A DNA stretch of 64,000 nucleotides from contig CALVGZ010000003.1 in assembly GCA_944327225.1 (NCBI GenBank), positions 62,001-126,000 on the forward strand, written 5' to 3'. Below the pieces are notes generated by a model. That model was not told the origin of the DNA and searched no databases. It worked only from the letters and a program-made list of their open reading frames with translations. The position numbers and the translations under genes were made by a program. Positions 1 through 64,000 of this stretch are shown piece by piece. This stretch comes from Candidatus Gastranaerophilales bacterium (GTDB lineage Bacteria; Cyanobacteriota; Vampirovibrionia; Gastranaerophilales; Gastranaerophilaceae). Within the stretch, counting starts at the first letter, position 1. The number at the start of each line of letters is the position of its first letter.

Positions 1-2
1 TA

Positions 3-686
<684 letters not shown>

Positions 687-709
687 TTAAAGTCTTAGGA
701 GATAAGAAT

Positions 710-1096
710 ATGAAAAAAATTTTAGTATTATTTTTAACACTGGTTATGACTAGCTCAGTAGTTACCGTAGCGGCGGATAAAGCTCAAAAGGCACAAGAAA
801 AAGCACAAAAAGAAGCTATAAAAGCACAAGAAAAACAGCAAAAACAACTTACTAAAGAATTAAAAAATAAAAAAGACGTCCTAAAGGATGCAGAATACAA
901 GCAATTAAAAGAACAATTCTTTAATGCTGACGGGTATGGAGATACGTACAACTGTAAAGTTGAAAAACAAAGATTTTGCAAAGTAAAAGTTCTGGACTCA
1001 GGTACTTATGTTTTATGCGACAGAGATGTTTCAAGGACACAATGGGAATCTGCTAAAATATTTTATAAATACGGCAGATGTACAAAACTAAATTAA
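710..1096 (+). CDS. Small secreted protein with K/Q/A-rich coiled coil and four Cys
   Basis: Not recognised. The 128-residue product begins with a clear Sec signal peptide (MKK, hydrophobic core, likely cleavage after about residue 22). A highly charged Ala/Lys/Gln/Glu-rich stretch follows (about 23-65) that should form a coiled coil. The C-terminal domain has four cysteines (YNCKVEK, FCKVKV, VLCDRD, GRCTKLN) suited to two disulfides, which fits an extracytoplasmic location. The ATG has a good upstream AGGAGA. It lies 23 nt after serS and could be cotranscribed with it. A strong hairpin follows the stop. Function unknown. Confidence 0.8.
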   Translation: MKKILVLFLTLVMTSSVVTVAADKAQKAQEKAQKEAIKAQEKQQKQLTKELKNKKDVLKDAEYKQLKEQFFNADGYGDTYNCKVEKQRFCKVKVLDSGTYVLCDRDVSRTQWESAKIFYKYGRCTKLN

Positions 1097-1102
1097 AATA
1101 TT

Positions 1103-1137
1103 TTAAGGACAATTAATTATAATTGTCCTTAAGTTTT
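1103..1137. terminator. Bidirectional terminator hairpin
   Basis: A perfect 12-bp inverted repeat (arms 1103-1114 and 1121-1132) with a 6-nt loop, then GTTTT. It lies between a plus-strand gene and a minus-strand gene that end on either side, so it probably serves both. Confidence 0.8.
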
Positions 1138-1705
1138 ATCATTATTTTCAACACCCGATTTTTTAATTCCTAAATAAAGAACTTTAACGTGTTTGTCCTG
1201 CACTACTTCTTCCATTTTTTTATCTAAAGCTTCTGCAACCTTTGCTGTCAATAAAAAATCACTGTCTTTATTTCCGAGAATCCTACCTTGCATTATATCT
1301 CTTTTTATTTTTTTTAAAAATCTACTAGACCTAAATTTAGACATGGCAACTTTTTTTAAAATTTCTCTCTCATCATCATCCGTAAAAACAAAAAAAGTAT
1401 GAAAATTCTCATCTTCGGGGGTTTTAATATTGGATAGAGTGTTCTGATTCAACCAATCCACAGAACAATACCCAAGACCACTTTGTTTCAATTTTTTTTA
1501 ATGAAAGTTCATAACCTGCACTCTCAAGAAATATACGATAACCATGTTTGCAATCAATATAGTTGAAAAATTGTGGAAATATATTATTTCTATAATAATC
1601 AAGACAATCCAAGCCATCATTCGGTGAAGGAAAAATGTTTTTGTCTACCTTAACCTTATATATAGCATTAAAATTTACTTTTGGGATGACAGAATTAATT
1701 CTCAT
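1129..1705 (-). pseudogene. Frameshifted lineage-specific gene (two ORFs joined at an A8 tract)
   Basis: Two overlapping minus-strand frames make one protein if a single base is removed from the run of eight A (plus-strand T8 at 1492-1499). The first frame runs from the ATG at 1705 and ends ...YELSLKK, then goes wrong. The second continues as KQSGLGYCSVDWLNQ and ends at 1129. The joined product would be about 190 residues, with no signal peptide and no membrane segment, and contains HTFFVFTDDDEREILKKV. No family recognised. The break may be a true mutation, slippage at the homopolymer, or a sequencing error. It starts just downstream of tRNA-Gly and its terminator. Confidence 0.7.
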
Positions 1706-1718
1706 AAAAATTTTCTAT

Positions 1719-1743
1719 CAAAAAAGAGGGAAAACCCTCTTTT
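1719..1743 (-). terminator. Terminator after tRNA-Gly
   Basis: Reading the minus strand: AAAGAGGG, a TTTT loop, CCCTCTTT, then more T. Arms are at 1723-1730 and 1735-1742, only a few bases after the encoded CCA of the tRNA. Confidence 0.85.
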
Positions 1744-1745
1744 AA

Positions 1746-1820
1746 TGGAGCGGAAGACGGGACTCGAACCCGCGACATCTTCCTTGGCAAGGAAGCATTC
1801 TACCACTGAATTACTTCCGC
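1746..1820 (-). tRNA. tRNA-Gly (anticodon GCC)
   Basis: The minus strand folds as a standard cloverleaf. The acceptor stem GCGGAAG pairs with CTTCCGC, the anticodon loop is CTTGCCAAG with anticodon GCC, and the T arm is GCGGGTTCGAGTCCCGT. The 3' CCA is encoded. The 75-nt length fits tRNA-Gly. A terminator follows immediately. Confidence 0.97.
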
Positions 1821-1965
1821 AAATTCACTGCTACTTTATAATACAATATCAAAAAAAATAATCAAGTAAATTGAATACGGTAATTGTAAAGAAATATTAA
1901 TTTTAAGAAAAAAAATGAACATTTATATTTTTACTCTCGTTTTAAGGATTAGAAAGCAGGGAAAA

Positions 1966-2256
1966 ATGAAAAAAATAACATTATGCAGCATTTTAACGGT
2001 CGGAATAATATCTATAAGCAATATTTGTTGTGCTGAAACGACAAATGTGTATGTAATAAACAATATCTCTCAAACACCGTACAATCAAGGTTCAAATATT
2101 ATGTGTACCAATAACGGGTCAATTTGTACAAACGGATATTTTATGCTTTCAACAAGGGGAACAAGATATGTCCAGCCTCAATGGAAAAGACAAACTCTAA
2201 GAGAAAAAAGGCTTCAAGAAGAAAATATAAGGGCAGCTGCAAAAATAAAATATTAA
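1966..2256 (+). CDS. Small secreted protein with paired-Cys repeat module
   Basis: Not recognised. I chose the ATG at 1966 over the upstream in-frame ATG at 1915 because it begins a proper signal peptide (MKKITLCSILTVGI, cleavage near CCAE). The mature part holds one copy of a module of the form MCT-x5-ICTNGYFM-x2-S-x3-TRYV, then a basic, arginine-rich tail. A degenerate relative with two copies lies immediately downstream. Two cysteines per module suggest an oxidised extracytoplasmic fold. Function unknown. Confidence 0.75.
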   Translation: MKKITLCSILTVGIISISNICCAETTNVYVINNISQTPYNQGSNIMCTNNGSICTNGYFMLSTRGTRYVQPQWKRQTLREKRLQEENIRAAAKIKY

Positions 2257-2266
2257 GGAGTACACC

Positions 2267-2544
2267 ATGAAAAAACTTGCAACATTACTAGCTGTATTTT
2301 GTTTTTTACCATGTTCTGCTTTTTGTGCAGTTATGATGAATAATAACGGAATAAGTGTTTCGAATTAATATATACGCCAATGTGTATGACCGGAAACACC
2401 TTATGTGCAATCGGAAAATATGTAATGACTTCATCAACTTCAAAACCGCTATATGTTGAAGGTAACATGGTTTGCACAAGCGATAAAAGAATATGTACAA
2501 ACGGTTATTGGGTCATGTATTCTAATGCAACAAGATACATGTAA
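2267..2544 (+). pseudogene. Frameshifted paralog of the paired-Cys secreted protein
   Basis: The ATG at 2267 has an AAGGAG ribosome site and encodes a signal peptide (MKKLATLLAVFCFLPCSAF), but the frame stops at 2366-2368 after 33 codons. The neighbouring frame (ATG at 2380, stop at 2542-2544) continues with two copies of the module in the preceding gene: MCMTGNTLCAIGKYVM and NMVCTSDKRICTNGYWVM. One indel between about 2350 and 2366 would restore a secreted protein of roughly 90 residues. No homopolymer explains the shift here, so true decay is possible. Function unknown. Confidence 0.7.
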
Positions 2545-2561
2545 AGAAAAAGAGGAAAAGT

Positions 2562-2864
2562 ATGAAAAAAAACTTTATATTACTTATGCTCACTTGTCTT
2601 ATTATGACTTCTGCCAGTGTATACGCAAAAGCTCATCCCGGATCGCAACCGAATAAAGGCGGACATATAGCTATACGTGCACATTCTCATCAACCTGCAC
2701 CACCAAATATGCACCATCCTGCACCACCACCTGCAGTTTATCATCACCCTGCACCACTTCCACCAAACTATAATTGGTGGTCAAGAGGCCCCGGATGCAC
2801 TCATTTTTTCCCGTTTTGGTGCAGATGTAACGGGGGAATATTTAGCTTAAACATTTCAATTTAA
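2562..2864 (+). CDS. Small secreted His/Pro-rich protein
   Basis: A 100-residue product with a signal peptide (MKKNFILLMLTCLIM, cleavage near VYA). The mature chain has three spaced copies of an H(H/Q)PAPxP-like unit, about nine histidines in all, and a C-terminal CTHFFPFWCRC with three cysteines. His- and Cys-rich secreted peptides often bind transition metals, but that is inference. It lies in a run of three plus-strand small secreted genes and ends before a terminator at 2886. The ribosome site is GAGGAAAAG. Confidence 0.75.
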   Translation: MKKNFILLMLTCLIMTSASVYAKAHPGSQPNKGGHIAIRAHSHQPAPPNMHHPAPPPAVYHHPAPLPPNYNWWSRGPGCTHFFPFWCRCNGGIFSLNISI

Positions 2865-2885
2865 CTTTTTAACATTACAATCTCT

Positions 2886-2912
2886 AAAGAGCAGTTATGC
2901 TCTTTTTTATTT
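2886..2912 (+). terminator. Rho-independent terminator
   Basis: AAAGAGCA, a GTTA loop, TGCTCTTT (arms 2886-2893 and 2898-2905), then a T-rich run. It ends the small secreted-protein cluster. Confidence 0.9.
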
Positions 2913-2925
2913 TTTATTTTTTTTG

Positions 2926-2934
2926 TGCTAATAT
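2926..2934 (+). promoter_or_regulatory. Extended -10 promoter of alaS, near-leaderless
   Basis: TGCTAATAT fits the extended -10 form TGnTATAAT. Only nine bases separate it from the alaS ATG at 2944 and no Shine-Dalgarno sequence is present, so the transcript would have a 5' leader of about 0-3 nt. Confidence 0.5.
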
Positions 2935-2943
2935 CAACATATT

Positions 2944-5604
2944 ATGATGAAAACAGTTGATGAAATTAGAGAAGGTTTTTTAAGTTTTTTTGAAAAAAAA
3001 CATAATTCTACACGTGTTAAAAGTTCGAGTTTGATACCTGATAATCCGACCTTGCTTTTAACAAGTGCCGGCATGGTACAATTTGTACCATATTATTTAG
3101 GTATAGAAAAATGCCCATATACACCACCAAGAGCAACAACTTGTCAAAAATGTGCTCGTGCAGGCGGTAAAGATTCCGATATTGAAAATGTCGGAAGAAC
3201 CCCTCGCCACCACACTTTTTTTGAAATGCTGGGAAATTTTGCTTGGGGAGATTACTATAAAAAAGAAGTCATACCTTGGGCTTGGGAGTTTGTTACAAGC
3301 GAAGAGTATCTTGGATTAGATAAAAACCGTCTATGGGTAACAATTTTTGAAACAGATGATGAGGCCTATGAAATTTGGAAAAATTCAACCGACATTGACC
3401 CTAAAAGAATAATAAGAAAAGGCAAAAAAGATAATTTCTGGGGTCCCCCGGGGCCAACAGGCTCTTGCGGACCTTGTAGCGAAATTCATTATGACCTTGG
3501 TGAACATTTAAAATGCAGCGAAGATTGCTCCATTGCAACCTGCGAATGTGACAGATGGGTTGAAATTTGGAATATGGTATTTACCGAATTATTCCAAGAT
3601 GAAGAAGGAAATCAAACCCCCCTTGACAAGAAAAATGTTGATACAGGAATGGGCTTGGAGCGTATCGCAATGGTTTGCCAAGGAGTTGAATCAACATTTG
3701 AAACAGATATTTTAAAACATATCTTAAACAAAATTTGTGAAATTTCAGGCAAAAAATACAAAGAAAATGAAAAAACAGATATATCACTAAGAATTGTTGT
3801 TGACCACGCTCGTTGTATTTCATTTATGATAGCAGATGGCATAATGCCATCAAACGAAGGCAGAGGCTATGTTTTAAGAATGATTTTAAGACGTGCATTA
3901 AGACATGGCTACCTTTTAGGACTTGATTTGCCTTTCTTGGCACCAATTATAGAAACCATAATTGAAAAATATTCTTCTCAATATCCCGAATTAAAAGAAA
4001 ATGAAAAGAAAATTAAAAATACTATTCTAAAAGAAGAAGAACGCTTTAAGCTTACTCTTGATAAAGGATATCAACTAATTGAAAGTGCAATCGAAAAAGC
4101 ACAAAACGACAATTCTAAAACAATATCCGGAGATGATGCATTTAAATTGTACGATACATACGGTTTTCCCTTTGAGTTAACAAAAGAAATAGCCGATGAA
4201 AAAGGATTAACTGTTGACGAAAAAGTGTTTAAAATCGCCATGGACGAACAAAAACAAAGAGCAAGAAACGCTATGCAAAAAGTTGTTATTACGGACGATT
4301 TGAACTATATAAACAATCCGCCAACAGAATTTACCGGCTATGAAAATTATGAAGGTAATGCAGAAATTATAGCCATTGTCGACAAAAACGGAAAAAACAT
4401 TGAAACTGCTCAAGATGGTGTATTTGATATCATTTTAAACTCAACTCCTTTTTATGCAGAATGCGGCGGACAAATTGGAGACAGCGGAATTTTAAACATT
4501 AACAATGAAAATTATGAAGTGATTAAAACTTTTAAAGTTCAGGATGTTTTTGTTCACAGAACTATCATTGGCGAAAATGAAATTAAAAAAGGTGACAAAG
4601 TCAAAGCAAAAATCGATATCCAAAAAAGACTAGAAATAACCAAACATCACTCATTAGCCCATCTTCTACAAGCAGCACTTCAAAAGGTTTTAGGACGTGA
4701 CGTTCACCAAGCAGGTTCCTATGTTGAAGAAAATAAAACCAGATATGACTTCACTTTTGACAGGGCATTAACAAAAGATGAACTTAAAAAAGTTCAAAAC
4801 ATTATAAATAATTGGATTAGCAATGGACTTAAAAGAACAACAAAAATAATGTCACTGGATGAAGCAAATGCAACAGGTGCTATGGCATTATTCGGAGAAA
4901 AATATGGTGATACCGTAAGAGTAGTAAGCTTTGATGATTACAACGGAAATTGTCAGTCTAAAGAACTTTGTGCAGGTTGTCATGTTAATGATGCTAAAGA
5001 TTTAAGAATGGCAAAAATCATATCAGAATCCGCAAGTTCTGCAGGCGTAAGAAGAATTGAAATAGCTTGTTCCAATTCCGCATTTGAACTTTTAGAATCT
5101 AAGGCGGATGAATTGGATAAATTATCACATGATAATAAAATCCCTGCTGATAAAATTCAAGAAAAAATTGATAAATTAACTCAAGAAGTTAAGGATTTAT
5201 CCTCTAAAATCGGTGATATGGAAGCTCAAAGAGCAAAAGATAGCTTTAATACTTTCTTATCCAAAACAAAAGAAAAATCAAATACAAAAGTTTTGGTTAC
5301 AAAAATTGAAGACTTTGCTCCAAATGCAATAAAACTTGGAATAGATTTAATTTCATCCAAACTTGGCGAAAGTGTTGTGGTATTTTGCTCAATGAAAAAA
5401 GACGGAACGGTCTTTATAATCTCCAAAGTAAGTGATAATCTTACTAAAAAAATATCTGCCGGTGCTTTAGTTAGCGAAATTGCAAAAGCACTCAAAGGAA
5501 ATGGGGGCGGAAGACCTCAAATGGCACAAGGTATGGGAAAAACTCAAGAAGGTATTGAGGATATTTTATTAAAAATCGAAGAAGATATATTAAATAAACT
5601 CTAA
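2944..5604 (+). CDS. alaS: Alanyl-tRNA synthetase
   Basis: Attaches alanine to tRNA-Ala and hydrolyses mischarged Ser/Gly-tRNA-Ala. At 886 residues it is full length for the family. The N-terminal class II core includes the TTCQKCARAGGKDSDI and RTPRHHTFFEMLGNF segments. The editing domain shows the zinc ligands H569/H573 and C676/H680. A C-terminal C-Ala domain ends with the Gly-rich GNGGGRPQMAQG motif. A second ATG directly follows the first, and neither has a ribosome site. Monocistronic, between two terminators. Confidence 0.98.
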   Translation: MMKTVDEIREGFLSFFEKKHNSTRVKSSSLIPDNPTLLLTSAGMVQFVPYYLGIEKCPYTPPRATTCQKCARAGGKDSDIENVGRTPRHHTFFEMLGNFAWGDYYKKEVIPWAWEFVTSEEYLGLDKNRLWVTIFETDDEAYEIWKNSTDIDPKRIIRKGKKDNFWGPPGPTGSCGPCSEIHYDLGEHLKCSEDCSIATCECDRWVEIWNMVFTELFQDEEGNQTPLDKKNVDTGMGLERIAMVCQGVESTFETDILKHILNKICEISGKKYKENEKTDISLRIVVDHARCISFMIADGIMPSNEGRGYVLRMILRRALRHGYLLGLDLPFLAPIIETIIEKYSSQYPELKENEKKIKNTILKEEERFKLTLDKGYQLIESAIEKAQNDNSKTISGDDAFKLYDTYGFPFELTKEIADEKGLTVDEKVFKIAMDEQKQRARNAMQKVVITDDLNYINNPPTEFTGYENYEGNAEIIAIVDKNGKNIETAQDGVFDIILNSTPFYAECGGQIGDSGILNINNENYEVIKTFKVQDVFVHRTIIGENEIKKGDKVKAKIDIQKRLEITKHHSLAHLLQAALQKVLGRDVHQAGSYVEENKTRYDFTFDRALTKDELKKVQNIINNWISNGLKRTTKIMSLDEANATGAMALFGEKYGDTVRVVSFDDYNGNCQSKELCAGCHVNDAKDLRMAKIISESASSAGVRRIEIACSNSAFELLESKADELDKLSHDNKIPADKIQEKIDKLTQEVKDLSSKIGDMEAQRAKDSFNTFLSKTKEKSNTKVLVTKIEDFAPNAIKLGIDLISSKLGESVVVFCSMKKDGTVFIISKVSDNLTKKISAGALVSEIAKALKGNGGGRPQMAQGMGKTQEGIEDILLKIEEDILNKL

Positions 5605-5611
5605 AAAACAA

Positions 5612-5645
5612 TAATTAAAAGCCCCTTAAAAGGGGCTTTTAATTA
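5612..5645. terminator. Bidirectional terminator between alaS and the next minus-strand gene
   Basis: A long near-perfect inverted repeat centred on AGCCCC/GGGGCT with flanking A-rich and T-rich arms (5612-5627 and 5630-5645). It overlaps the stop of the convergent gene. Confidence 0.9.
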
Positions 5646-6229
5646 TTTAGAATTTTGTATCTTTTGTTTATATTGATATTTTTGCTCTATTGAATCATCT
5701 TTATGAAACATTTTAATACCGGATGATATAACCGAAATGGCAGTTCCTAAACCAATAGCTGCAATAGCTATCATACCACCCTTAGTTGCTTTTGAAGAAG
5801 ATTTAAAATCAGATAAAAGTTTCTTCATTGAATCAGCAAAAGATGATTGTTTTATAGCTTTGTATAATTTAGAAGCTCCGTCTGCAATATTAGCGAATAC
5901 TTTATTAACAGCACCAACTAATTTTGGGAATTTTACTTGTTTTTTTAATTCAATAAATTCATCTTTAATCAATGCTTGTGAGGAAATTCCACATTTATGA
6001 GAAATTCCATTAAGAACTGTATCGCCTGATTTTAAACCTTTCAATTCATTAAGTGATTTACCGGCTCTTACAAATTTTTCAATCAACGCAGAACTTCCAG
6101 CAAAAGCTCCGGCTGCAAGAGAGCCTTTTACTAAAAATGCCCCCTGTTTTTCGCTTTATCAACAGCACACCCCATTTTATTTTGTGCATTTAATGGAACC
6201 CTGTTTGTACTTGACACTACATTTGACAT
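5643..6229 (-). pseudogene. Frameshifted lineage-specific gene with C-terminal membrane segment
   Basis: The ATG at 6229, preceded by AGGAAAGGA, begins MSNVVSSTNRVPLNAQNKMG but stops after 33 codons. The other frame, open down to 5643, continues the protein. Adding one G to the G5 run (plus-strand C at 6140-6144) gives KAKNRGAFLVKGSLAAGAFA and a single chain of about 195 residues. The body is helical and lysine-rich. A Gly/Ala/Ile-rich segment near the C-terminus (GMIAIAAIGLGTAISVIS) could span a membrane. Not recognised. The break could be mutation, slippage or sequencing error. Confidence 0.7.
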
Positions 6230-6313
6230 AATTAATTTTCCTTTCCTTCAAATTAAATAAATCTTTATATATTCAAATAAAAAAATATCAAATTAAAAAC
6301 TACTAAAATTATA

Positions 6314-6354
6314 GATGTAATACATCGATTTATTTAAAAAAAATGATGTAACAT
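6314..6354. promoter_or_regulatory. Palindromic operator candidate upstream of XRE gene
   Basis: GATGTAATACATC (6314-6326) is a perfect 13-bp palindrome with a central A. A related half-spaced copy, ATGTAACAT (6346-6354), lies 11 nt before the XRE start. Two similar dyads before a repressor-type gene suggest autoregulation; this is inference. Confidence 0.45.
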
Positions 6355-6364
6355 AGGTATATTT

Positions 6365-6685
6365 ATGAACATTAAAAAACAACTTGGAGAAAAAATTAAA
6401 AGAATCAGAAAAAGTAAAAACTTGACACAAGAACAATTGGCAGAAAAAGTTGATATTTCAGCCCGAAATCTATCAGGAATAGAATTAGGCAATTATTTTC
6501 CCAAGGCAGAAACCTTAGAAAAAATTATAAAAGCACTAAATGTATCAACTGAAGAAATGTTTTCAAATGATCACATAAAAAATAAAAACAAATTGATTGA
6601 AGAAATAAATATATACTTAAATGAATTCAATCAAAACAAAATTGAGTTTATATATAAAATGGCCAAATTTTTAAATTATGAGTAA
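6365..6685 (+). CDS. XRE-family helix-turn-helix regulator
   Basis: A 106-residue cytoplasmic DNA-binding protein. Residues about 5-62 form a Cro/C1-type HTH (LGEKIKRIRKSKNLTQEQLAEKV, recognition helix around SARNLSGIELG). A short lysine- and asparagine-rich helical tail follows, perhaps for dimerisation. There is no peptidase or sensor domain. Palindromic repeats just upstream suggest it binds its own promoter. Neighbours are orphan genes on the other strand, so its target is not obvious. XRE family is certain, role unknown. Confidence 0.92.
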   Translation: MNIKKQLGEKIKRIRKSKNLTQEQLAEKVDISARNLSGIELGNYFPKAETLEKIIKALNVSTEEMFSNDHIKNKNKLIEEINIYLNEFNQNKIEFIYKMAKFLNYE

Positions 6686-6710
6686 TGCTTATATTCCTAA
6701 ACAATAAAAA

Positions 6711-7457
6711 CTAGCTTAAATTATTTAAATCACTTAAAAATTTTTCCTGTGCTTCTTTCAAGTTATATTGTTGATACAAAGCAGAATACATTTCCCTTGT
6801 TTGTGCTATATTTTCTTTTTTTGCATCGCCCAATAATCTATTTTGCCCTTGATTGTTAATTACACCTTCAACCTTGCCATTTGAATATATATCACTTGCA
6901 AGAATATTCGTAGCATATTCTGCAACATCAATCTTGCCGTCATTATTTAAATCGATGCCCTTTGCGGTTAATTTTGTTTTATGGTGTACAATTTTATCCG
7001 TCAGTCTTCCTTTAAGCTTAGCTTTCAAGTTCGATAATAACTGCTTAAAAATACTTGGTGTAAAAGTTTCTTTAAGTTTTTTTGAAAGTTCACTTGTTTT
7101 TATTGAAGCTCCGCCAAGTTCTTCATAACTTGCACCCATAAGTGACATCGTATCAATTAAACCGTCATTTACTTCTGAATATGTATATTCAAAATTTAAC
7201 GGGGGCATTTCTTGTTGTCCGATTTGTTCTGCAGCATTCTCCAGCTGCTTAATTTTTGCCTCAAATTTATCTTCACTTAAAGATTTTAATTGTTTCATGT
7301 CAGGCAACTTAACAGGATTACATTTATAGCTATTAATATAACCTATAAAATTATTCGCAGCATTTCTGCCATAACGAACTGACGCATTCCTTATTTTATC
7401 GTCATACAAACCGCTTGAGCCATTTATGTGAGCAATATTTGAATTTACCTTATACAT
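6711..7457 (-). CDS. Hypothetical protein with one EF-hand
   Basis: Not recognised overall. The 248-residue chain has no signal peptide or membrane segment. Residues 169-180 form a canonical calcium-binding EF loop with D169, N171, D173, G174, I176, D177 and E180 in the expected positions, so calcium binding is likely. The rest is mostly helical, with a Met/Gly-rich patch (DTMSLMGASYEELGGAS). Only one EF-hand is visible. Bacterial single EF-hand proteins have many roles, so function is open. Probably monocistronic. Confidence 0.75.
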   Translation of the reverse strand: MYKVNSNIAHINGSSGLYDDKIRNASVRYGRNAANNFIGYINSYKCNPVKLPDMKQLKSLSEDKFEAKIKQLENAAEQIGQQEMPPLNFEYTYSEVNDGLIDTMSLMGASYEELGGASIKTSELSKKLKETFTPSIFKQLLSNLKAKLKGRLTDKIVHHKTKLTAKGIDLNNDGKIDVAEYATNILASDIYSNGKVEGVINNQGQNRLLGDAKKENIAQTREMYSALYQQYNLKEAQEKFLSDLNNLS

Positions 7458-7531
7458 AATATTCCTTATTGCAAAATATTCTTACTAAATAAAACAACTC
7501 AATAAAAAAATTGCAATAATGTAAACTTATA

Positions 7532-8905
7532 TTAACTCAAAGCTTCAATTATGGCCTTTGCGGCACGTTTTCCCGCACCCATTGCATTAATCGCAGTAGA
7601 CGACCCCAAGGGAGCAACATCACCACCGGCATATATAGCTTTTACCGACGTTTCACCTTTATCATTAATTACAATATAGCCCTTATTATCTGTTTCTAAA
7701 TCTATTTTTTCATTTTCTGCCGAACGTTGGATTATTGGATTTGGACCTGTTCCCAAAGAAACAACAACGCTATCTAATTGAACTTCAACAAATTTCCCTG
7801 TTCCAACAGGTCTTTGACGTCCTGAAGCATCCGGTTCACCCAATTCCATTATTTCAAATTTCATTGATTTAACCCAACCGTTTTCACCAAAAATCTCGAC
7901 AGGGGCATGAAGAAATTTAAACTCAATTCCTTCTTCTTTTGCGTGACGTATTTCTTCTAAACGAGCTGGAAGTTCTTTTTCTGTCCTTCTGTAAAATATA
8001 TAAACTTTTTCATAACCTACGCGAACAGCCGTTCTCGCTGCATCCATCGCAACATTTCCACCACCTATGATGGCAGTTGTTTTACCGACTTTTAATGGTG
8101 TTGGAGTGTCAGGACTTTGAGCGTGCATTAAATTAACTCTTGTTAAAAATTCATTTGCACTGTAAACTCCGTTTAAATTTTCTCCCGGAATATTCATCAT
8201 TTTAGGAAGTCCTGCACCTGAACATATAAAAATTGCTTCATAACCTTCTTCTTGAAGTTGTTTTAAGGTTATAGATTTACCTACTATAACATTTTTGAAA
8301 AATTTAACCCCCATGGCTTTTAAGGATTCAATTTCTCTGTCTAAAACATTTCTTGGAAGCCTAAAGGGAGGAATGCCATACCTCAAAACTCCGCCAAATT
8401 CATGCAATGCTTCAAAAATTGACACCTCAAAACCGGCATTTCTTAAATCTGCCGCTGCTGTCATGCCCGCACAACCAGAACCTACAATAGCAACTTTTTT
8501 ACCGTTAGGCTTAATTTCAACGGGCGAAGCCGAAGTATTATCTCCTACATACCTTTCCAAAGCACCTATTGCAACCGAATCTCCCTTAATTCCTAAAATA
8601 CAATTACCCTCACATTGTTTTTCCTGAGGACAAACCCTTCCACACACCGAAGGAAGCATGGAAGATTGACGAATTATATCACCCGCCGCCTTTAAATTAT
8701 CGTTTTTAACTTCTGCAATAAACGAAGGAATATCAATGTTTACAGGACATCCTTGCTTGCATCTTGCATTCTTACAATGTAAACATCTGGAAGCTTCCTT
8801 TAGAGCCTGTTCTTTAGTTAAATTTTCCTCAACCGCCTCAAAATTGTGTCTTCTGTTAAATCTGTCCTGTTCTTTAGGTCTTTGTCTTTCTATCTTTTCA
8901 ACCAT
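7532..8905 (-). CDS. NAD(P)H-dependent flavoprotein of the GltD/NfnB family
   Basis: Resembles the glutamate synthase small subunit and the NfnB subunit of NADH-dependent ferredoxin:NADP+ oxidoreductase. The N-terminus binds two 4Fe-4S clusters (CLHCKNARCKQGCP; CGRVCPQEKQCEGNC). An FAD fold follows (VAIVGSGCAGMTAAADLRNAG), then a nucleotide-binding fold (TAIIGGGNVAMDAARTA) and a C-terminal FAD segment (GGDVAPLGSSTAINAMGAG). The 457-residue length fits. Neither a gltB nor an nfnA gene is adjacent, so the choice between homotetrameric glutamate synthase, GltD and NfnB cannot be made here. Confidence 0.9.
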   Translation of the reverse strand: MVEKIERQRPKEQDRFNRRHNFEAVEENLTKEQALKEASRCLHCKNARCKQGCPVNIDIPSFIAEVKNDNLKAAGDIIRQSSMLPSVCGRVCPQEKQCEGNCILGIKGDSVAIGALERYVGDNTSASPVEIKPNGKKVAIVGSGCAGMTAAADLRNAGFEVSIFEALHEFGGVLRYGIPPFRLPRNVLDREIESLKAMGVKFFKNVIVGKSITLKQLQEEGYEAIFICSGAGLPKMMNIPGENLNGVYSANEFLTRVNLMHAQSPDTPTPLKVGKTTAIIGGGNVAMDAARTAVRVGYEKVYIFYRRTEKELPARLEEIRHAKEEGIEFKFLHAPVEIFGENGWVKSMKFEIMELGEPDASGRQRPVGTGKFVEVQLDSVVVSLGTGPNPIIQRSAENEKIDLETDNKGYIVINDKGETSVKAIYAGGDVAPLGSSTAINAMGAGKRAAKAIIEALS

Positions 8906-8949
8906 AGCTCTTATAAGCTCCTTATCTTAATTACATCTTATTTTTATTG

Positions 8950-8955
8950 TATAAT
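8950..8955 (+). promoter_or_regulatory. -10 element for HAD-ispF operon
   Basis: TATAAT preceded by TTG, 25 nt before the GTG start. No convincing -35 is seen. Confidence 0.45.
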
Positions 8956-8980
8956 AAAAATAATTAATTGAGGTAATGTT

Positions 8981-9784
8981 GTGACAAAAATTAAACTTTG
9001 GATAAGTGATATAGACGGAACCCTTATAAATTACGACGGAAGCTATACAAATGAAATGATGTCAACAATTGAAAAGGTTAAAAACAAAGGAGTAAAAATT
9101 GTAATTGCCACCGGAAGAATGTTCATGGGGGCAGAATACGCAGCAAAAAAATTTAACCTGAACACGCCGGTTGTTTGTTACCAAGGAGCAGTTGTCAGAA
9201 CTAAAAATGAAATTTTATGGCAAGCAACAATCAACAACAATATTGCAACAGAAATTGTTGATTATTTAAGAAAAAAGAATATTCACACACATATATACAA
9301 CGACGACACATTATATGTTGAAGATGACAATAAAAGGATAATGGATGAATATTGTAACGGTAGAGGCACTACATACAAATATATAAAAAGTTTTAATGAA
9401 CTAAGTTTTAAAAACATACCAAAAATACTTGGAGTAATTGAAAACGATGTGGAAATGCAAAAAATAAAAAAAGAACTTAAAGAAAAATACAAAGGCATTT
9501 TAACAATTGTTCAAAGTGCAAAAAATTATCTTGAAATAACAGATATAAAAGCATCAAAAGGTAGTGCCTTAAATTTTTTGAAAAAATACTGGAATTTATC
9601 TGATGATGAAGTTATAGCTTCAGGAGATCAAGATAACGATATAGAACTTTTAAAAAATGCCGGAATTGGAATTTCTGTCGGAAACAGCAGTCCGGAGCTT
9701 TTAAAAGTTGCACAATATCATTGTAAAGACGTAAACAGTAACGAACTGGTCAAATATATTGAGGAATTTATTTTATGCGAATAG
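8981..9784 (+). CDS. HAD-superfamily Cof-type phosphatase
   Basis: A cytoplasmic hydrolase for small phosphorylated metabolites. Motif I is SDIDGTLI near the N-terminus with the nucleophilic Asp. The IVIATGR segment, a C2-type cap domain and motif IV (SGDQDNDIELLKNAG) complete the Cof/YidA signature. At 267 residues it is the usual size. Translation begins at GTG 8981 with GAGGTAA upstream. The last 10 nt overlap ispF, so the two are translationally coupled. The substrate cannot be read from sequence. Confidence 0.93.
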   Translation: MTKIKLWISDIDGTLINYDGSYTNEMMSTIEKVKNKGVKIVIATGRMFMGAEYAAKKFNLNTPVVCYQGAVVRTKNEILWQATINNNIATEIVDYLRKKNIHTHIYNDDTLYVEDDNKRIMDEYCNGRGTTYKYIKSFNELSFKNIPKILGVIENDVEMQKIKKELKEKYKGILTIVQSAKNYLEITDIKASKGSALNFLKKYWNLSDDEVIASGDQDNDIELLKNAGIGISVGNSSPELLKVAQYHCKDVNSNELVKYIEEFILCE

Positions 9785-10248
9785 GTTTAGGGTATGATAT
9801 TCACAAATTGTCGAAAAACAGGGATTTAATCATCGGAGGAGTTAAAATTCCTTTTGAATTAGGACTGTTGGGACACAGTGATGCGGATGTATTAACCCAT
9901 GCAATAATTGATGCCATTTTAGGTTCCATCGCAATGCACGATATAGGATATCATTTTCCTGATACAAGCGAAAAATATAAAAATGCCAATAGCTTAGAAC
10001 TATTAAAAGAAACCTGTAAAATTTTAAAAAACGAAGGTTGCAAAATAATTAATCTTGATACAAATATTATTTGTCAAAAACCAAAACTATCTTTCTATAT
10101 TGATGATATGCGAAAAAATCTTTCAAAAACGATGGATATCGAACTTAACCAAATTTCAATAAAGGCAAAAACAAACGAAAAAATGGATTCAGTTGGTGAA
10201 TGTCGCTCGATTGCAGCACAAGCAATAGTTTTAATTGATAAAATATAA
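9775..10248 (+). CDS. ispF: 2-C-methyl-D-erythritol 2,4-cyclodiphosphate synthase
   Basis: Makes MEcPP in the MEP isoprenoid pathway, which feeds the polyprenyl chains used by UppS and UbiA elsewhere in this window. Metal ligands D8, H10 and H42 are present in the expected contexts (GYDIHKL, GHSDADVLTHAI). The HDIGYHFPDT and KAKTNEKMDSVGE segments complete the signature. The 157-residue length is typical for the trimeric enzyme. It overlaps the HAD gene by 10 nt. Confidence 0.97.
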   Translation: MRIGLGYDIHKLSKNRDLIIGGVKIPFELGLLGHSDADVLTHAIIDAILGSIAMHDIGYHFPDTSEKYKNANSLELLKETCKILKNEGCKIINLDTNIICQKPKLSFYIDDMRKNLSKTMDIELNQISIKAKTNEKMDSVGECRSIAAQAIVLIDKI

Positions 10249-10249
10249 A

Positions 10250-10633
10250 TTATTTCTCTGATTTACTATTATTTTTTTTATTTACAAATTTATAAGCAAG
10301 ACTTGTTATACATAAAATACCTGCTATAAAAGCAACTGCAGACAATTTTTTACTCTTTTTTAATCCGTTAAGAGTATTTTGTCTTCCTTGATTATCGCCC
10401 TGTAAAATATTTTTCAAACGAGAATTTAAAGAACTCATTTCACTTTTAACTTTGTCAGATATAACCCTGGACTCTTTAAGTTCAGCCTCTGTTTCACTCA
10501 ATGTCCTTTTTAACAAATCCTTCCCGTTTTTTTGTAATTCAGCATAATTAGAAGTAAAAGCAACATTAAAAAATTTTGCTTTATCTGCAACACCACAAAA
10601 TTCATTTTTAAAATTCAAAGAAGCAATTTTCAT
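10250..10633 (-). CDS. Small coiled-coil protein with C-terminal membrane anchor
   Basis: Not recognised. The 127-residue chain has an N-terminal segment rich in Phe and Asn (KIASLNFKNEF), a long charged helical region (about 38-85) likely to be a coiled coil, and one membrane segment near residues 96-114 followed by a lysine-rich tail. This suggests a tail-anchored membrane protein. The stop lies 1 nt from the convergent ispF stop. Probably lineage-specific. Confidence 0.65.
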   Translation of the reverse strand: MKIASLNFKNEFCGVADKAKFFNVAFTSNYAELQKNGKDLLKRTLSETEAELKESRVISDKVKSEMSSLNSRLKNILQGDNQGRQNTLNGLKKSKKLSAVAFIAGILCITSLAYKFVNKKNNSKSEK

Positions 10634-10676
10634 TTTTGTGTATCCTGTCTAAATATAACACAAAAATATTTTTTTA

Positions 10677-11051
10677 CTACTTAAGACCAAACATCAGCCT
10701 GTTATAACTTGCAAGAGAAGACAAACTGTCCATTCCGTCTTTTTTAGACGAAGTGTAACCGCTTGGATAATAATAACCACACTGTGCATTTAATTCATCT
10801 TCATTTTCATTCTCTGTAGTTGATTTAGCTTCTAATTGTTTTACGGCAAGTTTCAGGCAAGTTCTTGCCTCTTGAAGATTTATTCCATATATTTTAGCTA
10901 TTTTATTTATATAATTAACAGGCGAATATGTTTTCGGCAAACCTTGCTCAACCAATGTTTCGACTACTTCTTCACAAGTCAAAAAACGATTTTGCTCATT
11001 TGCCTGAACATTTAATTCATCATATTTTGAAACATTCTGAACTTGGCTCAT
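10677..11051 (-). CDS. Hypothetical protein
   Basis: Not recognised. I prefer the ATG at 11051 (MSQVQNVSKYDELNV) over the longer frame from 11093, because the extra N-terminal residues look like read-through sequence and TAGGTTTG precedes 11051. The 124-residue chain has a helical middle (EEVVETLVEQGLPKTYSP, INLQEARTCLKLAVKQLE) and a low-complexity Tyr/Ser tail. No signal peptide or membrane segment. It is separated from its downstream neighbour by 43 AT-rich bases. Confidence 0.6.
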   Translation of the reverse strand: MSQVQNVSKYDELNVQANEQNRFLTCEEVVETLVEQGLPKTYSPVNYINKIAKIYGINLQEARTCLKLAVKQLEAKSTTENENEDELNAQCGYYYPSGYTSSKKDGMDSLSSLASYNRLMFGLK

Positions 11052-11169
11052 ATCAAACCTATAAATTAAATACTTACATATATATAAAAACATTTTTGAT
11101 ATGAGTATTTCAAAAGTATATACTTTTTTAATGTTTCTTAATAATTTTGATTTTCAAATAAATTCAAAA

Positions 11170-12006
11170 CTAACTTTTCATTTGATTTACTATATTACCA
11201 AGCAAATCCATTGAATTTTTGAATATTTCAGAATTATACCAATCCGTAAATTTATCAAATTTTTCACTTAATTGTTCATCGGATATTTCATTTTTTATTT
11301 CAACTTCCGCATTAATCGAAGATTTTACGCTTTTTATTTCGCAATTATACAGTGCTATTTTTTTTGCTTTTTTTAATTTTGGAAGTGATTTCAATTCAGT
11401 ATTCACAACAAAAAGATTTTCAACCTCTTCAAGCTTATTTAAAATAGAAAGTTTTAATTTCTTATTTTCGTCAGTTGAACATATAAAAAGTTCCTGAGCA
11501 TATTCAAGATTTTTCATTTCCTCAAAAGGACAATCGACAATACACATCTTACCAGCACGTTCCAAATTAGGAAGTTCTTCAAGAGAAGAACTTTGTGCAA
11601 TAAATATCGCAACTTCCTTTAATTTAGGTAAAGATTTAACTACAGAATTTTCCATAGAAATTGAACCAGCTGATTTTAATTTGGGCATTTTCTTTAAATG
11701 CTTATTTACAAGCAAAACTCCGACTGCCTTTAAATTCGGTAATTCTGAAATTTTCGTATCAAAATCCAATCTTAATTCTCGACAAGCAATTAAAGGAAAT
11801 GTGCTAAGTGCGGATTTCCTTGTATCAAATCTGCCTTCACACGCGATTACTTTTTCAATAAGTTCATCCTCATTAATACCAAGCTCTAAAAAAGTTTTTT
11901 CTTTAGGCTGACAATAATGAGAAATAATAATCATATTATTATTATCTACGTGGGCTTTAATTCCATATTTTTCAAAAATTTCAACAGCCGCTTTTGTTTC
12001 CAACAT
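11170..12006 (-). CDS. Leucine-rich-repeat protein, cytoplasmic type
   Basis: Residues about 85-235 hold six or seven short repeats of 20-24 residues with the pattern LPxLKxAxxIxIxxxxLxS/ELP (for example MPKLKSAGSISMENSVVKSL and LPKLKKAKKIALYNCEIKSV), consistent with an LRR solenoid. There is no signal peptide, no LPxTG motif and no membrane segment. The C-terminus is helical. The start is supported by GGAG 7 nt upstream. LRR proteins usually bind other proteins; the partner is unknown. It follows the GH38 gene by 63 bp and may share its transcript. Confidence 0.75.
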   Translation of the reverse strand: MLETKAAVEIFEKYGIKAHVDNNNMIIISHYCQPKEKTFLELGINEDELIEKVIACEGRFDTRKSALSTFPLIACRELRLDFDTKISELPNLKAVGVLLVNKHLKKMPKLKSAGSISMENSVVKSLPKLKEVAIFIAQSSSLEELPNLERAGKMCIVDCPFEEMKNLEYAQELFICSTDENKKLKLSILNKLEEVENLFVVNTELKSLPKLKKAKKIALYNCEIKSVKSSINAEVEIKNEISDEQLSEKFDKFTDWYNSEIFKNSMDLLGNIVNQMKS

Positions 12007-12069
12007 AAATTACTCCACTTCTATACCTGCAAATCTTTCAATAATATTCCCTAAAAAAAAGATTTTATA

Positions 12070-14277
12070 TCACTTAAATTGATAAATAATTTTTTCACCA
12101 TTGTTTATTCCGTAAAAAAATGAGTTTTGAGGAATTTCATCCAATTTATAATTAATATCTTTTTTATATTCTCCGTCTATCACAACATAATTTTTATTAA
12201 ATTCATCCAATAAATTATATGCAAAATTTTTATCTCCAAAAGCAATTGCAAATTCAGCCTCAACTATTCTTATACACTGTGCTTCCGGACATTTTAAATC
12301 AGGGCCAGCAGGAATTGAACGAACCGGATTTTTAGGATTTGAAATTGTGCCTGTTGCTCTTAAAAGACAAACTCTAAGTTCATTTTTAAATATTTCATAC
12401 TCATTTAAACCTTTAGTGATAACCACTCCCTTATTGGCACAAACAAAATTTTGCATTGGAAAAATATTGGCCTTTAACTCCTTCGGGCGTTTTGCCGGCA
12501 TATAATCCTGAATATTATAATTGTAATCTATTTTTCTTTGAATAATTCCATAAGCATCATCCGAAAATGTTTTTGAAATATTATCTTTTAAAACTAACAC
12601 TGCTTGAAGCTTATGATTCTTTCTTTTATTATTTATTTTTGCTTTAAATCTTAAAAATTTTGAATAGTTATTTAAATACACTCTTAAATCTAAATTTTTA
12701 AACTTAATTTCAAGACAGCTTTCAATCATCCCATCGTACAAAATTTTGGTCTCTACAGGTTTAAGAATTTCATATTTTCCTCTTGGTGCAAAATTATAAC
12801 TATCACCAACATCAATAATATCTGTCAATTTTAATTCGAACACATCTTTAAAGTTTGTTATATATATTTTTTTATTTTTAATTTCAGCTTTTATATTATG
12901 ATTTTCAATTATTTTATCTGTGACTTTAACCTTTTTATCCGGTTTTTTTATTTTAACCGTTGAAAAAGCAAGCTTTTCATTAGAACTTACCTCAACAAGT
13001 TGAGTATATATTTTGGTTATATCCTCAGTAACGGGAATTTTATAGATATCATATAATAAATCGTCACAAAACCCTTTTTTTATTTTTGTCACTTGAGAAT
13101 CACCAAGTATATAAGGTAACTCAACTTCAACGATTTTTATATTATCCCTATTTGAGAGATTAAAAAGACCGATTTTATTTTTTGTCCGACCCGAAATATT
13201 ATTCTTAAGCTTAAAATCACCAATCAATCTTTTTAACACAGCCGATATTGCATTATCGCATTTTTCAAATCTGGAATCTACCGCCCTTTGCACAGAATCA
13301 ACTGAACAACCATAAATTCCGTCATGAGCATAATTTTTAATTAAAGTCTTATAAATAAATTCAATATTTTTATCATATTTTTTCCCCAAATAAAAATCCA
13401 AAGGCTCAATTATTCTTGATAGTGCATTTTGTATATATGAATTTTTTATTTTCTGGTAAGTTCTTGTACTGTATACACCTGACAAAATGTAAGTATCAGA
13501 ATTATCTAAAAACTCCTCGGGGACATTAGTATTAACAAACTCTGTCTCTTTAAAATACTCAAAAGGCGAAGACAAAATAATCTCATAGTTTTTTAATTTT
13601 TCATTAATTTTCGCAATTTTTTCATTCGCATTCCTAAGCATTCCAAGATGGTCTGCACCAACAGGAAGCAATAATTTTTCTTTTGAATATTTATTTATTT
13701 TATTCAAATATTTTTCCAATCCTTCAATATTTTCATTATGCAAAAAATCATTAAAATACCCTTGGGCAAGCCATGTTGTCTTAATATTATTTTTTATAAA
13801 ATTACAGTTATTTTTTATAAATTTAGGATTTACCCCACGCCAAATAACAGCTTTATTAATATTTTTTCTCTCCAATGCCAAAAAAGCAGACTTTGAAATT
13901 CCAAATATATCAGACATGTATCCAATAAAATCTTTTTGACCGTATTCTTTTGAAATTTTTATACCTAAATCTAAATTTTTTAGCATTGAACAGTAATTAA
14001 TGAGATAACTGTCAGCACTTACAAAATACGGACCAATTGCAAGTTTTTTGTTTTTTATAAAATATAAAACTTCTTGTAATTTATTTTCGCGAAATTTCAA
14101 ATAATCAAGCAAAGCCACAGCTTGCCCGTCAAGATAAAAAAACGGGGCTTTATCTTTTTTCAATTCATCTAAAACAATATCGAACACGTCAAGAAATCTA
14201 AGATTAAAATCTTCTTTATCTCGATACCATTCTCTGTCCCAATGAGTATGTAAATATGCAAAAACAGTCTTTTTCAT
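12070..14277 (-). CDS. GH38 family alpha-mannosidase
   Basis: Hydrolyses alpha-mannosides with retention of configuration. The N-terminus has the metal-binding HTHWDREWY motif (H10, H12, D14). The catalytic nucleophile is D123 in GYMSDIFGIS. A helical three-bundle and C-terminal beta-sandwich regions follow, as in the family. At 735 residues it is somewhat shorter than many GH38 enzymes. No signal peptide is present, so it acts in the cytoplasm on imported glycans or mannosyl-glycerate-type substrates. The exact substrate cannot be assigned. Confidence 0.9.
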   Translation of the reverse strand: MKKTVFAYLHTHWDREWYRDKEDFNLRFLDVFDIVLDELKKDKAPFFYLDGQAVALLDYLKFRENKLQEVLYFIKNKKLAIGPYFVSADSYLINYCSMLKNLDLGIKISKEYGQKDFIGYMSDIFGISKSAFLALERKNINKAVIWRGVNPKFIKNNCNFIKNNIKTTWLAQGYFNDFLHNENIEGLEKYLNKINKYSKEKLLLPVGADHLGMLRNANEKIAKINEKLKNYEIILSSPFEYFKETEFVNTNVPEEFLDNSDTYILSGVYSTRTYQKIKNSYIQNALSRIIEPLDFYLGKKYDKNIEFIYKTLIKNYAHDGIYGCSVDSVQRAVDSRFEKCDNAISAVLKRLIGDFKLKNNISGRTKNKIGLFNLSNRDNIKIVEVELPYILGDSQVTKIKKGFCDDLLYDIYKIPVTEDITKIYTQLVEVSSNEKLAFSTVKIKKPDKKVKVTDKIIENHNIKAEIKNKKIYITNFKDVFELKLTDIIDVGDSYNFAPRGKYEILKPVETKILYDGMIESCLEIKFKNLDLRVYLNNYSKFLRFKAKINNKRKNHKLQAVLVLKDNISKTFSDDAYGIIQRKIDYNYNIQDYMPAKRPKELKANIFPMQNFVCANKGVVITKGLNEYEIFKNELRVCLLRATGTISNPKNPVRSIPAGPDLKCPEAQCIRIVEAEFAIAFGDKNFAYNLLDEFNKNYVVIDGEYKKDINYKLDEIPQNSFFYGINNGEKIIYQFK

Positions 14278-14401
14278 ATTGTTATTTTAATTCTTTTTTT
14301 ATTGCTAAAAATACTATATTTGAGTGAATAAATTATGTTATTTAAGATTTTCCATTTTATGGATGAGTTTTAATTTTTTAAATGTTGTATTATAAAAAAG
14401 C

Positions 14402-14421
14402 AAAGGGAAAAGCCCTTTTTT
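14402..14421. terminator. Terminator-like hairpin between two transcription units
   Basis: AAAGGG, a 5-nt loop, CCCTTT, then a T run on the plus strand (arms 14402-14407 and 14413-14418). Both strands end in T-rich sequence. It lies 33 nt before the ATG at 14454, so it may attenuate that gene or end minus-strand transcripts coming from 15.2 kb. Confidence 0.55.
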
Positions 14422-14453
14422 GTTAGATCCCCATAATTTAATAGAGAAGAGAC

Positions 14454-14714
14454 ATGAGCAAAAGCAACCAAAAATCTTTAGAAGCAGAAATACTGAAATG
14501 CAAAAAAAAATTAAAAGAATTGGCCCCGGATATTGAACTTGATGATGAGAAATCAAAAGAATATAACAAAATCATCGTTCAAAAAGCAATTTTAATAGAC
14601 AGATATAAAAAACTCTGCTATAAACCTTCTTTAGTGCAAAGAATAAAAGAAACAATTAAAAATAATCCGTTTAAGAAAAAAGAAAAACTTATTTGTGATT
14701 ATTTTCTCTCATAA
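14454..14714 (+). CDS. Small lysine-rich helical protein
   Basis: Not recognised. An 86-residue, strongly basic and probably all-helical protein with GAGAAGAG as ribosome site. The final 16 nt overlap the end of the convergent PEBP gene. A minus-strand frame over the same bases (14338-14556) has no ribosome site and worse composition, so I keep the plus strand. No motif visible. Confidence 0.55.
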   Translation: MSKSNQKSLEAEILKCKKKLKELAPDIELDDEKSKEYNKIIVQKAILIDRYKKLCYKPSLVQRIKETIKNNPFKKKEKLICDYFLS

Positions 14715-15244
14715 AGTGCTGTTATAGTTGATTTTGCAATTGAATGTGCTAAAACTTTTTTTTCAACTTCGGTTGGCTTGCTATCCTTATTTACATCAAG
14801 TTTATCCACATCCAAAGCATATACCGTAAAATTATAATGATGTACACCATGACCCACAGGGGGGCAAGCTCCGCCATAACCATACGTTTTAAAATCCGTA
14901 ATTGTTTCAATTGCACCATCGGGCAAAGTATTTTTATATGAATTTACATCAGCGGGTATATTAACCAAAAGCCAATGATACCAACCATTTTCCCTTGGTG
15001 CATCAGGATCATGACATATAATCGCAAAACTTTTTGTACTAGAAGGAGCGTTTGTCCAAGATAACTCCGGAGCCATATTTCCGCCATTACATCCAAAACC
15101 GTTATAAACCTGTTGATTTGGGAGAATGTCATTATTTTTAAACTTTGAGCTTACAACTGTAAAAACATCAACTTTATCTAAGGCACTGGACATAATCACT
15201 CCTCCTAAATATAAACAAATTATAAACAATATAATCTTTTTCAT
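14699..15244 (-). CDS. PEBP/YbhB-family protein, exported
   Basis: A phosphatidylethanolamine-binding-protein fold of the bacterial YbhB/YbcL type. The diagnostic anion-pocket segments are present: HDPDAPRENGWYHWLLVNIP and GYGGACPPVGHGVHHY. I start at the ATG at 15244 (MKKIILFIICLYLGG) because GGAAG stands 6 nt upstream; the ORF extension to 15256 adds only four residues. The N-terminal hydrophobic stretch looks like a signal peptide. It lies directly after the UbiA gene, likely cotranscribed. Ligand unknown. Confidence 0.92.
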   Translation of the reverse strand: MKKIILFIICLYLGGVIMSSALDKVDVFTVVSSKFKNNDILPNQQVYNGFGCNGGNMAPELSWTNAPSSTKSFAIICHDPDAPRENGWYHWLLVNIPADVNSYKNTLPDGAIETITDFKTYGYGGACPPVGHGVHHYNFTVYALDVDKLDVNKDSKPTEVEKKVLAHSIAKSTITALYERK

Positions 15245-15256
15245 ATTAACTTCCAA

Positions 15257-16237
15257 TTAATCTACCGTACCGATTGCTGCAAATAGAGCAAAAAATATTG
15301 AAAAATTTCTGGCTAAATAAAATCGATACATAAAAAATGCAATATTTTTCTCCTCAATTTCTTTCCAATTTTCAAAAAAACCATAATACCATCTCGGCTC
15401 AAATTTAACATTATTTATATTTATATAATCAATCATGGATTCTTGCAACTTTGTTGCAATCGGTAATGTTAAAAACACATACAACGTATGCGGATTTAAA
15501 TTTGAAGTCAAAACTCCGAAAATTACAACAAAATATGCGGCAAATATCATTCCTTTTAAAGCTCTGATTGCGTTTTTTTTATTTTTTAATAAAAGACAGA
15601 AGGTTTTTTTACCGTCTGACAAATCAAACTCCCAATCCATTAAACTATGAGTGTGCAGTAATACCAAAGTAGAAAAAAAGACAGCCCAAGACAATAAAAA
15701 CAAATTTGAATTAAATTCACCGACAAGTGCAAAATATCCACCCATAATCATTAAAGGCCCATAAATCAAACCGATAATTATTTCTGCACAATAAAATCTC
15801 GAAGAAAAAGGATATAAAATTGTTAATATACCACCGATTAAAGCAAATAATAACACCTGCCATCCGGCAATAAAAGTAAAATACAAGCCGATTAATATTG
15901 GTATAACGAACAATACGACCAAAACTATATTTAAAATATTAAAAGTAAATGTCTTATTTAAAATAAGTCTTGCTTTTGGAATATAGGAATTAAACTTAAT
16001 TTCATCTAAACTGAGTCCGGAATTTAATTTAGATTTAACATCAATGTAATCATCAAACAGGTTAGCACCCAAATGAACGGAACAAAGTGCAATAACCAGA
16101 AGTATAAAGTTTATTACACTGAATTGTTCACTATACTGTGCAAATGCTAATATAATAAAACACGAAGCAAATGTAACACCAAGAGCATAAGCACGTGTCA
16201 ATTCAACAAAACTCCTTACACATTTTACATTAAACAT
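15257..16237 (-). CDS. UbiA-family membrane prenyltransferase
   Basis: Transfers a prenyl chain to an acceptor such as a quinone precursor. Both Asp-rich motifs are seen: NLFDDYIDVKS (59-69) and DWEFDLSDGKKT (201-212), with about eight or nine hydrophobic helices between and around them. The spacing and first motif resemble MenA-like members, but the acceptor is not determined and no quinone genes are adjacent. AGGGAGA precedes the start. The next gene begins within 15 nt of its stop. Confidence 0.88.
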   Translation of the reverse strand: MFNVKCVRSFVELTRAYALGVTFASCFIILAFAQYSEQFSVINFILLVIALCSVHLGANLFDDYIDVKSKLNSGLSLDEIKFNSYIPKARLILNKTFTFNILNIVLVVLFVIPILIGLYFTFIAGWQVLLFALIGGILTILYPFSSRFYCAEIIIGLIYGPLMIMGGYFALVGEFNSNLFLLSWAVFFSTLVLLHTHSLMDWEFDLSDGKKTFCLLLKNKKNAIRALKGMIFAAYFVVIFGVLTSNLNPHTLYVFLTLPIATKLQESMIDYININNVKFEPRWYYGFFENWKEIEEKNIAFFMYRFYLARNFSIFFALFAAIGTVD

Positions 16238-16562
16238 AAAATCTCCCTATCAGATTTTATAATTATAACAGAATAATCATTTTAGTCATTCACATTAAGT
16301 ATAAAAAAACTTTTGTAAATTTATTTTTTTAAAAATACATATTTTATAAAAATTAACATTTATTAACAATAATGATATAAACATACTGAAATTGCCATTT
16401 TTAGGAATAGCGATAAAACTTATTGTGTTGTATATTTAAAAAAATCATTATATAAAAAGGGCTAAAACCCCCAAAATTTAAAGTATTTTTTGATTTATAT
16501 TACTTGCAAAGAAAAATTCAACATGTATGATTGTAAATACCGAAATGAAAATAAGGAAAGAT
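16238..16562. other. Intergenic region upstream of infA
   Basis: 325 bp between the divergent ubiA-like gene and infA. It holds the infA promoter at 16504-16531 and a weak GGG/CCC hairpin near 16458-16473. I see no further gene, RNA or repeat in it. Confidence 0.6.
16504..16531 (+). promoter_or_regulatory. Promoter of the infA-rpsI operon
   Basis: TTGCAA (16504-16509), 16-nt spacer, TATGAT (16526-16531) preceded by TG. A start near 16538 gives a leader of about 25 nt containing AAGGAAAG before infA. Confidence 0.6.
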
Positions 16563-16778
16563 ATGTCAAAAGACGTAATTGAATTAGAAGGAACAATACT
16601 TGAATCGCTGCCAAACGCAATGTTTAGGGTAGAACTTGAAAACGGGCATGAAATTTTAGCCCACATTTCAGGAAAAATAAGAAAAAATTTCATTAGAATA
16701 TTACCCGGCGATAAAGTAAAAGTTGAAATGACGCCCTATGATCTTAGTAGAGGAAGAATCACATACAGATTAAAATAA
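16563..16778 (+). CDS. infA: Translation initiation factor IF-1
   Basis: A 71-residue S1-fold factor that binds the 30S A site. I chose the ATG at 16563 ([12 protein letters not shown]) and not the in-frame ATG at 16527: it gives the standard length and has AAGGAAAG upstream. The core [21 protein letters not shown] and the C-terminal [11 protein letters not shown] match the family. First gene of the ribosomal operon. Confidence 0.97.
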
Positions 16779-16790
16779 AAGGATAAGAAA

Positions 16791-16904
16791 ATGAAAGTAA
16801 GAGCATCAGTAAAGAAAATATGTAAAGACTGTCAAATAATCAAAAGACGTGGCAGAGTTACGGTTGTTTGCAAACACCCGAAACATAAACAAAGACAAGG
16901 ATAA
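16791..16904 (+). CDS. rpmJ: 50S ribosomal protein L36
   Basis: A short 37-residue protein. [20 protein letters not shown] is followed by [11 protein letters not shown], giving the zinc ligands C11, C14, C27 and H32 of the zinc-binding form. It lies 12 nt after infA with a GGATAAG ribosome site, in the usual position before rpsM. Confidence 0.98.
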
Positions 16905-16953
16905 TTACCATACCGCACAATCAATGAAAGAATGTCAAAATAGGAGAAAATAA

Positions 16954-17322
16954 ATGGCAAGATTAGCAGGGGTTGATTTGCCCCGTAATAAAAGAATGGT
17001 TATAGCATTAACCTACATCTACGGAATCGGACCGACAAGAAGTGCTAAAATTTTAGCGGCTTGTGATATTTCTCAGGATTTGAGAACGGACGACCTTACA
17101 GATGACGACATCAAAAAGCTGAGAAACGAAATTGCTCACTACACAATAGAGGGTGATTTAAAAAGAGAAGAATCACTTCACATAAAACGTTTAAGTGAAA
17201 TTAATTCTTACCGTGGCATACGTCACAGAAGAAAATTGCCTGTTCGTGGACAAAGAACAAAAACAAATGCCAGAACAAGACGCGGCAAAAAAACAGGCCC
17301 AATAGCTAACAAGAAAAAATAA
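16954..17322 (+). CDS. rpsM: 30S ribosomal protein S13
   Basis: A 122-residue protein of the small-subunit head, contacting 16S rRNA and P-site t[23 protein letters not shown], the helix-two-turns-helix [12 protein letters not shown] and the C-terminal [20 protein letters not shown] are diagnostic. Part of the infA-rpsI operon. Confidence 0.98.
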
Positions 17323-17379
17323 TCATTTTAGTTAAAAATGAAAAACTGTTAAAAGATATGCAACTAAAGGAAATATACA

Positions 17380-17766
17380 ATGGCTAAACCAACAAAAACT
17401 AAAAAGAAAGAAAGAAAGAATATATTGCAAGGGGTTGTTCATATACAATCTACTTTCAATAACACTATCGTAACTTCCACCGATACTCAAGGTAACGCTG
17501 TTGCTTGGGCATCTGCAGGCGGTTGCGGTTTTAAAGGTGCAAGAAAAGGAACTCCTTTTGCAGCACAAAGTGCAGCTGAAATAGTTGCCAAAAAATCAAT
17601 CGACCAAGGAATGAAAAAGGTCGAAGTATATGTAAAGGGCCCTGGATCAGGCAGAGAAACAGCAATTAGAGCAATTCAAAGTGCTGGACTTGAAATAACA
17701 TTGATTAAAGATGTAACTCCAATTCCACATAACGGATGCCGTCCACCCAAAAAACGCAGAGTATAG
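17380..17766 (+). CDS. rpsK: 30S ribosomal protein S11
   Basis: A 128-residue protein of the small-subunit platform. The [20 protein letters not shown] and [19 protein letters not shown] segments and the C-terminal [11 protein letters not shown] are typical. It follows rpsM by 57 nt in the conserved order. Confidence 0.98.
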
Positions 17767-17800
17767 TAATTTAAGTAATTAATAAACAATAGGAGCTAAA

Positions 17801-18403
17801 ATGGCTAAATATACGGGACCTACAAATAAATTATTCAGAAATTATGGTGTTAAAGACTTGTCTAACCGCAAATTAACAACATCTATGAGACAAACTGCGT
17901 CTGGTCAACACGGTGCTCTCAGAAAAAAAAGTTCTGATTACGCATTACAATTAAAAGCAAAACAAACAATCAGAATGACATATCTTGTTAATGAAAAACA
18001 ATTTGCAAAATACTATGAAAACGCATCAAGAAAAACAGGCGTAACAGGTACTATTATGTTGCAAACTCTTGAATCAAGACTGGATAACGTAATGTATCGT
18101 GCCGGTTTTGCAATTACCAGAAGACAAGCAAGACAAATAGTTAATCACGCACACGTTCTTGTTAACGGTAAAAAAGTTGATATTCCTTCTTATTTATTGA
18201 AAGCAGGCGACGTTGTTACAGTTAGAGAAAATTCAAAAGAATTCATCAAAAATGTTATCGAATCAATCGATTTAGCATTGAATTATGCTTGGATAACAGT
18301 TGATAGAAATGAATTAAAAATCACTTTTGATAGAATTCCACAAAGGGAAGAACTAGACCCCGAATTCAAAGAACAACTCGTTATAGAATACTATTCTAAA
18401 TAA
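17801..18403 (+). CDS. rpsD: 30S ribosomal protein S4
   Basis: A 200-residue primary 16S rRNA-binding protein. It has the C-terminal S4 RNA-binding domain (SRLDNVMYRAGFAITRRQAR, HVLVNGKKVDIPSYLLKAGD). The N-terminus lacks cysteines, so this is the zinc-free form. It sits between rpsK and rpoA, as in many bacterial alpha operons; in many cyanobacteria rpsD is elsewhere. S4 is a known autoregulator of this operon in some bacteria. Confidence 0.98.
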   Translation: MAKYTGPTNKLFRNYGVKDLSNRKLTTSMRQTASGQHGALRKKSSDYALQLKAKQTIRMTYLVNEKQFAKYYENASRKTGVTGTIMLQTLESRLDNVMYRAGFAITRRQARQIVNHAHVLVNGKKVDIPSYLLKAGDVVTVRENSKEFIKNVIESIDLALNYAWITVDRNELKITFDRIPQREELDPEFKEQLVIEYYSK

Positions 18404-18421
18404 TTAGGAGAGAATAAAATT

Positions 18422-19399
18422 ATGGAACTTAAAATCAAAAATATTAACACAACAACTTCATCAGACGGTTCACAATACGGTAAATTTGTTATTGAACCGC
18501 TCGAAAGAGGATATGGTGCAACAATAGGAAACTCTCTAAGAAGAGTATTATTATCAAGTCTTGAAGGTGCAGCAGTGACATCCGTAAGAATTGAAGGTAT
18601 AACTCACGAATATACTTCTATTCCCGGTGTAGTTGAAGATGTTATAGATATAATGCTAAATTTAAAATCAGTTGTAGTTAAAACAGACGCAATCGAACCG
18701 CAGCATCTTAGATTAGATGCAACAAAATCCGGACCTGTATTAGCAGGAGACATAGAACTTCCGGCAGGAGTTAAAATTGTTAACCCCGATTGTGTCATTT
18801 GCACTTTATCAGAAGGTGGCTCAATCCACGCCGATATAACAGTTGAAGTAGGCAAAGGATATGTTACAACTGATGTTTTAAAAGAACAAAAAAACGGACT
18901 TCCAATTGATTTACTTCCAATTGATGCGGTATTTATGCCAATAAAAAGAGTCAGCTACAATGTAGAACCCGCACGTGTTGGTGAATCTCTTGATTTTGAT
19001 AAATTAACTCTTGAAATTTGGTCAAACGGTTCAATTGAAGTTGGTGCAGCTTTATCTAAAGCTTCAAATCTTTTAATCGAACACTTTAGCCAAATTGCAG
19101 GCATCTCCGGAACTCCCGTTCAAATTAAACAAGAAATAATTGAAACACAAGAAGAAAATATTGAACAAGCTCCATCTCTTACTATAGAAGACTTGGAATT
19201 ATCAGTAAGAGCATATAACTGCCTAAAAAGAGCAAGCATAAATTCAATGTCTGAACTACTTAAAAAATCAGAACATGATTTGTTAAACATTAAAAACTTC
19301 GGTAAAAAATCATCAGATGAAGTAATTGAAAAACTTCACCAAATGGGACTGGATTTACAACCAAATCCGGAAGATGCCGATGATCTTGAATTAATATAA
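18422..19399 (+). CDS. rpoA: DNA-directed RNA polymerase subunit alpha
   Basis: A 325-residue scaffold of RNA polymerase. The N-terminal assembly domain carries ERGYGATIGNSLRRVLLSSL. A flexible linker around residues 235-255 leads to the C-terminal UP-element/activator-binding domain (SVRAYNCLKRASINSMSELL, IKNFGKKSSDEVIEKL). Fully normal for the family. Confidence 0.99.
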   Translation: MELKIKNINTTTSSDGSQYGKFVIEPLERGYGATIGNSLRRVLLSSLEGAAVTSVRIEGITHEYTSIPGVVEDVIDIMLNLKSVVVKTDAIEPQHLRLDATKSGPVLAGDIELPAGVKIVNPDCVICTLSEGGSIHADITVEVGKGYVTTDVLKEQKNGLPIDLLPIDAVFMPIKRVSYNVEPARVGESLDFDKLTLEIWSNGSIEVGAALSKASNLLIEHFSQIAGISGTPVQIKQEIIETQEENIEQAPSLTIEDLELSVRAYNCLKRASINSMSELLKKSEHDLLNIKNFGKKSSDEVIEKLHQMGLDLQPNPEDADDLELI

Positions 19400-19424
19400 T
19401 AGTCAAAAGTAAGGAATAAATAAA

Positions 19425-19853
19425 ATGAGACACGGTCGTAAAATTCATAAACTATCTAAGGCAGCTGATCAAAGAAAAGCTTTAATGCGTACGTTGGCTT
19501 CACAGTTGTTCTTAAATGGTGAAATCACAACAACTATGGCCAGAGCAAAAGCTCTAAAACCATACGCCGAATCAATTATCACTTTTGCAAAAAAAGGCGA
19601 CTTAGCTGCTCGTCGTGAAGCAAAAAAGGATATATATGATATCGAAACAGAAAAATTCATTGACACTGAAACAGGCGAATTATTTGATACTTTGCCCGAA
19701 GGCAAAAAATTACCTAAACAATCTGTTTTAAGACAGTTGTTTTCTGTTATCGGTAAAAAATACGCAACTCGTAATGGCGGATATACGAGAATTCTCAGAT
19801 TGACACCCCGCCGTGGCGACAACGCAGAGATGGCTTTAATTCAGTTAGTTTAA
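19425..19853 (+). CDS. rplQ: 50S ribosomal protein L17 with an insertion
   Basis: Lies near the peptide exit tunnel. MRHGRKIHKLSKAADQRKAL and the C-terminal GGYTRILRLTPRRGDNAEMA are standard. At 142 residues it is longer than the usual 115-127. The extra length lies between AARREA and VLRQLFSVIGKKY, at about residues 66-100, an acidic segment containing IDTETGELFDTLPEGKKLP. The stop overlaps the truA start by one base (TAATG). Confidence 0.97.
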   Translation: MRHGRKIHKLSKAADQRKALMRTLASQLFLNGEITTTMARAKALKPYAESIITFAKKGDLAARREAKKDIYDIETEKFIDTETGELFDTLPEGKKLPKQSVLRQLFSVIGKKYATRNGGYTRILRLTPRRGDNAEMALIQLV

Positions 19854-20668
19854 TGTCGTCTCAAGTTCGTTACTTAATAAACTTCGAATTTCTTGGAAAT
19901 GATTTTTTCGGAAGCCAAAAACAACCCGACAAAAGAACTGTCCAAGGGGAAATCGAAAAAGCACTTTGTACATTGACAAAAAATAAAATAAACGTTTTCT
20001 TTTCAGGAAGAACAGATGCAAAGGTTTCTGCAAAATGTCAAACCGCACATTTTGACAGCCATAAAATAGAAAATCCTAAAAAATTTCTCTATTCCCTAAA
20101 CTGTATTCTTCCACATGATGTAAAAATTTTTGAGTTAAAAAAAACTAACCCAACTTTCCATGCTCAAAAATCCGCACAATATAAGCATTACAGGTACACA
20201 ATCTTAAATGACCATGTTGCTTCGGTCTTTTCGGATAACTATTTGTTTTACCCTTATGTAAAAATTAATGTTGAAAAAGTAAATAAAGCTCTTTCATATT
20301 TAATCGGACATCATGACTTCTCGGCATTTAAATCAATATCGGATAATCCTTATAATGATTGCACGATATACTATGCACAAGCCACAAGAGCTAAAAAAGG
20401 AAAGCATAATTTTATTTTAGTTGATATTATAGGAAATAGATTTCTCTATAATATGGTAAGAACGATAATCGGCGAAATTTTATATATTACAAGAAATAAT
20501 CTTGAACCGGAAATAATGTATAAAATTTTAAATTCAAAGGACAGATCAAAAGCAGCAAATGTAGTTGATGCCAAAGGTCTTTGTCTCGAATACGTCGGAT
20601 ACGACAATGTAGAAAGTTACATTAAAAATCAATTCTCAAAAAGGAAGGTAAATAATGAAAACATTTAG
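19853..20668 (+). CDS. truA: tRNA pseudouridine(38-40) synthase
   Basis: Isomerises uridines 38-40 in the anticodon arm. The catalytic Asp lies in [20 protein letters not shown]. The HHDFSAFKS and [14 protein letters not shown] segments confirm TruA. At 271 residues it is typical. It overlaps rplQ by 1 nt and rplM by 14 nt, so it is tightly coupled within the ribosomal operon. The truA-rplM-rpsI order is widespread, including in cyanobacteria. Confidence 0.97.
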
Positions 20669-21095
20669 TGCAAAACCACTGGAAATAACACGAAAATGGT
20701 ATGTTATTGATGCAGATGGTGCAACTCTCGGAAGAGTGGCTGTTGTAGCTGCTAATATATTAAGAGGAAAAAATAAACCTCAATATACTCCAAATGTTGA
20801 CACCGGCGATTTTGTCATCATTATAAATGCCGATAAAATTACTGTTTCCGGTAAAAAAGAAACAGATAAGTTATACAGAAGCCATTCAGGATATCCGGGA
20901 GGCTTCAAAGAAATCAGCTTTAAAGCTATGATGGAAAAAACACCAACACGTGCTATCGAAAAAGCGGTTAAAGGTATGCTTCCTCATAACACCTTGGGCA
21001 ATGAACAGTTCCAAAAATTGAAAGTATACGCAGGTTCACAGCATCCTCATGCTGCTCAAAAACCTGAAGTGTACGAATTAAAAGGAGATAAATAA
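20655..21095 (+). CDS. rplM: 50S ribosomal protein L13
   Basis: A 146-residue early-assembly protein of the large subunit. [40 protein letters not shown] and [12 protein letters not shown] are diagnostic. Its stop and the rpsI start share bases (TAATG). Confidence 0.98.
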
Positions 21096-21505
21096 TGGCT
21101 GCTAAAAATACAGATAAAAATGAAGTTATAAAAACCGGTAGAAGAAAATGCTCAATTGCTGTTGCAAAAGTAGTTTCAGGTAAAGGCAGAATTTTTATTA
21201 ACGGAAAAACCCTCAAAGGTTACTTCGGAAACAGACCTTCACTTGAAATGACGATATATAGTCCACTGGTTTTAACCGAAAACCAAGATAAATATGATGT
21301 AAGGGTTAAAGCAATAGGCGGGGGTGTAAGTGCTCAAGCTGATGCCATAAAATTAGCAATTTCGAGAGCATTAGTTGAAATAAATGAAGAATATAAAGCA
21401 ACGCTGAAACAAGAAGGAATGCTAACTCGTGATTCACGCATCAAAGAACGTAAAAAATACGGTCGCAAACGTGCAAGAAAAAGATTCCAATTCTCAAAAA
21501 GATAA
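21095..21505 (+). CDS. rpsI: 30S ribosomal protein S9
   Basis: A 136-residue protein whose C-terminal tail reaches the P site. TGRRKCSIAVAKVVSGKGRI and the C-terminal KKYGRKRARKRFQFSKR are typical. Last gene of the operon; a strong terminator follows. Confidence 0.98.
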   Translation: MAAKNTDKNEVIKTGRRKCSIAVAKVVSGKGRIFINGKTLKGYFGNRPSLEMTIYSPLVLTENQDKYDVRVKAIGGGVSAQADAIKLAISRALVEINEEYKATLKQEGMLTRDSRIKERKKYGRKRARKRFQFSKR

Positions 21506-21513
21506 AATTATAC

Positions 21514-21540
21514 AAAGCCGCCTCAATGGGCGGTTTTTTT
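21514..21540 (+). terminator. Terminator of the ribosomal operon
   Basis: GCCGCC, a short loop, GGGCGG, then T7. Confidence 0.93.
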
Positions 21541-21622
21541 ATTAATAAAATCCTACAAATAATCCATGACTAAAAAAAAATTAAATGCAATAATAAAACT
21601 TAGCTTAGGGAGTATTATATAA

Positions 21623-22159
21623 ATGTTTGAAACCAATAACACAAGTATAATATGTATTGACATTCAAGAAAAACTCATAAATATGCTGGAAAATGGAGAA
21701 ATAATTAAAAACAACTCCATAAAGATTATGCAAGCAGCAAAAATTTTAAATATGGATACAATCATAACTGAACAATATCCAAAAGGACTGGGAAGTACAA
21801 TTAACGAAATATTATCCGTTAAAAATTTTACAAAAATAGAAAAAACAACATTCAGTGCATATCAAACAGATGAATTTAAAAACGAGTTTAAAAAATTAAA
21901 AAATAAAAATATTTTAATTTTTGGTATTGAGACACATATCTGCGTTTTACAAACAGTAATAGACTTATTAAATGAAAATTACAATGTATATATCATAGAG
22001 GATTGTTCATCATCAAGAAACCAAAACAATCATAAAACAGCACTTGCTCTTGCTAAACAAAAGGGAGCATACGTAATAACACTTGAAATTGCATTATTTA
22101 ATTTACTAAAAAGTTCGAAACATCAAAATTTTAAAGAAATTCAATCATTAATTAAATAA
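21623..22159 (+). CDS. Isochorismatase-like cysteine hydrolase
   Basis: A cytoplasmic 178-residue alpha/beta hydrolase of the isochorismatase superfamily. The catalytic triad D13 (ICIDIQEKL), K74 (IEKTTFSAY) and C107 (GIETHICVLQT) is intact, so it is probably active. Family members hydrolyse amides, isochorismate or nicotinamide; the sequence resembles the YcaC/generic hydrolase group. The substrate is unknown. It has its own transcription unit between two terminators. Confidence 0.88.
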   Translation: MFETNNTSIICIDIQEKLINMLENGEIIKNNSIKIMQAAKILNMDTIITEQYPKGLGSTINEILSVKNFTKIEKTTFSAYQTDEFKNEFKKLKNKNILIFGIETHICVLQTVIDLLNENYNVYIIEDCSSSRNQNNHKTALALAKQKGAYVITLEIALFNLLKSSKHQNFKEIQSLIK

Positions 22160-22174
22160 ATGCTACTGTTCATG

Positions 22175-22201
22175 CCTTGATTACTATTAATCAAGGTTTT
22201 A
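22175..22201 (+). terminator. Rho-independent terminator
   Basis: CCTTGATTA, a CTAT loop, TAATCAAGG, then TTTT. Confidence 0.85.
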
Positions 22202-22224
22202 CTTAAAGTTTAAGAAAGGTAAAA

Positions 22225-22557
22225 ATGATAAATTCAATAGGCTTCTCAATGTCACAAATGCTTGCTCTTGAAAGCAATGTTTCAATAAACTCAACATCAA
22301 ATTTTAATGCACAAGAAGCCTATGAAAATACCTTCGAAGATATAATCATTGAAAAAGCCGCAGAAAACAAAAAAAATGATTCGATTAATCAAAATCAGCC
22401 CTTTACCGCACATAATTTAAAAATTAAAAACTCTATTCAATTTGATGAGTTATCAAATGAAAATGAAAAAAACAAAAATAACTCACCACATAACGGATTT
22501 GAAAAAATAAATTTCAAAAATGCAATGAACAAATATATGCTTGAAAGCATTAAATAA
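22225..22557 (+). CDS. Hypothetical Asn-rich protein
   Basis: Not recognised. The 110-residue product is hydrophilic, rich in Asn, Lys and Glu, and predicted mostly disordered. There is no signal peptide. The N-terminus MINSIGFSMSQMLALESNVS is the only ordered-looking part. AGAAAGG precedes the ATG. The stop is 1 nt from the convergent ridA stop. Likely lineage-specific. Confidence 0.55.
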   Translation: MINSIGFSMSQMLALESNVSINSTSNFNAQEAYENTFEDIIIEKAAENKKNDSINQNQPFTAHNLKIKNSIQFDELSNENEKNKNNSPHNGFEKINFKNAMNKYMLESIK

Positions 22558-22558
22558 T

Positions 22559-22927
22559 TTACTTAATTGCAACTACTTCAATTTCAACTCTTGCATTCTT
22601 CGGAAGTCTCGCTTCTACACAAGAACGAGCAGGATTTGATATGAAAAATTTTGCATATACCTCGTTAAATTCTTGAAAATCTTTCATATCGGCCAGAAAA
22701 CAAGTGGTTTTTATTACATTTTCAAAACCAACACCACTTGCAGACAACACTGCTTCAATATTTTTCACGACCTGCATTGTTTCTTCTTTTATTGAGCCTG
22801 ATATTAACTCATTAGTTGCAGGATTAATAGCGATTTGACCGGAACAAAAAATCAAGTTATTACTTGACACAGCTTGTGAATAAGGACCGACCGGATTTGG
22901 TGCATTTTTTGTATAAATAATTTCCAC
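22559..22927 (-). CDS. ridA: RidA/YjgF-type enamine/imine deaminase
   Basis: Hydrolyses the reactive 2-aminoacrylate or 2-aminocrotonate released by PLP dehydratases. The 122-residue chain has the family signature NPARSCVEARLPKNARVEIE with the active-site Arg, and the N-terminal PNPVGPYSQAV. It lies 12 nt downstream of the threonine dehydratase gene whose product it detoxifies, a strong functional pairing. Confidence 0.95.
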   Translation of the reverse strand: MEIIYTKNAPNPVGPYSQAVSSNNLIFCSGQIAINPATNELISGSIKEETMQVVKNIEAVLSASGVGFENVIKTTCFLADMKDFQEFNEVYAKFFISNPARSCVEARLPKNARVEIEVVAIK

Positions 22928-22939
22928 TAAAATTCTCCT

Positions 22940-24157
22940 TTACTGTACTGTCGATAAAATAGTATAACCTGCTTCAACTAATGCTCTTTTAATTTGATCA
23001 AAATGTTCAAAATTTCTTGTTTCCATTGAAATTTTTAAATAGCAGTCATTAATATCTGTCCCTTCTCCGCCTTGATTATGACGAACACGAATAACATTAG
23101 CACCATATTGAGCTATTATTGAACTAACTTCTTTTAATTGACCCGGCTTATCCAAAAGCTCAACTGTCAAATTTGAAATCCTGCCTGTTTTTAAAAGAGC
23201 TCTGTTTATAACACGTGATAAAATATTAACGTCTATATTTCCACCTGACACAACACAAACAATATTTTTATTCTTTAAGGGAATTCTATCAAACATAACT
23301 GCAGCAACCGGCAACGCACCCGAACCTTCTGTTACGATTTTTTCTTTTTCCATTAACAAAAGCACAGCACTTGCGATTTCGTCATCCGATACGGTTATAA
23401 TTTCATCAACATAATCCTCACAAAACTCAAAAGTTAAATCACCGGGAAGTTTAACGGCTGTACCGTCAGCAAAAGTATTGACATGTTTTAATTCAATTCT
23501 TTTATGTTCTTTTATGGAAACATACATGGAATCGGCTTTTTGAGCCTGTACTCCAATAACTTTGCAATCAGGTTTTATTTGTTTAATAGTTGCAGCAACA
23601 CCCGAAATAAGACCGCCACCGCCAATTGGAACAATTATCGCATCAACATCCGCCAATTGTTCGTATATTTCAAGAGCTATAGTACCTTGACCCGCTATTA
23701 CATCAATATCATCAAACGGATGAATAAAGATGCCTTGAGTTTCTTTTTGAAATTTCACAGCCTCTTGATACGCATCGTCATAAACTCCATCAATTAACCT
23801 AATTTCTGCTCCATAAGCTCTTGTTGCCTCAACCTTAGATAAAGGTGCCGTTGCAGGAATAAAAATTGTCGCTTTAATATTATTCTCACGAGCAGCAAGA
23901 GCAACACCTTGTGCATGGTTTCCTGCAGAACAAGCTATAATTCCACGTTCCTTTTGTTCATCAGACAATTTTGAAATTTTGTAATATGCACCACGAAGCT
24001 TAAAAGACCCTGTAAGCTGCAAATTTTCAGACTTTAAAAAAATATTATTTTCTTTACTTAAATAGCGAGAATGGATAAGGGCTGTTTTACGAGCGATTTT
24101 ATCCAAAACATTTTTTGCGTCATATACTTTTTCTAACGGTAATAAAATCAATTTCAT
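22940..24157 (-). CDS. ilvA: Threonine ammonia-lyase with one ACT domain
   Basis: A PLP enzyme converting threonine to 2-oxobutyrate, the entry to isoleucine synthesis. The PLP lysine is K53 in LTGSFKLRGAYYK. The Gly-rich phosphate loop is PIGGGGLISG. Residues about 330-405 form a single ACT domain (LTVELLDKPGQLKEVSSIIA), so it matches the 400-residue class regulated by one ACT domain, not the 500-residue two-ACT enzyme. It is in a minus-strand run with rlmH, a nucleoside phosphorylase and ridA. Confidence 0.94.
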   Translation of the reverse strand: MKLILLPLEKVYDAKNVLDKIARKTALIHSRYLSKENNIFLKSENLQLTGSFKLRGAYYKISKLSDEQKERGIIACSAGNHAQGVALAARENNIKATIFIPATAPLSKVEATRAYGAEIRLIDGVYDDAYQEAVKFQKETQGIFIHPFDDIDVIAGQGTIALEIYEQLADVDAIIVPIGGGGLISGVAATIKQIKPDCKVIGVQAQKADSMYVSIKEHKRIELKHVNTFADGTAVKLPGDLTFEFCEDYVDEIITVSDDEIASAVLLLMEKEKIVTEGSGALPVAAVMFDRIPLKNKNIVCVVSGGNIDVNILSRVINRALLKTGRISNLTVELLDKPGQLKEVSSIIAQYGANVIRVRHNQGGEGTDINDCYLKISMETRNFEHFDQIKRALVEAGYTILSTVQ

Positions 24158-24173
24158 CCCCTTTTTTATTATT

Positions 24174-25472
24174 CTAAAAGATTAACACCGGTTTATCAAC
24201 CTTTATTTTTGTAATTTTGAATGAATTTCTCGCAATTGCTACAGCATCATCTAATTTATTTTTATCAACATCATTAAAATATAATTCCATAACAGTCTCA
24301 CCTTGATTTACAGCATCCGAAATCTTCTTTTTTAAAATTGCACCTGCACCATAATCTATTTTATCGGATTTCTTATCACGGCCTGCTCCAAGAAGTTTTG
24401 CACAATGAGCAACATCGAAAGCATCCAATTTTGAAATATAACCACCTTCAAGAGCTTTTACTTCAATTTTATTTTTACCTATTTCAAATAAAGAATAATC
24501 CCTTATAACATCGGGGTTTCCACCTTGAGCTGTGATAATTTCTTTAAATTTATTTAAAGCACTTCCATCTTTTATAACGGTATCCATCATTTTTTTTGCA
24601 TCTGTCATATCATACGCAAACCCGCAATTTTTAAGAGTTTTACAAAGTAAAGCAAGAGTTACTTCATATAAATCATCGCCATAAAAACCTTTCAAAAATT
24701 CAATTGACTCTATAACCTCAAGGCTATTTCCAATATTATAACCCAAGGGCTGTTCCATAGAACTTATTACAACATCTATTTTTCTATTCAACAGCTTACC
24801 TGTTTTTATCATTAATTCGGCAAGTTCCAATGCTTCTTCTTTTGTCTTTATAAAAGCACCTGAACCAAATTTAACATCCAAAACTATTGAAGTTGCACCG
24901 GATGCAATTTTCTTTGATACAACAGAAGCACAAATTAAAGACTTATTATCGACAGTTGCTGTAACATCACGCAAAACATAAATTTTACCATCCGCAGGAG
25001 TTAAGTTTGGACTTTGAGAAGAAATAGCAACGTGGACATTTTTAATTTGATTAAAAAACTCATCTTTTGAAAGTTCACATCTAAAATTAGGAATAGACTC
25101 AAGTTTATCAATGGTTCCACCAGTAAAACCCAAACCTCTGCCCGATAATTTGGCAGTATAAATTCCAAGACTTGCAAGTATTGGTGCTAACACAAGGGTA
25201 ACTTTATCTCCAACACCACCCGTTGAGTGTTTATCTGCGACATGAAGCGCAATTTCCGAAAAATCCAAAACTTCGCCAGAATCTACAAAACTTTTTGTTA
25301 AATAAGCAGTTTCGGCGTCGGTTAATCCTTTAAAACAAACTGCCATGAGCCAAGCAGACATCTGATAATCCTCAACTAGACCATTCATATATCCGTTAAT
25401 TAAAAAATTAATTTCCTCTTGAGTATGCTCACCGCCATTTTTTTTCTTTTCGATTAAATCAACTGCTCTCAT
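24174..25472 (-). CDS. Pyrimidine-nucleoside / thymidine phosphorylase
   Basis: Phosphorolyses thymidine or uridine to base and (deoxy)ribose-1-phosphate for salvage. The signature SGRGLGFTGGTIDKLESIPN, the KHSTGGVGDKVTLVLAPI phosphate site and SGATSIVLDVKFGSGAF are present. The 432-residue length fits both DeoA and Pdp; the sequence cannot separate them. It is 9 nt from rlmH and 16 nt from ilvA, so probably one transcript. Confidence 0.93.
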   Translation of the reverse strand: MRAVDLIEKKKNGGEHTQEEINFLINGYMNGLVEDYQMSAWLMAVCFKGLTDAETAYLTKSFVDSGEVLDFSEIALHVADKHSTGGVGDKVTLVLAPILASLGIYTAKLSGRGLGFTGGTIDKLESIPNFRCELSKDEFFNQIKNVHVAISSQSPNLTPADGKIYVLRDVTATVDNKSLICASVVSKKIASGATSIVLDVKFGSGAFIKTKEEALELAELMIKTGKLLNRKIDVVISSMEQPLGYNIGNSLEVIESIEFLKGFYGDDLYEVTLALLCKTLKNCGFAYDMTDAKKMMDTVIKDGSALNKFKEIITAQGGNPDVIRDYSLFEIGKNKIEVKALEGGYISKLDAFDVAHCAKLLGAGRDKKSDKIDYGAGAILKKKISDAVNQGETVMELYFNDVDKNKLDDAVAIARNSFKITKIKVDKPVLIF

Positions 25473-25481
25473 TTTATTCCC

Positions 25482-25898
25482 TCACTTGTGATATGGTTCA
25501 TTATTTAAAATTTTAAATGCTCTATATACTTGTTCAATTAAAATTAAAACTGCTTCCTGATGTAAAAAAGTCATTTTAGACATCGAAAGCTTATAATTTG
25601 ATTTGCTTTTTATGCTATCATTTAAACCCCCAGCTCCACCAATTAAAAACAAAATTTCATTATAATATCCGTCGCTTTCAATTTCTCTTATTTTTTGTGC
25701 AAAAGCCGGACTGGAAAGCTCTTTGCCATCTATATCCATTGAAATCAAAAAAGAATTAGACTTATTTTTTATATAATCTTCAATACTTTGAACTTCAACA
25801 ACTTCAACACGTCCTAAAAGGCGCTTTTGATATTCAAAAACGCCTTCTCTATAAAAAGTTTCCTTCAGCTTGCCTTCCAGTATTATTTTAATATTCAA
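25482..25898 (-). CDS. rlmH: 23S rRNA pseudouridine-1915 N3-methyltransferase
   Basis: A SPOUT methyltransferase acting on helix 69 of 23S rRNA in the 70S ribosome. The FLIGGAGGLN loop and the C-terminal EQVYRAFKILNNEPYHK are diagnostic. The 138-residue length fits the family (about 155) slightly on the short side. The AdoMet-binding knot is intact. Confidence 0.94.
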   Translation of the reverse strand: MNIKIILEGKLKETFYREGVFEYQKRLLGRVEVVEVQSIEDYIKNKSNSFLISMDIDGKELSSPAFAQKIREIESDGYYNEILFLIGGAGGLNDSIKSKSNYKLSMSKMTFLHQEAVLILIEQVYRAFKILNNEPYHK

Positions 25899-25904
25899 TA
25901 CAAA

Positions 25905-27224
25905 CTATGCCTTATTTTCGACTGTCTGACCACATAATAACTCATAATTTAATTCATTTTCGTTATCAGCAATAATAGCTGCTACAACAGCATCAGATGT
26001 GACATTACAAATAGTTCTTAACATATCAACAAATCTTTCTATTGTAAACAATAGTGAAAATCCGACTACCAACTGTTGAGGAGTTAATCCGATACCATTT
26101 AAAACAAGTGCTATTGTGATTAATCCGGCACCGGGAATTCCCGCCGAAGTCGATGAAGCAATTATAGCTAAAAACGCAATTTCAAATACCAATAAGGGGG
26201 ATAAATCAATGCCATACATTTGAGCCAAAAATATAACAGCAATAGTTTGTACAATTGCCGTTCCATCCATATTTAAAGTAGCACCTAACGGAAGAACAAA
26301 AGAGCAAACCCTATTTGAAATTCCTCTTTTTTCACAACAAGTAATAGTTAACGGCAAAGTTGCAGAAGAACTAGCCGTACCAAAAGCAACCATTATAGCT
26401 TCAGATATTGCTGCATATAACTTTCCAACAGGAACTTTTGAAAAAACTTTTAACATTAATGGATAAACTATAAAGAACTGAATGCCTAATGCTAAAACAA
26501 TCGCAATTGCATATTTTGAAATATCATTAAATACTGAAACCCCAAAACTTGCAACCGATGTTGCAGTTAATGCGAATATACCGGGAGCAGCAAGATACAT
26601 AATCCAATCAGTAACTTTCATTGTAGCGGCAAATACACTTTCAAACAATGCAACTAACGGCCTTGAAATTTCTCCTGCTCTTGTAAGTGCAATGGAAAAT
26701 ATAGTAACAAAAACAATTATAGGAATCATTTTTCCATTTGATAAAGCTTCAAAAGGATTTTTCGGAATTAAATCCAAAAATATTTGAACTAAATTTTCTT
26801 TTTGATATTGAATAGCTTCAGCAACACTTCCTTGAATATTTTGAATTACATCGGGATTAATAAGACTCTGAGCATTTAATCCGGGATGAAGTGCTAACGC
26901 TATAAACGAAGCAATACAGACAGCAACTACGGTTATAATACCATAATATAAAAGCATCTTAGTTCCCAATTTTGCAAGCTGCTTAGAATCCCCAATATTA
27001 GAAATACCTATGATTATTGCACTAATGACCAAAGGTAATACTACCATTTGAATTACATATATAAAGCCTGTTGCTATAAAATTTAATATACCATATACCC
27101 TGGGATAACTTTCTTGCGGAAAAAGAAAACCAACCAATATACCTAAAAGTAAACCAATAAATATATGTCCGTTTCTTTTAATTCCTAATAAAAGTGCAAT
27201 TATCACTTGCATATGTAAACCCAT
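25905..27224 (-). CDS. Dicarboxylate/amino acid:cation symporter (DAACS family)
   Basis: A sodium- or proton-coupled transporter of glutamate, aspartate or dicarboxylates in the inner membrane. It has about eight helices, the HP1 Ser-rich hairpin (GTASSSATLPLT), the TM7 NMDGTA motif and HP2 (GIPGAGL). I start at the ATG at 27224, because GAGGAAA is 7 nt upstream; the frame from 27230 would need TTG. It is the first gene of the minus-strand run ending with ridA. Confidence 0.93.
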   Translation of the reverse strand: MGLHMQVIIALLLGIKRNGHIFIGLLLGILVGFLFPQESYPRVYGILNFIATGFIYVIQMVVLPLVISAIIIGISNIGDSKQLAKLGTKMLLYYGIITVVAVCIASFIALALHPGLNAQSLINPDVIQNIQGSVAEAIQYQKENLVQIFLDLIPKNPFEALSNGKMIPIIVFVTIFSIALTRAGEISRPLVALFESVFAATMKVTDWIMYLAAPGIFALTATSVASFGVSVFNDISKYAIAIVLALGIQFFIVYPLMLKVFSKVPVGKLYAAISEAIMVAFGTASSSATLPLTITCCEKRGISNRVCSFVLPLGATLNMDGTAIVQTIAVIFLAQMYGIDLSPLLVFEIAFLAIIASSTSAGIPGAGLITIALVLNGIGLTPQQLVVGFSLLFTIERFVDMLRTICNVTSDAVVAAIIADNENELNYELLCGQTVENKA

Positions 27225-27342
27225 GGGCAAATTTCCTCATAATACTATTTTGAACTATTTTACAACTTTTTCGACTAAATTGCAAAAAAATTCAAACGAT
27301 AAATTGATTTAATGAAAAATCAAATATGCCATATTTCTGTGT

Positions 27343-27522
27343 ATGGAAGAAAAAAACAAAAATTTTCTAGGCATTATGTTTGAGTGCTGTAACGTATACG
27401 GAAGAATATACAAAAATAAAGAAGGCACATACTATATCGGAAGGTGTCCGAAATGTATGCGACAAATAAAAATAAAAGTCGGTGAAAACGGGACAAACCA
27501 AAGATTTTTTAGGGCCTATTAA
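27343..27522 (+). CDS. Small zinc-ribbon protein
   Basis: A 59-residue protein with CC (C15, C16) and CPKC (C35-C38) pairs that should bind one zinc. The core FECCNVYGRIYKNKEGTYY and GENGTNQRFFRAY looks strongly constrained. I recall similar small zinc-ribbon proteins in diverse bacteria, but no function. No clear ribosome site. A 10-bp inverted repeat follows the stop. Confidence 0.75.
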   Translation: MEEKNKNFLGIMFECCNVYGRIYKNKEGTYYIGRCPKCMRQIKIKVGENGTNQRFFRAY

Positions 27523-27523
27523 A

Positions 27524-27563
27524 TTTTCACCCGCACTTTCCATAAGAAAAATACGGGTGAAAA
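27524..27563. repeat. Inverted repeat with 20-nt loop between convergent genes
   Basis: TTTTCACCCG (27524-27533) and CGGGTGAAAA (27554-27563) are perfect complements around a 20-nt loop. It lies right after the zinc-ribbon gene and before the end of the convergent gene, probably a terminator for one or both. Confidence 0.6.
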
Positions 27564-27597
27564 TACAAAGGAATAATAGAATAATAGGAGTGATATG

Positions 27598-28620
27598 TTA
27601 AGAATTATAGGTTTTAAATACTGAATCAATCGTATCTTCAATTACTTTTGATATTGATTCCATTTCTGTTGAAAGTGCTTTTTGTTCGGTATCTAGTTGG
27701 TTTAATTGCATTTCAAGACTTCTGTCTTCTTTTTGCAAAGTTTCTGTTTTTTGATTTATTCTTTCCACTTCTTTTTCATATAGCTGCTTTTCGTAATAAT
27801 ATTGATTCATAGCATCATCATAGGCAGCCTGATCATCCTGAGAAGCAGTTGTAATAGAATATGTATTTCCAACTAAATCAGCATCATCACTATCCAAAAT
27901 TTGAATAGACAAAAGTCTTCCGCTTTCATCTTGAGCAATAGCCGCTTTAGCACTTACATTTTCGACAACCTTTTGAGCTCCCTGATAATCAAAAGTGTAA
28001 GAACCGTAATACATATTTTTACCGTCAACCGTCTCAAAAGCCGTTGAATCCAAATCATTTTCAGATGTATAATATGCAATACCATTTTTCATATACATAT
28101 AAAATGTACCTGAAGTCAAACCTTGAGAAGACATAATCGTAGATAAACCGGAATATTTTTCATAATCAGAAGTAATTTTAGTGATAGTTGAAGCATCCGG
28201 ATCGTTTTCATCATAAACATAAGATTCCATACCCAATTGAAAATTGAGATAAGAATATCCGTTTGCACCTTTTTGAGCAGTAATTACGCTATCTTTAGCA
28301 GTATATGTATATGCTTTTGCAACTTCATTTTCACAAGATAACATTACATCATAGTAACCGGCATATTCACCTTCCAAAATTTTTGTGAAATTTTCGATTT
28401 TATAATCTTCATAAGTTGAATCCAAAGAATAAACTGTTTTTTGATAATCATTAACGGCAGGTGGCACAGGAACATCCAAATTGTTATATTCCTGATATAA
28501 ACCCATAACTTCATTTGACAGTGCAACTCTTTGTTGATTTATTTGTTGCCCTTGATACTCCACATTACTCTTTCTTGCGGTTAAGCCAAGAAAGCGGGCT
28601 TGACTCGCTGCTAATCCCAT
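27598..28620 (-). CDS. MGL-family protein with coiled-coil C-terminus (lineage-specific)
   Basis: Not a named family. The 340-residue chain begins MGLAASQARFLGLTARKSNV and ends in a long coiled coil (about 265-340). The middle (about 60-255) is Tyr/Asp/Ser-rich and beta-like. No signal peptide or membrane segment is visible. The first 41 residues align without gaps to the protein at 42548, sharing G2, L3, Q7, R9, S18, E21-Q23, Q25, I27, L34, S35 and L41. The N-terminus is reminiscent of substrates of flagellar-type export, which is a guess. GGTGA precedes the ATG. Confidence 0.8.
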   Translation of the reverse strand: MGLAASQARFLGLTARKSNVEYQGQQINQQRVALSNEVMGLYQEYNNLDVPVPPAVNDYQKTVYSLDSTYEDYKIENFTKILEGEYAGYYDVMLSCENEVAKAYTYTAKDSVITAQKGANGYSYLNFQLGMESYVYDENDPDASTITKITSDYEKYSGLSTIMSSQGLTSGTFYMYMKNGIAYYTSENDLDSTAFETVDGKNMYYGSYTFDYQGAQKVVENVSAKAAIAQDESGRLLSIQILDSDDADLVGNTYSITTASQDDQAAYDDAMNQYYYEKQLYEKEVERINQKTETLQKEDRSLEMQLNQLDTEQKALSTEMESISKVIEDTIDSVFKTYNS

Positions 28621-28708
28621 ATTGTCACCTTTTCCTTCGTATTTACGTTTCTATATACGGCAATTAAAAAAGCTGACTTTAGAATTATATAATTTTTGTT
28701 TACATTTA

Positions 28709-28737
28709 TTAACAATTTTCAAAATCCATATTATAAT
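28709..28737 (+). promoter_or_regulatory. Promoter of nagA-like gene
   Basis: TTAACA (28709-28714), 17-nt spacer, TATAAT (28732-28737), about 40 nt before the TTG start at 28777. Confidence 0.75.
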
Positions 28738-28776
28738 AGTCTTATTATCAATTAAGGATTTTTAAGGAAAAGTCAA

Positions 28777-29673
28777 TTGAATAACATTTCTTATATAGAC
28801 AATCACATTCATGGAAGTTTTGGCATAAATTTTAATTATGCAAGTTACGAAGAAATAAAATTTGTTTTAAAAAATTTATTTAAAAGAAACATTAAAGGAA
28901 TCTGCCCGACACTGGTTGGTGAAACACCAGAAAACATACAAAAACAACTATATTTATTTCAAAAAATACAAAAAGAACAACTCAAAAATCTAACGAATGA
29001 AACTTATATTATCGGGGTACATCTCGAAGGAACATTTTTAAACACACAAAAAGCAGGAATACAAGATAAATCAACCTTTTTGAAACCAAACATTAAAAAT
29101 TTTAAAAAAATTGTTGGTGAATTTGAAAATATAATTAAAATTGTAACAATAGCTCCTGAAAATGACATAAATTTGATAGACTATCTAAATGAAAAAAATA
29201 TAAAAACACAAGCCGGACATTCAATCGGAAAATATTTAAAAAATTGTAAAGCAACAACCCATCATTTTAATGCAATGAACCCCATTCATCACAGAAACAA
29301 CTCAATTTGCCTTGAAGGATTAATAAAAAATGAAATATATTGTGAAATAATAGCTGATTTAATTCATATTTCAGAAGATACTTTAAAACTTTGTTTTAAA
29401 GTAAAACCGAAAAATAAAATCCTCTTAATAAGTGATAGCCTACCTTCATCTAACAGTAAAAAAGACATAGTTTTCTGCAATAAAAAAATTAATAAAGAAG
29501 GAAAAGATGAAACCGGAACACTTGCAGGTTCAAACAAGACATTAGATGAAATATGCAAAAAATTACTCAAAAAAAATTTATTAAACGAAAAAGAAATTAG
29601 ACAGATGGCTTTTAGTAATCAGATAAAATACTTAAACCTAAAAAGTAGAGAGATTGATATTTTAAATCAATAA
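28777..29673 (+). CDS. nagA: N-acetylglucosamine-6-phosphate deacetylase, short form
   Basis: Removes acetate from GlcNAc-6-P in amino-sugar recycling. The TIM-barrel motifs are there: DNHIHGS, GVHLEGTF with the metal Glu, KIVTIAPE, QAGHSIG, THHFNAMNPIH, ISDSLP and GTLAGSNKTLDE. The 298 residues lack the small N-terminal beta-sandwich part of normal NagA (about 380): the chain opens almost directly at HIHG. The start is TTG with AAGGAAAA upstream. The usual HLEGPF reads HLEGTF. Probably active, but the missing domain is notable. Confidence 0.85.
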   Translation: MNNISYIDNHIHGSFGINFNYASYEEIKFVLKNLFKRNIKGICPTLVGETPENIQKQLYLFQKIQKEQLKNLTNETYIIGVHLEGTFLNTQKAGIQDKSTFLKPNIKNFKKIVGEFENIIKIVTIAPENDINLIDYLNEKNIKTQAGHSIGKYLKNCKATTHHFNAMNPIHHRNNSICLEGLIKNEIYCEIIADLIHISEDTLKLCFKVKPKNKILLISDSLPSSNSKKDIVFCNKKINKEGKDETGTLAGSNKTLDEICKKLLKKNLLNEKEIRQMAFSNQIKYLNLKSREIDILNQ

Positions 29674-29727
29674 AAAATATGCTACACTATTGTTTGAAAA
29701 TATTTTAATATATTACAAGAGGAAAAA

Positions 29728-30228
29728 ATGGATAAAAAAATTATAAATTCGGTTGTATTTGTATTATTTTTAGGATTATTAATATCTTTTAGCAATTTTA
29801 CATTTGCACAAACAACAAAACAACAACCAAAACAAGCAACAAAGCAACAAACAATACCAAATAAACCAATAAATACAACCGCACTAAACATTGTGGCAAA
29901 TCCTCAAAAATACCTCAATAAAACAGTAAAAATACAAGCAACATTCGATAAGTTTTCTACACTTGGACTTGATTATAGCAAGGCAATGCGACCAAGTACA
30001 AAATATATCGGAATTTTAATACAGAGAGACGATGTTATTGACCATAACATACCTCTTTCGGAAATGAAAATATTTCTCAAAAAAGAACTGGCAGAAAAAC
30101 ATATAGACCTTGACACCGGAGATAAGATAGAACTGACCGCAAGAGTCTTTTCAACAGCACTCAATGACCCATGGTTGGATGTTGAAAGCTTAACGGTTAT
30201 AAAAAAAATGAAAAAAGAAAATAAGTAA
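29728..30228 (+). CDS. Secreted OB-fold-like protein
   Basis: A 166-residue product with a signal peptide (hydrophobic about residues 8-26, cleavage near TFA). A Gln/Lys/Thr-rich linker follows, then a domain of about 100 residues (NIVANPQKYLNKTVKIQATF, then strands ending in LDVESLTVIKK) that looks like an OB-fold of the tRNA_anti-like or BOF type. This fold call rests on pattern only. GAGG stands before the ATG. It precedes the GH57 gene by 23 nt and may share its transcript. Confidence 0.65.
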   Translation: MDKKIINSVVFVLFLGLLISFSNFTFAQTTKQQPKQATKQQTIPNKPINTTALNIVANPQKYLNKTVKIQATFDKFSTLGLDYSKAMRPSTKYIGILIQRDDVIDHNIPLSEMKIFLKKELAEKHIDLDTGDKIELTARVFSTALNDPWLDVESLTVIKKMKKENK

Positions 30229-30251
30229 TTATAAATTGCTGAGTGAAAAAG

Positions 30252-32768
30252 ATGAGTGAAAACAAAAAATACTTAACAATTCATGGGCATTTTTATCAAC
30301 CGCCAAGAGAAAATCCATGGATAGAAGAAATTGAGATACAAGAAAGTGCATACCCAAATCATGACTGGAATGAAAAAATTTCATGGCAATGCTATGGGCC
30401 TAATGGTGTTTCAAGAATAGTTGACGGACACAACTCAATAATAGAAATTTCAAACAACTACCAATATATGAGCTTTAACTTTGGACCAACATTATTAAGC
30501 TGGATGGAAATTCATGACCCAAACTCATATAAAAGAATAATCGATGCCGACAAAAAATCAATAGAAATGTACGATGGGCATGGATGTGCCATAGCACAAG
30601 TTTATAACCATATAATAATGCCACTTGCAAATCAAAATGACAAATATACTCAAATTATCTGGGGTCTAAAAGATTTTCAAAAAAGATTTGGCAGAAACTC
30701 TGAAGGCATTTGGCTGGCAGAAACAGCAGTTGATTCTCAAACACTTGAAGTTTTAATTGATTGCGGGGTAAAATTTACTATTTTATCACCCCATCAAGCG
30801 AAATGTGTAAATAAAATCGGAGAACACAACTGGCAAGATGTATCTTGGGGTACGATAGACCCGTCTCAACCATACAGATACTACGTAGAAGGAACGGATA
30901 AACAAAAATACATTGATTTATTTTTCTATGATGGTTCAATTTCAAAATCAGTAGCATTTGATAATCTTCTCCAAGACGGTAAAAAATTTGCATATCGTTT
31001 AAACGAAGGTTATGTTGAATCAAGAAACAGAACTCAAATAGTAAATATTGCAACAGATGGTGAATCATACGGTCACCATACTAAGTTCGGAGATATGGCA
31101 CTTTCTTATGTTCTTAGGGTAGGTGCAAAAAATCTTGGATTTGAAATTACAAACTACGGTCAATATCTTGAGATGTTCCCTCCCGAATATGAAGTTGATA
31201 TTAAACCTGTTTCAGCTTGGAGCTGTTGCCATGGTGTAGGAAGATGGATGGATGACTGTGGTTGCTCTACAGGTGCTCAGCCTCATTGGAATCAAAAGTG
31301 GAGAAAACCTTTACGCCAAGCAATGGATTATTTGAGAGATGAATTGATAAAACTTTGTTCTATTCAAGGAACAAAATATTATAAGGATTTCTGGGAAGCG
31401 AGAAATAACTATATAGACGTAATTTTGGATAGATCAGAAGAAAGTATAAATAAATTTTTCAAACAAAATGCAAGAAAAAATCTTTCAACTCAAGACAAAG
31501 TAAAAGCGTTAAAATTAATGGAAATTCAACGCTTTGCACAACTAATGTATACAAGTTGCGGATGGTTCTTTGCGGATATTTCAGGAATTGAAACTGTGCA
31601 AATATTAAAATACGCGTACAGAGCAATAGAGCTTTCAAGTGAATTTGTAAAAGTAAATTATGAAAAAACTTTTCTTTCAATTCTACAAAAAGCAAAAAGC
31701 AATATAGCTGAATTTGGAAACGGAAAAGATATCTACAATCGTTGGGTTAAGCCGTCTTCAATAGGATTTGATAAAATTACTGCTCAATATGCAATAGAAT
31801 CTTCTTTTGACGAAAATCAAAAAGAAAACATAAAAAAAGAAGAAGACTTATACTGCTATAAAATTAAAAAGAACAGCTCAAAAAGATATACAAACTTAAA
31901 TAATACACTTAACTGCGGAAGAATTGAAATAACCTCAAAAGTTACCTTTGAAAAAAAAGAAATGAGCTATATAATGCTCCAAACTCAAAACTATGATTTT
32001 TATTGTGCAGTTAAAGAATTTAAATGTCTGGATGATTTCAATCTTGAAAAAAAAGAAATTACAAAAGCTTTTCTCAAAGGAACAACTGTAGAGACTCTTC
32101 AAACAATAGAATTATATTACGGTTCAAGATTTTATTCACTTAAAGATATACCCATGGATAAAAGAAAAACCATTCTTGAAAATCTTATATACTCAAGACT
32201 TGAAAAAGTCGGTCAAACTTATAAAGATTTATATGATAGCTTGTTAACACCAATAAGTTACCTAAATGACCTTGGTATGGACATCCCTGAAAGCTTTAGA
32301 GTCAGTGCAAAATATACCTTACTTGCAAACCTTACAAGACTTCTAAATCAAATTACAACTTATGGAGATAAACATAAAGTTCAAAAAATACTTGAAATTA
32401 AAAAATTAACAGATAAATTTAAAATCAAATTAAATAATTCAAATATAAAAGATATTCTTTCAAAGAGTCTGGCAAAGCTAATTGCACAATTAAAAAATCG
32501 TGTAAACTGCAAAAACACTCAGGAACTTTTGCATTTCTTTGATTTACTTGAAAAATTACAAGTGGAAACAAAAATAGATACAGCCCAAAACATCTTCTAT
32601 GATATGTTTTGTTTAGATTTTGAAAGCTTCTTTGACAAAATAAAAACTTCAAAAGAGGAACATGATTTAAGAAAGCTATTTTTAAATCTTCTTGAAATAG
32701 GAAGAAAACTAAATATTAACATGGATTTTTACCAAAATAAAATCGACAGCCTTACGGGAAAAATATAA
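30252..32768 (+). CDS. Glycoside hydrolase family 57 protein with DUF3536
   Basis: A cytoplasmic alpha-glucan-active enzyme family (amylase, branching or related). Motifs: HGHFYQPPRENPW near residue 11, GIWLAETAVD with the likely nucleophile E157, and ATDGESYGHH with the likely acid/base D269. The C-terminal half (about 300-838) matches the long helical DUF3536 region that accompanies this subgroup. I prefer the ATG at 30252 to the upstream GTG at 30243. The precise reaction is unknown for DUF3536 members. The stop is 3 nt from the convergent gene. Confidence 0.9.
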   Translation: MSENKKYLTIHGHFYQPPRENPWIEEIEIQESAYPNHDWNEKISWQCYGPNGVSRIVDGHNSIIEISNNYQYMSFNFGPTLLSWMEIHDPNSYKRIIDADKKSIEMYDGHGCAIAQVYNHIIMPLANQNDKYTQIIWGLKDFQKRFGRNSEGIWLAETAVDSQTLEVLIDCGVKFTILSPHQAKCVNKIGEHNWQDVSWGTIDPSQPYRYYVEGTDKQKYIDLFFYDGSISKSVAFDNLLQDGKKFAYRLNEGYVESRNRTQIVNIATDGESYGHHTKFGDMALSYVLRVGAKNLGFEITNYGQYLEMFPPEYEVDIKPVSAWSCCHGVGRWMDDCGCSTGAQPHWNQKWRKPLRQAMDYLRDELIKLCSIQGTKYYKDFWEARNNYIDVILDRSEESINKFFKQNARKNLSTQDKVKALKLMEIQRFAQLMYTSCGWFFADISGIETVQILKYAYRAIELSSEFVKVNYEKTFLSILQKAKSNIAEFGNGKDIYNRWVKPSSIGFDKITAQYAIESSFDENQKENIKKEEDLYCYKIKKNSSKRYTNLNNTLNCGRIEITSKVTFEKKEMSYIMLQTQNYDFYCAVKEFKCLDDFNLEKKEITKAFLKGTTVETLQTIELYYGSRFYSLKDIPMDKRKTILENLIYSRLEKVGQTYKDLYDSLLTPISYLNDLGMDIPESFRVSAKYTLLANLTRLLNQITTYGDKHKVQKILEIKKLTDKFKIKLNNSNIKDILSKSLAKLIAQLKNRVNCKNTQELLHFFDLLEKLQVETKIDTAQNIFYDMFCLDFESFFDKIKTSKEEHDLRKLFLNLLEIGRKLNINMDFYQNKIDSLTGKI

Positions 32769-32771
32769 TTT

Positions 32772-33398
32772 TTAGCTAAATTCTTTTCTCTCCAATACCG
32801 GAATGTCATCAATCTCAAACATAATAGCGGTTTTGGCACCTTGAATATAGTCAAAAACAAACATAGCAACAATAATTGCTTCCAGTGAGGATGCCGGTAA
32901 CATATTATCAGGTAGCTGATTAAATCCATATTTGATTTTAAGAGATATTTGAAGATTTTTACAATCAATTGAAGTTCTTGATAAATAGTGAGGATAAACA
33001 CCATAAGAACGACGTAATTGATTTATATCGCATCTAACCACTTTTATATTTTTTTCACTTAATCTCTTAATTGTCTCAAGACATCTTTTTGAAATTCTAT
33101 TTGTCCAATCATCTTTATTTACCTTAAAATAGTCAAACAAAGCTTTATAATTTTTTGAATGTATTCTCCATTTACCTTCTAACATTCTGTTGTCATAAGG
33201 AACGCTAAAAGCAACGGCAGAATTTTTAACATAAGGCGAACTTTCAAAAAAATAATCTATGTCTTGAGCGTAATAAAACTTATCCAATAAAATTATTTTT
33301 TTATTTCTGTCTAAAACGCAAATTGAACTATCATAATTAGAAGAATTTGAAAGTGCAACTCCAATAAAAAAATTTTCTTTGCTTGACATATTCTGCAT
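32772..33398 (-). CDS. DUF429-like predicted RNase H-fold protein
   Basis: Probably belongs to the DUF429 predicted-nuclease group: the opening strand FFIGVALSNSS, the middle AVAFSVPYDN and the acidic C-terminal positions fit an RNase H fold, but similarity is weak. Residues around TNRISKRCLETIKRL would be the conserved R/E region. I start at the ATG at 33398 and not at the TTG-like upstream frame from 33464, because a TTGAAA-17-TATACT promoter lies just before it. With that promoter the mRNA would be leaderless. Divergent from an ABC transporter. Confidence 0.55.
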   Translation of the reverse strand: MQNMSSKENFFIGVALSNSSNYDSSICVLDRNKKIILLDKFYYAQDIDYFFESSPYVKNSAVAFSVPYDNRMLEGKWRIHSKNYKALFDYFKVNKDDWTNRISKRCLETIKRLSEKNIKVVRCDINQLRRSYGVYPHYLSRTSIDCKNLQISLKIKYGFNQLPDNMLPASSLEAIIVAMFVFDYIQGAKTAIMFEIDDIPVLERKEFS

Positions 33399-33413
33399 AA
33401 ACAAGAGTATAAT
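33383..33413 (+). promoter_or_regulatory. Promoter of the ABC exporter gene
   Basis: TTGACA (33383-33388), 19-nt spacer, TATAAT (33408-33413). It overlaps the divergent promoter on the other strand. Confidence 0.7.
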
Positions 33414-33434
33414 TAAATATAATACTTTTTTCAA
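33406..33434 (-). promoter_or_regulatory. Promoter of the DUF429-like gene
   Basis: On the minus strand: TTGAAA (33429-33434), 17-nt spacer, TATACT (33406-33411), then 7 nt to the ATG at 33398. No ribosome site, so the mRNA would be leaderless. Confidence 0.6.
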
Positions 33435-33444
33435 GGAATTTATT

Positions 33445-35208
33445 TTGCAAAATATTTTATTCAATAAAATAATTAAAAGATTTTATAACAACAAAAGATA
33501 CAAGTTTTACATTCTTTTTTTACTGTCAATTATTTCCGGGCTTTTTGAATATATGGGTCTCATTCTAATCTTTCAATTTGTTTTATTTTTATCGAATCCC
33601 GAAACCGCGTATAGTCAAAAAATTATACTCTTTTTTAAAGAAAATTTTAATATTCTTAATTACTCAAAAATAAGCTTAATTTTAGGACTTTCAACTATAT
33701 CAATTTATATTTTAAAAAATATATTTATGCTTATATTTACAAAAATAAACAATAATATTTTAGAAGATTTATCTATAAAAATTACATCAAAAATCTTAAA
33801 AAATTTTCTTTGGCAAGATTATCTGACCGTAAATTCAATAGGTAAATCGGAAAAATTAAACATTATTTCAAAAATAACAATTGTTGTCTGGCAGTATTGT
33901 CTGAAATATATAAATTTAATTACAAATATAGTTGTGGCAATAATTTTAATAGGTTATCTGTTTATAAAATTTACTTTTTGTGCAGTAATTTCAACAATTT
34001 TTATATCAATATTGGCAACAATTGAATACATGTATCTTAAAAAACAATCAAACTATCAAAATCAAAACTTTAATAAAAATTTTGATTTAATAAATAAAGT
34101 CCTTCTTACAATAATTAATTCAATCAAAGAAATTAAATTAAATAATAAAGAAGAATTTTTCTTTAAAAAATTTGAAAAAGCACTGTTAAATTATGCCACT
34201 TTAAATAAAAACCGTTGTTTCAACAATGTTTTTCACATATATTTCACTGAAATTTCAATAATGTGTGCGTTTGCTTTTGTACTTCTTGCACTGTTTTTTA
34301 CCTCTAATTTTAACAATTCAATCATATTAACATCAATTTGCACAATATGCGTTATAATTTTACGACTAACTCCCGCAATAAATCGAGCTCAAAGTTGCCT
34401 TTATTCAATAAATTCAAACAAAAAAGTTACTCAAGAACTACTTGAATTTGACCGTAAATTTAAAGACATAAACTTACAGCAAAAAACAAATAAAATACTT
34501 GCTTTTAAAAAAATAATATTAAAAAACATAAATTTCTCGTACCCCAACTCGAATAATTCCTTAAAAAACATAAATTTAGAAATAAATAAAGGGGATTTTA
34601 TCGGAATAGCCGGAGAAAGCGGAAACTATAAAACAACATTAGCTTTAATTATTGCGGGTTTAATACAACCGAACAGCGGCATATTATCAACAGAAAATCA
34701 AGTAATAGATGAAAACAATTTAACAGAATGGCAAAATAACATCTCTTTTCTCGGACAAAATTACGGTTTAATTTTTGATAATATTTACGAAAATATTGCA
34801 CTCAATGAAAAGTATAATAAAGAAGATGTCGAAAACTACTTAAAAAATAATGACTTAAATTTTGCAATTAACGAAAATAAAAATATTGAAAAACTTTCAG
34901 AAGGTCAAAAGCAAAGAATAGCATTATTAAGTATATTATATCAAAACAAAAATATAATTATACTTGATGAAGCAACATCTTCAATTGATACGATTTCCGA
35001 GGACAAGATAAATAACATTTTAAATAAATTAAAAGGCAAAAAAACAATAATATCAATTGCTCACAGACTCCAAACTTTAAAAAACTGCAGTAAAATAATT
35101 TTTATAAATAATGACGGGACAATTAATTTTGACACATATCAAAATTTAGAAACAAACAATCAAGATTTCAAAAAAGCAATAAATCTTTTAAAATCAAGCT
35201 TTGTTTAA
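33445..35208 (+). CDS. ABC transporter, fused permease and ATPase, unusual Walker A
   Basis: An exporter-type ABC half-transporter with about six N-terminal membrane helices and a C-terminal ATPase. I start at TTG 33445 because AAGGAA lies 8 nt upstream and the promoter at 33383-33413 lies inside the longer frame from 33379. ATPase motifs: Walker A GESGNYKT (390-397), Q-loop FLGQN, signature LSEGQKQR, Walker B IIILDEATSSID and H-loop SIAHRL. The Walker A position normally Gly before the Lys is Tyr. Similar to lipid or oligosaccharide-lipid exporters (MsbA/PglK type), but substrate unknown. Confidence 0.88.
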   Translation: MQNILFNKIIKRFYNNKRYKFYILFLLSIISGLFEYMGLILIFQFVLFLSNPETAYSQKIILFFKENFNILNYSKISLILGLSTISIYILKNIFMLIFTKINNNILEDLSIKITSKILKNFLWQDYLTVNSIGKSEKLNIISKITIVVWQYCLKYINLITNIVVAIILIGYLFIKFTFCAVISTIFISILATIEYMYLKKQSNYQNQNFNKNFDLINKVLLTIINSIKEIKLNNKEEFFFKKFEKALLNYATLNKNRCFNNVFHIYFTEISIMCAFAFVLLALFFTSNFNNSIILTSICTICVIILRLTPAINRAQSCLYSINSNKKVTQELLEFDRKFKDINLQQKTNKILAFKKIILKNINFSYPNSNNSLKNINLEINKGDFIGIAGESGNYKTTLALIIAGLIQPNSGILSTENQVIDENNLTEWQNNISFLGQNYGLIFDNIYENIALNEKYNKEDVENYLKNNDLNFAINENKNIEKLSEGQKQRIALLSILYQNKNIIILDEATSSIDTISEDKINNILNKLKGKKTIISIAHRLQTLKNCSKIIFINNDGTINFDTYQNLETNNQDFKKAINLLKSSFV

Positions 35209-35790
35209 AGAATTATATGTATCAAGCAGTCTTTTAGCTTGTTTTGTTTTATTTAATTCTTTATAACAATATGCAAGATTAAAATAATAATCCTTATTTT
35301 GAGGTTCAAGTTCAATAGCTTTTATTAAATTTTTCTTCGCAGTTGAATAATTTTTGAGCTTTATTTGACAACAAGCTAAATTATAATATGCACTTGCAAA
35401 ACTTTTATTATATTTAATTGCAAGCTCAAAATTATTTGCAGCTAAAAGATAGGAATTTTTTTTAGCAAAAATACAACCCAAATTATAATAAGCCTTATAA
35501 TAAGTATAATCTCTATCTAAAGACTTATTCAAATTTTTTATCGCATCATTATCACTTCCCAATTCCTCTGACATATTAGCAAGCATAAGATAAATTTCGG
35601 CATTTTTATCCGCAACAGGAAGATTATCAAGCAACTTGTATGCTTCTTTATAATTTTGAGTAGCATACAAAGCATAAGCCTGCTGCTTTATTTCATCCGT
35701 ATTGCCATTATTTAATGCTAGTGATATATTATATAACGCAGTATATGAAAAAAATAAAAACAGTAAAAAAAATCTTATATATTTTTTCAA
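35194..35790 (-). CDS. Exported TPR-repeat protein
   Basis: A 198-residue protein with an N-terminal hydrophobic signal (about residues 5-26) and four or five tetratricopeptide repeats of 34 residues (for example KAYYNLGCIFAKKNSYLLAA and ASAYYNLACCQIKLKNYSTA). TPR solenoids bind other proteins. The start is TTG at 35790 with GGGG upstream. The 3' end overlaps the convergent ABC gene by 15 nt. Partner unknown. Confidence 0.85.
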   Translation of the reverse strand: MKKYIRFFLLFLFFSYTALYNISLALNNGNTDEIKQQAYALYATQNYKEAYKLLDNLPVADKNAEIYLMLANMSEELGSDNDAIKNLNKSLDRDYTYYKAYYNLGCIFAKKNSYLLAANNFELAIKYNKSFASAYYNLACCQIKLKNYSTAKKNLIKAIELEPQNKDYYFNLAYCYKELNKTKQAKRLLDTYNSLNKA

Positions 35791-35886
35791 ATAAACCCCA
35801 CTAAAAGCCTATACAACAAAATAATACATCAAAATTCAACTTTTGTGTATAGCGAAAAAAAATATTTTTGATTTTTATTTATGTAG

Positions 35887-35892
35887 TATAAT
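35887..35892 (+). promoter_or_regulatory. -10 element of LCP gene
   Basis: TATAAT 27 nt before the ATG at 35920. The upstream -35 is not convincing. Confidence 0.4.
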
Positions 35893-35919
35893 AACAAGTA
35901 TAACAATTGCGGTAAAAAA

Positions 35920-37203
35920 ATGAACAGCCTAGAAGAAAGAACTCAAGTATACAGAATTCCAATAAGACCACAGTATAAAAGAAGAAAACGTCCGAAGAAA
36001 AACAACAACTTTCCAAAATTTATACTTTTGATAGGAATTATTTGTGCTGCTTTGTTTTATTTTTTCAACTATCAAGCAGAAACCGATTTTACCGCAGAAA
36101 AAAAATCCAAAACACTTAATCCCATAGATTTAAACTTTAATTTTTCTCCGAGAAGACAAAATATACTACTAATGGGAGTTGATGTTGCAACAAATTCCGA
36201 AAATCCTTTTAAAGGTAATCGTTCCGATACTATGCTTCTGATTAGCATAGCTCCTTACGGAAAAAATATAAATGTTATTTCAATCCCGAGAGATTCTAAA
36301 GTTTATATTGCAGGAAAAAATAAAGCAGATAAAATAAACCACGCCTTTGCATTTGGGGGTGCAAAATTAGCAGTTAGAACTGTTGAAGAAACATTCGGAG
36401 TAAAAATAAACAATTACTTGGCAATTTCAAATGAAGGTGTTATTAAGATGATTGATACCTTAGGGGGTTTACCTATATACATAGAAAAAAACATGAAGTA
36501 TGACGACTATAGTGCCAATCTTCATATAAATCTAAAACAAGGCGAACATATTTTAACAGGCAGACAAACTGAAGGTTATTTAAGGTTTAGACACGACTCA
36601 TTTGGTGATATCGGAAGAATTCGCCGTCAACAATGGTTCTTTAATGCCTTATTGGAAAGACTTAAAGATCCTACCGTAATTGTTAAAATTCCCGAATTAC
36701 TAAAAATAATTCCGGAATATATACAAACTGATTTATCGGCTTATGACTTAGCAAAATATGCAGGAATAGCAAAAAATGTTGACACATCAACAATACAAAT
36801 AGCAACCATTCCCGGCTCACCTTCTACAAAAGGGGTTATAAGCTATTGGATAATTGATCCCATTAGAACACAAGACCTTATAAACAAAATGGTCTATAGA
36901 AATAAAGCTGACGTTGACTATAAAGATTTAAATGTCGGAATTTTATATGCAGCTTCAAAAGAAGAAACAGCAAGCACGCTCAAACAAGAATTGGAAGCAA
37001 AAGGTATAGTAAATATAAAAATGCAACCAACCAATTCAGTATCAAAAGACTACATTGCCGTTCACAACCCTGATTTAGCCGGCGAGATAATAAATGAACT
37101 TAAAAAAACAATTCCTGAAATCAAAGACCAACATACAATATATGACCCTATCGGAATAAATCGCACCGGAAAAGACTTTACAATTGTTATTTCAGATTTA
37201 TAA
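35920..37203 (+). CDS. LytR-CpsA-Psr family cell-wall ligase with LytR_C domain
   Basis: Attaches polyprenyl-linked glycopolymers to peptidoglycan on the outer face of the inner membrane. A basic N-terminal tail (residues 1-28) is followed by one membrane helix (about 30-50). The LCP catalytic domain (about 75-280) shows NILLMGVD, RSDTMLLISI, SIPRDSKV and the arginine motif RFRHDSFGDIGRIRRQQ. Residues about 335-425 form a LytR_C domain (VGILYAASKEETASTLKQEL). Complete and likely active. Confidence 0.93.
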   Translation: MNSLEERTQVYRIPIRPQYKRRKRPKKNNNFPKFILLIGIICAALFYFFNYQAETDFTAEKKSKTLNPIDLNFNFSPRRQNILLMGVDVATNSENPFKGNRSDTMLLISIAPYGKNINVISIPRDSKVYIAGKNKADKINHAFAFGGAKLAVRTVEETFGVKINNYLAISNEGVIKMIDTLGGLPIYIEKNMKYDDYSANLHINLKQGEHILTGRQTEGYLRFRHDSFGDIGRIRRQQWFFNALLERLKDPTVIVKIPELLKIIPEYIQTDLSAYDLAKYAGIAKNVDTSTIQIATIPGSPSTKGVISYWIIDPIRTQDLINKMVYRNKADVDYKDLNVGILYAASKEETASTLKQELEAKGIVNIKMQPTNSVSKDYIAVHNPDLAGEIINELKKTIPEIKDQHTIYDPIGINRTGKDFTIVISDL

Positions 37204-37296
37204 ACATAAAAAATACATTGTTTATAGTATAATTTTTCCCATTAAACTGTTCTTAAGGTTGATTTAATTATATTCGCAATATAAGAAAATCAAATT

Positions 37297-37479
37297 ATGT
37301 TAAGTAATCAAAATGAAAAATGTTTACTAAAATATATTTCAGGCAGGGATGAAGCACCAATTAAAAGCGAGCTTTTCAACCTTATAATCAAACTTGGAAT
37401 AAAAATTGAATTTAAAGACAACAACCCCGTTTATAGAATTATTGATGAATTAACATACGGATTCATTAACGGAAAATAA
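37297..37479 (+). CDS. Small hypothetical protein before the GGDEF gene
   Basis: A 60-residue product of unknown function without signal or motif (MLSNQNEKCLLKYISGRDEA onward). Its stop is 1 nt from the start of the CHASE2-GGDEF gene, which points to cotranscription and coupling. Codon use is like its neighbours. Could be a small regulator of the cyclase; this is inference from position only. Confidence 0.6.
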   Translation: MLSNQNEKCLLKYISGRDEAPIKSELFNLIIKLGIKIEFKDNNPVYRIIDELTYGFINGK

Positions 37480-37480
37480 A

Positions 37481-39259
37481 ATGAAAAACAAAAAGCTTAC
37501 ATACGCAATATACGCAATTATTATAACATTATTATTCGGTTTATTATTTTGGCTGGGACATTTTGCCAAATTTCAAGAATTTATATCAAAAACCGAACAA
37601 AATACATTTGACTTAAGACAAAACTTAATTGTTAAAAACAAAAAACCAAACAAAGATATAATTATACTTGCAGCAGATGATGCTACTTACGAATACATTA
37701 TGGATAAATACGGTTCATGGCCGATAACAAGACAGGTTTGGAGTGATGTTGTAAATTCAATAGAAAAAGTAAATCCAAAATATATAATTTTTGATTTACT
37801 TTTTATTAAATCAAATTTATATGATAAAAAAGCAGATAATAATTTTGTAAATACCGTAAAAAACAATAAAAACATATTTCTGTCTATGAATTTTGACAAT
37901 TACTCAGATGATATAAGACAATCCAAAATACTTGATGATAAACTAAAATTAAAAGTTAAAAAAGGTAATTTAGAAGATAATCCGTATATAACTTTTGTTA
38001 ATTGCAGAACTATAATGGATGAACTTATTGATGCCACTAAAAATATAGGCATAATAAATATCACAAGAGACAGTGACGGGATAATAAGAAATACAACACC
38101 TGTTTTTAAATACAAAGGAAATTATTATCCTAATCTATCATTTGCAGTTGCAATGGACATACTGGACCAAGATGCAATATCTTTTGAAGACAATAAAATA
38201 ATAATTGATGAAAAACATAAAATACCACTAGACGGAACCAAAAGAGCCATATTAAATTGGTACGGAAAAAGCAAAACCTTTAAACATATCCCTCTTTGGG
38301 AAGCCATAAAAGCAAGTAAAGAAAATAATATAAAATATTTTGAAGAAAACTTTAAAAATAAAATTGTATATATAGGGACTACAACAACAAGTCTTTCTGA
38401 TATAAAAAGTGTGCCAACGGAATCAAATCTTGCAGGAGTTGAACTCCACGCAACATTTTTAAATAATATTTTAGATAATGATTTTATAAAAAAAGCACCT
38501 GCAAAAATTGATGTAATTATTTCAATTTTACTAAGCTTCTTTGTTGGTTACATTGTTTTAAAAACGGCATCTGTTCCAAAAACAATAATATTTTTAATAA
38601 CCACACTTATACTATATGCCTTAATTTCGACCTTAGTTATGGCTAAATGGAATATTTGGATTTCAGTTGTTTTACCTTACATAACAATCATTTCAACTTT
38701 TGTTTTAATTTATTGCGAAAAATATTTAATGAAATCAAAAGACTACGAACAAACATACAAACTTGCCGTAACTGACGGTTTAACTCAATTATTTAATCAC
38801 AGATATTTCCAAGAACAAATGATAAATCAAGTAAATAATTTTGAAAGATATGGAAATATTTTCTCGCTAATACTTATTGATATTGATTTTTTTAAAAAAT
38901 TTAACGATACATACGGACACCAATCGGGAGACTGTGTTTTAAAACAAGTAGCAAATATATTAAAGAAAAACTCAAGAACATCAGACGTCGTATGCCGTTA
39001 TGGCGGCGAAGAAATGGTTATAATACTAACCAATACAAACAAAAATGAAGCAATAATAACTGCAGAAAAAATCTGTAACACAGTAAGAAACAATAAATTT
39101 ACTCTTGTAAACAACGAAAAAGTTAACGTCACAATAAGTGTTGGTGTTGCAACAGTTGGACAAAGCGGAAAAAAACCTCAAGAAATAATTGAATATGCAG
39201 ATAAATGTTTATATAAAGCAAAAGAATCGGGAAGAAATCAAGTTGTTTCAGAAATTTAA
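37481..39259 (+). CDS. CHASE2-sensor diguanylate cyclase
   Basis: Makes cyclic di-GMP in response to an extracytoplasmic signal. An N-terminal helix (about 8-26) is followed by a CHASE2 domain (about 40-330), two or three membrane helices (about 345-425) and a GGDEF domain (about 435-592). The active site reads GGEEM (508-512), within the functional GG(D/E)EF range. The product-inhibition I-site RTSD is at 499-502, five residues before it. Starts directly after the small 60-residue gene. Confidence 0.93.
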   Translation: MKNKKLTYAIYAIIITLLFGLLFWLGHFAKFQEFISKTEQNTFDLRQNLIVKNKKPNKDIIILAADDATYEYIMDKYGSWPITRQVWSDVVNSIEKVNPKYIIFDLLFIKSNLYDKKADNNFVNTVKNNKNIFLSMNFDNYSDDIRQSKILDDKLKLKVKKGNLEDNPYITFVNCRTIMDELIDATKNIGIINITRDSDGIIRNTTPVFKYKGNYYPNLSFAVAMDILDQDAISFEDNKIIIDEKHKIPLDGTKRAILNWYGKSKTFKHIPLWEAIKASKENNIKYFEENFKNKIVYIGTTTTSLSDIKSVPTESNLAGVELHATFLNNILDNDFIKKAPAKIDVIISILLSFFVGYIVLKTASVPKTIIFLITTLILYALISTLVMAKWNIWISVVLPYITIISTFVLIYCEKYLMKSKDYEQTYKLAVTDGLTQLFNHRYFQEQMINQVNNFERYGNIFSLILIDIDFFKKFNDTYGHQSGDCVLKQVANILKKNSRTSDVVCRYGGEEMVIILTNTNKNEAIITAEKICNTVRNNKFTLVNNEKVNVTISVGVATVGQSGKKPQEIIEYADKCLYKAKESGRNQVVSEI

Positions 39260-39696
39260 TCTATAAGCTGAAACGGGCATTTAGTGCATTTAGCTTTTGG
39301 ATGTAAGACTAAATTATCCTCAAGATCGTATAATTTTGCAATTCTTGTAACCAATTTTTCACCACAAACAGGACAATTTATAGTAAAATTAGGATTATTT
39401 GGATTTAAAAGAATAGCTTCTTTAATCTCATCCATAATCGGATTTTTAACCAAACTAAAATCCGTCTTTATTTCATAATGTTTAATTTCCCTATTATCAA
39501 CCTTCAAACAAGTTGCAAGTTTTTGTCTGACTGTTGTAGATAAAAATAAATCAAAACCTTGTTCAATAGATTGAATAACTTCAAGAGGCAATGCTGCTTT
39601 GTTTGCAAATTCCTCTTGAGTCATACCTAATTTCTCCCTGTTCGAAACAATATATTGAGCAAGTGAAGAATATTCTTTTTTATTTTTTTTAAGCAT
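39256..39696 (-). CDS. XRE HTH protein with C-terminal zinc ribbon
   Basis: A cytoplasmic regulator-like protein. An XRE helix-turn-helix occupies about residues 10-68 (NREKLGMTQEEFANKAALPL, EVIQSIEQG). The C-terminus has two cysteine pairs, CPVCGEK and CTKCPF, forming a zinc ribbon. I start at the ATG at 39696, which overlaps the secF stop region (shared CATGCTTAA); the longer frame needs TTG. Coupling to secF suggests shared expression. Target unknown. Confidence 0.8.
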   Translation of the reverse strand: MLKKNKKEYSSLAQYIVSNREKLGMTQEEFANKAALPLEVIQSIEQGFDLFLSTTVRQKLATCLKVDNREIKHYEIKTDFSLVKNPIMDEIKEAILLNPNNPNFTINCPVCGEKLVTRIAKLYDLEDNLVLHPKAKCTKCPFQLID

Positions 39697-40678
39697 GTTT
39701 TTTTTCAATTCGTTCTTTTACAATGGATAAAATTGGACCTGCGGTAAAAATTGAAGAATATGCACCCGCAACAACACCAATTATAATGGCAAGTGCAAAA
39801 TCTTTAATGGTAGAACCGCCAAAGAAATACAATGCCAGCAGTGTAAATAATGTTGTAGCAGAAGTATTTATAGAACGAGCTAAAGTTTGATTAATCGAAG
39901 CATCAATAATCTCACCTGATGAATATTTTTTGGCAAGAAAACGCATATTTTCTCTAATTCTATCAAACACAACGATTGTATCATTAATCGAATAACCAAT
40001 AATCGTAAGCAAAGCAGTAATAAACAAACTATCAACAGTCGTATCAAAAAATATGCCCTTAATCGCAAATACTCCAACCACAACAATTACATCTTGAAAT
40101 AAAGTTAGCAGGGCAATCCAACCGTATTCAGTTCTAAATCTAAATGAAATATATATAACCATTAAGATAAACGCCAAGATTAACGCTGTTAACGTATTTC
40201 TTAATAACTCCGAACCCAAAGTAGGGCCAACCGAATTAACCTGAACCAGCTGAGCAGAACTAAAATCCTTAACAATAGCATCCGTTATCTCTCCGACTTT
40301 ATCTTTGCTTTCTTTATCACCTATAAATGTTGTTCTGATTGAAATAAGATTTTTCACTTCTGATTTTGCTTCATCAGCTCCGGCTTCAGTTGTAGTTTGA
40401 ATAACCGGATTTTTAATACCAATATTTTGCAAATCGGTTCTGATTTTTCCAATTTCATCAATCGAAATCTTTTTATCGATACTATATTGCAAAATAGTAC
40501 CACCGGTAAAATCTATGCCTAATTTCAAAGGAGAATGATTAGGCTGAGTTACCATAAGATAAATTATTGCAACAATACAAGGAATCAATAATATTCCGGT
40601 AAAACTTAACCAAAAATATCTGTACTTTACTATATCTAATTTATATTTATCTTTAATCAAATTTGTATTTGCCATCAT
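39689..40678 (-). CDS. secF: Protein translocase subunit SecF
   Basis: With SecD it uses the proton motive force to help pull exported proteins through SecYEG. It has about six membrane helices with a periplasmic domain after the first. The LGIDFTGGTILQYSI and IGYSINDTIVVFDRIRENMR segments are diagnostic. At 329 residues it is full length. It lies 21 nt after secD. Confidence 0.97.
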   Translation of the reverse strand: MMANTNLIKDKYKLDIVKYRYFWLSFTGILLIPCIVAIIYLMVTQPNHSPLKLGIDFTGGTILQYSIDKKISIDEIGKIRTDLQNIGIKNPVIQTTTEAGADEAKSEVKNLISIRTTFIGDKESKDKVGEITDAIVKDFSSAQLVQVNSVGPTLGSELLRNTLTALILAFILMVIYISFRFRTEYGWIALLTLFQDVIVVVGVFAIKGIFFDTTVDSLFITALLTIIGYSINDTIVVFDRIRENMRFLAKKYSSGEIIDASINQTLARSINTSATTLFTLLALYFFGGSTIKDFALAIIIGVVAGAYSSIFTAGPILSIVKERIEKKHA

Positions 40679-40699
40679 ATATCTCCTGATTGTATTTTA

Positions 40700-42010
40700 T
40701 TAATCCAATACACCAAATTTAGCTTTTTCACGTTTAGTTTCGGTTGCAACATAAGCATTTTCAATATCTTCTTGCCTTAAACCAAATAATTCCGGATATT
40801 TCATTTCTTTTGAACCGAATATCAAATGCATAAAATTCTTAGTAACAGTAATAGCACTAAACATAGATAAACATACACCGATTATCAACGTCAAAGCAAA
40901 ACCTTTAACCATTGACGCACCAAAATAATAAAGAATTAAACACGTCATAATCGTTGAAACATTGGAATCAAAAATGCTTGTAAAAGCTCTGTCAAATCCT
41001 GAATTAATTGCAGTAAACAAAGACCTTCCCATTTTAAGTTCTTCTTTGGTTCTTTCAAAAATTAAGATATTAGCATCTATTGCCATACCTATTGAAAGAA
41101 TAAAACCCGCAATTCCCGTCAAAGTAAGCGTTACCGGAATTAATTTAAATAAAGCAAAGTTAACAAGTGAATATATTATCAATGCAAAACAAGAAATTAA
41201 ACCTAAAACCCTGTAATACAAAATCATAAACAGCATTACAACACTAATACCAATTATGCCTGCTATTTTCGATTTATTAATACTATCTTGTCCCAAGGTA
41301 GGTCCTACGGATTCTTCCTGTATAACCTCAGCACCGACAGGTAAAGCCCCGGCGTTCAATAAATCTACCATTTCCTTTGCTTCGGCATACTCGAAGCCAC
41401 CTTCCCCACCGGTTATTTGAGCCCTTCCACCAGATATTTGTTCATTTACTCTCGGAGCAGACTGTAATTTATCATTAAAGAAAATAGCCATTTGTTTTCC
41501 GGTTAATTCCTTTGTTAAATCGGAAAATTTCTTTGCTCCCTCAGCATTAAATTCCAATTCAACCATCCACTCACCGGTTGTAGGAGCAGAACCTACAAGA
41601 GATTTTCTTAAATCTTTGCCGGTTAAACCTGTTGACTCCCAGTCCATTGTCCCATCCGGAAGCATTTTTGGTCTTTTAAACTCAAGTTGAGCAGTCTGAC
41701 CGATAAATTCTTTCGCTTTAGCCGTATCTGTTATATTGGGAATTTCGATTAAAAGTCTTTTTGTGCCTATTCTCTGAACTATTGTTTCGCCAACACCCAT
41801 TGCGTTGACTCTATTTTCTATTGCATACTGCAAACTATCCATTATTTCCGGAGTAATCTTAGGTACAGAAGAGGACGTCTGAGCTTCAAGCATTAATCTT
41901 GAGCCGCCGACTAAATCTAAACCTAAGCTTGCAGGTTTTTTATAATCAACAAAAATACTGGCAATAGTAATCGCCATAATAATCCAAAAAAGAATAAGTT
42001 TATTTTTCAT
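40700..42010 (-). CDS. secD: Protein translocase subunit SecD
   Basis: Partner of SecF. The N-terminal LGLDLVGGSRLMLEAQ, the reduced periplasmic region, and the membrane motif ILSIGMAIDANILIFERTKEEL are typical. At 436 residues it has the short periplasmic domain seen in many non-proteobacterial SecD proteins (E. coli about 615). The start has GAGGAAA upstream. Confidence 0.97.
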   Translation of the reverse strand: MKNKLILFWIIMAITIASIFVDYKKPASLGLDLVGGSRLMLEAQTSSSVPKITPEIMDSLQYAIENRVNAMGVGETIVQRIGTKRLLIEIPNITDTAKAKEFIGQTAQLEFKRPKMLPDGTMDWESTGLTGKDLRKSLVGSAPTTGEWMVELEFNAEGAKKFSDLTKELTGKQMAIFFNDKLQSAPRVNEQISGGRAQITGGEGGFEYAEAKEMVDLLNAGALPVGAEVIQEESVGPTLGQDSINKSKIAGIIGISVVMLFMILYYRVLGLISCFALIIYSLVNFALFKLIPVTLTLTGIAGFILSIGMAIDANILIFERTKEELKMGRSLFTAINSGFDRAFTSIFDSNVSTIMTCLILYYFGASMVKGFALTLIIGVCLSMFSAITVTKNFMHLIFGSKEMKYPELFGLRQEDIENAYVATETKREKAKFGVLD

Positions 42011-42042
42011 TTGATTTCCTCAAAACTATAATAATTATTCAA

Positions 42043-42071
42043 ATTATAACAAAAAAATATTTGAAAGTTAA
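42043..42071 (-). promoter_or_regulatory. Promoter of secD-secF
   Basis: On the minus strand: TTAACT (42066-42071), 17-nt spacer ending in TGT, then TATAAT (42043-42048), about 32 nt before secD. Confidence 0.65.
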
Positions 42072-42275
42072 ATTATTAAGAATGGTAATAACCACCTGAA
42101 TTAATTTAATTGTAAATTTTTGTATCAATATTTAAAGTTATACAAGAAAAATGACGACAAAATTATTAGCTTATAAACGTAACATACATTTACAAAAAGA
42201 CAATTTTTATTTCGTACTTGTTTTTATTAAAGTAGGACTCTCTTTGATAAAAACAATACAAGGAGAAGCCTAAAA

Positions 42276-42545
42276 ATGCAGCAATCACTTGCAGCAAGCA
42301 TAAAAAGATTAAAAACTTTCTTAAATTATTCAAAAAATTATTTAAGAAGAAATAATCCTATAAAAATCTTGCAAAAAGAGATTGTAGCGGGTTTAAAAGA
42401 TGCACTTTCCATAAATAAAAAAAGAAAAATGGTAAAATACAAACTAAAATATCAAATGCATCAATTAAACCAAATGGAAAAACTTATAGCTCAAAATAAT
42501 GAGCATGTTTTTCTAAGGGGCAACAAATTTAACGAAATGAGATAG
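42276..42545 (+). CDS. Small basic protein paired with MGL-family gene
   Basis: Not recognised. An 89-residue, very basic, helical protein (many Lys/Arg; KYKLKYQMHQLNQMEKLIAQ at the C-terminal half). AAGGAG lies upstream. It is 2 nt from the next gene and therefore cotranscribed with it. No signal peptide, no cysteine. A chaperone or partner of the next protein is conceivable but not shown. Confidence 0.6.
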   Translation: MQQSLAASIKRLKTFLNYSKNYLRRNNPIKILQKEIVAGLKDALSINKKRKMVKYKLKYQMHQLNQMEKLIAQNNEHVFLRGNKFNEMR

Positions 42546-42547
42546 GT

Positions 42548-42868
42548 ATGGGACTATTAATCGCACAAATGCGATTGGCACAAATTAATAGTTACAGGTC
42601 GGATTTAGAATATCAAATCCAACTTATTTCGACTACAAAGCTCGATTTATCTTCACAAATCAATGATCTTGTCGGTTTTGGCTCTGACATGGATCCAAAA
42701 AGCCCCGAAATGAAAGCTCTTGAAAAGAAAAAAGAAAGATTATATCAAGCAGAAAAAGCACTTGATCAAAAATTACAAAGACTGCAAACTCAACTTCAAA
42801 TGATTGATGCCGAAGAACAAAGCGTTAAACAGCAGCTTCAAAACTCAATCCAAAGAAGTTTTAGCTAA
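42548..42868 (+). CDS. Short MGL-family protein, coiled coil
   Basis: A 106-residue paralog-like protein. Residues 1-41 (MGLLIAQMRLAQINSYRSDL onward) align without gaps to the large protein at 27598-28620. The C-terminal half (about 55-106; KSPEMKALEKKKERLYQAEK) is a coiled coil like that protein's end. The variable middle domain is missing. No signal peptide. The last 4 nt overlap the convergent antiporter gene. Function unknown; probably restricted to this lineage. Confidence 0.75.
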   Translation: MGLLIAQMRLAQINSYRSDLEYQIQLISTTKLDLSSQINDLVGFGSDMDPKSPEMKALEKKKERLYQAEKALDQKLQRLQTQLQMIDAEEQSVKQQLQNSIQRSFS

Positions 42869-44163
42869 TTGAATACATACAATGCAACAAAAACAGCAAT
42901 GGCAAGTGCTAAATTATAATGTATGAAAGTAGGTATACAAGTATCTTTTATATGATTGTGCTGTCCATCTGCATTTAAACCGGCAGTTGGGCCTAATGTT
43001 GTGTCTGAAGCGGGAGAACCGGCATCACCAAGAGCAGCTGCGGCAGCAAGTAAAATTATAGTAAAAGGTACAGAGAAGCCCAATTTTATACATATCGGAA
43101 TAAACAATACCACTAAAATCGGTATTGTACCAAAGGAAGAACCTATTCCTATAGTTATAAGCAAGCCAATAAGAAGCATAAAAAACACAGCCAAAAACCT
43201 TGAATTTTGTATGAAAGGAATAACCGAATTCACTAAACTGTCTATTCCGCCGGATTCCTTAAGTACAAGTGCATACCCTGCACAAACCAACATAACAAAT
43301 GCAATATAGCCCATTAAACCGACACCTTCATCGGTTAGAATATCCATTTTTTTATGAGGAACAGCCCTAAAGCCGAATATAACACCCAGACCAACCAAAG
43401 CACCAAGCGGCAATGACCCGCTCCACAACTGAATAACAAGAGTTACTAATGCACCTAATAAAATTATATAGTGTTTTTTATTCAATTTTTCATCTTTATC
43501 ATTGATTAATATTTCATCTTTGCTTTCATATAGTCTTGGTTTTCTATATGTAATAAAAATTGCAACTAACAAGGCAACAAACATAGCAAAACCCAAAATC
43601 CAACTGTAGTGCCATACATCAGTTTTTAAAACTGTAACACCATTTTGCGACATATTATCGGCAATTAAACCTTGAAATATCAAACCAAAACCAGCAGGAA
43701 TTGCTATATAAGGAGCTTTTAACCCAAAAGCCAAAGCACAGGCAGCAGCTCTTCTATCAAGCTTTAATTTATTCATCAACCCCAAAAGAGGCGGAATTAA
43801 AATTGGAATAAAAGCAATGTGAACAGGAATTAAATTTTGAGATAAAACCGAAATAAAAACCAGAATACCCAAAAGTGCATATTTATTATTTTTTATAAAA
43901 ATTGATATTTTTTTTGCCAAAATTCCTGCCAGCCCCGTATGAGTCATTGCAGCAGCAAGCGTTCCCAAAAGAATATAGCTTAATGCAGTTTCAGAATTCT
44001 GTCCCATGCCTGAAATAAAGACATTCATGGTTTTTTCTATTCCCATGCCCGAAAGCAAACCTGCAACAATAGCACTTATCATCAATGAAAACAGAACATT
44101 AATTTTAAGCAAACATAAAATACATAGAACTATAACAGATATTAAAACAGGGTTGAATTCCAT
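42865..44163 (-). CDS. Na+/H+ antiporter (NhaC-like family)
   Basis: An inner-membrane protein with about 11-12 hydrophobic helices. The pattern ILLGTLAAAMTHTGLAGIL, NLIPVHIAFIPILIPPLL and the C-terminal ALGDAGSPASDTTLGPTAGL fits the Na_H_antiporter family (YuiF-like); some members move amino acids instead. 432 residues is typical. No ribosome site precedes the ATG. Confidence 0.87.
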   Translation of the reverse strand: MEFNPVLISVIVLCILCLLKINVLFSLMISAIVAGLLSGMGIEKTMNVFISGMGQNSETALSYILLGTLAAAMTHTGLAGILAKKISIFIKNNKYALLGILVFISVLSQNLIPVHIAFIPILIPPLLGLMNKLKLDRRAAACALAFGLKAPYIAIPAGFGLIFQGLIADNMSQNGVTVLKTDVWHYSWILGFAMFVALLVAIFITYRKPRLYESKDEILINDKDEKLNKKHYIILLGALVTLVIQLWSGSLPLGALVGLGVIFGFRAVPHKKMDILTDEGVGLMGYIAFVMLVCAGYALVLKESGGIDSLVNSVIPFIQNSRFLAVFFMLLIGLLITIGIGSSFGTIPILVVLFIPICIKLGFSVPFTIILLAAAAALGDAGSPASDTTLGPTAGLNADGQHNHIKDTCIPTFIHYNLALAIAVFVALYVFN

Positions 44164-44169
44164 AAAAAA

Positions 44170-44178
44170 ATACTATCA
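44170..44178 (-). promoter_or_regulatory. Possible extended -10 of antiporter gene, leaderless
   Basis: TGATAGTAT on the minus strand ends 6 nt before the ATG at 44163. A TATAAT at 44186-44191 is an alternative. No ribosome site in either case. Confidence 0.35.
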
Positions 44179-44186
44179 CAAAAAAA

Positions 44187-45635
44187 TTATAACTTAACAA
44201 CCTGATATACAGTAAAATTTATATCTTTTTCATATTTTACTCTTTTTAATAAATAAGTTGCATTTTTTGTCTTAAAAATCAAATCCCCGTTTTTCTGGGA
44301 AATATACAACATACTTACAAATTTTTGTTTAGATAACGCCCCCATTGATAAAATATAAAAATCATTCTTATTATTTTGATAAAACTTATCAAAGTCAATT
44401 AACTCGTCTTTTAATATAAATACTTTTTTTAAACCTTCATAAGATTTTTTATCCCTGCCAAAAACGTCATATATTCTAACCCCTTCTTTATAAAGATAAG
44501 TTGAAGCCCCCGGAGAAATATCACTCCACCACTCAAGAGTATATAATTTAGACAATCTTAATTTGCTGTCAGCCAGTATTAAATCAGATATTTTCTTCGA
44601 TTTAGACGAATAAATATATTCAATTTTTCCACCATCATGAACTGCAAAAGGGAAAAGCATAAAAAATAAGATAGAAGTATACAAAATTTTTAAAAATTTA
44701 TTGTAAAAAAGTTCTTTCTTATAAATCCAAAATAAAACAATAAAATAAATATAAAAAAAATAATGATTCCAATAACTCCCGTGATATCTGAAAATAAATA
44801 CATAACTAAGAGTTATATAAGTTCCGAGAACAAATATAAAAGCTTTTTTTGATTTTTTAAAAAGATAAAAAGGAATAAAATAAAATGTTATGCACGAAAC
44901 AAAATGAAGCAAAAAAGAAAAATAATTTTTACCATAAGGCACAATGACAAAATTGATTAATCTTTTTATAAAATCTTTTTGCCCAATATTTTCAGGGCTT
45001 TTAGCCAAAATAAACTGAATAAATAATTCAAGGAAGCAAAGTAAAAAAATTAAAAATATTTTTATTAATGTATCTTTTTTAATATTTTTACTTAAATACC
45101 TTTGTATCAACTCGAAAAAATATATAACACCCAGCCAAAAGCAACCAACAGCGGTCATTAAACTGGTATTTGCACATATTACAATTAAAAAAGTAAACAA
45201 ATAAGGACGCTTAAACCTTAAAGAGTAATAAGAACAAATCAAAAACAAAAACAAAATCCCAATACTATAACATCTTGCAACAGGAGCAAAATATAAAACA
45301 AAGGGACAAGAAAATGTAATAAAAAATTTTATAATCGGGCTGAAAGGTGCCTTTTTCCAAAGAATATAAATTGCAAAGACACAACAAAACCAATTAATAA
45401 AAAACATAGGATAAGGATATATATTTATCCAACTAAAAGGCTTTAAAATTAAATACCATAAAAAAGTATGCCCTTCGCTTGAAGCCAAATAAAAAATTTG
45501 ATTAATTTTAAGACAAGCAATATCAAAGGCATGAGCTTCATCCCAAAACGGAATTCTAAGAAAACAAATTAAAAAAGTTGAAATTGCGAAAATAATTATT
45601 GAATATTTATTTAAATAATTATTTACAAGCTTCAT
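44187..45635 (-). CDS. GT-C type membrane glycosyltransferase (paralog 1)
   Basis: A polytopic protein with about 10-11 helices and a C-terminal soluble domain, like ArnT/PMT-type (GT39/GT83-like) enzymes that use polyprenyl-phosphate sugars. The first loop carries the acidic pair in RIPFWDEAHAF, then EGHTFLWYLIL and ARCYSIGILFLF. The C-terminal domain has the conserved IYDVFGRDKKSY. Overlaps rdgB by 17 nt. Acceptor unknown. Two paralogs lie upstream in the same run. Confidence 0.82.
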   Translation of the reverse strand: MKLVNNYLNKYSIIIFAISTFLICFLRIPFWDEAHAFDIACLKINQIFYLASSEGHTFLWYLILKPFSWINIYPYPMFFINWFCCVFAIYILWKKAPFSPIIKFFITFSCPFVLYFAPVARCYSIGILFLFLICSYYSLRFKRPYLFTFLIVICANTSLMTAVGCFWLGVIYFFELIQRYLSKNIKKDTLIKIFLIFLLCFLELFIQFILAKSPENIGQKDFIKRLINFVIVPYGKNYFSFLLHFVSCITFYFIPFYLFKKSKKAFIFVLGTYITLSYVFIFRYHGSYWNHYFFYIYFIVLFWIYKKELFYNKFLKILYTSILFFMLFPFAVHDGGKIEYIYSSKSKKISDLILADSKLRLSKLYTLEWWSDISPGASTYLYKEGVRIYDVFGRDKKSYEGLKKVFILKDELIDFDKFYQNNKNDFYILSMGALSKQKFVSMLYISQKNGDLIFKTKNATYLLKRVKYEKDINFTVYQVVKL

Positions 45636-46224
45636 TTTTAAGCCATTCCAAAACCGAATTCAATGCTTTTGCCCGATGTGAAACTTTTGCTTTCTTATCC
45701 GGCTTCAACTCAGCCATTCCCATTTTCTCTGATTTTACATAAAAAACGGGATCATAGCCAAATCCGTTTTTACCCCTTCTTTCAAAAAGAATTTCACCCA
45801 AACATTCCTTTTGAACCTTGTATAAAATTTTACCTTCTTTATTTACAACCACCATCGCACAAACAAATTTTGCGTCTCTATTTTCCTTGTCCTTCATTGC
45901 ATTTAACAACTTATCAATTCTTTCATTGGCAGTTGGAGCATATCTGGCACTTTTTATTCCCGGGGCTCCGTCAAGAGCCATGACGCATAAACCCGAATCA
46001 TCCGCAAGAAACAGGTCGGTTTTACCATTTTTTGAAGCTTCTTTTGCCTTGCAATAAGCATTTTCAATAAAATCCAAACCGTCTTCAACAGGATTAAATT
46101 CACCCTCAGGCAAAACAAATTCAATATTATACTCTTTTGCAATAAGATTAATTTCTTCAACCTTGTGCATATTTCCTGTCGCGAGAGTAATTTTAACTGT
46201 TTTATTCAATTTTATTTTCCCCAT
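45619..46224 (-). CDS. rdgB: XTP/dITP diphosphatase (RdgB/HAM1)
   Basis: Removes non-canonical purine nucleotides such as dITP and XTP. LATGNMHKVEEINLIA, FLADDSGLCVMALDGAPGIK and the C-terminal KKAKVSHRAKAL are diagnostic. 201 residues is normal. Overlaps uppS by 13 nt and the following glycosyltransferase by 17 nt. Confidence 0.96.
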   Translation of the reverse strand: MGKIKLNKTVKITLATGNMHKVEEINLIAKEYNIEFVLPEGEFNPVEDGLDFIENAYCKAKEASKNGKTDLFLADDSGLCVMALDGAPGIKSARYAPTANERIDKLLNAMKDKENRDAKFVCAMVVVNKEGKILYKVQKECLGEILFERRGKNGFGYDPVFYVKSEKMGMAELKPDKKAKVSHRAKALNSVLEWLKNEACK

Positions 46225-46967
46225 CTGCGTTGACGTGTTGCAAATTCCTTAATAGCACCGGCAAGAGCATTTTTATCAAATTCCGGCCAATATATGTTTG
46301 TAATATATATTTCACTGTATGCTATTTGCCACAGCAAATAATTGCTTATTCTTTTTTCTCCGCTCGTTCTTATCAATAAATCGGGATCAGGAATGCTTTT
46401 AGTATACAAATAGCTAGAGACAAGCTCAGGAGTGATTTCATTTTCTGATATTTTATCTTTTACAATATTTTTTACGGCATTCACAATTTCATCTCTTGCA
46501 CCGTAATTAATTGCCACAGTAAGAATAACGCCTGTATTATTTTTTGTTGTTTCAACTGATTCTGCTAAAATATTTTGCAAATTTTGATTTAATTGAGATA
46601 AATTACCTATATAATTCATCCTTACATTATTTTCATTCAACTCTTTTAATTCATTTTTTAAAGTTGTTGCAAGTAAATCCATTAAAAAATCAACTTCTTC
46701 TTTTTTTCTGTTCCAATTTTCAGTAGAAAAAGCATATAAAGTTAAATACTTTACGCCAAAATCGCTGCATGCTCTTGTTGTTTTTTTAAGGGCATCAACT
46801 CCTCTTTTATGTCCCATCATAGAAGGCAACATACGTTCTTTTGCCCAACGCCTGTTTCCATCCATAATTATTGCAATATGATTTAAATTAGTATTCCTGA
46901 CAGCATCGATAATATCTTTTTCGGAATAATTCTCATCTAATGTTTTAACAGCTTCCTTAATTTCCAT
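46212..46967 (-). CDS. uppS: Undecaprenyl diphosphate synthase
   Basis: A cis-prenyltransferase that makes the C55 carrier for wall and glycan synthesis. The catalytic Asp lies in IAIIMDGNRRWAKER. YAFSTENWNRKKEEV and LIRTSGEKRISNYLLWQIAY complete the signature. I start at the ATG at 46967 with AGGGAAA upstream, not at the TTG at 46973. Embedded in an operon with three GT-C glycosyltransferases. Confidence 0.97.
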   Translation of the reverse strand: MEIKEAVKTLDENYSEKDIIDAVRNTNLNHIAIIMDGNRRWAKERMLPSMMGHKRGVDALKKTTRACSDFGVKYLTLYAFSTENWNRKKEEVDFLMDLLATTLKNELKELNENNVRMNYIGNLSQLNQNLQNILAESVETTKNNTGVILTVAINYGARDEIVNAVKNIVKDKISENEITPELVSSYLYTKSIPDPDLLIRTSGEKRISNYLLWQIAYSEIYITNIYWPEFDKNALAGAIKEFATRQRRWGK

Positions 46968-47021
46968 TAACAAATTTCCCTATAATAACCCTCTTAATTT
47001 TATATTAAAAACAAAAAGTTG

Positions 47022-48476
47022 CTATCGTTTATATACTTTTATTACATAACTCCAAAGATGAATTTTTGGATAACTTCTATAAGGAATAAAATAAACTATA
47101 TATTTTTCACCCCAAAAAGACACTACTCCCGTCTTTTCATCATATTTCCTTAAGGGATTATCTAGTTCATGATTTAAAAAAGCCGTTGTTGTCAAAAGAA
47201 CAGATTTGTCATCAACAAATCTATAAAAATTATCCGGATTAAATTTTTCAAGATTAAACTTCAATTGATTTCGCATACTTTTGTATGAAAATCTGTCATT
47301 ACCAAAAATATCATATATAACCACCCTATCTTTTAAATAAGGTAAACTCGAAGGAACAATATCGCTCCATGGGTCAAGGCAAAATAATTTTTTGCCTCTA
47401 AAAACTTTATTATTTAATATTTCATTTGCAATATATATCGAAGTTGAATTATTAATCGTAGTTAATTTAGAATCAATAAAAAGAGAACCTTTGAACATAA
47501 AACAACATAAAATCAAAATAAAACAAATATCTAAAGATTTTGATAATTTTCCATTTGAACGCAAAATCCAAATAGCAACAATAAAATACAAATAAAAATA
47601 AAAATAATGCCAAAAATTACCGCTATAAAAAAATGTGAATAAAATAACCATTGAAAAATATGTTAAAATGATAAAAAACAAGGGTTTTTTATCATTTTTT
47701 ACACAGTATTTTATAAAACAAAAAGCAGTAAATAATGCAATCAATCTTAAAATGCTCATCAAAACAGATTGAATTTTATACTCCGAAACTACAACAACAG
47801 GATTAAAAATATATGCCAAAAAATCTCTTAAAAATGCCATTTCCGGTGCTTGTTTTAAATAATCAGGCTCAAAAGAAAAAATTTGAACAACCACAATAAT
47901 TAAAGTCAGAGAAAAAATCAAAACCAATTTTAAAAAATCTTTTTTCTTTATATTTTCAAATAAAAAAATCACAGATAAATAAAAAGCCCCAATAAAAGCC
48001 ATAACGGAAGTATTCATGGATAAACATAATGCCAAAATATACATATAAGGTTTTTTAAATCTGACTTTATACAATGCAAGTGCAACAAAAAGAAACAAAA
48101 TTCCAATACTATAGCATCTTGCAACCACACCCCACAAAAATAAAAAAGGAACCGAAAAAGTTATTAAAAACTTTTCCAAATTCGAAAAAGGTGCTTTTTT
48201 CCATAAGACCAAAATTGCAAAAAAAGAAAACGCAGCATTCAAGATATAAATTGAATAAGGATAAAATAAATTCAACTTTGCAAAAGGTGCAATAATTAAA
48301 TACCAAACGAAAAGATGGCACTCCAATTTCATCATATCCAAAAATTCAAATAAATTACAATTTTGAGCAATTAACCACGCTCTTGCTTCATCCCAAAACG
48401 GAATACGCAAAAATGCAATTATTAAACATAAAATCAAATATATTAAAGGTATTATTTTATCAATCTTTTTATTCAT
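47022..48476 (-). CDS. GT-C type membrane glycosyltransferase (paralog 2)
   Basis: Same architecture as paralogs 1 and 3: first-loop RIPFWDEARAWLIA, ECHLFVWYLIIAPF, VLWKKAPFSN, ARCYSIGILFLF, about ten helices, then a soluble C-terminus with LFCLDPWSDIV, LPYLKDRVVIYDIFGNDRFS. 484 residues. It overlaps paralog 3 by 8 nt and precedes uppS by 54 nt. Predicted to transfer a sugar from a polyprenyl-phosphate donor on the outer face of the inner membrane; donor and acceptor unknown. Confidence 0.82.
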   Translation of the reverse strand: MNKKIDKIIPLIYLILCLIIAFLRIPFWDEARAWLIAQNCNLFEFLDMMKLECHLFVWYLIIAPFAKLNLFYPYSIYILNAAFSFFAILVLWKKAPFSNLEKFLITFSVPFLFLWGVVARCYSIGILFLFVALALYKVRFKKPYMYILALCLSMNTSVMAFIGAFYLSVIFLFENIKKKDFLKLVLIFSLTLIIVVVQIFSFEPDYLKQAPEMAFLRDFLAYIFNPVVVVSEYKIQSVLMSILRLIALFTAFCFIKYCVKNDKKPLFFIILTYFSMVILFTFFYSGNFWHYFYFYLYFIVAIWILRSNGKLSKSLDICFILILCCFMFKGSLFIDSKLTTINNSTSIYIANEILNNKVFRGKKLFCLDPWSDIVPSSLPYLKDRVVIYDIFGNDRFSYKSMRNQLKFNLEKFNPDNFYRFVDDKSVLLTTTAFLNHELDNPLRKYDEKTGVVSFWGEKYIVYFIPYRSYPKIHLWSYVIKVYKR

Positions 48477-49941
48477 AATTAATTTTATAAATACTAAAAG
48501 GTATATCAGGATAATATTCTTTTACTTCAAAAAATATTTTAACTTTCTCGCTCTCATAAATAAACCCTTTTCTTTTTTGATTATTCACAAACTCAATTTT
48601 TTTTGCAATAAAACCTTGAGAAAAGAAGTAATTTTGAGTAATCAAATAATTATTTTTATTTTTATCTAAATGTCTTATAAAATCATCTCCAAAAAAAGGA
48701 GTATTATAATATTTAGGAGTCAATTCAAGACTTTTTAAAGTGGTTCTGTCAAATCCGTTTAAATCGTAAATTTTAATATTATTTTTCTTTAAATACGGTA
48801 AAAGACCGGCAGAAAAAGGAGAAAACCAATCAAGACAAAAAAGTTTAGATTTTTTTAATTCGTTATTATTTACAATTTTATTCAACATAAAAGGATAATA
48901 TGAAGTATCAAGTGCAACATCTTTACCCTTTTTATAAAAAGAATACGGAATTAAAGATAATATCAAAAAAGCAATCAAGAATATATTTAAAACTTTATTT
49001 TTTTCAATTTTATCCCAACATATCCAAAGAGCAGCAACAAAATAAATAAAATAAAAATAATAATGCCACATCGCACCAATATAGATTTTAACAAAAAGAA
49101 ATGTCATTAAAAAATAGGTTATATAGAGAAAGAAGAATGCCTTTTTAGAATTTTTAAACAAAATATAAGGAATAAAATAAAACAAAATACAACCAATGAC
49201 AAAAAACAAAGTTTGAAAAATATTGTCCCCTATTGGCAAATATACAAAATGAACAAAATTTTGCAAAAATTGATTAATGGTTTCTAAAGGTCTTAACGGG
49301 GGGCTTTGTATATTAAAAAACTGAATAATCAAAGACAAAAAACCAAAAAATAAAATAATCAAAGAAGCTACTAATGATTTCTTTTCTATATTTTTAACAT
49401 TATTTTTTATATCGTAAGCAAAAAGACATAAAAAAGAAAAAGCTCCAAACATACCCATAACCGTTGTATTAAAACAAAAAACAATCAAAGAAGAAAATAA
49501 AACTGGCCTTTTAATATCGAATTTATAAAAATAACATAATAAAAATATAGCTAATACCGTTAGACCGTATGGTCTTGCGACAACCCCAAAATAATTAAAA
49601 AAAGGATATGAAAAAGTAATTAAAAACTTAATTAAATTATTAAACGGAGCTTTTTTCCAGAAAAAAATTATCAAAATCGAAACAATTACCCAATTTAAAA
49701 TCATCATTGAATAAGGATAAATATTAAAATCCGTTATTTTTAACAAAAAATACCACAAAACCGGATGCCCCTCGATTCTTGCAAGGTATAATATTTCAGA
49801 AATTCTTAAATTCGAGATTATATATGCGTAAGCCTCATCAAAAAAAGGGGTTCTTAATACTGAATAAAAAAAAGTTAAAACAATAAAGCACAAAGGTGCA
49901 ATTTTGAATATTGCTTTATCTACAATTTTTAAATAATTCAT
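48469..49941 (-). CDS. GT-C type membrane glycosyltransferase (paralog 3)
   Basis: First gene of the run. RTPFFDEAYAYIISN in the first loop, EGHPVLWYFLLKI, FWKKAPFNN, ARPYGLTVLAIF, and the C-terminal LFCLDWFSPF, LLPYLKKNNIKIYDLNGFDR. 490 residues. It is the most divergent of the three in the ARCYS motif. The start at 49941 has no ribosome site but a TGATATATT promoter 7 nt before it. Divergent from a PadR gene. Confidence 0.82.
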   Translation of the reverse strand: MNYLKIVDKAIFKIAPLCFIVLTFFYSVLRTPFFDEAYAYIISNLRISEILYLARIEGHPVLWYFLLKITDFNIYPYSMMILNWVIVSILIIFFWKKAPFNNLIKFLITFSYPFFNYFGVVARPYGLTVLAIFLLCYFYKFDIKRPVLFSSLIVFCFNTTVMGMFGAFSFLCLFAYDIKNNVKNIEKKSLVASLIILFFGFLSLIIQFFNIQSPPLRPLETINQFLQNFVHFVYLPIGDNIFQTLFFVIGCILFYFIPYILFKNSKKAFFFLYITYFLMTFLFVKIYIGAMWHYYFYFIYFVAALWICWDKIEKNKVLNIFLIAFLILSLIPYSFYKKGKDVALDTSYYPFMLNKIVNNNELKKSKLFCLDWFSPFSAGLLPYLKKNNIKIYDLNGFDRTTLKSLELTPKYYNTPFFGDDFIRHLDKNKNNYLITQNYFFSQGFIAKKIEFVNNQKRKGFIYESEKVKIFFEVKEYYPDIPFSIYKINYE

Positions 49942-49948
49942 AGTTATT

Positions 49949-49957
49949 AATATATCA
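49949..49957 (-). promoter_or_regulatory. Extended -10 promoter of GT-C operon, leaderless
   Basis: TGATATATT on the minus strand, then 7 nt to the ATG at 49941. Its -35 zone falls on the divergent PadR -10. Confidence 0.55.
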
Positions 49958-49964
49958 AAAATTA

Positions 49965-49973
49965 TGATAATAT
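49965..49973 (+). promoter_or_regulatory. Extended -10 promoter of PadR gene, leaderless
   Basis: TGATAATAT followed by 6 nt and the ATG at 49980. No ribosome site. Overlaps the -35 zone of the opposite promoter. Confidence 0.55.
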
Positions 49974-49979
49974 AAAAAT

Positions 49980-50471
49980 ATGTTTGAGATTGTAATACTT
50001 TATATTTTAAATAAATATGATGCGACTATTTACCGTCTTTCAAAAATAACGGACGAATTATTTTTTGCATTTTTAAAATCAAGCACAGGAACAATCAATC
50101 CAGCTCTTAAGAAATTAGAAAAAATGGGTTGCGTGGAATATATTGAAAAAATGACAGAAGGTGGTCTGCTGTCAAAAACATATTCTATAACCAAAGAAGG
50201 TAAAAAGCATTTGATAAATTTACTTTTATCCTTTGAAACAAAAAATCCTTACCACGTTATAAACGAAGCAAAAATTGCAACATATTGCAGTGATGTTTTA
50301 AATGTAAACGAATACATTGAATTTAAAAATAATCTGCTAAATATTCTTGAACTACATAAAATTAAGCTTGAAAAAGGTTTAAAAAACGAATACATAAATT
50401 TAAACGAAATTCAAAAAAGAACAATTGAAATAACTTTAGAAGAATTAGAAAGCCTGATTAAAGCCTTATGA
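49980..50471 (+). CDS. PadR-family transcriptional regulator
   Basis: A 163-residue winged-helix DNA-binding protein. The N-terminal domain (ILYILNKYDATIYRLSKITD, STGTINPALKKLEKMGCVEY, SKTYSITKEGKKHL) is typical PadR, and the C-terminal helical half should mediate dimerisation. It is divergent from three glycosyltransferases with overlapping promoters, so it probably controls them and itself. The stop overlaps the next start by 4 nt. Confidence 0.87.
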   Translation: MFEIVILYILNKYDATIYRLSKITDELFFAFLKSSTGTINPALKKLEKMGCVEYIEKMTEGGLLSKTYSITKEGKKHLINLLLSFETKNPYHVINEAKIATYCSDVLNVNEYIEFKNNLLNILELHKIKLEKGLKNEYINLNEIQKRTIEITLEELESLIKAL

Positions 50472-51775
50472 ATGTTAATATGATAGTTGAAGATATTATT
50501 AAAAATTCAATAGCAGACGAATTAAATATAAAAAAAGGCGATAAAATAATTTCAATTAATTATAAAACCCCAAAAGATATAATTGAATACAGCTATTTAA
50601 TTAATGATGAAAAAATTAATTTAATTGTAGAACACAAAAATAACATAATTGAAGAATACGAAATTGAAAAAGATTTTGATGAAGATTTGGGAATAATATT
50701 TACATCAGCAGTTTTTGATAAGGTTAAAAAATGTCAAAATCATTGCATATTTTGTTTTGTAGACCAACAACCAAAAGGATTAAGAAATAGCCTCTATATA
50801 AAAGATGATGATTGGAGACTTTCATATATTCAAGGAACATACATTACTCTCACTAATTTTAAAGAACAAGATTGGGAAAGAATTGAAAAATACCACATTT
50901 CACCCTTATTTGTTTCCATTCATACAACCAATCCTGCCTTAAGAGAAAAAATGACAAGAAACCCTAATGCAAAAAATATAATAAAACAATTGCAACGTTT
51001 TAAAAAAATAAAAACAAAACTGCATTGTCAAATTGTATTATGTCCTGGATACAATGACGGTGAAGAATTAAAAAGAACTTTAGAAGATTTGAAACAAGTC
51101 AAATCAATAATAAAATCTATTGCAATCGTTCCTGTCGGTATTTCAAAATTCAGAAAAGAAAAATTTAAAAAAGTTAATAAAAAAATTGCACTCGAAACTA
51201 TCAATATTGTTGAAGAATTTAATAAATCAATCAAAAAACAATTAGCAATGGTATCGGATGAATTTTTTATTATTGCAAAAAAAGATATTCCCGAAAAAAA
51301 ATACTATGGTGATTTTCTACAAATTGAAGACGGAGTCGGAGCAATCAGACTTTTAAAAGATAGCTTTAACAAAAATCTTAAAAAATTAAAAAAGAAATTA
51401 AAAAAACCTTCTAAAATATCTATTGCAACTGCCAAAACCGCAAGTAAAATTTTTAAAGAATTTAAGAAAGAAATCAATGTTAAAGGTCTTGACTTTGAAA
51501 TAATAGAAATCAAAAACAATTTCTTCGGTAAAGACATTAATGTTGCAGGCCTTATAGTTGGAAGTGACATTATAAATACCATTAAAGATAAAGAAATTGA
51601 ACATCTGATAATTCCATCTGTTATGCTAAAAAAAATTGGAGAAACTTTTGAAGAAACCTTTTTAGATGAAATTACAATAAATGACATAAGAGCTTTAAAT
51701 AAAAATATTAAAATCCATATTCTAAATGATTGTTATAGTTTCGATGAGATAAGAAAATTAATTAATTTACTTTAA
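50468..51775 (+). CDS. PDZ / radical SAM / DUF512 protein
   Basis: Resembles the cyanobacterial FeS family (PDZ-like N-terminus, radical SAM, DUF512). Residues about 15-70 form the PDZ-like part (NIKKGDKIISINYKTPKDII). The iron-sulfur motif is C89-x3-C93-x2-C96 (KCQNHCIFCFVDQ). DUF512 follows (PGYNDGEELKRTLEDL, YYGDFLQIEDGVGAI). Other bacteria carry related proteins. The reaction is unknown. Coupled to padR by a 4-nt overlap. Confidence 0.9.
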   Translation: MNVNMIVEDIIKNSIADELNIKKGDKIISINYKTPKDIIEYSYLINDEKINLIVEHKNNIIEEYEIEKDFDEDLGIIFTSAVFDKVKKCQNHCIFCFVDQQPKGLRNSLYIKDDDWRLSYIQGTYITLTNFKEQDWERIEKYHISPLFVSIHTTNPALREKMTRNPNAKNIIKQLQRFKKIKTKLHCQIVLCPGYNDGEELKRTLEDLKQVKSIIKSIAIVPVGISKFRKEKFKKVNKKIALETINIVEEFNKSIKKQLAMVSDEFFIIAKKDIPEKKYYGDFLQIEDGVGAIRLLKDSFNKNLKKLKKKLKKPSKISIATAKTASKIFKEFKKEINVKGLDFEIIEIKNNFFGKDINVAGLIVGSDIINTIKDKEIEHLIIPSVMLKKIGETFEETFLDEITINDIRALNKNIKIHILNDCYSFDEIRKLINLL

Positions 51776-51837
51776 ACCTAACAAAAAAAATTTTTTCAGG
51801 TTTTATACGGATACAATCGCAATCAAAAGGAGAGTAT

Positions 51838-52773
51838 ATGAATATAAGACCTATTACTTTAGCTGTAAAAAATTTTTCTTTAGCAAAAACAAACAATTTA
51901 AAAACCCGAAATTTAAAATTTACTGGTGATTCGTCTCAAAAAAAAGTTTCAGAAAGTGCAATGGAAGAAAGAACAAAAACTCTTATTAATCAACTTGAAA
52001 ATTTAGGTCAAGATTCAAAATCAGATTTAATGTCTTTAAAATACAGTTTAATGACAGAACTCACACATAAAAATTTTATAGGTTATACTCCGTTAACCTA
52101 TATTATTGAATCAAAAGATAATAGTGCAAGCACTATTAAAGCCATGCAAAAAATGACACCTTTAAAGTTTGCAAAAGCAATGCTAAGTTTGGATGATTTT
52201 GGCTATAATGCACTATTACACGCAATTTCAGCAAAATATTACGGAGCAGAAAAGATGGAAGCACTTGCTAAAGCTGCTCCTAATGAATTTAGAACACTAA
52301 ATCAGCTATCAAATAAATTTGGAGATACTCCCTTATTTTATGCAATGTTTACACCTTATGACGGAATAAGAAAATTAGAAGTTTTAGCTCAACACTCAAA
52401 AGCTGAAACTATAAAATCAATAAATAAAAAAGATAAGCTTGGATATACTCCGCTTATGTATGCTGCTATGGCAGAACAAGACGGTGCAAAAAAAATAAAA
52501 ATGCTGGGGGAAATAGATAAATTGGAAACAGTAAAATCTTTATTTGAAAACGATGGTTGCGGTTACTCGGCATTATCCTATGCAATACTTTCAAATTATG
52601 ACGGAGCAGAAAAAATAAGAGCCCTAAATAAAATTAGCCCCTCATTTACAAAACATCTCCTAACTCAAGGAGATAAATTCGGCAATTCGCCATTATTTTT
52701 AATAAGAGGAGATGTTAAAGATAAAGAAGAAAAAATTGAAGCCTTGAGAGAAATTGCACCAGAATTATTCTAA
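51838..52773 (+). CDS. Ankyrin-like repeat protein
   Basis: Residues about 70-311 consist of six or so repeats of about 35-38 residues built on D-x-GYTPLMYA-x-DGAEKIxAL (for example LGYTPLMYAAMAEQDGAKKI and CGYSALSYAILSNYDGAEKI). This resembles ankyrin repeats but the second helix is longer than usual. No signal peptide. The N-terminal NNLKTRNLKFTGD is basic. AAGGAGAG precedes the ATG. Likely protein-binding; partner unknown. Confidence 0.75.
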   Translation: MNIRPITLAVKNFSLAKTNNLKTRNLKFTGDSSQKKVSESAMEERTKTLINQLENLGQDSKSDLMSLKYSLMTELTHKNFIGYTPLTYIIESKDNSASTIKAMQKMTPLKFAKAMLSLDDFGYNALLHAISAKYYGAEKMEALAKAAPNEFRTLNQLSNKFGDTPLFYAMFTPYDGIRKLEVLAQHSKAETIKSINKKDKLGYTPLMYAAMAEQDGAKKIKMLGEIDKLETVKSLFENDGCGYSALSYAILSNYDGAEKIRALNKISPSFTKHLLTQGDKFGNSPLFLIRGDVKDKEEKIEALREIAPELF

Positions 52774-52785
52774 TTTTTAAATCAT

Positions 52786-52827
52786 ATACATTAAAATCTG
52801 CCTAGCGATAGGCAGATTTTAATGTAT
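52786..52827. terminator. Perfect 19-bp hairpin terminator
   Basis: Arms 52786-52804 and 52809-52827 are exact complements with a GCGA loop. The GC part is followed by TTTT on both strands, so it can stop transcription from either side. Confidence 0.85.
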
Positions 52828-52972
52828 TAAGAAATGTAACAATAAAACAAAATAAAGCAATTTTATATTTTATATATACTTTATATATATGTAAGACATA
52901 AATACCTCCCCCCTACATAGTTAATTTTAACACACTAACCTTTTCACACGAGAATCAAGCAAAAAGATTTTC
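52828..52972. ncRNA. Possible small RNA between two terminators
   Basis: 145 bp without a real gene, bounded by two hairpins. On the plus strand a TATACT (52875-52880) could start an RNA of about 115 nt ending at the 52973-53001 terminator, with a C-rich CCTCCCCCC (52905-52913) that could mask ribosome sites. On the minus strand a TGTTAAAAT -10 (52924-52932) precedes GGGGGGAGG and a 9-codon ORF (52870-52899). Either could be functional; neither is proven. Confidence 0.3.
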
Positions 52973-53001
52973 AAAGCCCCTCAATTATTGAGGGCTTTTT
53001 T
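52973..53001 (+). terminator. Rho-independent terminator
   Basis: AAAGCCCCTCAA, TTAT loop, TTGAGGGCTTT with one bulged C, then T-rich. Just upstream of the gcvPB promoter. Confidence 0.85.
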
Positions 53002-53016
53002 TATTTGTTATATAAT
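52988..53016 (+). promoter_or_regulatory. Promoter of the gcvPB operon
   Basis: TTGAGG (52988-52993), 17-nt spacer, TATAAT (53011-53016). The -35 overlaps the terminator arm. GGGGAG serves as ribosome site. Confidence 0.55.
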
Positions 53017-53046
53017 AAAATAAAACTTATATTTGGGGAGTATTAA

Positions 53047-54384
53047 ATGGAAAAAAGAACAACCGAAATTAAAATCGAAAATAAAACCGAATTAGAATTA
53101 ATGAGGCACTATAAAGAACTCTCGGATAAAAATTTCTGCATAGAAAAAGGGTTTTATCCTCTTGGTTCTTGCACAATGAAATACAACCCAAGAATTAACG
53201 AATGGGCATCAAAAATAGAAAACTTTACCGAATTACACCCAAATCAAAACGATGAAGATTGCCAAGGAGCCCTAAAATTAATGTATGATCTTCAAAACTT
53301 TTTAAAAATAATAACAGGAATGGATGAAATTAGCTTGCAACCTTGTGCAGGAGCTCATGGTGAATTAAGCGGCATGATGGTAATAAAAAAATACTTTGAA
53401 GCACATAACGATAAAAGAAAAAAAGTAATAATTCCCGATAATGCCCATGGAACCAATCCTGCAAGTGCTTCAATGTGCGGTTTTGAAGTTATAGAAGTAA
53501 AATCAAACGAAAAAGGTCTTGTAGATATTGATGAACTTAAAAAAATTATTAATGAATTCTCATCTGATATAGCAGCAATAATGATGACAAACCCCAATAC
53601 TTTAGGTCTTTTTGATAATAATGTCTTAGAAATTTCTAAAATTATGCACAATAACGGCTCCTTATTATATTACGACGGAGCAAATTATAATGCCATTATG
53701 GGATTAACAAATCCACGCCTTATGGGTTTTGATGTTGTTCATCTTAATTTACACAAAACCTTCTCTACTCCTCACGCTGGGGGCGGCCCAGGTTCTGGCC
53801 CTATAGGAGTAGTTGAAAAATTATCCCCATATTTACCTATTCCAAAAATAGAATTTAAAAATAACAAATATATAAGAAATTATAATTATCCGGAATCTAT
53901 CGGAAAGGTTGCAACATTTTTCGGTAATTTTAATGTTTTAATTAAAGCATACAACTACATATATATGATGGGAAAATCCTTGAAAAACGTTTCAGAAGAT
54001 GCAATTTTAGCGGCAAACTATATAAAAGAAAGCCTTAAAAATAATTACAATGTACCATTTAAACAACATTGTGCACATGAATTTGTTATAGATAATTCAG
54101 ACAAAAAAGAAAAGCACGTTTCAACTTTAGATATTGCAAAAAGATTAATGGATGAAAACATACACCCTGCAACAATTTATTTTCCGTTAATTGTCCATGA
54201 AGCCTTTATGGTTGAACCTACGGAGTCCGAAACAAAAGAAACTTTAGATAATTTTATAAATGTTATGAAAAAAATATCACAAGAAATAGAAAATCAAGAA
54301 GATTTCAGCCAATATCCAAAAACTACTCCCGTTACAAGAATTGATGAAGTTCAGGCTGCAAGACATCCTAATTTAAAAGAATAA
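53047..54384 (+). CDS. gcvPB: Glycine dehydrogenase (decarboxylating) subunit 2
   Basis: The beta half of the split P-protein of the glycine cleavage system; decarboxylates glycine and loads the lipoyl H-protein. PLP Lys lies in NLHKTFSTPHAGGGPGSGP. YPLGSCTMKYNPRINEWAS and PDNAHGTNPASASMCGFEV are diagnostic. 445 residues is slightly short of the usual 480. gcvPA, gcvT and gcvH are not adjacent. Two nt before queA. Confidence 0.95.
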   Translation: MEKRTTEIKIENKTELELMRHYKELSDKNFCIEKGFYPLGSCTMKYNPRINEWASKIENFTELHPNQNDEDCQGALKLMYDLQNFLKIITGMDEISLQPCAGAHGELSGMMVIKKYFEAHNDKRKKVIIPDNAHGTNPASASMCGFEVIEVKSNEKGLVDIDELKKIINEFSSDIAAIMMTNPNTLGLFDNNVLEISKIMHNNGSLLYYDGANYNAIMGLTNPRLMGFDVVHLNLHKTFSTPHAGGGPGSGPIGVVEKLSPYLPIPKIEFKNNKYIRNYNYPESIGKVATFFGNFNVLIKAYNYIYMMGKSLKNVSEDAILAANYIKESLKNNYNVPFKQHCAHEFVIDNSDKKEKHVSTLDIAKRLMDENIHPATIYFPLIVHEAFMVEPTESETKETLDNFINVMKKISQEIENQEDFSQYPKTTPVTRIDEVQAARHPNLKE

Positions 54385-54386
54385 TT

Positions 54387-55433
54387 ATGAATATAAAAAC
54401 ATCCGACTATAACTATGAATTGCCAAAAGAATTAATTGCACAAAATCCTCTTGAAAAAAGAGAGTTTTGCAAAATGATGGTACTTGACAAATCAAATAAA
54501 ACAGTCGAAAATAAGCATTTTTATGACATTCTTAACTATTTAAATAAAGATGATATTCTTGTTTTAAACGATACAAAAGTGTACCCTGCAAGAGTTATTT
54601 CAAGAAGAAAGACAGGAGCAGCGGTTGAAATATTTTTACTAAATCCTGCACATCAAGCAAACCGCTGGGAAGCACTTACTAAAAACGCTAAAAGAGTTAA
54701 AGAAAATGAAATTTTAGACGTTTCAGACGAATTTAAAATCAAAATAATAAAAAAAGAACAAACAGAAAGTGAAAATGAAATTCCAAAATATCTGGTTGAG
54801 CTTATTTTCGAAGGTGAAAATATTTATGAAATTTTAAATAAATACGGTTCAATTCCTCTCCCACCCTATATTTCAAGAAAAACAAACGAAAAAGACACGA
54901 ATGATTATCAAACCGTTTTTGCAAAAAATATAGGTTCTGCCGCATGTCCAACTGCTGGATTGCATTTTACAAAAGAACTTTTAGAAAAAATTAAATCAAA
55001 AGGTATTAAAATTGCCTTCATCACACTAAATGTCGGATTAGGCACATTTATGCCAATAAAATCCGAAAATATTGAAGAACATAAAATGCACTATGAAAGT
55101 TTTGAAATACCTCTTGAAACGGAAAAAATATTTAGCGAAAAAAAGGGTTCAATTATAGCAGTCGGAACAACTGTTTTAAGATGCCTTGAGGCAACCTATC
55201 AAAAATACGGAAAAATTATCGCAACAAAAGATAAAACAAACATTTTTATATACCCTCCCTATAAAATTAAATCCATTGATAAGCTGATTACAAATTTTCA
55301 CCTACCAAAATCTACTTTAATTATGTTAGTCAGTGCTTTCGCCGGAAAAGATTTTATATTTAATGCATATAAGGAAGCAATAGAAAGAAAATACAGATTT
55401 TTTAGCTATGGCGACTGTATGTTGATTTATTAA
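54387..55433 (+). CDS. queA: tRNA preQ1(34) S-adenosylmethionine ribosyltransferase-isomerase
   Basis: Adds the epoxy-cyclopentane ring in queuosine synthesis. SDYNYELPKELIAQNPLEKR, ILVLNDTKVYPARVI, CPTAGLHFT and LNVGLGTFMPI are diagnostic. 348 residues is full length. No preQ1 riboswitch is visible; it is controlled with gcvPB. Confidence 0.97.
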   Translation: MNIKTSDYNYELPKELIAQNPLEKREFCKMMVLDKSNKTVENKHFYDILNYLNKDDILVLNDTKVYPARVISRRKTGAAVEIFLLNPAHQANRWEALTKNAKRVKENEILDVSDEFKIKIIKKEQTESENEIPKYLVELIFEGENIYEILNKYGSIPLPPYISRKTNEKDTNDYQTVFAKNIGSAACPTAGLHFTKELLEKIKSKGIKIAFITLNVGLGTFMPIKSENIEEHKMHYESFEIPLETEKIFSEKKGSIIAVGTTVLRCLEATYQKYGKIIATKDKTNIFIYPPYKIKSIDKLITNFHLPKSTLIMLVSAFAGKDFIFNAYKEAIERKYRFFSYGDCMLIY

Positions 55434-55465
55434 AAAACTATAATATAATCAAAAAAGGAGGGGTT

Positions 55466-56191
55466 ATGGAAAAAATTGAAAAATATCAAGCAATTATTTG
55501 CTGCACAATTATTGTTTTTGGTTTGTTATTGACTTCAATGATTTTTGCTTCAAGAATTCCAAAAAGCGAAAATATAACAGTAACAGGTTCAGCATATAAA
55601 ATTGTTAAATCAGACAGTGCTAAACTTGGTTTTGATATACAATCAAAAGCAAAAACACAAAAAGAAGCCTATGCTATAATAAAAAACCAATATCCTGAAG
55701 TTATAAAATACCTCAAAGAAAAAGGGATTGATTCAAAAAATATTGAAACTAAACCAATAAGCAGTTATTTTACATACAAAACAGGTCCAAATGGATATGC
55801 AACAAATGAAATTGCAAGCTATAATGCCTCTCAAGAAATACAAATAACTTCAAATGATGTAGAAAAAATAAAAAATATTTCAACAGATATTCAAAACCTA
55901 ACAGATAAAGGAATAAATTTATCAATATTTAGGCCGGAATATTTTTACTCGGATTTAGCTTCAATCAAAATTGATTTATTGAAAGAAGCAACACTTGACG
56001 CTAAACAAAGAGCTGAATCAATGTTAAAAGCAGCAGGAGCAAACGTAGGCAAAGTCAAACAAATGAGAATGGGAGTATTTCAAATTACCCCGCCGGATAG
56101 CACAATGGTTTCGGATATGGGTGTAAATGACACAACTACAATAGATAAAAAAGTTACAGCGGTTGCAAATATTGTATTCAAGGTAAAATAA
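55466..56191 (+). CDS. SIMPL-domain (DUF541) exported protein
   Basis: A 241-residue protein with an N-terminal membrane anchor or signal (about 11-30) and a SIMPL domain (ENITVTGSAYKIVKSDSAKL; SNDVEKIKNISTDIQNLTDKG; ATLDAKQRAESMLKAAGANV). Family members are periplasmic or outer-membrane associated with poorly known roles. A perfect AGGAGG precedes the ATG. Confidence 0.88.
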   Translation: MEKIEKYQAIICCTIIVFGLLLTSMIFASRIPKSENITVTGSAYKIVKSDSAKLGFDIQSKAKTQKEAYAIIKNQYPEVIKYLKEKGIDSKNIETKPISSYFTYKTGPNGYATNEIASYNASQEIQITSNDVEKIKNISTDIQNLTDKGINLSIFRPEYFYSDLASIKIDLLKEATLDAKQRAESMLKAAGANVGKVKQMRMGVFQITPPDSTMVSDMGVNDTTTIDKKVTAVANIVFKVK

Positions 56192-56194
56192 CTT

Positions 56195-56755
56195 ATGAAC
56201 GAAAAAGAAAAAATGCTAAACGGCAAGCTATACTCTTACAATGACAAAGAACTTATTGAAGACAGAAAAAAATGCAAAACACTTTGTTTTGAATATAACA
56301 ATACAAATTTTTTCGAGGTTGAAAAAAGAAGTCGACTATTAAAAAAAATATTGGGCAAAGTAGGCTCAAATTGCTTGATAGAACAAACCTTTCAATGTGA
56401 TTACGGATATAATATAGAAGTTGGAGATAATTTCTATTCCAATCACAACTTAATTATATTGGATTGTGCAAAAGTTACTTTTGGCAATAATATTTTAATT
56501 GGTCCAAATTGTTCCTTTTTTACTCCCGAACATCCTATAGATGTTAAAACAAGAAATAGCGGAGTTGAATATGCAAAAGAAATTAAAGTTGGTTCAAATG
56601 TATGGTTTGGGGGCAATGTCACAGTTCTTTCAGGAGTTTGCATAGGTGATAATTCTGTAATAGGTGCAGGAAGTGTTGTCACGAAAGATGTTCCGCAAAA
56701 TGTTATAGTTGCCGGAAACCCCGCAAAAATAATAAAATACATCTCTGAAAATTAA
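56195..56755 (+). CDS. Maltose/galactoside O-acetyltransferase-type enzyme
   Basis: A left-handed beta-helix acetyltransferase that uses acetyl-CoA on sugars. N-terminal Mac domain (EKMLNGKLYSYNDKELIEDR), hexapeptide repeats (VGSNVWFGGNVTVLSGVCIG, VIGAGSVVTKDVP) and the likely catalytic His in FFTPEHPIDV. 186 residues is typical. The start follows the SIMPL gene by 3 nt without its own ribosome site, so translation is probably coupled. Substrate uncertain. Confidence 0.92.
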   Translation: MNEKEKMLNGKLYSYNDKELIEDRKKCKTLCFEYNNTNFFEVEKRSRLLKKILGKVGSNCLIEQTFQCDYGYNIEVGDNFYSNHNLIILDCAKVTFGNNILIGPNCSFFTPEHPIDVKTRNSGVEYAKEIKVGSNVWFGGNVTVLSGVCIGDNSVIGAGSVVTKDVPQNVIVAGNPAKIIKYISEN

Positions 56756-58864
56756 CTACATTCCCGGAAGCGGAGCAGTATTATTCATAACCTTTTCATC
56801 ATCATATTCTATCAAATCTGATTTTGAAGCATCAAATATTTGTTTTTGTTTTTTGGGCTTTTGAGGTTTTGATTGCTCGATATTATTTTGATTTATCATA
56901 TCGGTGCTTGGTACTGGAGCAGAGGATTTTTGTTTATTTGTATTTTCGTCTTCATCGGTCTCATCAACAGTTTCATCCGCATCATCAAGCTTAATCGGAT
57001 TAAGAGCATTTGCTCCACCCATTTTAGGATAATCAAACACACTTTTTGGGAAATTCTGAATAGCAACCTTCATATATTCGGCAAAAACTCTTGCGGGCAT
57101 AGCTCCGCCTGTTATTCCCGGAAGCTTTGAATTATTATCATTTCCAACCCACACACCAGTTACCATATCAGGAGTGTATCCTACGAACCAAGCATCTCTA
57201 TAATCATTTGTTGTGCCAGTTTTACCGGCAACATTTGGGGCAATATTAGCTGCTTTACCCGTTCCAACTTCCACAACCTTTCTTAACATATATGTCATAC
57301 CGGCAGCGGTTTCAAAATTAATTACTTTAACAATCTTGGGGCCCGAATTTTCATATATTGTGACACCTCTTGAGTTTTCGACTCTTTCAACACAATACGG
57401 ACGAACTCTAAAACCACCGTTTGCAAAAGCACCATACGAAACAACCATATCGTATAATTTTACTCCATTTGAACCTAACGCAATCGTCATATCACTGGCC
57501 AAGGGGGTAGTAATACCCATTTCACGTGCCGTTTGAATAACCGCATCAACTCCGGATTTTTTAATCAAACGAACAGCCGCAACATTGGACGAAATTGCAA
57601 GAGCTTGCCAAATGGCAATCTTGCCCCTATATTTTTTACCATAATTTTTTGGAGTCCAATCCTGAATAGTTAAAGGGGTATCTTCAATAGTGTCATCAAC
57701 GCTAACACCTTGCTGAAGTGCCGTTGCATATACAAATGGCTTAAAAGAAGAACCTGAAGGTCTGATTGCTTTTGTTACTCTATCATACTGACTTTGTTCA
57801 TAATTCTTTCCGCCAATATAAGCATAAATTCTACCTGTAGTTGGAGAAAATGAAAATAACGCAATTTGGTTTGCAGGCTTTGTTAATCCTGCTTTTGTCA
57901 ACGCATTTTGAACAGCATTTTGGGCAGCATTTTGGGATTTATAATCAAGTGTAGTATAAATCTTTAAACCGCCTTGGGAAATTTCCTGTTCTTCAAAACC
58001 TATATTTTTCAACTCGTTCAGCACAAAATCTATATAGTAGGGTGCTTTATTGTACGAGTAGATACGGGGCTTATTTGATAAATGCAGCCCCTCCTTTTGA
58101 GCTGCTTGCATTTGTTCTTGTGTAATATATTTGTTACGATACATTCTTCTTAAAACTTGATTTCTTCTTTTTAATCCAGCCTTTTTATTTGCAAAAGGGG
58201 AATATATAGATGGTGCCTGAGGTAAACCTGCAATAAGAGCTTGCTCAGCAAGAGTCAATTGTGACAAATCTTTATCAAAAAAAGTTCTGGCAGCACTGGA
58301 AACCCCGTAAACACCGGATCCTAAATAAACAGAATTTAAATACAACTCCAATATTTCATCTTTTGAAATAGTTTTTTCAATTCTGTGAGCGATAATTAAT
58401 TCCTTAATTTTTCTATCGAAAGTACGTTCATTTGACAAAAATAATATTCTTGCAAGCTGCTGTGTAATTGTAGAACCACCCTGTTTTACTTCACCAGACA
58501 AAACATTTGTAATAGTAGATCTTATCATACCCATAGTGTCAAAACCTCTATGGTAATAGAAATTTTTATCTTCGGTTGCAATTACAGCTTCCTTTAAATA
58601 TTTTGGAATTTTATCTATTGAAACTTTTTCAAATTTGAACGCGGTAAACGTTTTTATTACTTCCCCATCGGCAGAATATATCGTCGTAACAGGGTTTGGC
58701 TTAATATCTTCAAAATTTGAAATAGGAGGAAGCGAGGCTAAATATATATTAAAAGCTGCAATGGCAGCAAGCATCGCCGAAACACACATCGAAAACAAAC
58801 ACAAAAAAATGTTGCGTTTTTTCGGTCCTCTTTTAGTAACTCTTTTTCTTCTAACACTATTCAT
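56756..58864 (-). CDS. Penicillin-binding protein 1A (glycosyltransferase/transpeptidase)
   Basis: A bifunctional peptidoglycan synthase anchored by one N-terminal helix (about 21-45). The GT51 domain has TEDKNFYYHRGFD, KQGGSTITQQLAR and RKIKELIIAHRIE. The transpeptidase has the serine in RPSGSSFKPF, an SSN motif, and KTGTTNDYRDAW. The C-terminal tail (about 640-702) is acidic then Pro/Lys-rich and probably disordered. 702 residues. Promoter and start are nearly fused, so the mRNA is likely leaderless. Confidence 0.96.
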   Translation of the reverse strand: MNSVRRKRVTKRGPKKRNIFLCLFSMCVSAMLAAIAAFNIYLASLPPISNFEDIKPNPVTTIYSADGEVIKTFTAFKFEKVSIDKIPKYLKEAVIATEDKNFYYHRGFDTMGMIRSTITNVLSGEVKQGGSTITQQLARILFLSNERTFDRKIKELIIAHRIEKTISKDEILELYLNSVYLGSGVYGVSSAARTFFDKDLSQLTLAEQALIAGLPQAPSIYSPFANKKAGLKRRNQVLRRMYRNKYITQEQMQAAQKEGLHLSNKPRIYSYNKAPYYIDFVLNELKNIGFEEQEISQGGLKIYTTLDYKSQNAAQNAVQNALTKAGLTKPANQIALFSFSPTTGRIYAYIGGKNYEQSQYDRVTKAIRPSGSSFKPFVYATALQQGVSVDDTIEDTPLTIQDWTPKNYGKKYRGKIAIWQALAISSNVAAVRLIKKSGVDAVIQTAREMGITTPLASDMTIALGSNGVKLYDMVVSYGAFANGGFRVRPYCVERVENSRGVTIYENSGPKIVKVINFETAAGMTYMLRKVVEVGTGKAANIAPNVAGKTGTTNDYRDAWFVGYTPDMVTGVWVGNDNNSKLPGITGGAMPARVFAEYMKVAIQNFPKSVFDYPKMGGANALNPIKLDDADETVDETDEDENTNKQKSSAPVPSTDMINQNNIEQSKPQKPKKQKQIFDASKSDLIEYDDEKVMNNTAPLPGM

Positions 58865-58872
58865 AGCAACAT

Positions 58873-58881
58873 ATTATAGCA
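58873..58881 (-). promoter_or_regulatory. Extended -10 promoter of PBP1A gene, leaderless
   Basis: TGCTATAAT on the minus strand is a perfect TGnTATAAT, with 8 nt between it and the ATG at 58864. No ribosome site. Confidence 0.6.
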
Positions 58882-58936
58882 AAAAGTAAAACTTGCAACA
58901 TTATGCACATAAAACTCTATAAAATTTAACAATTAA

Positions 58937-58970
58937 AAAATCGCTCCCCTTTAACCAAGGGAGCGATTTT
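58937..58970 (-). terminator. Terminator of the SLH gene
   Basis: AAAATCGCTCCC and GGGAGCGATTTT arms (58937-58948, 58959-58970). On the minus strand the second arm is followed by T. Confidence 0.9.
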
Positions 58971-58987
58971 GATATTCAAAACAATTA

Positions 58988-60412
58988 TTAGAATATAATT
59001 GTCAATTCTTCGTTTGGATTTAAAGCAGAAGAATTTGAAACAGATGGAACAATTGTATACAATAATTCATCACCGATTTCATAAATTACACCAAATGCGC
59101 CGGAAATAACGGTTTTAACAATTCCGTATACGCCTTTACCAAGTGTAACAAAGGAATTACCGAAGCTTGCAACACCACGTCCAAGATGTCCTGTGAATGT
59201 TTCAACAAGCGTATCTGATAATCTGTCGCCATATTCTTCTAAACCATTAGCCGAAATATTAACAACTTGGCCTACTGAACGACCTGCAACGCCAACTGTT
59301 CTAGCCGCAGCAGTGAACGGGAGTCCCAAAATTCTTGCAAAAATATTTGGATTTTTTAAACAATCAGCTTTTGCAGAAGTTAATTCTTTCGGGAATTTAG
59401 CACAGCAATCACCATTTTTAATTTCTGTAAATTTAACCGTAACAGAACCCGGATGAGTTCCAAGACCCGGTCTTTGAACTGTTACAACTTTACCGTAAAC
59501 GATAGAACCTGCTGGGAATGTTTTACCTTCTACCATTACTTCTTCAGTTGTTTTTGCAGCAAATCTGTCACCAATATTTGAATGTTTTGCATCTATTCTA
59601 TCAAGCATCTTAACTTTTATTGCAACAGGTGCAGCTTTAAACGCGTCACCGATTAACTTACCGTTTGCACCGTATTTTAATCTTAATTCGCCAATTAAGT
59701 TAGCAACTTGGTGTCTTGATAAATATGGAGCTTCAAGCAAAGTTTTTTCATCAGGCAAATTATCAATTAAACCTGAAGCGACAACTTCCTTTGTACAACC
59801 ATAAGCCCAAGTCGGGATATTTTCTATTTTTTTACCGTTCAGAGTAGGTGCTGTCCCATCATTTGTATAAGGAACTTCAATCAACTTGGCAACTGTTGCA
59901 AAAACTTCTGCTTTAGTAATTGCTTGATCAGGTTTAAATGATTTATCCGGATAACCAATCATAACATCGGCAGCTGTTGCTTTTTTAATTTCTTCACTAG
60001 CCCAATATGAAGCAGTTACGTCGGTATAGTTTTTAACCAATCCAACACTTTTCATATTTAAACCTTCAGATAACATATAAGCTAATTCGGATCTTGAAAT
60101 AGGCATTTTAATATCAAAATCTCTGTCACCTTTTCTAACGCTCATAGCGTTCAATAAATCTTTTGACCAAGCATTAACATACATGTTGTCTTTGTTTGTA
60201 AAACCAATTCTGCTCTTTTGTTTAAGAACTTTTCCACCGATTCTGTAAATACTGTCAGCATCCTTGAATTCCGTAGCATCAGCATTCATTAAAGACGGGT
60301 GAGCATAAACCTCAACTTTTTCCTGATTGCAGCAGGGTTGTTTTGCCATAACAACAGCACATGTTAAAAACATAGCTAAAGTCACAGATAACACTTGCGT
60401 AGTTTTTCTCAT
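58988..60412 (-). CDS. SLH-domain envelope protein
   Basis: A 474-residue exported protein with a signal peptide (about 1-23) and two or three SLH repeats (about 105-255; MPISRSELAYMLSEGLNMKS, SYWASEEIKKATAADVMIGY, KAEVFATVAKLIEVPYTNDG). A beta-rich domain (KVKMLDRIDAKHSNIGDRFA, FPAGSIVYGKVVTVQRPG) and a Gly-rich amphipathic C-terminus follow. SLH domains bind pyruvylated or secondary wall polymers, and in cyanobacteria they occur in major porins, but there is no evident barrel here. GGAG ribosome site. Confidence 0.85.
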   Translation of the reverse strand: MRKTTQVLSVTLAMFLTCAVVMAKQPCCNQEKVEVYAHPSLMNADATEFKDADSIYRIGGKVLKQKSRIGFTNKDNMYVNAWSKDLLNAMSVRKGDRDFDIKMPISRSELAYMLSEGLNMKSVGLVKNYTDVTASYWASEEIKKATAADVMIGYPDKSFKPDQAITKAEVFATVAKLIEVPYTNDGTAPTLNGKKIENIPTWAYGCTKEVVASGLIDNLPDEKTLLEAPYLSRHQVANLIGELRLKYGANGKLIGDAFKAAPVAIKVKMLDRIDAKHSNIGDRFAAKTTEEVMVEGKTFPAGSIVYGKVVTVQRPGLGTHPGSVTVKFTEIKNGDCCAKFPKELTSAKADCLKNPNIFARILGLPFTAAARTVGVAGRSVGQVVNISANGLEEYGDRLSDTLVETFTGHLGRGVASFGNSFVTLGKGVYGIVKTVISGAFGVIYEIGDELLYTIVPSVSNSSALNPNEELTIIF

Positions 60413-60514
60413 AGCATACTCCTATTCTTAGTTCGGAATTAATACTCCCTATAACACAAAACCATTATCCAACAATCAGAAAATATAGTCAAGAAAAAAA
60501 TGTTAAAAACATTG

Positions 60515-61705
60515 CTATATGAGACTTTTAATATCATTATATATTAAAAGTGAAGCCTCTTGAATTAAAGTTTTTGCGGCCCAATCATTTTTAGGTCTTT
60601 TTACAAGTACTGTTATGATATATTTTTTTCCGTTATCAGTATATATAATACCGGCATCACCCAACATTGAAGCAATATCACCTGTTTTATGTAAAACCAT
60701 AACATCTTTAGGTAATTTTTCTTTTAAAAGATGTGAGTTTTTTGTATTACCAAGATATTCTTTTAAAATGTTTTTATATTTAACATCAATATAATTTGGA
60801 TTATCTATATTATATAAAATTTTTGATATTTCTCTTGCGGTAATCTTATTTTCACCATCCAAATCAGGCAGCCACTCATGCAAAGAAGTTACCTTAAGCC
60901 CTAAATTCCTCATAGCACGATTAAAACCATCAATACCGCCAATTTCATATAAAAGCATATTTGTTGCAGAATTATCAGAATCCGCAATCATAATGTTAGC
61001 AAGATAATCAAGAGAATATATGTTTCCCGCCTTTGTATACTGTAAATTCCCCGAACCTAATGTCCTAAATTCCTCACTAAAAGCTCTTTTATCGGTAAGT
61101 TCAATTGGATGATCCGTATTTTTAGAATTCTCTATTAATCGCATAAGTTCAAATGCAATAGGAACTTTTATTATACTCGCAGAAGGATAAACCTCATCCG
61201 AATTGATTTCAAAGCCGGCACCTGTTGAATACTCCCAAACAAACACGCTCGGCATTAATTTAGGATATTTTTGAAACAAAGTAATTAATTTATTTTTTGT
61301 TTCCGTTAATTCAGATACCACCTGAATATCAGAAATTTCTTTGGATTTATCCGCTTTTGGCACAAGCAAACTTTTATCAAGTAAATATGAATTTTTGAGA
61401 TAGTTTCTTGTAGGATAAACATAAGATGACACATCAAGATTTAAATGCCTGTTAAAAATCCTGTTTAAATATAAAGGACAAAAGTAATTTTCATATACAT
61501 AAGGGCAAATATAATAGCACCAAGCACCCAAAATAAGCAAAGCAAAAAAAGTTACAACAATATTTTTTCTTTTAGCCTTTTTATTTTTTACAAACTTTTT
61601 TTTAACAGGTTTTACTGCCGTATCACAATAAGAATGATTTGCCTCGTACAAAGGTTCATAATAACGTTTTTGATTATAACTATATCTTTTTAGAGGACTT
61701 GACAA
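60515..61705 (-). CDS. Membrane-anchored class-A beta-lactamase-like serine hydrolase
   Basis: A 396-residue protein with a cytoplasmic Lys-rich tail, one helix (about 49-67) and an extracytoplasmic serine hydrolase domain. The motifs S177-I-I-K180, S243-D-N245 and K340-T-G342 are intact. The usual omega-loop ExxLN is not evident (the region reads LPDLDGENK), so it may be a transpeptidase-like or esterase-like relative and not a resistance enzyme. The start is TTG at 61705; no early ATG exists. Cyanobacteria have similar proteins. Confidence 0.82.
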   Translation of the reverse strand: MSSPLKRYSYNQKRYYEPLYEANHSYCDTAVKPVKKKFVKNKKAKRKNIVVTFFALLILGAWCYYICPYVYENYFCPLYLNRIFNRHLNLDVSSYVYPTRNYLKNSYLLDKSLLVPKADKSKEISDIQVVSELTETKNKLITLFQKYPKLMPSVFVWEYSTGAGFEINSDEVYPSASIIKVPIAFELMRLIENSKNTDHPIELTDKRAFSEEFRTLGSGNLQYTKAGNIYSLDYLANIMIADSDNSATNMLLYEIGGIDGFNRAMRNLGLKVTSLHEWLPDLDGENKITAREISKILYNIDNPNYIDVKYKNILKEYLGNTKNSHLLKEKLPKDVMVLHKTGDIASMLGDAGIIYTDNGKKYIITVLVKRPKNDWAAKTLIQEASLLIYNDIKSLI

Positions 61706-61806
61706 TACAATATACCCAAAAAACTGTCGACAAAAACAGTTTAAACAATATAAGATAAATAAACATAATATAAATGAATGAATTAAAAATTAATAATTTA
61801 AAATCA

Positions 61807-61815
61807 TGATATACT
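61807..61815 (+). promoter_or_regulatory. Extended -10 promoter of the GDEEF gene
   Basis: TGATATACT fits TGnTATAAT, 30 nt before the ATG at 61846. GGAG follows as ribosome site. Confidence 0.6.
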
Positions 61816-61845
61816 TTAAAAGAAGACTATTATGGAGTAGCGACT

Positions 61846-62721
61846 ATGAACATAATAATATTCAGTGAAAGCGGAAACTCTGAAATTATAAATTGCATTA
61901 ACACAATTGATGAAGTTGAAATCAGAGAATTCAACCTTGATGAATTAGAAAATTATAAACAATATAACCCTTCACTTCTAATCCTTGATTTCGATTTAGA
62001 AAAAATAAGAGAATTCTGTGCAGTTAGAAAGCTCGAGTGCAGCATTTTAATTCCAACGAATGAAATACCCGAAGACTTTATTGTAAGGGCATTAAGCTAT
62101 GACTACATACAAAAACCCATAAATAAAACAGAATTAAACATAAGAATAAAAGCTCTTTTAAAAACTTTTGAAACAAAAAAAGAACTTGTAAAATCCGCAA
62201 TATGTGACGAATTAACCGGACTATATAACAGAAAATATTTACACCACAGATTAGATGCCGAAATATCACGTTCAAAAAGATATGGAACACCTGTTTCCTG
62301 CCTATTGCTTGATATTGATTACTTTAAAATAGTAAATGATATGTACGGATATGACTGGGGTGATATTCTACTTAAAAAAATAGCTCAAATGTTAAGTGCA
62401 TTAGTTAGAAAAGAAGATGTACTAACCCGATACGGAGATGAAGAATTTATTGTAATATTACCCGAAACAACGGAACAACAAGCAATGATTTTTGCGGAAC
62501 GCTTTAGAAGCGATGTTGAAAAAATGGAATTTATACCTGCAAACGAAGAAGAACGCCATCCGATAACTATATCGGGCGGAATTGCATCTTTCCCTTGCGA
62601 TGGTGATATAGAAGAAAATTCAAATACATTAATAAGATACGCCGAACACGCACTTTATAATGCGAAACAATCAGGCAAAAATAAAATAATTGAATTTTCA
62701 AAAATGAATTTAGGTTGTTAG
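61846..62721 (+). CDS. Receiver-like plus degenerate GGDEF protein
   Basis: A 291-residue cytoplasmic protein. Residues 1-110 look like a response-regulator receiver fold (SLLILDFDLEKIREF, YIQKPINKTELNIRIKALL); the phosphorylatable Asp is not certain. A GGDEF domain (about 120-285) follows. The active site reads GDEEF (197-201) in place of GGDEF or GGEEF; the second Gly is Asp. The I-site RKED is intact at 188-191. This combination suggests a c-di-GMP-binding effector or weak cyclase. Confidence 0.85.
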   Translation: MNIIIFSESGNSEIINCINTIDEVEIREFNLDELENYKQYNPSLLILDFDLEKIREFCAVRKLECSILIPTNEIPEDFIVRALSYDYIQKPINKTELNIRIKALLKTFETKKELVKSAICDELTGLYNRKYLHHRLDAEISRSKRYGTPVSCLLLDIDYFKIVNDMYGYDWGDILLKKIAQMLSALVRKEDVLTRYGDEEFIVILPETTEQQAMIFAERFRSDVEKMEFIPANEEERHPITISGGIASFPCDGDIEENSNTLIRYAEHALYNAKQSGKNKIIEFSKMNLGC

Positions 62722-62754
62722 AATTAACCTGACTAAACTATTTAAAAAGTTATT

Positions 62755-62795
62755 AAAATGCTAAAAAATTCTTATATGAAATTTTTTAGCATTTT
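62755..62795 (+). terminator. Hairpin over the start of the TolC-like gene
   Basis: AAAATGCTAAAAAATT (62755-62770) and AATTTTTTAGCATTTT (62780-62795) are a perfect 16-bp inverted repeat with a 9-nt loop, then T-rich. It follows the GDEEF gene and contains both candidate TolC starts. Confidence 0.7.
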
Positions 62796-64000
62796 ATTTT
62801 TAACTATTTTACTATTCGCAAATAGTGCTTTTTCAAGTGCAATAATACCTAATCTTGATTTTTTTAATAATTTCAATGATAAATTTTTAATTGAATATAT
62901 ATCAAAAGCACTTGAAAATAACCATGAACTGAAACAAACAAATCATATAGTAGAACAATACAGACTTGAAATTAAAAATTCATTTTCAAAAGAATTACCA
63001 CAGCTTTCAGTTGGAGCAAATTACCTTGGGACACATTTTCCTAACGGAGATATGAATATTTTTCTTGACAAAAATTCTTTTGTTTTACCCTTTCAAGCAA
63101 GTTATGAGCCTGATTTTTTACTTAAAAACAGAGATAAAACAAAATCAACAAAAAAACTGTACCAAGCAGAACTTGCAAAACAAAAAAACGTTTATATTTC
63201 ACTCCTAAGTGACGTTGCAAGCGGATATATTAACATCTTACTATATGACAATTTAATAAAAAAACAACTTGAAATTTTAAATAATGACAATAAAAACCTT
63301 ACAAAAATTGAAAAAAAATTTTTACTCGGTGTAATTGACTCAACGGAATTAAACGACGCCAAAAAAGAAAACACAACTCAAAAAACAATTTATGACAACT
63401 TAATAAAAAACAGAAAAACAATCATAAATAATTTCTGCCTTTTAATAGGAGAAAGTGCCAATAACTCAAAAGATATACAAAGAGGTAAATTAGACAATTT
63501 TGAATATTTAAAAACCATACCTGAAACAATAGACAGCAATATCATTTATAATCGTCCTGATTTAATTGAAATAGAAAACAGACTAAAAAGTGCAAAAATT
63601 GATATAACTGTAGCTAAAAAAGACTTTTTTCCGTCATTTAAATTAAACGGTTTTTTAGCATTTGACACAGCCGGAAGCGGAAATTTTTTTGCTTGGGAGT
63701 CATCTTTTGCATTTTTAATTGCAGGCTTAACGCAAGATATTTTTACAGGCGGAAGAAAAATTACTAACTTAAAAATTAAAAAAGCCCATTTTGAAGAACT
63801 CATGGAAACATATAAGCAAAGAGATCTTAATGCCATAAAAGAAATAAATAATGCACTAAACATAATAAAATACGACAAAATAACCGAAAATAACGCAAAA
63901 TATCAAGTTTATCTTGAAGAAAAAAATTGCAAAAATTCAAACAAAAAATTAAACAGAGGAACTATATCAGAAATTGATTTTTTAAAATCAGAAAATACTC
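62758..64000 (+). CDS. TolC-like outer-membrane efflux protein (3' end outside window)
   Basis: Open from the ATG at 62758 to the window edge (at least 414 residues); an in-frame ATG at 62776 (MKFFSILFLTILLF) is an alternative start. A signal peptide (cleavage near AFS) is followed by an OEP domain: SYEPDFLLKNRDKTKSTKKL, DVASGYINILLYDNL, FLLGVIDSTELNDAKKEN, YNRPDLIEIENRLKSAKIDI and LTQDIFTGGRK. Shows that the cell has an outer membrane. Likely pairs with an exporter and adaptor beyond the window. No clear ribosome site. Confidence 0.9.
   Translation, partial: MLKNSYMKFFSILFLTILLFANSAFSSAIIPNLDFFNNFNDKFLIEYISKALENNHELKQTNHIVEQYRLEIKNSFSKELPQLSVGANYLGTHFPNGDMNIFLDKNSFVLPFQASYEPDFLLKNRDKTKSTKKLYQAELAKQKNVYISLLSDVASGYINILLYDNLIKKQLEILNNDNKNLTKIEKKFLLGVIDSTELNDAKKENTTQKTIYDNLIKNRKTIINNFCLLIGESANNSKDIQRGKLDNFEYLKTIPETIDSNIIYNRPDLIEIENRLKSAKIDITVAKKDFFPSFKLNGFLAFDTAGSGNFFAWESSFAFLIAGLTQDIFTGGRKITNLKIKKAHFEELMETYKQRDLNAIKEINNALNIIKYDKITENNAKYQVYLEEKNCKNSNKKLNRGTISEIDFLKSENT

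What the first reader, a model, noticed from the sequence alone, without database searches (positions are those of the whole stretch)
1966..2544. New small secreted protein module: MCT...ICTNGY(F/W)VM...TRY
The module occurs once in the intact gene and twice in the broken neighbour. It has two cysteines and aromatic/Gly residues in fixed places. I do not recognise it. It may be a surface or toxin-like disulfide peptide specific to gut lineages.
Basis: seen in the sequence. Interest (0 to 1): 0.5.

Follow-up and report, generated by a model that had tools for sequence, protein, structure and literature searches.

The report
Exported two-cysteine repeat protein family
Some bacteria of the order Gastranaerophilales make small exported proteins built from one, two or four copies of a roughly 28-residue unit with two evenly spaced cysteines; the family has no clear match in the libraries searched and its job is unknown.

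Summary
Window 1966-2256 encodes an intact 96-aa protein with an export signal and one CX6C module. Window 2267-2544 is a frameshifted gene with two modules, intact in a related genome. The module defines a family with no acceptable match in Pfam, NCBIfam, PHROGs, PADLOC or PDB sequences; the nearest lead, E. coli YcgJ (PF05666), stays below its cut-off. Relatives in five genera of one Gastranaerophilales family carry one, two (A+B) or four (ABAB) modules, period 27-30 residues, with six residues between the cysteines in all 50 modules counted. No convincing hit lay outside that family in class-wide and phylum-wide samples. A homologous cysteine-free protein sits in the same chromosomal slot in some related genomes, so the cysteines more likely brace a fold than do chemistry. 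A VKOR-DsbA fusion that could oxidise them is encoded. Module codons are under purifying selection. I read it as a soluble exported binding protein made of disulfide-braced hairpins, repeats adding avidity; ligand unknown, AlphaFold models poor. I found nothing that supports a toxin. It is a real, apparently undescribed lineage-specific family of moderate interest.

The parts
1966..2256 (+). intact single-module exported protein, 96 aa (type B-like module plus basic C-terminal tail)
   Evidence: relatives; codon-level constraint
1966..2034 (+). predicted Sec signal peptide, residues 1-23 (read by eye; no signal-peptide program available)
   Evidence: sequence; cleavage site set by hand
2095..2175 (+). 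CX6C module SNIMCTNNGSICTNGYFMLSTRGTRYV; cysteine codons 2104-2106 and 2125-2127
2176..2253 (+). basic C-terminal tail (QPQWKRQTLREKR...)
2267..2544 (+). frameshifted two-module gene; first frame stops at 2366-2368, modules in another frame; an intact copy exists in a related genome (G010, locus L075 479-757)
2371..2457 (+). type A module YTPMCMTGNTLCAIGKYVMTSSTSKPLYV
2461..2541 (+). type B module GNMVCTSDKRICTNGYWVMYSNATRYM
2562..2864 (+). His/Pro-rich exported-looking protein, neighbour on the same strand, possibly the same transcription unit; function unknown
   Evidence: a terminator-like hairpin at 2886-2905 follows (a consensus match only)
1746..1820 (-). tRNA-Gly(gcc), left border of the slot
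2944..5604 (+). alaS (alanyl-tRNA synthetase, named from recall of its sequence), right border of the slot in this genus

Best explanation
A lineage-restricted family of small Sec-exported, soluble proteins made of a repeated ~28-residue module. In each module the two cysteines, six residues apart, most likely form one disulfide that braces a beta-hairpin; a conserved TNG or (V/I)G turn and further short strands follow. The disulfide is structural and would be put in by the VKOR-DsbA fusion that the genome encodes. The proteins most likely work by stoichiometric binding in the periplasm or just outside the cell (to an anionic envelope, mucus or other polymer, since most are basic), with two or four modules raising avidity. 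Shown: module and repeat structure, CX6C spacing, two cysteines per module, selection, distribution in the samples, cysteine-free homologue at the same slot, presence of VKOR and DsbA domains. Read by eye: the signal peptide. Inferred: the disulfide, the hairpin, the location after export, the binding function, the ligand.
For: 50 of 50 modules in 28 sequences (27 intact proteins and the window's post-shift stretch) have exactly six residues between the cysteines, and every mature stretch has two cysteines per module and no spare one; period 27-30 residues (the sequences were found with profiles of CX6C modules, and the cysteine-free relatives and the G020 relative are not in this count). The 14 single-module proteins have only these two cysteines after the cleavage site. 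Type A and B modules are homologous (hhalign score 33.6; 0 of 100 shuffles reach it, also with cysteines fixed). Four-module ABAB proteins exist in four genomes of genus g8. VKOR and DSBA domains lie in one 412-aa open frame at G000:C3:4691-5824 and were found in 21 of 21 genomes searched. Module codons, nonsynonymous against synonymous changes: window-G011 0 to 11, window-G010 2 to 11, G008-G015 1 to 7. Cysteine-free homologue: mature-only profile score 29.3 (probability 73%), 0 of 200 shuffles reach it, maximum 15.4; its profile finds 5 of the 14 single-CX6C proteins, none used to build it, at E 3.9e-6 to 4.1e-8. Mature pI 8.6 or more in 25 of 28 sequences. The low-confidence model of the two-module stretch has strands and no helix.
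Against: AlphaFold models are poor (mean pLDDT 48.7 and 59.9), so the hairpin is not established; the single-module model shows two short strands in the module and a helix at each end. Three of 28 sequences are acidic or near neutral (G023 pI 4.6, G001 5.6, G010 two-module 7.8), so basic charge is not a family rule. The cysteine-free profile missed 9 of 14 single-CX6C proteins at E 0.001. Selection on the module is weaker in one comparison (window-G017: 8 nonsynonymous to 9 synonymous, dN 0.14, dS 1.0). VKOR and DSBA occur in every genome searched, with or without the modules, so they permit but do not single out the disulfide. No ligand, expression or localisation data.
Confidence: 0.45

Rival explanations
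1. A distant relative of YcgJ (PF05666), a small exported-looking protein with two cysteine-pair motifs and no function given in its annotation, also on phage Fels-1 and on plasmids.
For: 8 of 15 rows of A4 match PF05666 weakly, best E 0.0044; 6 of 7 full proteins match at E up to 1, best 18.0 bits. YcgJ has NGVFCDVKEKLC, a CX6C pair.
Against: All scores shown are below the curated cut-off of 25 bits and the best stretches cover 16-19 positions. Profile-profile score 17.9 (probability 4%), reached by 1 of 100 column shuffles. YcgJ's first pair is CX4C and its two pairs start 47 residues apart, not 27-30.
Confidence: 0.15
2. A secreted antibacterial toxin or bacteriocin-like disulfide peptide.
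For: Small, mostly basic, cysteine-paired, exported-looking; gene content at the locus varies between genomes.
Against: No immediate neighbour recurs across genera that could be immunity or transport. Purifying selection on the module. No PADLOC hit for the two window sequences, one at E 0.49 for a four-module relative. Cysteine-free homologue in the same slot. The toxin-family names are weak (best E 0.029) and below cut-off.
Confidence: 0.07
3. The CX6C pair is functional: metal binding or redox, perhaps together with the His/Pro-rich neighbour.
For: A His/Pro-rich exported-looking neighbour with conserved cysteines lies between module gene and alaS in 10 of 13 loci.
Against: It is absent there in 3 of 13 loci, and its cluster has members only in loci of this genus. 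A cysteine-free homologue of the module protein persists.
Confidence: 0.1
4. Inhibitor of a host or rival enzyme (lysozyme or protease), in the manner of small periplasmic inhibitors.
For: Small, exported-looking, disulfide-type scaffold; multi-module forms resemble multi-headed inhibitors (recalled). YcgJ's neighbour in E. coli is pliG, an inhibitor of g-type lysozyme.
Against: No inhibitor family among the Pfam and NCBIfam matches listed for the module proteins, apart from the Phr-type name at E 0.26, which rests on the signal peptide; the YcgJ link itself is unproven.
Confidence: 0.15

Closest known systems
YcgJ family (PF05666)
   Same: Small exported-looking protein with two short cysteine pairs, one of them CX6C in an NGVxC...C context.
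   Different: Module proteins score below Pfam's cut-off; YcgJ has a CX4C first pair, no TNG, and 47 residues between pair starts; profile comparison is not clearly above shuffles.
Small periplasmic lysozyme inhibitors (PliG, PliI, MliC; recalled)
   Same: Size, export, disulfide-type scaffold (recalled).
   Different: None of these families is among the matches listed.
SHOCT domain (PF09851)
   Same: One relative (G318, L130) has two SHOCT-like stretches after its two modules, E 4.7e-6, 26.6 bits against a cut-off of 27.
   Different: Seen in that one relative only; not part of the module.

Membership tests
YcgJ (PF05666) | Score at or above Pfam's gathering score (25 bits) | tested here: not met
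   Best 18.0 bits among 7 proteins, 6 of which match at E up to 1; 8 of 15 alignment rows match at E up to 1
YcgJ (PF05666) | CX4C first pair, TFxNG before the second pair, RYF..G.RS after it (read from alignment A8) | tested here: not met
   all 50 modules counted are CX6C; in type B modules TNG follows the second cysteine instead
YcgJ (PF05666) | Profile-profile similarity above shuffled controls | tested here: inconclusive
   Score 17.9; 1 of 100 shuffles reaches it
Bacteriocin or secreted toxin | Recurrent immunity or transport partner next to the gene | tested here: not met
   No immediate neighbour recurs across genera (part of output cut). Two g8 loci (L122, L123) share a pair that looks like ParD/ParE (recalled), and clusters cl3 (HTH-like) and cl9 (prepilin-like) recur, mostly at some distance, in 7 and 4 loci
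Bacteriocin or secreted toxin | Growth inhibition | not testable with these tools
   needs experiment
Exported disulfide-braced repeat protein (general kind) | Cysteines in pairs tied to the module, oxidising machinery in the genome | tested here: met
Exported disulfide-braced repeat protein (general kind) | Signal peptide | tested here: inconclusive
   Read by eye in the 27 intact proteins; no prediction program was available
Exported disulfide-braced repeat protein (general kind) | Disulfide bond demonstrated | not testable with these tools
   needs mass spectrometry or structure

The most novel reading that the evidence does not exclude
The stretch between tRNA-Gly and alaS is an exchange slot for small exported binding proteins: single-CX6C, two-module and cysteine-free versions of one scaffold are swapped between species by recombination, because they meet the outside world (host, phage or rival). 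Between the window genome and its near relative G010, third-codon-position divergence rises from 0.10 in alaS (0.22 in another nearby gene) to 0.31 in the two-module gene and 0.42 in the single-module gene.
Probability: 0.2. Interest if true: 0.55.

Novelty: new variant of a known kind. Interest (0 to 1): 0.38.

Why it matters
It adds a protein family that the libraries searched do not hold. A scaffold that persists while its cysteine pair comes and goes, and that counts 1, 2 or 4 units, is a tractable case for how small exported proteins are built and replaced. The CX6C-TNG module also gives a marker for annotating such short genes in this lineage.

Tried and rejected
Weak module hits rejected after reading them: a methylase-like 611-aa frame in G023, an adhesin-like 805-aa frame in G254 and a 56-aa frame in G112. 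Other low-scoring hits were set aside on their short or interrupted frames or scores, without a closer reading: G257, G364, G371, G483, and most of the E 0.01-0.1 tail. In one search I translated only one strand, so for places on the minus strand (L019, L021, L022, L023, L038-L041, L045) the text shown is not the matched frame; they were not followed.

YcgJ as a true homologue: looked for, not established. Copies on viruses or plasmids: one scan of viral contigs with A5 matched 12 stretches by pattern, none confirmed; tblastn of a four-module relative against phages and of the single-module protein against plasmids found none. PDB sequences: best E 0.85 for A5, none for A1. Fold search was not run because both models are of low confidence. 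Papers: six searches, seen as listings and abstract starts only, no paper opened; no listed title or abstract start deals with this family. The two broad searches returned 10,859 and 415 papers, of which 20 and 10 were listed, so they say little.

In one search a crude cleavage rule cut four proteins at a wrong place and gave odd cysteine counts, and the start rule skipped two proteins; one search replaced it with cleavage sites set by hand. A serS comparison gave no result because the search string was not found. In one search the upstream region was shown for 10 of the 16 loci given; for the other six my alaS pattern did not match or nothing was printed. In one search alaS was found in 21 of 26 loci given.

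Full report
What is there. The window lies in a 1.73-Mb genome of 29 contigs. Of 13 relatives found in named records, 10 are titled Candidatus Gastranaerophilales and 3 'uncultured bacterium'. Positions 1966-2256 encode a 96-aa protein with a signal-peptide-like start and one module SNIMCTNNGSICTNGYFMLSTRGTRYV, followed by a basic tail. After ten bases, 2267-2544 encodes a second exported-looking protein with two modules, interrupted by a frame change: the first frame stops at 2366-2368 and the modules are read in another frame. A related genome, G010, has both genes side by side and the second intact.

More than chance. The bare pattern CX6C-xx-G-[YFKW]-[YFW], chosen after the fact, occurs three times in six frames of the window, only here, against 0.05 in shuffles. 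Type A, type B and single modules recognise one another as profiles: A-B 33.6, B-S 38.5, A-S 25.6, with 0 of 100 full shuffles and 0 of 100 cysteine-fixed shuffles reaching any of them; the closest control is A-S with cysteines fixed, 23.2.

The family. In the genus, a search with the single-module protein matched 16 of 28 genomes at E up to 1. Reading these and the matches, 14 of 28 genomes have a single-CX6C gene and 4 of 28 have a two-module gene (G000 broken, G001, G010, G023); 16 of 28 have at least one CX6C gene (G022, matched, has a cysteine-free form). A module profile built from this genus alone (A3) and run on 383 genomes of the family found multi-module proteins in other genera, the best at E 3.6e-7 to 2.8e-5. 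A two-module profile (A5), made from 11 genomes, then gave two-module units at E below 1e-19 in 14 of 383 genomes, in 5 of 41 genera (g1, g6, g7, g8, g24); three of the 14 (G000, G268, G032) had not given rows to it. Four genomes of g8 have four modules in the order ABAB. In 382 genomes drawn from the class the only match outside the family at E up to 0.01 was G483, E 0.003 with a stop in frame, set aside on those numbers; in 339 genomes of the phylum all 11 matching genomes at E up to 0.001 are of the same family. These samples overlap, and absence means absence at these thresholds.

Cysteines. I set cleavage sites by hand in 28 sequences (27 intact proteins and the window's post-shift stretch). 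All 50 modules have exactly six residues between the cysteines; each mature stretch has two cysteines per module and none besides; the period is 27-30 residues. The set was gathered with CX6C profiles and leaves out the cysteine-free relatives and the G020 relative described below. Type B modules all read CTNG from the second cysteine on (18 of 18); type A modules have G at the same place (18 of 18), mostly VG or IG. Single modules look more like B: mean identity 0.28 to B and 0.20 to A outside the cysteines. Mature pI is 8.6 or more in 25 of 28.

A cysteine-free homologue. One search showed another exported-looking protein of 95-105 aa upstream of alaS..[NT]P[PR][KR]QxLxxxGRYxxxSSxVRY[VI]xSxSxxKxxxHAARIxAxN, in 4 of the 6 genomes read there that lack a single-CX6C gene (G001, G012, G021, G023; not seen in G024, nor in G014, where only 352 bases were held). 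In G023 the order is tRNA-Gly, cysteine-free gene, two-module gene, His/Pro-rich gene, alaS: the window's order with the cysteine-free gene in place of the single-CX6C gene. In G012, G021 and, by coordinates, G026 it also lies between tRNA-Gly and alaS; in G003, G016, G020 and G022 it lies further from alaS or on its other side, in G022 still beside a tRNA-Gly. A profile of five such proteins (A10) run on 333 genomes of the family matched 17 at E up to 0.001. Among them are 5 of the 14 single-CX6C proteins of the genus, none in the profile (G007, G009, G018, G019, G027; E 3.9e-6 to 4.1e-8); the other 9 were not found. With signal peptides in, profile comparison gave 42.2, probability 93%; with them removed it gave 29.3, probability 73%, over 32 columns, 0 of 200 column shuffles reaching it (highest 15.4), reversed control 9.7. 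I take it as a homologue over the second half of the module and the start of the tail. G016 has both forms, so they are not simply alleles. G020's relative has cysteines at other places. Counting all kinds, 23 of 28 genomes of the genus have a member, the weakest being G013 (E 2.4e-5) and G020 (3.0e-13); of the five without (G002, G004, G014, G024, G025) three are under 90% complete. The kinds are interspersed on an alaS tree of 21 of 28 genomes (five of 26 loci given lacked the string I used, one partial locus was left out, one genome had no alaS match), but alaS may itself have recombined.

Oxidation. VKOR and DSBA domains were found over cut-off in 21 of 21 genomes, in G000 within one open frame of 412 aa. 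This allows disulfides in exported proteins; it does not prove this one.

Selection. Single-module gene, window versus G010: dS 1.25, dN 0.115; versus G011 dS 1.23, dN 0.112. In the module alone, nonsynonymous to synonymous changes are 2 to 11 (window-G010), 0 to 11 (window-G011), 1 to 7 (G008-G015) and, weaker, 8 to 9 with dN 0.14 and dS 1.0 (window-G017); the signal peptide evolves fast. After the frame change the two-module gene still shows dN 0.037, dS 0.82 against G010, so the break is recent, or an assembly error, or the part is still used.

Context. Of 13 loci fetched, alaS lies downstream in 12, tRNA-Gly upstream in 10 and a His/Pro-rich gene between module gene and alaS in 10. In the other genera the immediate neighbours differ from genus to genus (part of that output, covering the end of L131 and the start of L132, was cut). 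What does recur: an HTH-like cluster (cl3) in 7 loci and a prepilin-like cluster (cl9) in 4, mostly not adjacent; three g8 loci share a phosphorylase-like gene upstream; two other g8 loci share a ParD/ParE-like pair. These names are from recall of the sequences, and I did not test whether the recurrence exceeds chance.

Structure. AlphaFold2 with 12 and 14 sequences gave mean pLDDT 48.7 (two-module stretch; short strands, no helix) and 59.9 (single-module protein; two short strands in the module, helices at both ends). These do not settle the fold.

Known families. For the module itself Pfam and NCBIfam gave nothing over a cut-off where cut-offs are shown, and only weak matches otherwise: best E 0.0044 in Pfam (YcgJ), 0.013 in NCBIfam, 0.032 in PHROGs, 0.49 in PADLOC, 0.85 in PDB sequences. 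The cysteine-free proteins gave best E 0.017 in Pfam. YcgJ (PF05666) recurs weakly: 8 of 15 rows, best 18.0 of 25 bits. Against a nine-sequence YcgJ alignment the profile score was 17.9, reached by 1 of 100 shuffles. It serves as a comparison, not as a family to file this under.

Mechanism. Shown: repeated module, fixed cysteine pair, constraint, distribution in the samples, cysteine-free homologue. Inferred: one disulfide per module bracing a hairpin; a binding rather than catalytic role, since no enzyme family matches convincingly and the cysteines can be absent; avidity from repetition; an anionic partner, since most members are basic. The ligand is open.

Divergence at the slot. Window versus G010, third-position differences: single-module 40 of 96, two-module (post-shift) 18 of 58, alaS 86 of 886, another downstream gene 99 of 457; single versus alaS Fisher p 3.6e-14, two-module versus alaS 1.5e-5. 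The His/Pro-rich gene, next to alaS, has dS 0.29 against 0.19 for alaS. Codon constraint on alaS may explain part of it; replacement by recombination is the bolder reading.

Noticed in passing
window 2562-2864: His/Pro-rich exported-looking protein with conserved cysteines and a conserved ending F-x-[LF]-[NA]-[IF]-S-I. A profile built from 11 genomes that have the single-CX6C gene gave only 3 weak matches (best E 8.2e-7) in the other 17 genomes of the genus, though other His/Pro-rich genes sit near alaS in G001, G012, G014 and G023.
   Followed up: partly
window 1966-2544 versus 2944-5604: Synonymous-type divergence from relative G010 rises steeply from alaS to the module genes, hinting at allele replacement.
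   Followed up: partly
L130 5935-6429: Two-module relative in G318 carries two SHOCT-like stretches at its C-terminus, just under Pfam's cut-off.
   Followed up: no
L120, L121, L123-L127, L132, L079, L083, L086 and others: Many module genes lie within 2.5 kb of a contig end, several within 1 kb and some beside a tRNA gene, as if a repeat or recombining stretch broke the assemblies; L122 and L130 do not.
   Followed up: no
L122 6366-6887 and L123 1255-1768: A pair that looks like ParD/ParE (recalled) lies near the four-module gene in two g8 genomes.
   Followed up: no
L128 10756-12168: Pilin-like start followed by many cysteine-rich repeats in a 470-aa frame near alaS in G001.
   Followed up: no
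L185 (G020): Homologue of the cysteine-free protein with two cysteines at different positions in its likely mature part; a disulfide may have arisen more than once on this scaffold.
   Followed up: no

Follow-up and report, generated by a model that had tools for sequence, protein, structure and literature searches.

In the survey by Zheng et al. (2011, PMC3160421), TA-led leaderless genes were described as lacking a Shine-Dalgarno (SD) site and having a TANNNT signal some 12 bp ahead of the start codon, and many Cyanobacteria genomes were reported to use neither SD-led nor leaderless genes. Gastranaerophilales, an order of Melainabacteria (NCBI taxonomy), was not found covered in the available part of the survey. 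In addition, the literature searched contained no relevant report on leaderless genes in Melainabacteria or on Gastranaerophilales start-site maps. Closely spaced divergent transcription has been studied in E. coli, in which bidirectional promoters of pseudo-symmetrical DNA produce divergent mRNAs and are occupied by one polymerase at a time (Warman, Grainger and colleagues; PMC12825309). Their start sites surround a common -10 and are in most cases separated by 18 bp, in others by 10 or 23 bp, and five such promoters exhibited no competition at base level, competition being possible when one side was activated (PMC12825309). Furthermore, an ATGT/ACAT repeat has been reported as the operator motif of LmrR and other PadR proteins (PMC3506622).

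The window analyzed in this study was a 64,000-nucleotide stretch of DNA from a Candidatus Gastranaerophilales bacterium, and the features of the locus are listed in Table 1. The ATGs of padR (49980-49982, plus strand) and of the divergent GT-C gene (49941-49939, minus strand) are separated by 38 bp (49942-49979). The ORFs of the likely GT-C operon (42865-49941, minus strand) overlap or stand within about 50 bp of each other, and its three GT-C paralogues (44187-49941), which are 32-38% identical, flank uppS-rdgB.

Table 1. Genes and promoter elements of the padR/GT-C locus in window coordinates.
Feature	Position	Strand	Description
padR	49980-50471	+	PadR-family winged-helix regulator, 163 aa; Pfam PF03551 (E 7.4e-9, residues 6-78, over cut-off)
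GT-C1	48469-49941	-	Multi-pass membrane protein, 490 aa, GT-C glycosyltransferase fold; heads the divergent operon
GT-C2	47022-48476	-	Likely operon
UppS	46212-46973	-	Likely operon; Pfam PF01255
RdgB/Ham1	45619-46224	-	Likely operon; Pfam PF01725
GT-C3	44187-45635	-	Likely operon
Permease-like protein	42865-44163	-	Last gene of the likely six-gene operon
DUF512 radical-SAM protein	50468-51775	+	Pfam PF19238, PF04459, PF17820; overlaps padR by 4 bp
padR extended -10, TGATAATAT	49965-49973	+	TG-A-TAATAT, TRTGN type; then 6 nt (AAAAAT), then ATG
GT-C operon extended -10, TGATATATT	49957-49949	-	TG-A-TATATT; then 7 nt (AATAACT), then ATG
Pseudo-palindromic core, AATATATCA-N7-TGATAATAT	49949-49973	.	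25 bp, both -10 elements back to back

Direct reading confirmed the arrangement described in an earlier note on this DNA, namely the 38-bp gap and the -10s at 6 nt (plus) and 7 nt (minus) from the ATGs. The motif common to both extended -10s is TGNTANNNT, and the TANNNT-type hexamer starts at -12 for padR and at -13 for GT-C1. Both upstream regions were scanned, and no SD-like 4-mer was found before padR or GT-C1; the earlier claim that neither gene has a ribosome site was thus borne out. By a simple scan of the spacer, a weak minus-strand -35 (TTTATA, 16-bp spacer) was detected overlapping the padR -10, and no good plus-strand -35 for padR was seen. The earlier note had also placed each -10 in the -35 zone of the other promoter. 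This was right only for about 2 bp of overlap when a 17-bp spacer was assumed, the remainder of the -10 falling in the spacer of the other promoter. The hexamers (49949-49954 and 49968-49973) are 13 bp apart, and the predicted start sites of padR and GT-C1 are 39 bp apart on opposite strands. The usual footprint of RNA polymerase extends from about -55 to +20, and at this hexamer distance the footprints on the two predicted promoters overlap.

The padR start codon could be pinned because an in-frame TAA (49968-49970) sits within the -10 hexamer, none of the codons between it and the ATG (TAT AAA AAT) is a start codon, and the Pfam PadR domain begins at residue 6. The extension of the padR ORF was equally short (166 codons) in nearly all congeners, in itself a sign of a conserved upstream stop. 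The start codon is predicted to be at or adjoining the +1.

The padR promoter was then compared across species. In the congeners, TGNTANNNT was located at exactly -15 in 26 of 28 genomes and at -16 in the other two, irrespective of the left neighbor, and none of the 28 had an SD site at padR. In the other genera of the family, 27 of 43 loci had the motif at -15 and 4 had it at -19, while 2 had a bare TATAAT at -12; 8 of the remaining 10 showed an SD-like site. Elsewhere in the order, in families other than this one, 1/20 loci had the motif at -15. Because it is kept at most loci of the family, yet nearly absent outside, the padR motif is a family trait and not a by-product of AT-rich DNA. Some loci differed in their mode of initiation. 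At two loci of genus g3 (L084 and L086), padR is joined to an upstream operon, its start codon overlapping the stop of the co-directional gene before it, and an SD replaces the -10. As a separate observation, padR also has an SD instead of the -10 at four loci of genus g26 (L079, L081, L082, and L085), where the DUF512 partner is missing beside padR.

On the opposite strand, the extended -10 was found at a fixed place (leftmost base at -31 from the padR ATG) in 12 species. The GT-C ATG follows it after 6-8 nt in 10 of these, and in the other two (L009 and L020), which have no GT-C gene here, a longer leader separates it from UppS. All 14 GT-C neighbors lacked an SD (13 starts were scored, and the starts of L010, which has a second possible GT-C start, were judged by reading the sequence) and had a 5-of-6 TATAAT-like hexamer 6-8 nt before the ATG. 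Accordingly, all 14 appear to be leaderless or near-leaderless, and three geometries were seen: besides the back-to-back arrangement, the GT-C TATTAT of L010, L011, and L013 shares bases with the padR -10, which puts the predicted starts 20 bp apart, and L027 has a separate GT-C -10 of its own, further left. In L010, L011, and L013 this amounts to an apparent bidirectional promoter, with one -10 on opposite strands and both GT-C and padR seemingly leaderless. Within the window's clade, 7 nt and not 6 usually separate the GT-C -10 from the ATG (8 in L003), so a leader of 1-2 nt is possible. The congener tree, in which many inner forks are weak, distributed the back-to-back species over two or more separate groups, with L009 and L020 in addition; therefore, the divergent -10 pair is probably old in the genus.

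The alignment of the spacer in related genomes, which the earlier note had suggested as a check, revealed conservation above that of four-fold sites. In the window's clade, identity was 74-95% for the spacer and 80-100% for the core, compared with 37-58% at the padR four-fold sites, and the 25-bp core showed no length change in 12 species. When 38-bp AT-rich spacers were simulated with the intergenic dinucleotide composition of the genome, 0.4% had TGNTANNNT at -15/-16 on one strand, and a fraction of roughly 1.5e-5 (3 of 200,000) had it on both. The conservation is stronger evidence for the promoter pair than this chance simulation.

The same signals were searched in the whole genome. Genome statistics were obtained from 855 kb of ~1.73 Mb with 742 called genes, and the pattern searches covered the whole genome. 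Genes were called with a simple codon-usage script and some start codons are wrong, which blurs the -15 peak but should not create it. TGNTANNNT was enriched only at -15, where it preceded 22 of 323 operon-lead genes; the background was about 1.3 genes per offset (Poisson ~1e-19). Moreover, TANNNT peaked at exactly -12 before the ATGs of operon-lead genes (16%, compared with roughly 2-10% at other upstream offsets), and operon-internal genes exhibited little of the -12/-15 signal. SD-like sites preceded 42% of lead genes and 54% of internal genes, and 40% of lead genes had neither an SD nor a -10 at the start. The pattern TGNTANNATN6ATG gave 75 matches genome-wide versus 8 in the reversed control. 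On these signals, a minority leaderless class exists in the genome beside the normal SD class. The offsets agree with those of the TA-led signal that was interpreted as leaderless by Zheng et al. (PMC3160421). Ten other genomes of the order showed a weak peak at the same position (6 at -15 against 0.7 background, 184 lead genes), a sample too small to rank genera.

Compact divergent pairs were particularly often of this class: 8 of the 10 pairs at most 50 bp apart had a leaderless side, compared with 33 of 98 others (Fisher p = 0.006). No excess of pairs leaderless on both sides was found (7 of 109 observed, 5.2 expected), and therefore the pairing itself needs no special selection. One further compact pair (G000:C11:43603-43638, L053) has a spacer of 36 bp in which each side carries a -10-like hexamer at -12, and its genes are methyltransferase-like and family-2 glycosyltransferase-like. 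In addition, a glycosyltransferase-like gene flanked by wecB-like and gyrA genes (L056:9218-10426, minus strand, equal to G000:C4:49218-50426) has a leaderless-type -10, TGATATTAT, followed by 6 nt and conserved in several relatives.

The padR product is the sole PadR-family match in the ~1.73 Mb genome and is matched by solved PadR structures. Matches to padR were obtained in 28/28 congeners, 113/117 family genomes, and 94/98 order genomes searched. The DUF512 gene follows padR at 66 of 71 loci and is its constant partner; the product has a PDZ + radical-SAM + DUF512 architecture, and its score against TIGR03279 (E 5e-124, 414 bits) is below the family cut-off of 574.7. An ankyrin-repeat protein gene lies at 51838-52773, downstream of the padR-DUF512 pair. 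The divergent side was far more variable. GT-C was the divergent neighbor in 14 of the 28 congeners but at none of the 43 loci from other genera, UppS-RdgB was the commonest other identified one, and 13 of the 43 other-genus loci had a co-directional gene upstream. Furthermore, the GT-C gene beside padR is not the same orthologue in all species (32-82% identity to GT-C1). Since the padR promoter is unaltered by most of these neighbor swaps, PadR is unlikely to be a dedicated regulator of GT-C genes, which it could still affect.

The GT-C label given earlier to the minus-strand gene was supported by structure. GT-C1 had no named glycosyltransferase family among its Pfam or NCBIfam matches and no sequence match in the PDB. 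For the AlphaFold model, built with 16 relatives (pLDDT 86.6), the nine best Foldseek matches were all GT-C enzymes (ALG12, AftA, ArnT, AftB, ALG3, and Emb), with probabilities of 0.96-1.00 and modest E-values (best 1.4e-3). The invariant residues were P32, D35, E36, E57, and H59, and the acidic pair D35 E36 comes after the first helix, so that the fold of GT-C enzymes and their acidic pair in the first external loop are both present. Lipid-linked glycan transfer may fairly be inferred for the operon because UppS is encoded together with the GT-C genes.

Taken together, the 38-bp spacer very probably contains two back-to-back sigma-70-type extended -10 promoters that produce leaderless or near-leaderless mRNAs and exclude each other. 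The leaderless, overlapping divergent promoters proposed in the earlier note are well supported by position-specific conservation and the matching genome-wide signal; the motifs, their fixed positions, the lack of SD sites, the conservation above neutral, and the genome-wide class were all computed. The strong extended -10s (TTATG-A-TAATAT and TTTTG-A-TATATT) would stand in for -35 elements, and both promoters would therefore fit in 25 bp. Each predicted start site would coincide with the start codon or be no more than about 1-2 nt away from it, and padR-DUF512 (plus strand) and the GT-C/UppS operon (minus strand) would be read as leaderless or near-leaderless mRNAs, whose translation is predicted to start by 70S ribosomes binding the 5'-terminal AUG. 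Steric exclusion is inferred from the geometry: two polymerases would not be on the spacer at once, and strong firing in one direction should therefore depress the other. It is highly improbable that transcription of both genes really starts farther upstream, within the opposite gene, and gives leaders devoid of an SD. Such leaders would suit the 40% of lead genes with neither signal, and AT-rich DNA contains many -10-like hexamers, but chance hexamers would be expected to give neither the sharp enrichment at a single offset nor the fixed -15/-16 position of the padR motif over most of the family, with an SD in most exceptions. There is a somewhat less than even chance that the two promoters act independently, their overlap reflecting compaction of an AT-rich genome and polymerase occupancy being too low for interference. 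This reading is compatible with the preferred one save for the last step, in which one direction depresses the other. It was in agreement with the finding that the five tested E. coli bidirectional promoters were too weak at base level for competition (PMC12825309), and with the generally leaderless character of short divergent spacers in this genome (8/10 versus 33/98), whereas the constant -10 to -10 geometry in 12 species, with the minus leader varying in length, suggests a constraint on the pair.

The earlier note had gone further and regarded the spacer as a PadR switch for glycosylation genes, in which a PadR dimer would bind the 25-bp pseudo-palindrome TATCA-N7-TGATA, repress padR, and gate the divergent GT-C operon. 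This is unlikely. The one feature that keeps the idea alive is the dyad with its constant 7-bp centre in 12 species, within a core conserved as a whole; besides, PadR proteins can autoregulate (bcPadR1 and LmrR; PMC3506622) and this one has no second family match in the genome. However, any two opposed -10s would form a pseudo-palindrome, and the two TTTTG/TTATG extensions already explain the central bases. Wherever the divergent -10 is kept, so is the dyad's left half; elsewhere this half is lost while the padR -10 persists, so the left half is explained as a promoter element. Moreover, the operator ATGT-N7..11-ACAT was not found near the padR promoter at 70 of 71 loci (one match), the promoter is conserved with unrelated left neighbors, and DUF512 is the constant partner. 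The dyad occurred at 11 sites in 1.73 Mb, and the reversed control gave 3. Of the other sites, the most suggestive one (C4:50437) is intergenic and precedes the leaderless glycosyltransferase-like gene of that contig. It was rejected as a regulon site: among 15 relatives the -10 stays in many while the other half is lost, and therefore it is not evidence for a PadR regulon. Nor does a switch follow from steric overlap alone: the basal activity of the five tested E. coli bidirectional promoters was too low for polymerases to compete (PMC12825309). PadR may still exert some control at the spacer, but a PadR-run glycosylation switch is unproven and somewhat disfavored. It is also conceivable, though decidedly doubtful, that the 25-bp double -10 has long served as a promoter "socket", in which the padR-DUF512 side stayed fixed and the other side took different genes (the UppS operon, GT-C paralogues) with their ATGs almost exactly at the start site, PadR on the dyad controlling whichever gene was plugged in.

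Two back-to-back promoters of leaderless type would make this locus a clear example, open to testing, of leaderless expression that has been retained across a bacterial family known mostly through metagenomes and belonging to a sister lineage of the cyanobacteria. The results suggest that leaderless starts let divergent promoters shrink to less than 40 bp. Where padR has an SD in place of the -10, on absorption into an operon or in particular genera, a change of initiation mode becomes directly visible. If the two polymerases compete, cell-surface glycosylation would be coupled with a conserved, uncharacterized radical-SAM gene.

The component parts are all of known kinds. What is new is the deep conservation, the leaderless class in an order for which no report was found, and one promoter pair serving different neighbors. 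Compared with the TA-led genes of the Zheng survey (PMC3160421), the hexamers at -12 (padR) and -13 (GT-C) and the lack of an SD match the class, but the extended TG (TRTGN) form is prominent here and the lineage is Gastranaerophilales. The protein encoded by the gene overlapping padR shares its architecture with TIGR03279 ("cyano_FeS_chp"), and differs in scoring below the cut-off and in being linked to padR across the family. With bcPadR1 and LmrR (PMC3506622), padR has in common the winged-helix PadR domain and possible control at its own promoter; unlike them, it lacks the ATGT/ACAT inverted repeat, and its conserved partner is the DUF512 radical-SAM gene. Like the E. coli bidirectional promoters, the padR spacer is pseudo-symmetrical and divergent and is predicted to admit one polymerase at a time, but its predicted starts, 39 bp apart, are outside the 10-23 bp range and there are two separate -10s, whereas the congeners L010, L011, and L013 show the E. 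coli type of spacing (20 bp) with shared -10 bases.
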